Assembly (NCBI GenBank): GCA_001797815.1
Contig: MGQK01000021.1
Span: 1 to 7,806 of the forward strand
Source of the DNA: Deltaproteobacteria bacterium RBG_13_61_14
GTDB lineage: Bacteria; RBG-13-61-14
Length of the DNA stretch: 7,806 bases
Direction: 5' to 3'
The translations under genes and the position numbers were made by a program. Below are positions 1 through 7,806 of this stretch, one piece after another (position 1 is the first letter of the stretch; each line of letters starts with the position of its first letter). The notes under the pieces are model-generated. The model had not been told where the DNA came from. It did not search any database and saw nothing but the letters and a program-made list of their open reading frames with translations.

Positions 1-1374
<1,374 letters not shown>

Positions 1375-1410
1375 AATTTGCCAAAGCGCAGGTGTAAGTC
1401 CCTGCACACT

Positions 1411-1430
1411 CGATATCTCACCGGATATCG
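1411..1430 (-). repeat. Perfect 7-bp leader hairpin
   Basis: CGATATC and GATATCG flank a 6-nt loop (TCACCG on the plus strand), giving a perfect 7-bp stem in the rRNA leader about 37-56 nt upstream of the mature 16S end. No T-run follows, so it is not a terminator. A folding or processing role in the leader is inferred. Confidence 0.55.
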
Positions 1431-1464
1431 GCGGGAACCCAAAAGGCGCACGTGATTACCACCT

Positions 1465-1479
1465 AGTTTTCAAAGAACA
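1465..1479 (-). promoter_or_regulatory. boxA-like rRNA antitermination site
   Basis: On the minus strand this reads TGTTCTTTGAAAACT, which matches the boxA element (TGYTCTTTRA type) bound by NusB-S10 (NusE) in bacterial rRNA leaders. It lies about 20 nt downstream of the predicted P2 start and about 90 nt before mature 16S, the usual position. Its function would be to keep RNA polymerase resistant to Rho termination while it transcribes the untranslated rRNA operon. Confidence 0.8.
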
Positions 1480-1505
1480 AAGTCTACCCCCCAAAGCGAA
1501 CTTTT

Positions 1506-1535
1506 ATTATAAGCATAAGCGCCGAAAATTGTCAA
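1506..1535 (-). promoter_or_regulatory. Proximal rRNA promoter P2 (sigma-70 type)
   Basis: On the minus strand the -35 box is a perfect TTGACA (1535-1530) and the -10 box a perfect TATAAT (1511-1506), with an 18-nt spacer. Transcription should begin near 1499. A run of six A residues (minus strand, 1545-1540) lies just upstream of the -35 box in the position of an UP element, as is common for rRNA promoters. The boxA element follows about 20 nt into the transcript. Confidence 0.9.
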
Positions 1536-1558
1536 GAACTTTTTTGCCTGATGCGCGC

Positions 1559-1607
1559 AAAAAACCCAGGGTCCGCCTCCACTGATCAGCTTCGACTTCC
1601 TCTGGGT
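1559..1607 (-). terminator. Terminator-like hairpin between the two rRNA promoters
   Basis: On the minus strand ACCCAG (1607-1602) can pair with CTGGGT (1569-1564), and a run of T residues to 1559 follows at once. The 32-nt interior has only weak further pairing (GTC/GAC, plus a CTGATCAG self-complementary core at 1582-1589), so the structure is marginal as an intrinsic terminator. Transcripts from P1 would meet it about 45-90 nt after initiation. It could end a short RNA or act as an attenuator, or it could simply be read through. Confidence 0.35.
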
Positions 1608-1641
1608 GTTGAGGGTTAACTCGCTCAGTGCAAGGAGCTTT

Positions 1642-1860
1642 TCACTCTCTAAGCAAGAGTATAACCAACCTTTTTCCCGTTGTCAAGAGAAAAATGCCCA
1701 AAATTCCACCTCTCCAAAAAGTGCTTTCAGGGAAGGGAGTTGCGGGGTCGGCGATGGCCCCTACCTGGGCATATCGCCGCGCCGCGTCCCAAAGCACGGC
1801 ATGGGCCGGGTCATCCAGGTTAAAGACCTCCACATCCATCAGTCGGTAGATCGTCCGCAC
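1642..1860 (-). CDS. Possible small hypothetical protein (doubtful)
   Basis: An open frame follows the methyltransferase on the same strand, starting at GTG 1860 or ATG 1839 and ending with TGA at 1642-1644, for 65-72 residues. The first half (VRTIYRLMDVEVFNL, then DDPAHAVLWDAARRYAQ) has codon choice and a residue mix like real coding sequence. The last third runs through the strong P1 promoter and is hydrophobic (ILGIFLL, LVILLL), as expected of translated AT-rich promoter DNA. I see no good Shine-Dalgarno sequence and recognise no family. The same frame stays open back into the methyltransferase gene, which weakens the case. It could be a real small gene, the remnant of the 3' end of a lost gene, or chance. 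No function is proposed. Confidence 0.22.
   Translation of the reverse strand: MRTIYRLMDVEVFNLDDPAHAVLWDAARRYAQVGAIADPATPFPESTFWRGGILGIFLLTTGKRLVILLLRE
1658..1686 (-). promoter_or_regulatory. Distal strong promoter P1 upstream of 16S
   Basis: The minus strand shows TTGACA (1686-1681), a 17-nt spacer and TATACT (1663-1658). This is optimal spacing with 11 of 12 consensus bases. The predicted start is near 1650. AT-rich sequence (ATTTTTCTC type) lies just upstream. It points toward the 16S gene and sits about 150 bp upstream of P2, an arrangement like the tandem P1/P2 rRNA promoters of other bacteria. It could instead drive a short RNA ended by the hairpin at 1559-1607. Confidence 0.8.
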
Positions 1861-1880
1861 CTTGAGGTTCCAATAACGGG

Positions 1881-2450
1881 CTACTCGAAGAGCGCGGCGC
1901 GGCTGAAGCGGACGCGGGGTTTTGCGAGGAGGCGGAAGCCGGCCTTTTCCGCGGCCGCGAGGATGCTCTGGAAGCGGGGGACCCGCACGTGCCAGCGGGG
2001 TTCGACGATCAGGCATTTGCCGCCGGGCTTGAGGCCGGCGCGCAGTTGCTCCAGCAAGCCGGGGATGTCCGCCACTTCGTGCACCATCCAGAAGCTGAGG
2101 ATGAAGTCCACCGGCTCGTTCACGCCGATGTTGTCCGGAGAGCAGCGGCGGGTGCGGATGCGCGAGAGCACTCCGGCCCGGGCCGCCCGCTTGGTGAGCA
2201 CGTCCAGCATCCTTTGCTGCAAGTCCACCGCGATCACCCGGCCGCTCTCGCCCACGAGCCGCGCCATGCCCAGCGAGAAGTAACCCATGCCGCAACCCAC
2301 GTCCATAGCGGTCATGCCCGGCCGCAGATAGGGGCCGAGGAGTTTCCCCGGTTGATGGACCAGGCGGCGGAGCGGGTTATCAAAGGTATAACACATCCAC
2401 CAGGGGCAGACGCGGGTGGCGCTGGTTGGCTTGGTTTCGCTTTCGCTCAT
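1881..2450 (-). CDS. Class I SAM-dependent methyltransferase
   Basis: This is a 189-residue cytosolic methyltransferase with a Rossmann-type fold that would move a methyl group from S-adenosylmethionine to an unknown acceptor. Motif I is MDVGCGMGYFS (residues 49-59), the glycine loop that binds SAM. The acidic residue ending the next strand is D76 in VIAVDLQ. A HEV motif follows at 124-126, and KPGG (141-144) precedes a strand ending in VEP. The N-terminal CPWWMCYTFDNPLRRL segment (15-30) is typical of one uncharacterised subfamily of bacterial methyltransferases, so the substrate cannot be assigned. The length is short but complete, ending in a normal RFSRAALF tail. Its ATG overlaps the stop of the upstream amidohydrolase (ATGA), and a GGGGAG Shine-Dalgarno lies 7 nt before the start, so the two are probably translationally coupled and may share a pathway. 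Confidence 0.9.
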   Translation of the reverse strand: MSESETKPTSATRVCPWWMCYTFDNPLRRLVHQPGKLLGPYLRPGMTAMDVGCGMGYFSLGMARLVGESGRVIAVDLQQRMLDVLTKRAARAGVLSRIRTRRCSPDNIGVNEPVDFILSFWMVHEVADIPGLLEQLRAGLKPGGKCLIVEPRWHVRVPRFQSILAAAEKAGFRLLAKPRVRFSRAALFE

Positions 2451-3400
2451 GAGTTAGCTCCCCTGGATCGGCGGGTAACTTTTTGATAGTAGCGCCGGCC
2501 GAAGAGGTTCAGGCCGTGCCAAAACAGCTTGAACATGGGGTGGAAGTCCGGGATCCAAAAGCCGGGGGGGATACTTTCCCTGGGTTCTTGTCGGCCGAGA
2601 GCGATCTTGGCCGTAATCACTCCTTCGCCTTGCTCAAAAGTCCTGCGGGCGAGGATGGCGCCGCTGGCGTCCACGATCTGGGTTTCGCCCAGGTAATGGG
2701 ACCGATACCTTAGGCCCGGAATTCCCGGCATTTTTCCTTCGAACCTGCCGGCATGGGCGGCGTGGACCACCGGCACCCCCAGGAGTCGTGCCATCCGGCC
2801 CGGCGTCGCTTTCATGATTTCGAGGTTCTGCCCGGCCGTAGTTTCTTTGAAGGGCAGGGGCAGGCCGGTCTCCGGCAGGGTCCACCAGCAGGAGCCGGCT
2901 ACCAGCAGGTCAATTTTGGAAAGCAGACGCTTCGCGGTCTGGGTGCGGACCAGCTCCCAGCACATGGCCGCGCCGAGGGGCCCCAGGGGCGTCTCCAGGA
3001 TCCCCGGGTCCCGGCCTCCCCGGTAATAGCAGTTCTCCCACATGGTGGGCAGGTCCTTGTCATGGGTGGCATAGCCGCCGTCCGGGAAAGCCAGGACAAA
3101 AGTGTTGTAGCGCTCTCCGTCCTCCCTGACCGCGATAAACGAGCCGCCCACAAATCCCTGATGCTGCCGGGCCTTGGCCAGGAGCAGCCCAAGAGCCTTG
3201 CCAGGGAAAGGCAGGGCGGCTTGGAGCAGGGACGGGTGAAAGGCCACGGCCGAGGTAAAAAACTCCGGGACCACCACCAACCGGCCGCCTTGGGCAAAGG
3301 CCTCCTCGATTAAACGGTCAGCCTTGGCCAGGTTGGCCGGCACATCGCCCAACACGGCTTCCATCTGGACCGCCGCGGCGGTTATCTCAAGGTTTGCCAT
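2447..3400 (-). CDS. Carbon-nitrogen hydrolase (nitrilase superfamily)
   Basis: The product (317 residues from the chosen start) is a cytosolic amidase or nitrilase-like enzyme that hydrolyses a non-peptide C-N bond. The Glu-Lys-Cys triad is visible: E46 in VVVPEFF, K115 in HDKDLPT, and C147 in GAAMCWELVR. The opening ITAAAVQME and the stretch TMWENCYYRGG are also family-like. The last 35 or so residues (FWIPDFHPMFKLFW onward) form an aromatic, basic tail beyond the core. The frame is open back to an ATG at 3481, but the ATG at 3400 is preferred: MANLEITAAAVQ matches the family N-terminus, and a TTGACA box lies within the longer version. No clear Shine-Dalgarno precedes 3400. The substrate is not evident, and omega-amidase, N-carbamoyl-amine or other subfamilies cannot be separated by eye. 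It is followed by the methyltransferase with a 4-nt overlap. Confidence 0.9.
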   Translation of the reverse strand: MANLEITAAAVQMEAVLGDVPANLAKADRLIEEAFAQGGRLVVVPEFFTSAVAFHPSLLQAALPFPGKALGLLLAKARQHQGFVGGSFIAVREDGERYNTFVLAFPDGGYATHDKDLPTMWENCYYRGGRDPGILETPLGPLGAAMCWELVRTQTAKRLLSKIDLLVAGSCWWTLPETGLPLPFKETTAGQNLEIMKATPGRMARLLGVPVVHAAHAGRFEGKMPGIPGLRYRSHYLGETQIVDASGAILARRTFEQGEGVITAKIALGRQEPRESIPPGFWIPDFHPMFKLFWHGLNLFGRRYYQKVTRRSRGANS

Positions 3401-3446
3401 GGAATTTTTAACTTGGCGTCCTTGCCACCATTTCAAGGATAACGAA

Positions 3447-3475
3447 AAATTAGTCTTGGGGGCCGAGATTGTCAA
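3447..3475 (-). promoter_or_regulatory. Candidate promoter of the amidohydrolase-methyltransferase operon
   Basis: On the minus strand a perfect TTGACA (3475-3470) is followed after 17 nt by TAATTT (3452-3447), a weak -10 box. The predicted start near 3440 would leave a leader of about 40 nt before the ATG at 3400. This supports that start over the upstream in-frame ATG at 3481. Confidence 0.5.
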
Positions 3476-3504
3476 GCCCAATCCCGGCGGGACCGATCAA
3501 AAAC

Positions 3505-3533
3505 TTGACAGCCAGTTCGGCCCAGTTTAAGGT
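3505..3533 (+). promoter_or_regulatory. Candidate promoter of the dprA-topA operon
   Basis: TTGACA (3505-3510) is followed after 17 nt by TAAGGT (3528-3533), a poor -10 box. If used, transcription would start at about 3540, only a few bases before the preferred dprA ATG at 3544, giving a leaderless or nearly leaderless message. The AAGG at 3529-3532 could alternatively be a weak Shine-Dalgarno (11 nt from the ATG), in which case the promoter lies further upstream. Confidence 0.4.
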
Positions 3534-3543
3534 ATCTAACCCA

Positions 3544-4641
3544 ATGGACCATCTCGACCATCTGGCTGCCTGGCTCACCCTTTCCCGGGTGCCGGGCGTC
3601 GGGCCGGTTGCCGTGCGGGCGCTTTTGGAATTATTCCCGCAGCCGGAGCAGATCCTGGCCGCGGACCTGTCTGCGTTGCGCCAGGTGCCGGACCTGTCCC
3701 CGGCCCAGGTGGACGCTTTGCGCGCCAGCCGCGACCCTTCCGCCGGCCGGCCGGAAGTCGAGGCCCTGCTTGCCCAGGGCATCACCCTGCTCGCCTGGGA
3801 TGACCCCCAGTATCCCGAGCGGCTGCGCCAGCTCCCGGACCCTCCCTTCCTTCTCTACTGCCGGGGCCGGCTGACCGAGGCCGACCGGGCCGCGGTGGCA
3901 ATGGTGGGTTGCCGCAACCCCGATGCCTACGGCGAGGCCATGGCCAAGCGGATCGCCTCCGGCCTGGCCCGGGGCATTGACTCGATCGCCCAGCAAGCCG
4001 CGCTCGATGCCGGCGGCCGCACCGTCGCGGTCCTGGGGAGCGGAGTGGACGTGATCTATCCGCCCGAGCATACCGAGCTCTACCACGCCATGGCCGAGCG
4101 CGGCGCGGTGCTCTCGGAATTCCCCCCGGGCGCCGAGCCCCTGGCCGGCCATTTCCCGGTGCGCAACCGGATCATCAGCGGGATGAGCCTGGGGGTGGTG
4201 GTGGTCCAGGCCATGAGCGAAAAGAGCGGCAGCCTGATCACCGCCAAGTTGGCTCTGGAGCAGAACCGGGAGGTTTACGCCGTGCCCGGCTCGGCCTTGA
4301 GCCACGCCGGCCGGGTCGCCAACCGCTTGATCAAAGCCGGCGCTCACCTGGTGGAAGAGGCCGAAGATATCCTCCAGGATTTGCGGCCCCAACTGCCGGG
4401 GCGTTTTTTGAATTTAGATTCCTCCCCGGCCTCGCCTGAACCTGGTTGCAGGGAACTTTCATCTCAGGAACAAAGGCTCTTTAGTTTATTGCCGGAACTG
4501 GGAGAGGGCAGCGTCAATCTTGACACCTTGGCGCAGCAGAGTAAACTCGCAATCTCCGAAGTTTCGCAACACCTCCTCTCTCTGGAACTTTCGGGCCTGG
4601 TCAAAAAGCTGCCAGGCAATTATTACGTCAGAGTGGGATAA
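3544..4641 (+). CDS. dprA: DNA processing protein DprA (Smf), with altered Rossmann core
   Basis: DprA binds incoming single-stranded DNA and loads RecA during transformation, and is also kept in bacteria not known to be competent. The preferred start gives 365 residues. An N-terminal helix-hairpin-helix/SAM-like part contains SRVPGVGPVAVRALLE (14-29). The Rossmann domain shows VAMVGCR (118-124), SGLARGID (139-146), AVLGSGVDVIYP (162-173), SEFPPG (191-196), FPVRNRIISG (204-213), SGSLITAKLALE (228-239) and YAVPGS (245-250). A winged-helix domain closes the protein (about 305-365). Two oddities stand out. Only 17 residues separate the G of GCR from the SGLARG motif, where about 28 are usual, and the usually conserved His of the AHxxAL motif is Gln (AQQAAL). 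An in-frame ATG exists at 3469, but MDHLDHLAAWLTLSRVPG fits the family start better. topA begins 2 nt after the stop. Confidence 0.93.
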   Translation: MDHLDHLAAWLTLSRVPGVGPVAVRALLELFPQPEQILAADLSALRQVPDLSPAQVDALRASRDPSAGRPEVEALLAQGITLLAWDDPQYPERLRQLPDPPFLLYCRGRLTEADRAAVAMVGCRNPDAYGEAMAKRIASGLARGIDSIAQQAALDAGGRTVAVLGSGVDVIYPPEHTELYHAMAERGAVLSEFPPGAEPLAGHFPVRNRIISGMSLGVVVVQAMSEKSGSLITAKLALEQNREVYAVPGSALSHAGRVANRLIKAGAHLVEEAEDILQDLRPQLPGRFLNLDSSPASPEPGCRELSSQEQRLFSLLPELGEGSVNLDTLAQQSKLAISEVSQHLLSLELSGLVKKLPGNYYVRVG

Positions 4642-4643
4642 CT

Positions 4644-7406
4644 ATGGCAGATACTTTGGTCATCGTGGAATCGCCGGCCAAGGCCAAGACCATTGCCAAA
4701 TACCTGGGCAAGGGTTACCAGGTCAGGGCATCGGTCGGGCACGTGGTGGACCTGCCCAAAAAGGGACTGGGCGTGGACGTGGAGCACGATTTCGCTCCCA
4801 CCTACGAGGTGATGCCGGAAAAAAAGAAAGTGGTGGCCGAGCTGAAAAAAGCCGCGGAGGGCGCTCACCATATCATCCTCGCCCCGGACCCCGACCGCGA
4901 AGGCGAGGCCATTGCCTGGCACATCGCCGACCTGCTGGCCGGCAAGGACCGGCGCATCCGGCGGATGCTGATCAACGAGATCACCAAGACCGGCGTGCAG
5001 CAGGCCCTGGCCCAGGCCGGGGAGCTCAACCGCGACTTGTTTGACGCCCAGCAGGCCCGGCGCATCCTGGACCGCCTGGTGGGCTACCAGATCAGTCCGC
5101 TCCTTTACCGCACCCTGCGCCGCCCATTGTCGGCCGGACGGGTCCAGTCGGTGGCGGTGCGCCTGGTGGTGGACCGGGAGAACGAAATCCGCGCGTTCAA
5201 GACCCGCGAATACTGGACCGTGGAAGCCGAGTTGGCCGCGTCATCGCCGCCCGACTTCAAGGCGCGGCTGATCGAGCTTGGCGGGAAAAAGGTCGAGGCC
5301 GGCCCGGTGGATGCGAAGGACCCGAAGAAGACTTTTCTGCCGGATGAGAAGAGTGCCCGGGCGGTCAAGGCCGCGGTCGAGCGCGAGCGCTGGGTGGTCA
5401 AGTCGGTGGACCAGAAGGACCGGCTGAAGAACCCGCCGGCGCCCTTTATCACCAGCAAGCTCCAACAAGAGGCGGTGCGCAAGCTGCGGATTACCGCCAA
5501 GCAGACCATGAGCCTGGCCCAGCGGCTCTATGAGGGCGTCGAGATCGGCGACGAAGGCGCGGTGGGGCTGATCACCTACATGCGCACCGACTCGACCCGG
5601 GTGAGCGCCGAGGCCCAGCAAGCCGCGCGGGGTTACATTGCCAAAACGTTCGGACCGGACTACGTGCCGGCCAAGCCCAATGTCTTTGCCAGCAAAAAGG
5701 GCGCCCAGGACGCGCACGAGGCGATTCGGCCCACGGACGTCTCCCTCACGCCCGAAAGCCTGAAGCCGTTTCTGGAGGGGGCGACCTTCAAACTCTATGA
5801 GTTGATCTACCAGCGGTTCCTGGCCAGCCAGATGAAGCCGGCGGTGCTGGTCCAGACCGCGGTGGACATCCCGGTCAAGCAATACCTGTTCCGGGCCACC
5901 GGCTCGGTGGTCAAGTTCAAGGGCTTCCTGGCCGCGTATGAGGAAGCCAAGGATGAGGACGAGGAGAAGAACGGAGAGGCGACCTTGCCGGAGGTGAAGC
6001 CCGGCCAGGAGTTGAAGCTCCTACAAATTTTGCCGGAGCAGCATTTCACCCAGCCGCCGCCGCGTTTCACCGAGGCGAGCCTGGTCAAGGAGTTGGAGGA
6101 GCGCGGGATCGGCCGGCCCTCGACCTACGCCGCGATCCTGGGCACCATCCAGGACCGCGATTACGTGACCAAGGACAAGAGCCGGCGCTTCCTTCCCACT
6201 CCGACCGGGGAAATGATCACCCAAATTTTGCTGAAGAGCTTCCCGGAGATCATGGACTTCCGGTTCACCGCCCAGATGGAGGAAGACCTGGACCGGGTCG
6301 AGGACGGGCATTTGTCGTGGCAGAAACTGTTGCACCAGTTTTACCCGCCCTTTGCCAAGCAACTGGCGCACGCGGCCGAGGTGATCAAGGAAATGCGGGC
6401 GGTGATCCCGACCGACCTGGCCTGCCCCAAGTGCAATCGCGAGCTGGTGATCAAGTGGGGCAAGAACGGCGAGTTCCTGGGCTGCTCCGGCTATCCGGAA
6501 TGCGACTATACTTCGGAATTTGTCCGGGAGGAGGGGAACGGAGTCAAGCCGGTGAACAAGACGGAAGCGACCTCGATTGTGTGCCCCGCCTGCGGCAAGC
6601 CCATGTTGGTCAAGCAGAGCAAGCGGGGGGAGTTCCTCGGCTGCTCCGGCTATCCCGAGTGCAAACAGACCATGGAGTGCCGCCGCGCCGAGGACGGCAA
6701 AATCGAGGTCATCCAGCCCGAACCCGAACACGCCACTTGCGACCTTTGCGGCAAGCCCATGGTCGTGAAAAAGGGCCGCTACGGGCCGTTCCTGGCCTGC
6801 ACCGGCTATCCGGAATGCCGCAACCTCAAGAACCTCAAAGGCGAGACCAGAAAGCAAGCCGGTGGCGGCGCCGGTTTTCAACCTGCGGAAGGCGAGCCGC
6901 CTTGCGAGAAATGCGGCAAGCCCATGGTCATCCGCCAGGGGAAATGGGGACCGTTCCTCTCCTGCTCCGGCTATCCCAAGTGTAAAAACATCCGCCGCAA
7001 GGGCAAGCCGGCGGAAGACTCGGATAAAACCGAAGTGAAAACCGGCTCCCCCCCGGCTGCAAAGAAGGCAGCCCGACCCAAAGCCGCGCCCGCCTCGGTC
7101 ACTGACGCCGAAGCCCCTTGCGAGAAATGCGGCAAGCCGATGGTCATCCGGCCGGGCAAGTGGGGCCCGTTCCTTTCCTGCTCGGGCTTTCCCAAGTGCA
7201 AGAACATCCGCAAACTGCCCAAGGAAAAACTGGCGGAGTTAGCCGCGGCCAAGCCAAATAAAAGTGGCGCAGGCTTTCAGCCTGCGGAAGGAGAGCCGCC
7301 CTGTGAGCTGTGCGGCAAGCCGATGGTGGTCCGCCAGGGCAAATGGGGACCCTTCCTGGGCTGCTCGGGTTATCCCAAGTGCAAGAATATCCGGAGGACG
7401 TCTTAA
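4644..7406 (+). CDS. topA: DNA topoisomerase I (type IA) with six zinc ribbons
   Basis: This enzyme relaxes negative supercoils by cutting one strand through a 5'-phosphotyrosine link. The 920-residue protein starts with the Toprim domain: E9 in VIVESPAKAKTI and the metal-binding DPDREGE (82-88). PLSAGRVQSVAVRLVVDRE (161-179) and the active-site GLITYMRTDSTRVS (308-321) follow, with catalytic Tyr312. EERGIGRPSTYA (485-496) completes the catalytic core. The C-terminal third is six short zinc ribbons, each CxxC-16-C-5-C, with first cysteines at 594, 647, 699, 754, 826 and 887. These bind single-stranded DNA in related enzymes. Most homologues have fewer, so the tail has expanded. Ribbons 4 and 6, with their GAGFQPAEGEPP linkers, match at 41 of 44 residues. 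The linker between ribbons 4 and 5 is Lys/Ala/Pro-rich and probably flexible. The start codon lies 2 nt after the dprA stop, suggesting coupled translation. Confidence 0.98.
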   Translation: MADTLVIVESPAKAKTIAKYLGKGYQVRASVGHVVDLPKKGLGVDVEHDFAPTYEVMPEKKKVVAELKKAAEGAHHIILAPDPDREGEAIAWHIADLLAGKDRRIRRMLINEITKTGVQQALAQAGELNRDLFDAQQARRILDRLVGYQISPLLYRTLRRPLSAGRVQSVAVRLVVDRENEIRAFKTREYWTVEAELAASSPPDFKARLIELGGKKVEAGPVDAKDPKKTFLPDEKSARAVKAAVERERWVVKSVDQKDRLKNPPAPFITSKLQQEAVRKLRITAKQTMSLAQRLYEGVEIGDEGAVGLITYMRTDSTRVSAEAQQAARGYIAKTFGPDYVPAKPNVFASKKGAQDAHEAIRPTDVSLTPESLKPFLEGATFKLYELIYQRFLASQMKPAVLVQTAVDIPVKQYLFRATGSVVKFKGFLAAYEEAKDEDEEKNGEATLPEVKPGQELKLLQILPEQHFTQPPPRFTEASLVKELEERGIGRPSTYAAILGTIQDRDYVTKDKSRRFLPTPTGEMITQILLKSFPEIMDFRFTAQMEEDLDRVEDGHLSWQKLLHQFYPPFAKQLAHAAEVIKEMRAVIPTDLACPKCNRELVIKWGKNGEFLGCSGYPECDYTSEFVREEGNGVKPVNKTEATSIVCPACGKPMLVKQSKRGEFLGCSGYPECKQTMECRRAEDGKIEVIQPEPEHATCDLCGKPMVVKKGRYGPFLACTGYPECRNLKNLKGETRKQAGGGAGFQPAEGEPPCEKCGKPMVIRQGKWGPFLSCSGYPKCKNIRRKGKPAEDSDKTEVKTGSPPAAKKAARPKAAPASVTDAEAPCEKCGKPMVIRPGKWGPFLSCSGFPKCKNIRKLPKEKLAELAAAKPNKSGAGFQPAEGEPPCELCGKPMVVRQGKWGPFLGCSGYPKCKNIRRTS
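6867..6998 (+). repeat. 132-bp intragenic direct repeat, copy A (linker plus zinc ribbon 4)
   Basis: This codes for TopA residues 742-785. It differs from copy B at only 3 of 44 residues (K/L, I/V and S/G), although the DNA has diverged at more positions, mostly third codon bases. The first 12 residues derive from a palindromic element. Confidence 0.85.
6869..6887 (+). repeat. Small palindrome in topA linker, degenerate copy
   Basis: CGCCGGTT-TTC-AACCTGCG forms a hairpin with 7 of 8 pairs around a 3-nt loop. It is read as part of GAGFQPAEG. The spacing and loop are the same as in the perfect copy at 7268-7286. Confidence 0.7.
7266..7397 (+). repeat. 132-bp intragenic direct repeat, copy B (linker plus zinc ribbon 6)
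   Basis: This codes for TopA residues 875-918 and starts with the same GAGFQPAEGEPP linker as copy A. Zinc ribbon 5, between the two copies, lacks this linker. The simplest reading is duplication of a linker-plus-ribbon unit, or independent insertion of the same element in front of two ribbons. Confidence 0.85.
7268..7286 (+). repeat. Small palindrome in topA linker, perfect copy
   Basis: CGCAGGCT-TTC-AGCCTGCG is a perfect 8-bp stem with a 3-nt loop. It is read in the same frame as the degenerate copy. A core of this kind (GCAGGCT..AGCCTGC) resembles short dispersed palindromes that I recall from GC-rich genomes of PVC-type and related bacteria; that link is from memory and was not checked. 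Confidence 0.75.
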
Positions 7407-7414
7407 ATCGCAAA

Positions 7415-7432
7415 GCGGCAATAACCTGCCGC
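7415..7432 (+). promoter_or_regulatory. Hairpin in the topA-queC gap
   Basis: GCGGCA-ATAACC-TGCCGC is a perfect 6-bp stem with a 6-nt loop, filling most of the 35-nt gap and ending 9 nt before the queC ATG. No T-run follows, so it is not an intrinsic terminator. It overlaps the place where a queC Shine-Dalgarno should be, and none is visible there. The nearest GGAGG (7393-7397) is inside topA, 44 nt from the ATG. A role in limiting queC translation or stabilising the topA message is conjecture. Confidence 0.45.
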
Positions 7433-7441
7433 GCTGAATAG

Positions 7442-7806
7442 ATGAAACCAGAAGCAGCCATCCTTCTGCTCTCCGGCGGGATGGACTCGGCCGTGGCCGC
7501 GGCCCTGGCCCGCTCCCAAGGCTTTGCCCTCTATGCCCTCTCCTTCCGCTACGGCCAGCGCCACCTCCGCGAGATCGAAGCCGCCCAGCGGGTGGCGCAG
7601 TCGCTTCAAGTTCAAAAGCACCTGATCTTGGACATCCCGCTCAAAGAGATCGGCGGCTCGGCCTTGCTTAAACCTGCGGCTGACTTTAGGGGTGCGGGTG
7701 CCCTCGGTGGTGCGGGTGCCCCCACCCGCACCCCGCCAGTCCCCAAAGACCGCTCCGAAGCCGAAATGACCAAAAGCATCCCGCCCACCTATGTCCCGGC
7801 CCGCAA
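7442..7806 (+). CDS. queC: 7-cyano-7-deazaguanine synthase QueC, 3' end cut by window edge
   Basis: QueC converts 7-carboxy-7-deazaguanine to preQ0 using ATP and ammonia, a step toward queuosine in tRNA and 7-deazaguanine in DNA. The PP-loop ATP site SGGMDSA is at residues 11-17. The family signature follows: YALSFRYGQRHLREIEAA, then IGGSALL, and, at the right edge, PPTYVPAR, the start of the conserved VPARN motif. About 121 residues are present. The zinc-binding cysteines expected near the C-terminus lie outside the window. Between IGGSALL and VPKDR the protein has an extra loop of roughly 20 residues rich in Gly, Ala, Pro and Thr, encoded by a palindromic GC-rich insert that keeps the frame. 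The gene starts 35 nt after topA on the same strand and may be co-transcribed. No convincing Shine-Dalgarno precedes the ATG. Confidence 0.93.
   Translation, partial: MKPEAAILLLSGGMDSAVAAALARSQGFALYALSFRYGQRHLREIEAAQRVAQSLQVQKHLILDIPLKEIGGSALLKPAADFRGAGALGGAGAPTRTPPVPKDRSEAEMTKSIPPTYVPAR
7691..7732 (+). repeat. In-frame palindromic and direct-repeat insert in queC
   Basis: GGTGCGGGTGCCC occurs twice (7691-7703 and 7709-7721) with an 18-bp period, that is, six codons (GAGALG then GAGAPT). The second copy continues into a perfect hairpin: GGTGCGGGTG (7709-7718), loop CCCC, CACCCGCACC (7723-7732), a 10-bp stem. It is translated as RGAGALGGAGAPTRTPP within a loop where QueC proteins normally have only a few residues. 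Confidence 0.8.

Follow-up and report, generated by a model that had tools for sequence, protein, structure and literature searches.

A REP-Like Palindrome Read in Frame in queC of a Deltaproteobacterial Genome, and the RAYT Genes Accompanying Its Family

Results

An in-frame insert in queC

The window analyzed here, a stretch of 7,806 nucleotides from Deltaproteobacteria bacterium RBG_13_61_14, carries part of a 16S rRNA gene in minus-strand orientation (1-1374), the only hit of an Rfam search of the window, and ends in the 5' part of queC (Table 1). In a profile search, the queC open reading frame (ORF) matched TIGR00364 over residues 6 to 81 with an E value of 8.9e-20. A scaffold gap (7807-7819) breaks queC at its 3' side, and a QueC-like C-terminal piece with a CxxC motif lies beyond it. 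Because the gap cuts the frame, the full QueC protein cannot be read.

An earlier note on this DNA had described about 20 extra residues, added without a frameshift between the GGSALL and VPKDR segments, at a site where QueC is usually compact. Indeed, the ORF keeps the same frame on both sides of a palindromic insert of 19 codons, whose edges were drawn from the QueC alignment and are uncertain by a few bases. The spacing from GGSAL to VPK/VPT is 24 residues in the window versus 5 in the QueC proteins of two genomes of the same order (G001 and G002) and of three other bacteria (G037, G006, and G007), the G037 protein having GHSAL in place of GGSAL. The 19-residue loop is rich in Gly, Ala, Pro, and Thr. 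AlphaFold modeling of the 121-amino-acid QueC fragment alone gave a low-confidence model (mean pLDDT of 57).

Table 1. Positions of the features discussed, in the window or, where a contig (C) is given, elsewhere in the genome
Feature	Position	Strand	Basis or remark
queC (7-cyano-7-deazaguanine synthase), 5' part	7442..7804	+	ORF; TIGR00364; PDB QueC 2pg3, 3bl5
Inserted stretch, 57 bp = 19 codons, peptide DFRGAGALGGAGAPTRTPP	7682..7738 (edges approximate)	+	Homologue comparison, codon positions
13-bp direct repeat, copy 1, GGTGCGGGTGCCC	7691..7703	+	Measured
13-bp direct repeat, copy 2, GGTGCGGGTGCCC	7709..7721	+	Period 18
Truncated REP unit	7689..7705	+	Direct reading; fits consensus of 59 genomic copies
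Complete REP	7707..7730	+	Head GTGG 7707-7710; loop CCCC 7719-7722
RAYT-A	C130:43673-44161		Palindromes on both sides, TGCGGGTG/CACCCGCA stem type as in queC
RAYT-A partial copy, 90% identical	C71:66568		Palindromes adjoin
RAYT-B	C130:61889-62491		Palindromes adjoin
RAYT-C	C63:15754		GCGGCTG/GCGCCTG stems flank, unlike queC stem type

The insert contains a hairpin exactly where the earlier note had placed a perfect 10-bp one: GGTGCGGGTG (7709-7718) is the exact reverse complement of CACCCGCACC (7723-7732), and a CCCC loop lies between them. The 13-bp direct repeat with an 18-bp period reported in the same note is likewise present. Two units can be read here. The truncated one consists of a GGGG head (7689-7692), a T, the left stem GCGGGTG (7694-7700), a CCCT loop, and a C, without a right arm. 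The complete one has the stem TGCGGGTG (7711-7718)/CACCCGCA (7723-7730), which pairing of 7709-7710 with 7731-7732 lengthens to 10 bp. The 42-nt unit folded better than 200 of 200 dinucleotide shuffles (z = -3.88).

The queC palindrome belongs to a genome-wide repeat family

A 71-nt query from queC gave 54 matches in its own genome, the best other copy being 87% identical over 54 bp (E = 2e-12). The core pattern GCGGGTGN{2,6}CACCCGC occurs 63 times in the genome, both between and within genes, while the reversed control pattern does not occur. The same core was found 0 times in the same-order genomes G001 and G002, whose QueC proteins are also without the loop. This supports the proposal of the earlier note that an intergenic-type mobile palindromic repeat had landed in queC, and it excludes a unit unique to this site coding for a loop conserved in relatives. 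A strict 24-base consensus scanned over 84,980 species, a set from which records of the genome itself may be absent, was found in a single contig, from an Acidobacteria MAG. In a survey of 1.4 Mb of contigs picked because they hold copies, GCGGGTG was by far the commonest hairpin stem, with 46 copies, of which 45 have a 4-nt loop, versus 18 for the next stem. Overall, 1.76 of 4.74 Mb was sampled, with a bias to copy-bearing contigs.

Alignment of 59 oriented copies defined a conserved unit of about 24 bp, made of a mostly unpaired head, an 8-bp stem, and a 4-nt loop; conservation drops off beyond it. The head is GGGG in 28 copies and GTGG in 19, the closing pair is C-G in 36 and T-A in 17, and the loop variants are CCCT, CCCC, and ACCC. 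The other seven stem pairs are invariant because the search pattern itself demanded them. The closing pair varies with the head type (Fisher P = 8e-6), and we therefore distinguish two subtypes; the sequence TGACTTTA upstream accompanies the GGGG subtype. With 63 cores and this unit length, the family agrees with the description of repetitive extragenic palindromes (REPs) as short repeated palindromes of 20 to 40 bp. The head reported for REPs is GT(A/G)G (PMC2817692). The GTGG subtype, including the copy in the window, fits this pattern, and the GGGG subtype is off by one base. For one RAYT, cleavage has been shown to be redirected when the head is altered to GTGG (PMC8266576).

Rarer sister stems were found by a search requiring perfect pairing, namely, the perfect palindromes GCGGCTG/CAGCCGC, GCGGATG/CATCCGC, and GCGCCTG/CAGGCGC. 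A longer, GCGGGTGCCCGTTCGGCTGAGCTCACGGCCGA-like palindrome, perhaps a composite of the same head and another hairpin, lies at C76:20474, C82:1948, and C71:3633. The window itself holds a second, rarer palindrome, GCAGGCTTTCAGCCTGC, in topA, together with a degenerate copy (7269-7285 and 6870-6886); both are in frame within the linkers that join zinc ribbons and give GAGFQPAEGEPP twice. By exact pattern, this GCAGGCTTTCAGCCTGC family occupies 9 places genome-wide and, at C71:27184, codes for GAGFQPA within an unrelated gene.

Copies inside other genes

Genes were predicted over the 1.76 Mb, on contigs chosen for holding copies, with a simple home-made codon-usage finder. By this prediction, 18 of the 59 sampled cores (about 30%) lie at least 30 bp inside genes versus 84% coding sequence, far below random placement. 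Many intergenic copies are within 20 bp of a predicted gene 3' end, in agreement with the mainly extragenic location of REPs near gene 3' ends.

The intragenic copies are read in frame, as are Rickettsia palindromic elements (RPEs) in protein genes. Besides queC, the hosts include alaS, kdtA, grpE, an Eco57I-like modification gene, a glycoside hydrolase gene, and genes for membrane proteins; these names were read by eye from the sequence, with database comparison for alaS and kdtA only. Aligned with 9jc7, alanyl-tRNA synthetase has about 21 additional residues that span the peptide encoded by the REP, and conserved AlaRS sequence stands on both sides. KdtA has an alignment gap to 2xci at the REP site that is less clean than in alaS. 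The palindrome DNA is translated in more than one frame, giving DFRGAGA(LTR)-like and LGARVPSPA-like peptides. Several palindrome-derived peptides per gene were seen at C132:42368-44434, C32:32630-33946, and C12:21944-23230 (by eye, a putative O-antigen ligase, a glycosyltransferase, and a TPR-like protein).

RAYT genes adjoin matching palindromes

The genome has 19 Y1 transposase genes (PF01797). Palindromes adjoin three genes for REP-associated tyrosine transposases (RAYTs) and a partial copy of one of them (Table 1), and the remaining Y1 loci had none within roughly 1.5 kb. RAYT-A (91.8 bits) and RAYT-C (86.5 bits) both exceed the curated cutoff of 80 bits of NF047646 (REP-associated tyrosine transposase). 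Furthermore, RAYT-A matches TnpA_REP 4er8 and retains both its HUH motif (PDHVHM) and the tyrosine region YYD. The palindromes are thus linked to RAYT genes subtype by subtype, as for REPs. RAYT-A is likely the cognate of the queC REP, since the same stem type flanks it. A RAYT gene of G002 (C487) is flanked by palindromes of different sequence with GTAG-like heads, as would be the case if REPs were lineage-specific.

Compared with RAYT-A, a paralog without an internal insert, RAYT-B and RAYT-C have extra residues right after HVH(M/L)LLTPQ. RAYT-B has three SEPDFRGAGAP-type units in a row here, in frame, after the HUH motif, and RAYT-C has a pair of palindromes with its own types of stem. At the RAYT-B locus (L174, 1395-2191; C130:61841-62635), the C terminus reads through another palindrome, and three more units with a 43-bp period lie just upstream. 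At the RAYT-C locus (L201, 1465-2148; C63:15719-16400), GCGGCTG/GCGCCTG palindromes both flank the gene and sit inside it.

Discussion

We conclude that the insert in queC is very probably a REP of a lineage-specific family, present as a truncated unit and a complete GTGG unit, probably nonautonomous, spread by RAYTs of the same genome, and tolerated as an in-frame loop. By analogy with other RAYTs (PMC8266576), a RAYT of the HUH type would mobilize the REP through cleavage and a single-stranded hairpin intermediate. The REP would have entered queC between two conserved segments, GGSAL and VPKDR, possibly in a permissive surface loop as the earlier note proposed, and would be tolerated there as a Gly/Ala/Pro/Thr-rich loop, since it adds a net length divisible by three and is read in one of its open frames. 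Selection would then spare the copies that keep the reading frame. Presumably, QueC continues to function.

One could argue that the loop is ordinary Gly/Ala/Pro-rich QueC coding sequence, palindromic by chance. The open frame and codons acceptable for a genome of 61.5% GC would fit, but the same DNA lies between genes and, in more than one frame, inside others (DFRGAGA, LGARVPSPA), and the QueC proteins of relatives are without the loop. The 63 genomic copies already refute this reading, and we reject it as practically impossible. It is also very unlikely that the insert was kept for a role in RNA, its hairpin slowing translation, stabilizing the message, or ending transcription, with the extra residues as a by-product. 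The stability of the fold and the copies close to gene 3' ends, as for REPs elsewhere (PMC3733652), speak for such a role. However, the copies are scattered over unrelated genes at unrelated intragenic positions, and their scarcity in coding sequence agrees better with insertions being selected against than with recruitment. The terminator version was set aside, as direct reading of the sequence found no T run 3' of the queC hairpin.

Somewhat less improbable, though still unlikely, is a spread of the palindrome through recombination, gene conversion, or slippage among copies already present instead of through RAYTs. Units do form partial tandem arrays, with a period of 18 bp in queC and of 36 to 43 bp at C130:62120-62635, and the CGTC class of REPs is described as having no linked transposase (PMC3733652). 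Against this stand the single copies dispersed over dozens of contigs with unrelated flanks and the REP subtypes tied to their own RAYTs. Transposition driven by RAYTs therefore remains our preferred explanation.

The in-frame palindromes in RAYT genes are the least expected part of these data, and the portions of the published accounts of intragenic REPs drawn on here make no mention of them. Conceivably, the RAYT gene is itself a substrate: its cognate palindrome would enter in frame at a fixed internal position just past the HUH motif, giving a product with a REP-coded loop. Repeated use of this site could then mean that it serves as a feedback or homing device and is no accident, with the copies in queC, alaS, and other frames as a by-product; we hold this to be improbable. 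The three RAYTs and their respective palindrome subtypes offer a natural set for studying the joint evolution of RAYTs and REPs and for learning which loops of proteins accept added sequence. More generally, REPs here enlarge conserved and even essential proteins (alanyl-tRNA synthetase and GrpE) in a poorly sampled bacterial lineage, alongside the transposases that probably move them.

The family resembles the Pseudomonas REPs and REPtron with RAYT (TnpA_REP) and a GTGG head described by Nunvar et al. in 2010 (PMC2817692). It shares with them a short palindrome with an unpaired G-rich 4-nt head, a perfect stem, and a short loop, as well as a moderate copy number and RAYT genes that have palindromes of their own type on either side. 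However, unlike in the Pseudomonas description, GGGG is the commoner head here, and many copies are intragenic and in frame, including those in two RAYT genes. REPs in coding regions, with clusters adding tens of residues and tRNA synthetase cases, have been reported (PMC3733652), and the queC case therefore adds to a known phenomenon. Those GTAG and CGTC REPs (Opitutus terrae, Rickettsia conorii, Thauera, and Xanthomonas) are similarly read in frame in unrelated proteins, as single, dimeric, or clustered units adding 20 to 30 residues or more, with tRNA synthetase and RNA modification genes among their hosts. They differ in sequence family and host; queC is not among the genes named in the part of that account used here, where REPs overlap only the ends of RAYT genes, whereas in our genome copies lie within the RAYT frame. 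Finally, the earlier note had likened the insert to RPEs. The likeness concerns the mode of insertion: a palindrome sits in frame within protein genes and contributes an extra loop. REP/RAYT systems are the better comparison: given the REP anatomy and the adjoining RAYTs, a likely mobilizer linked to the palindrome can be named here, unlike in the comparison with RPEs.
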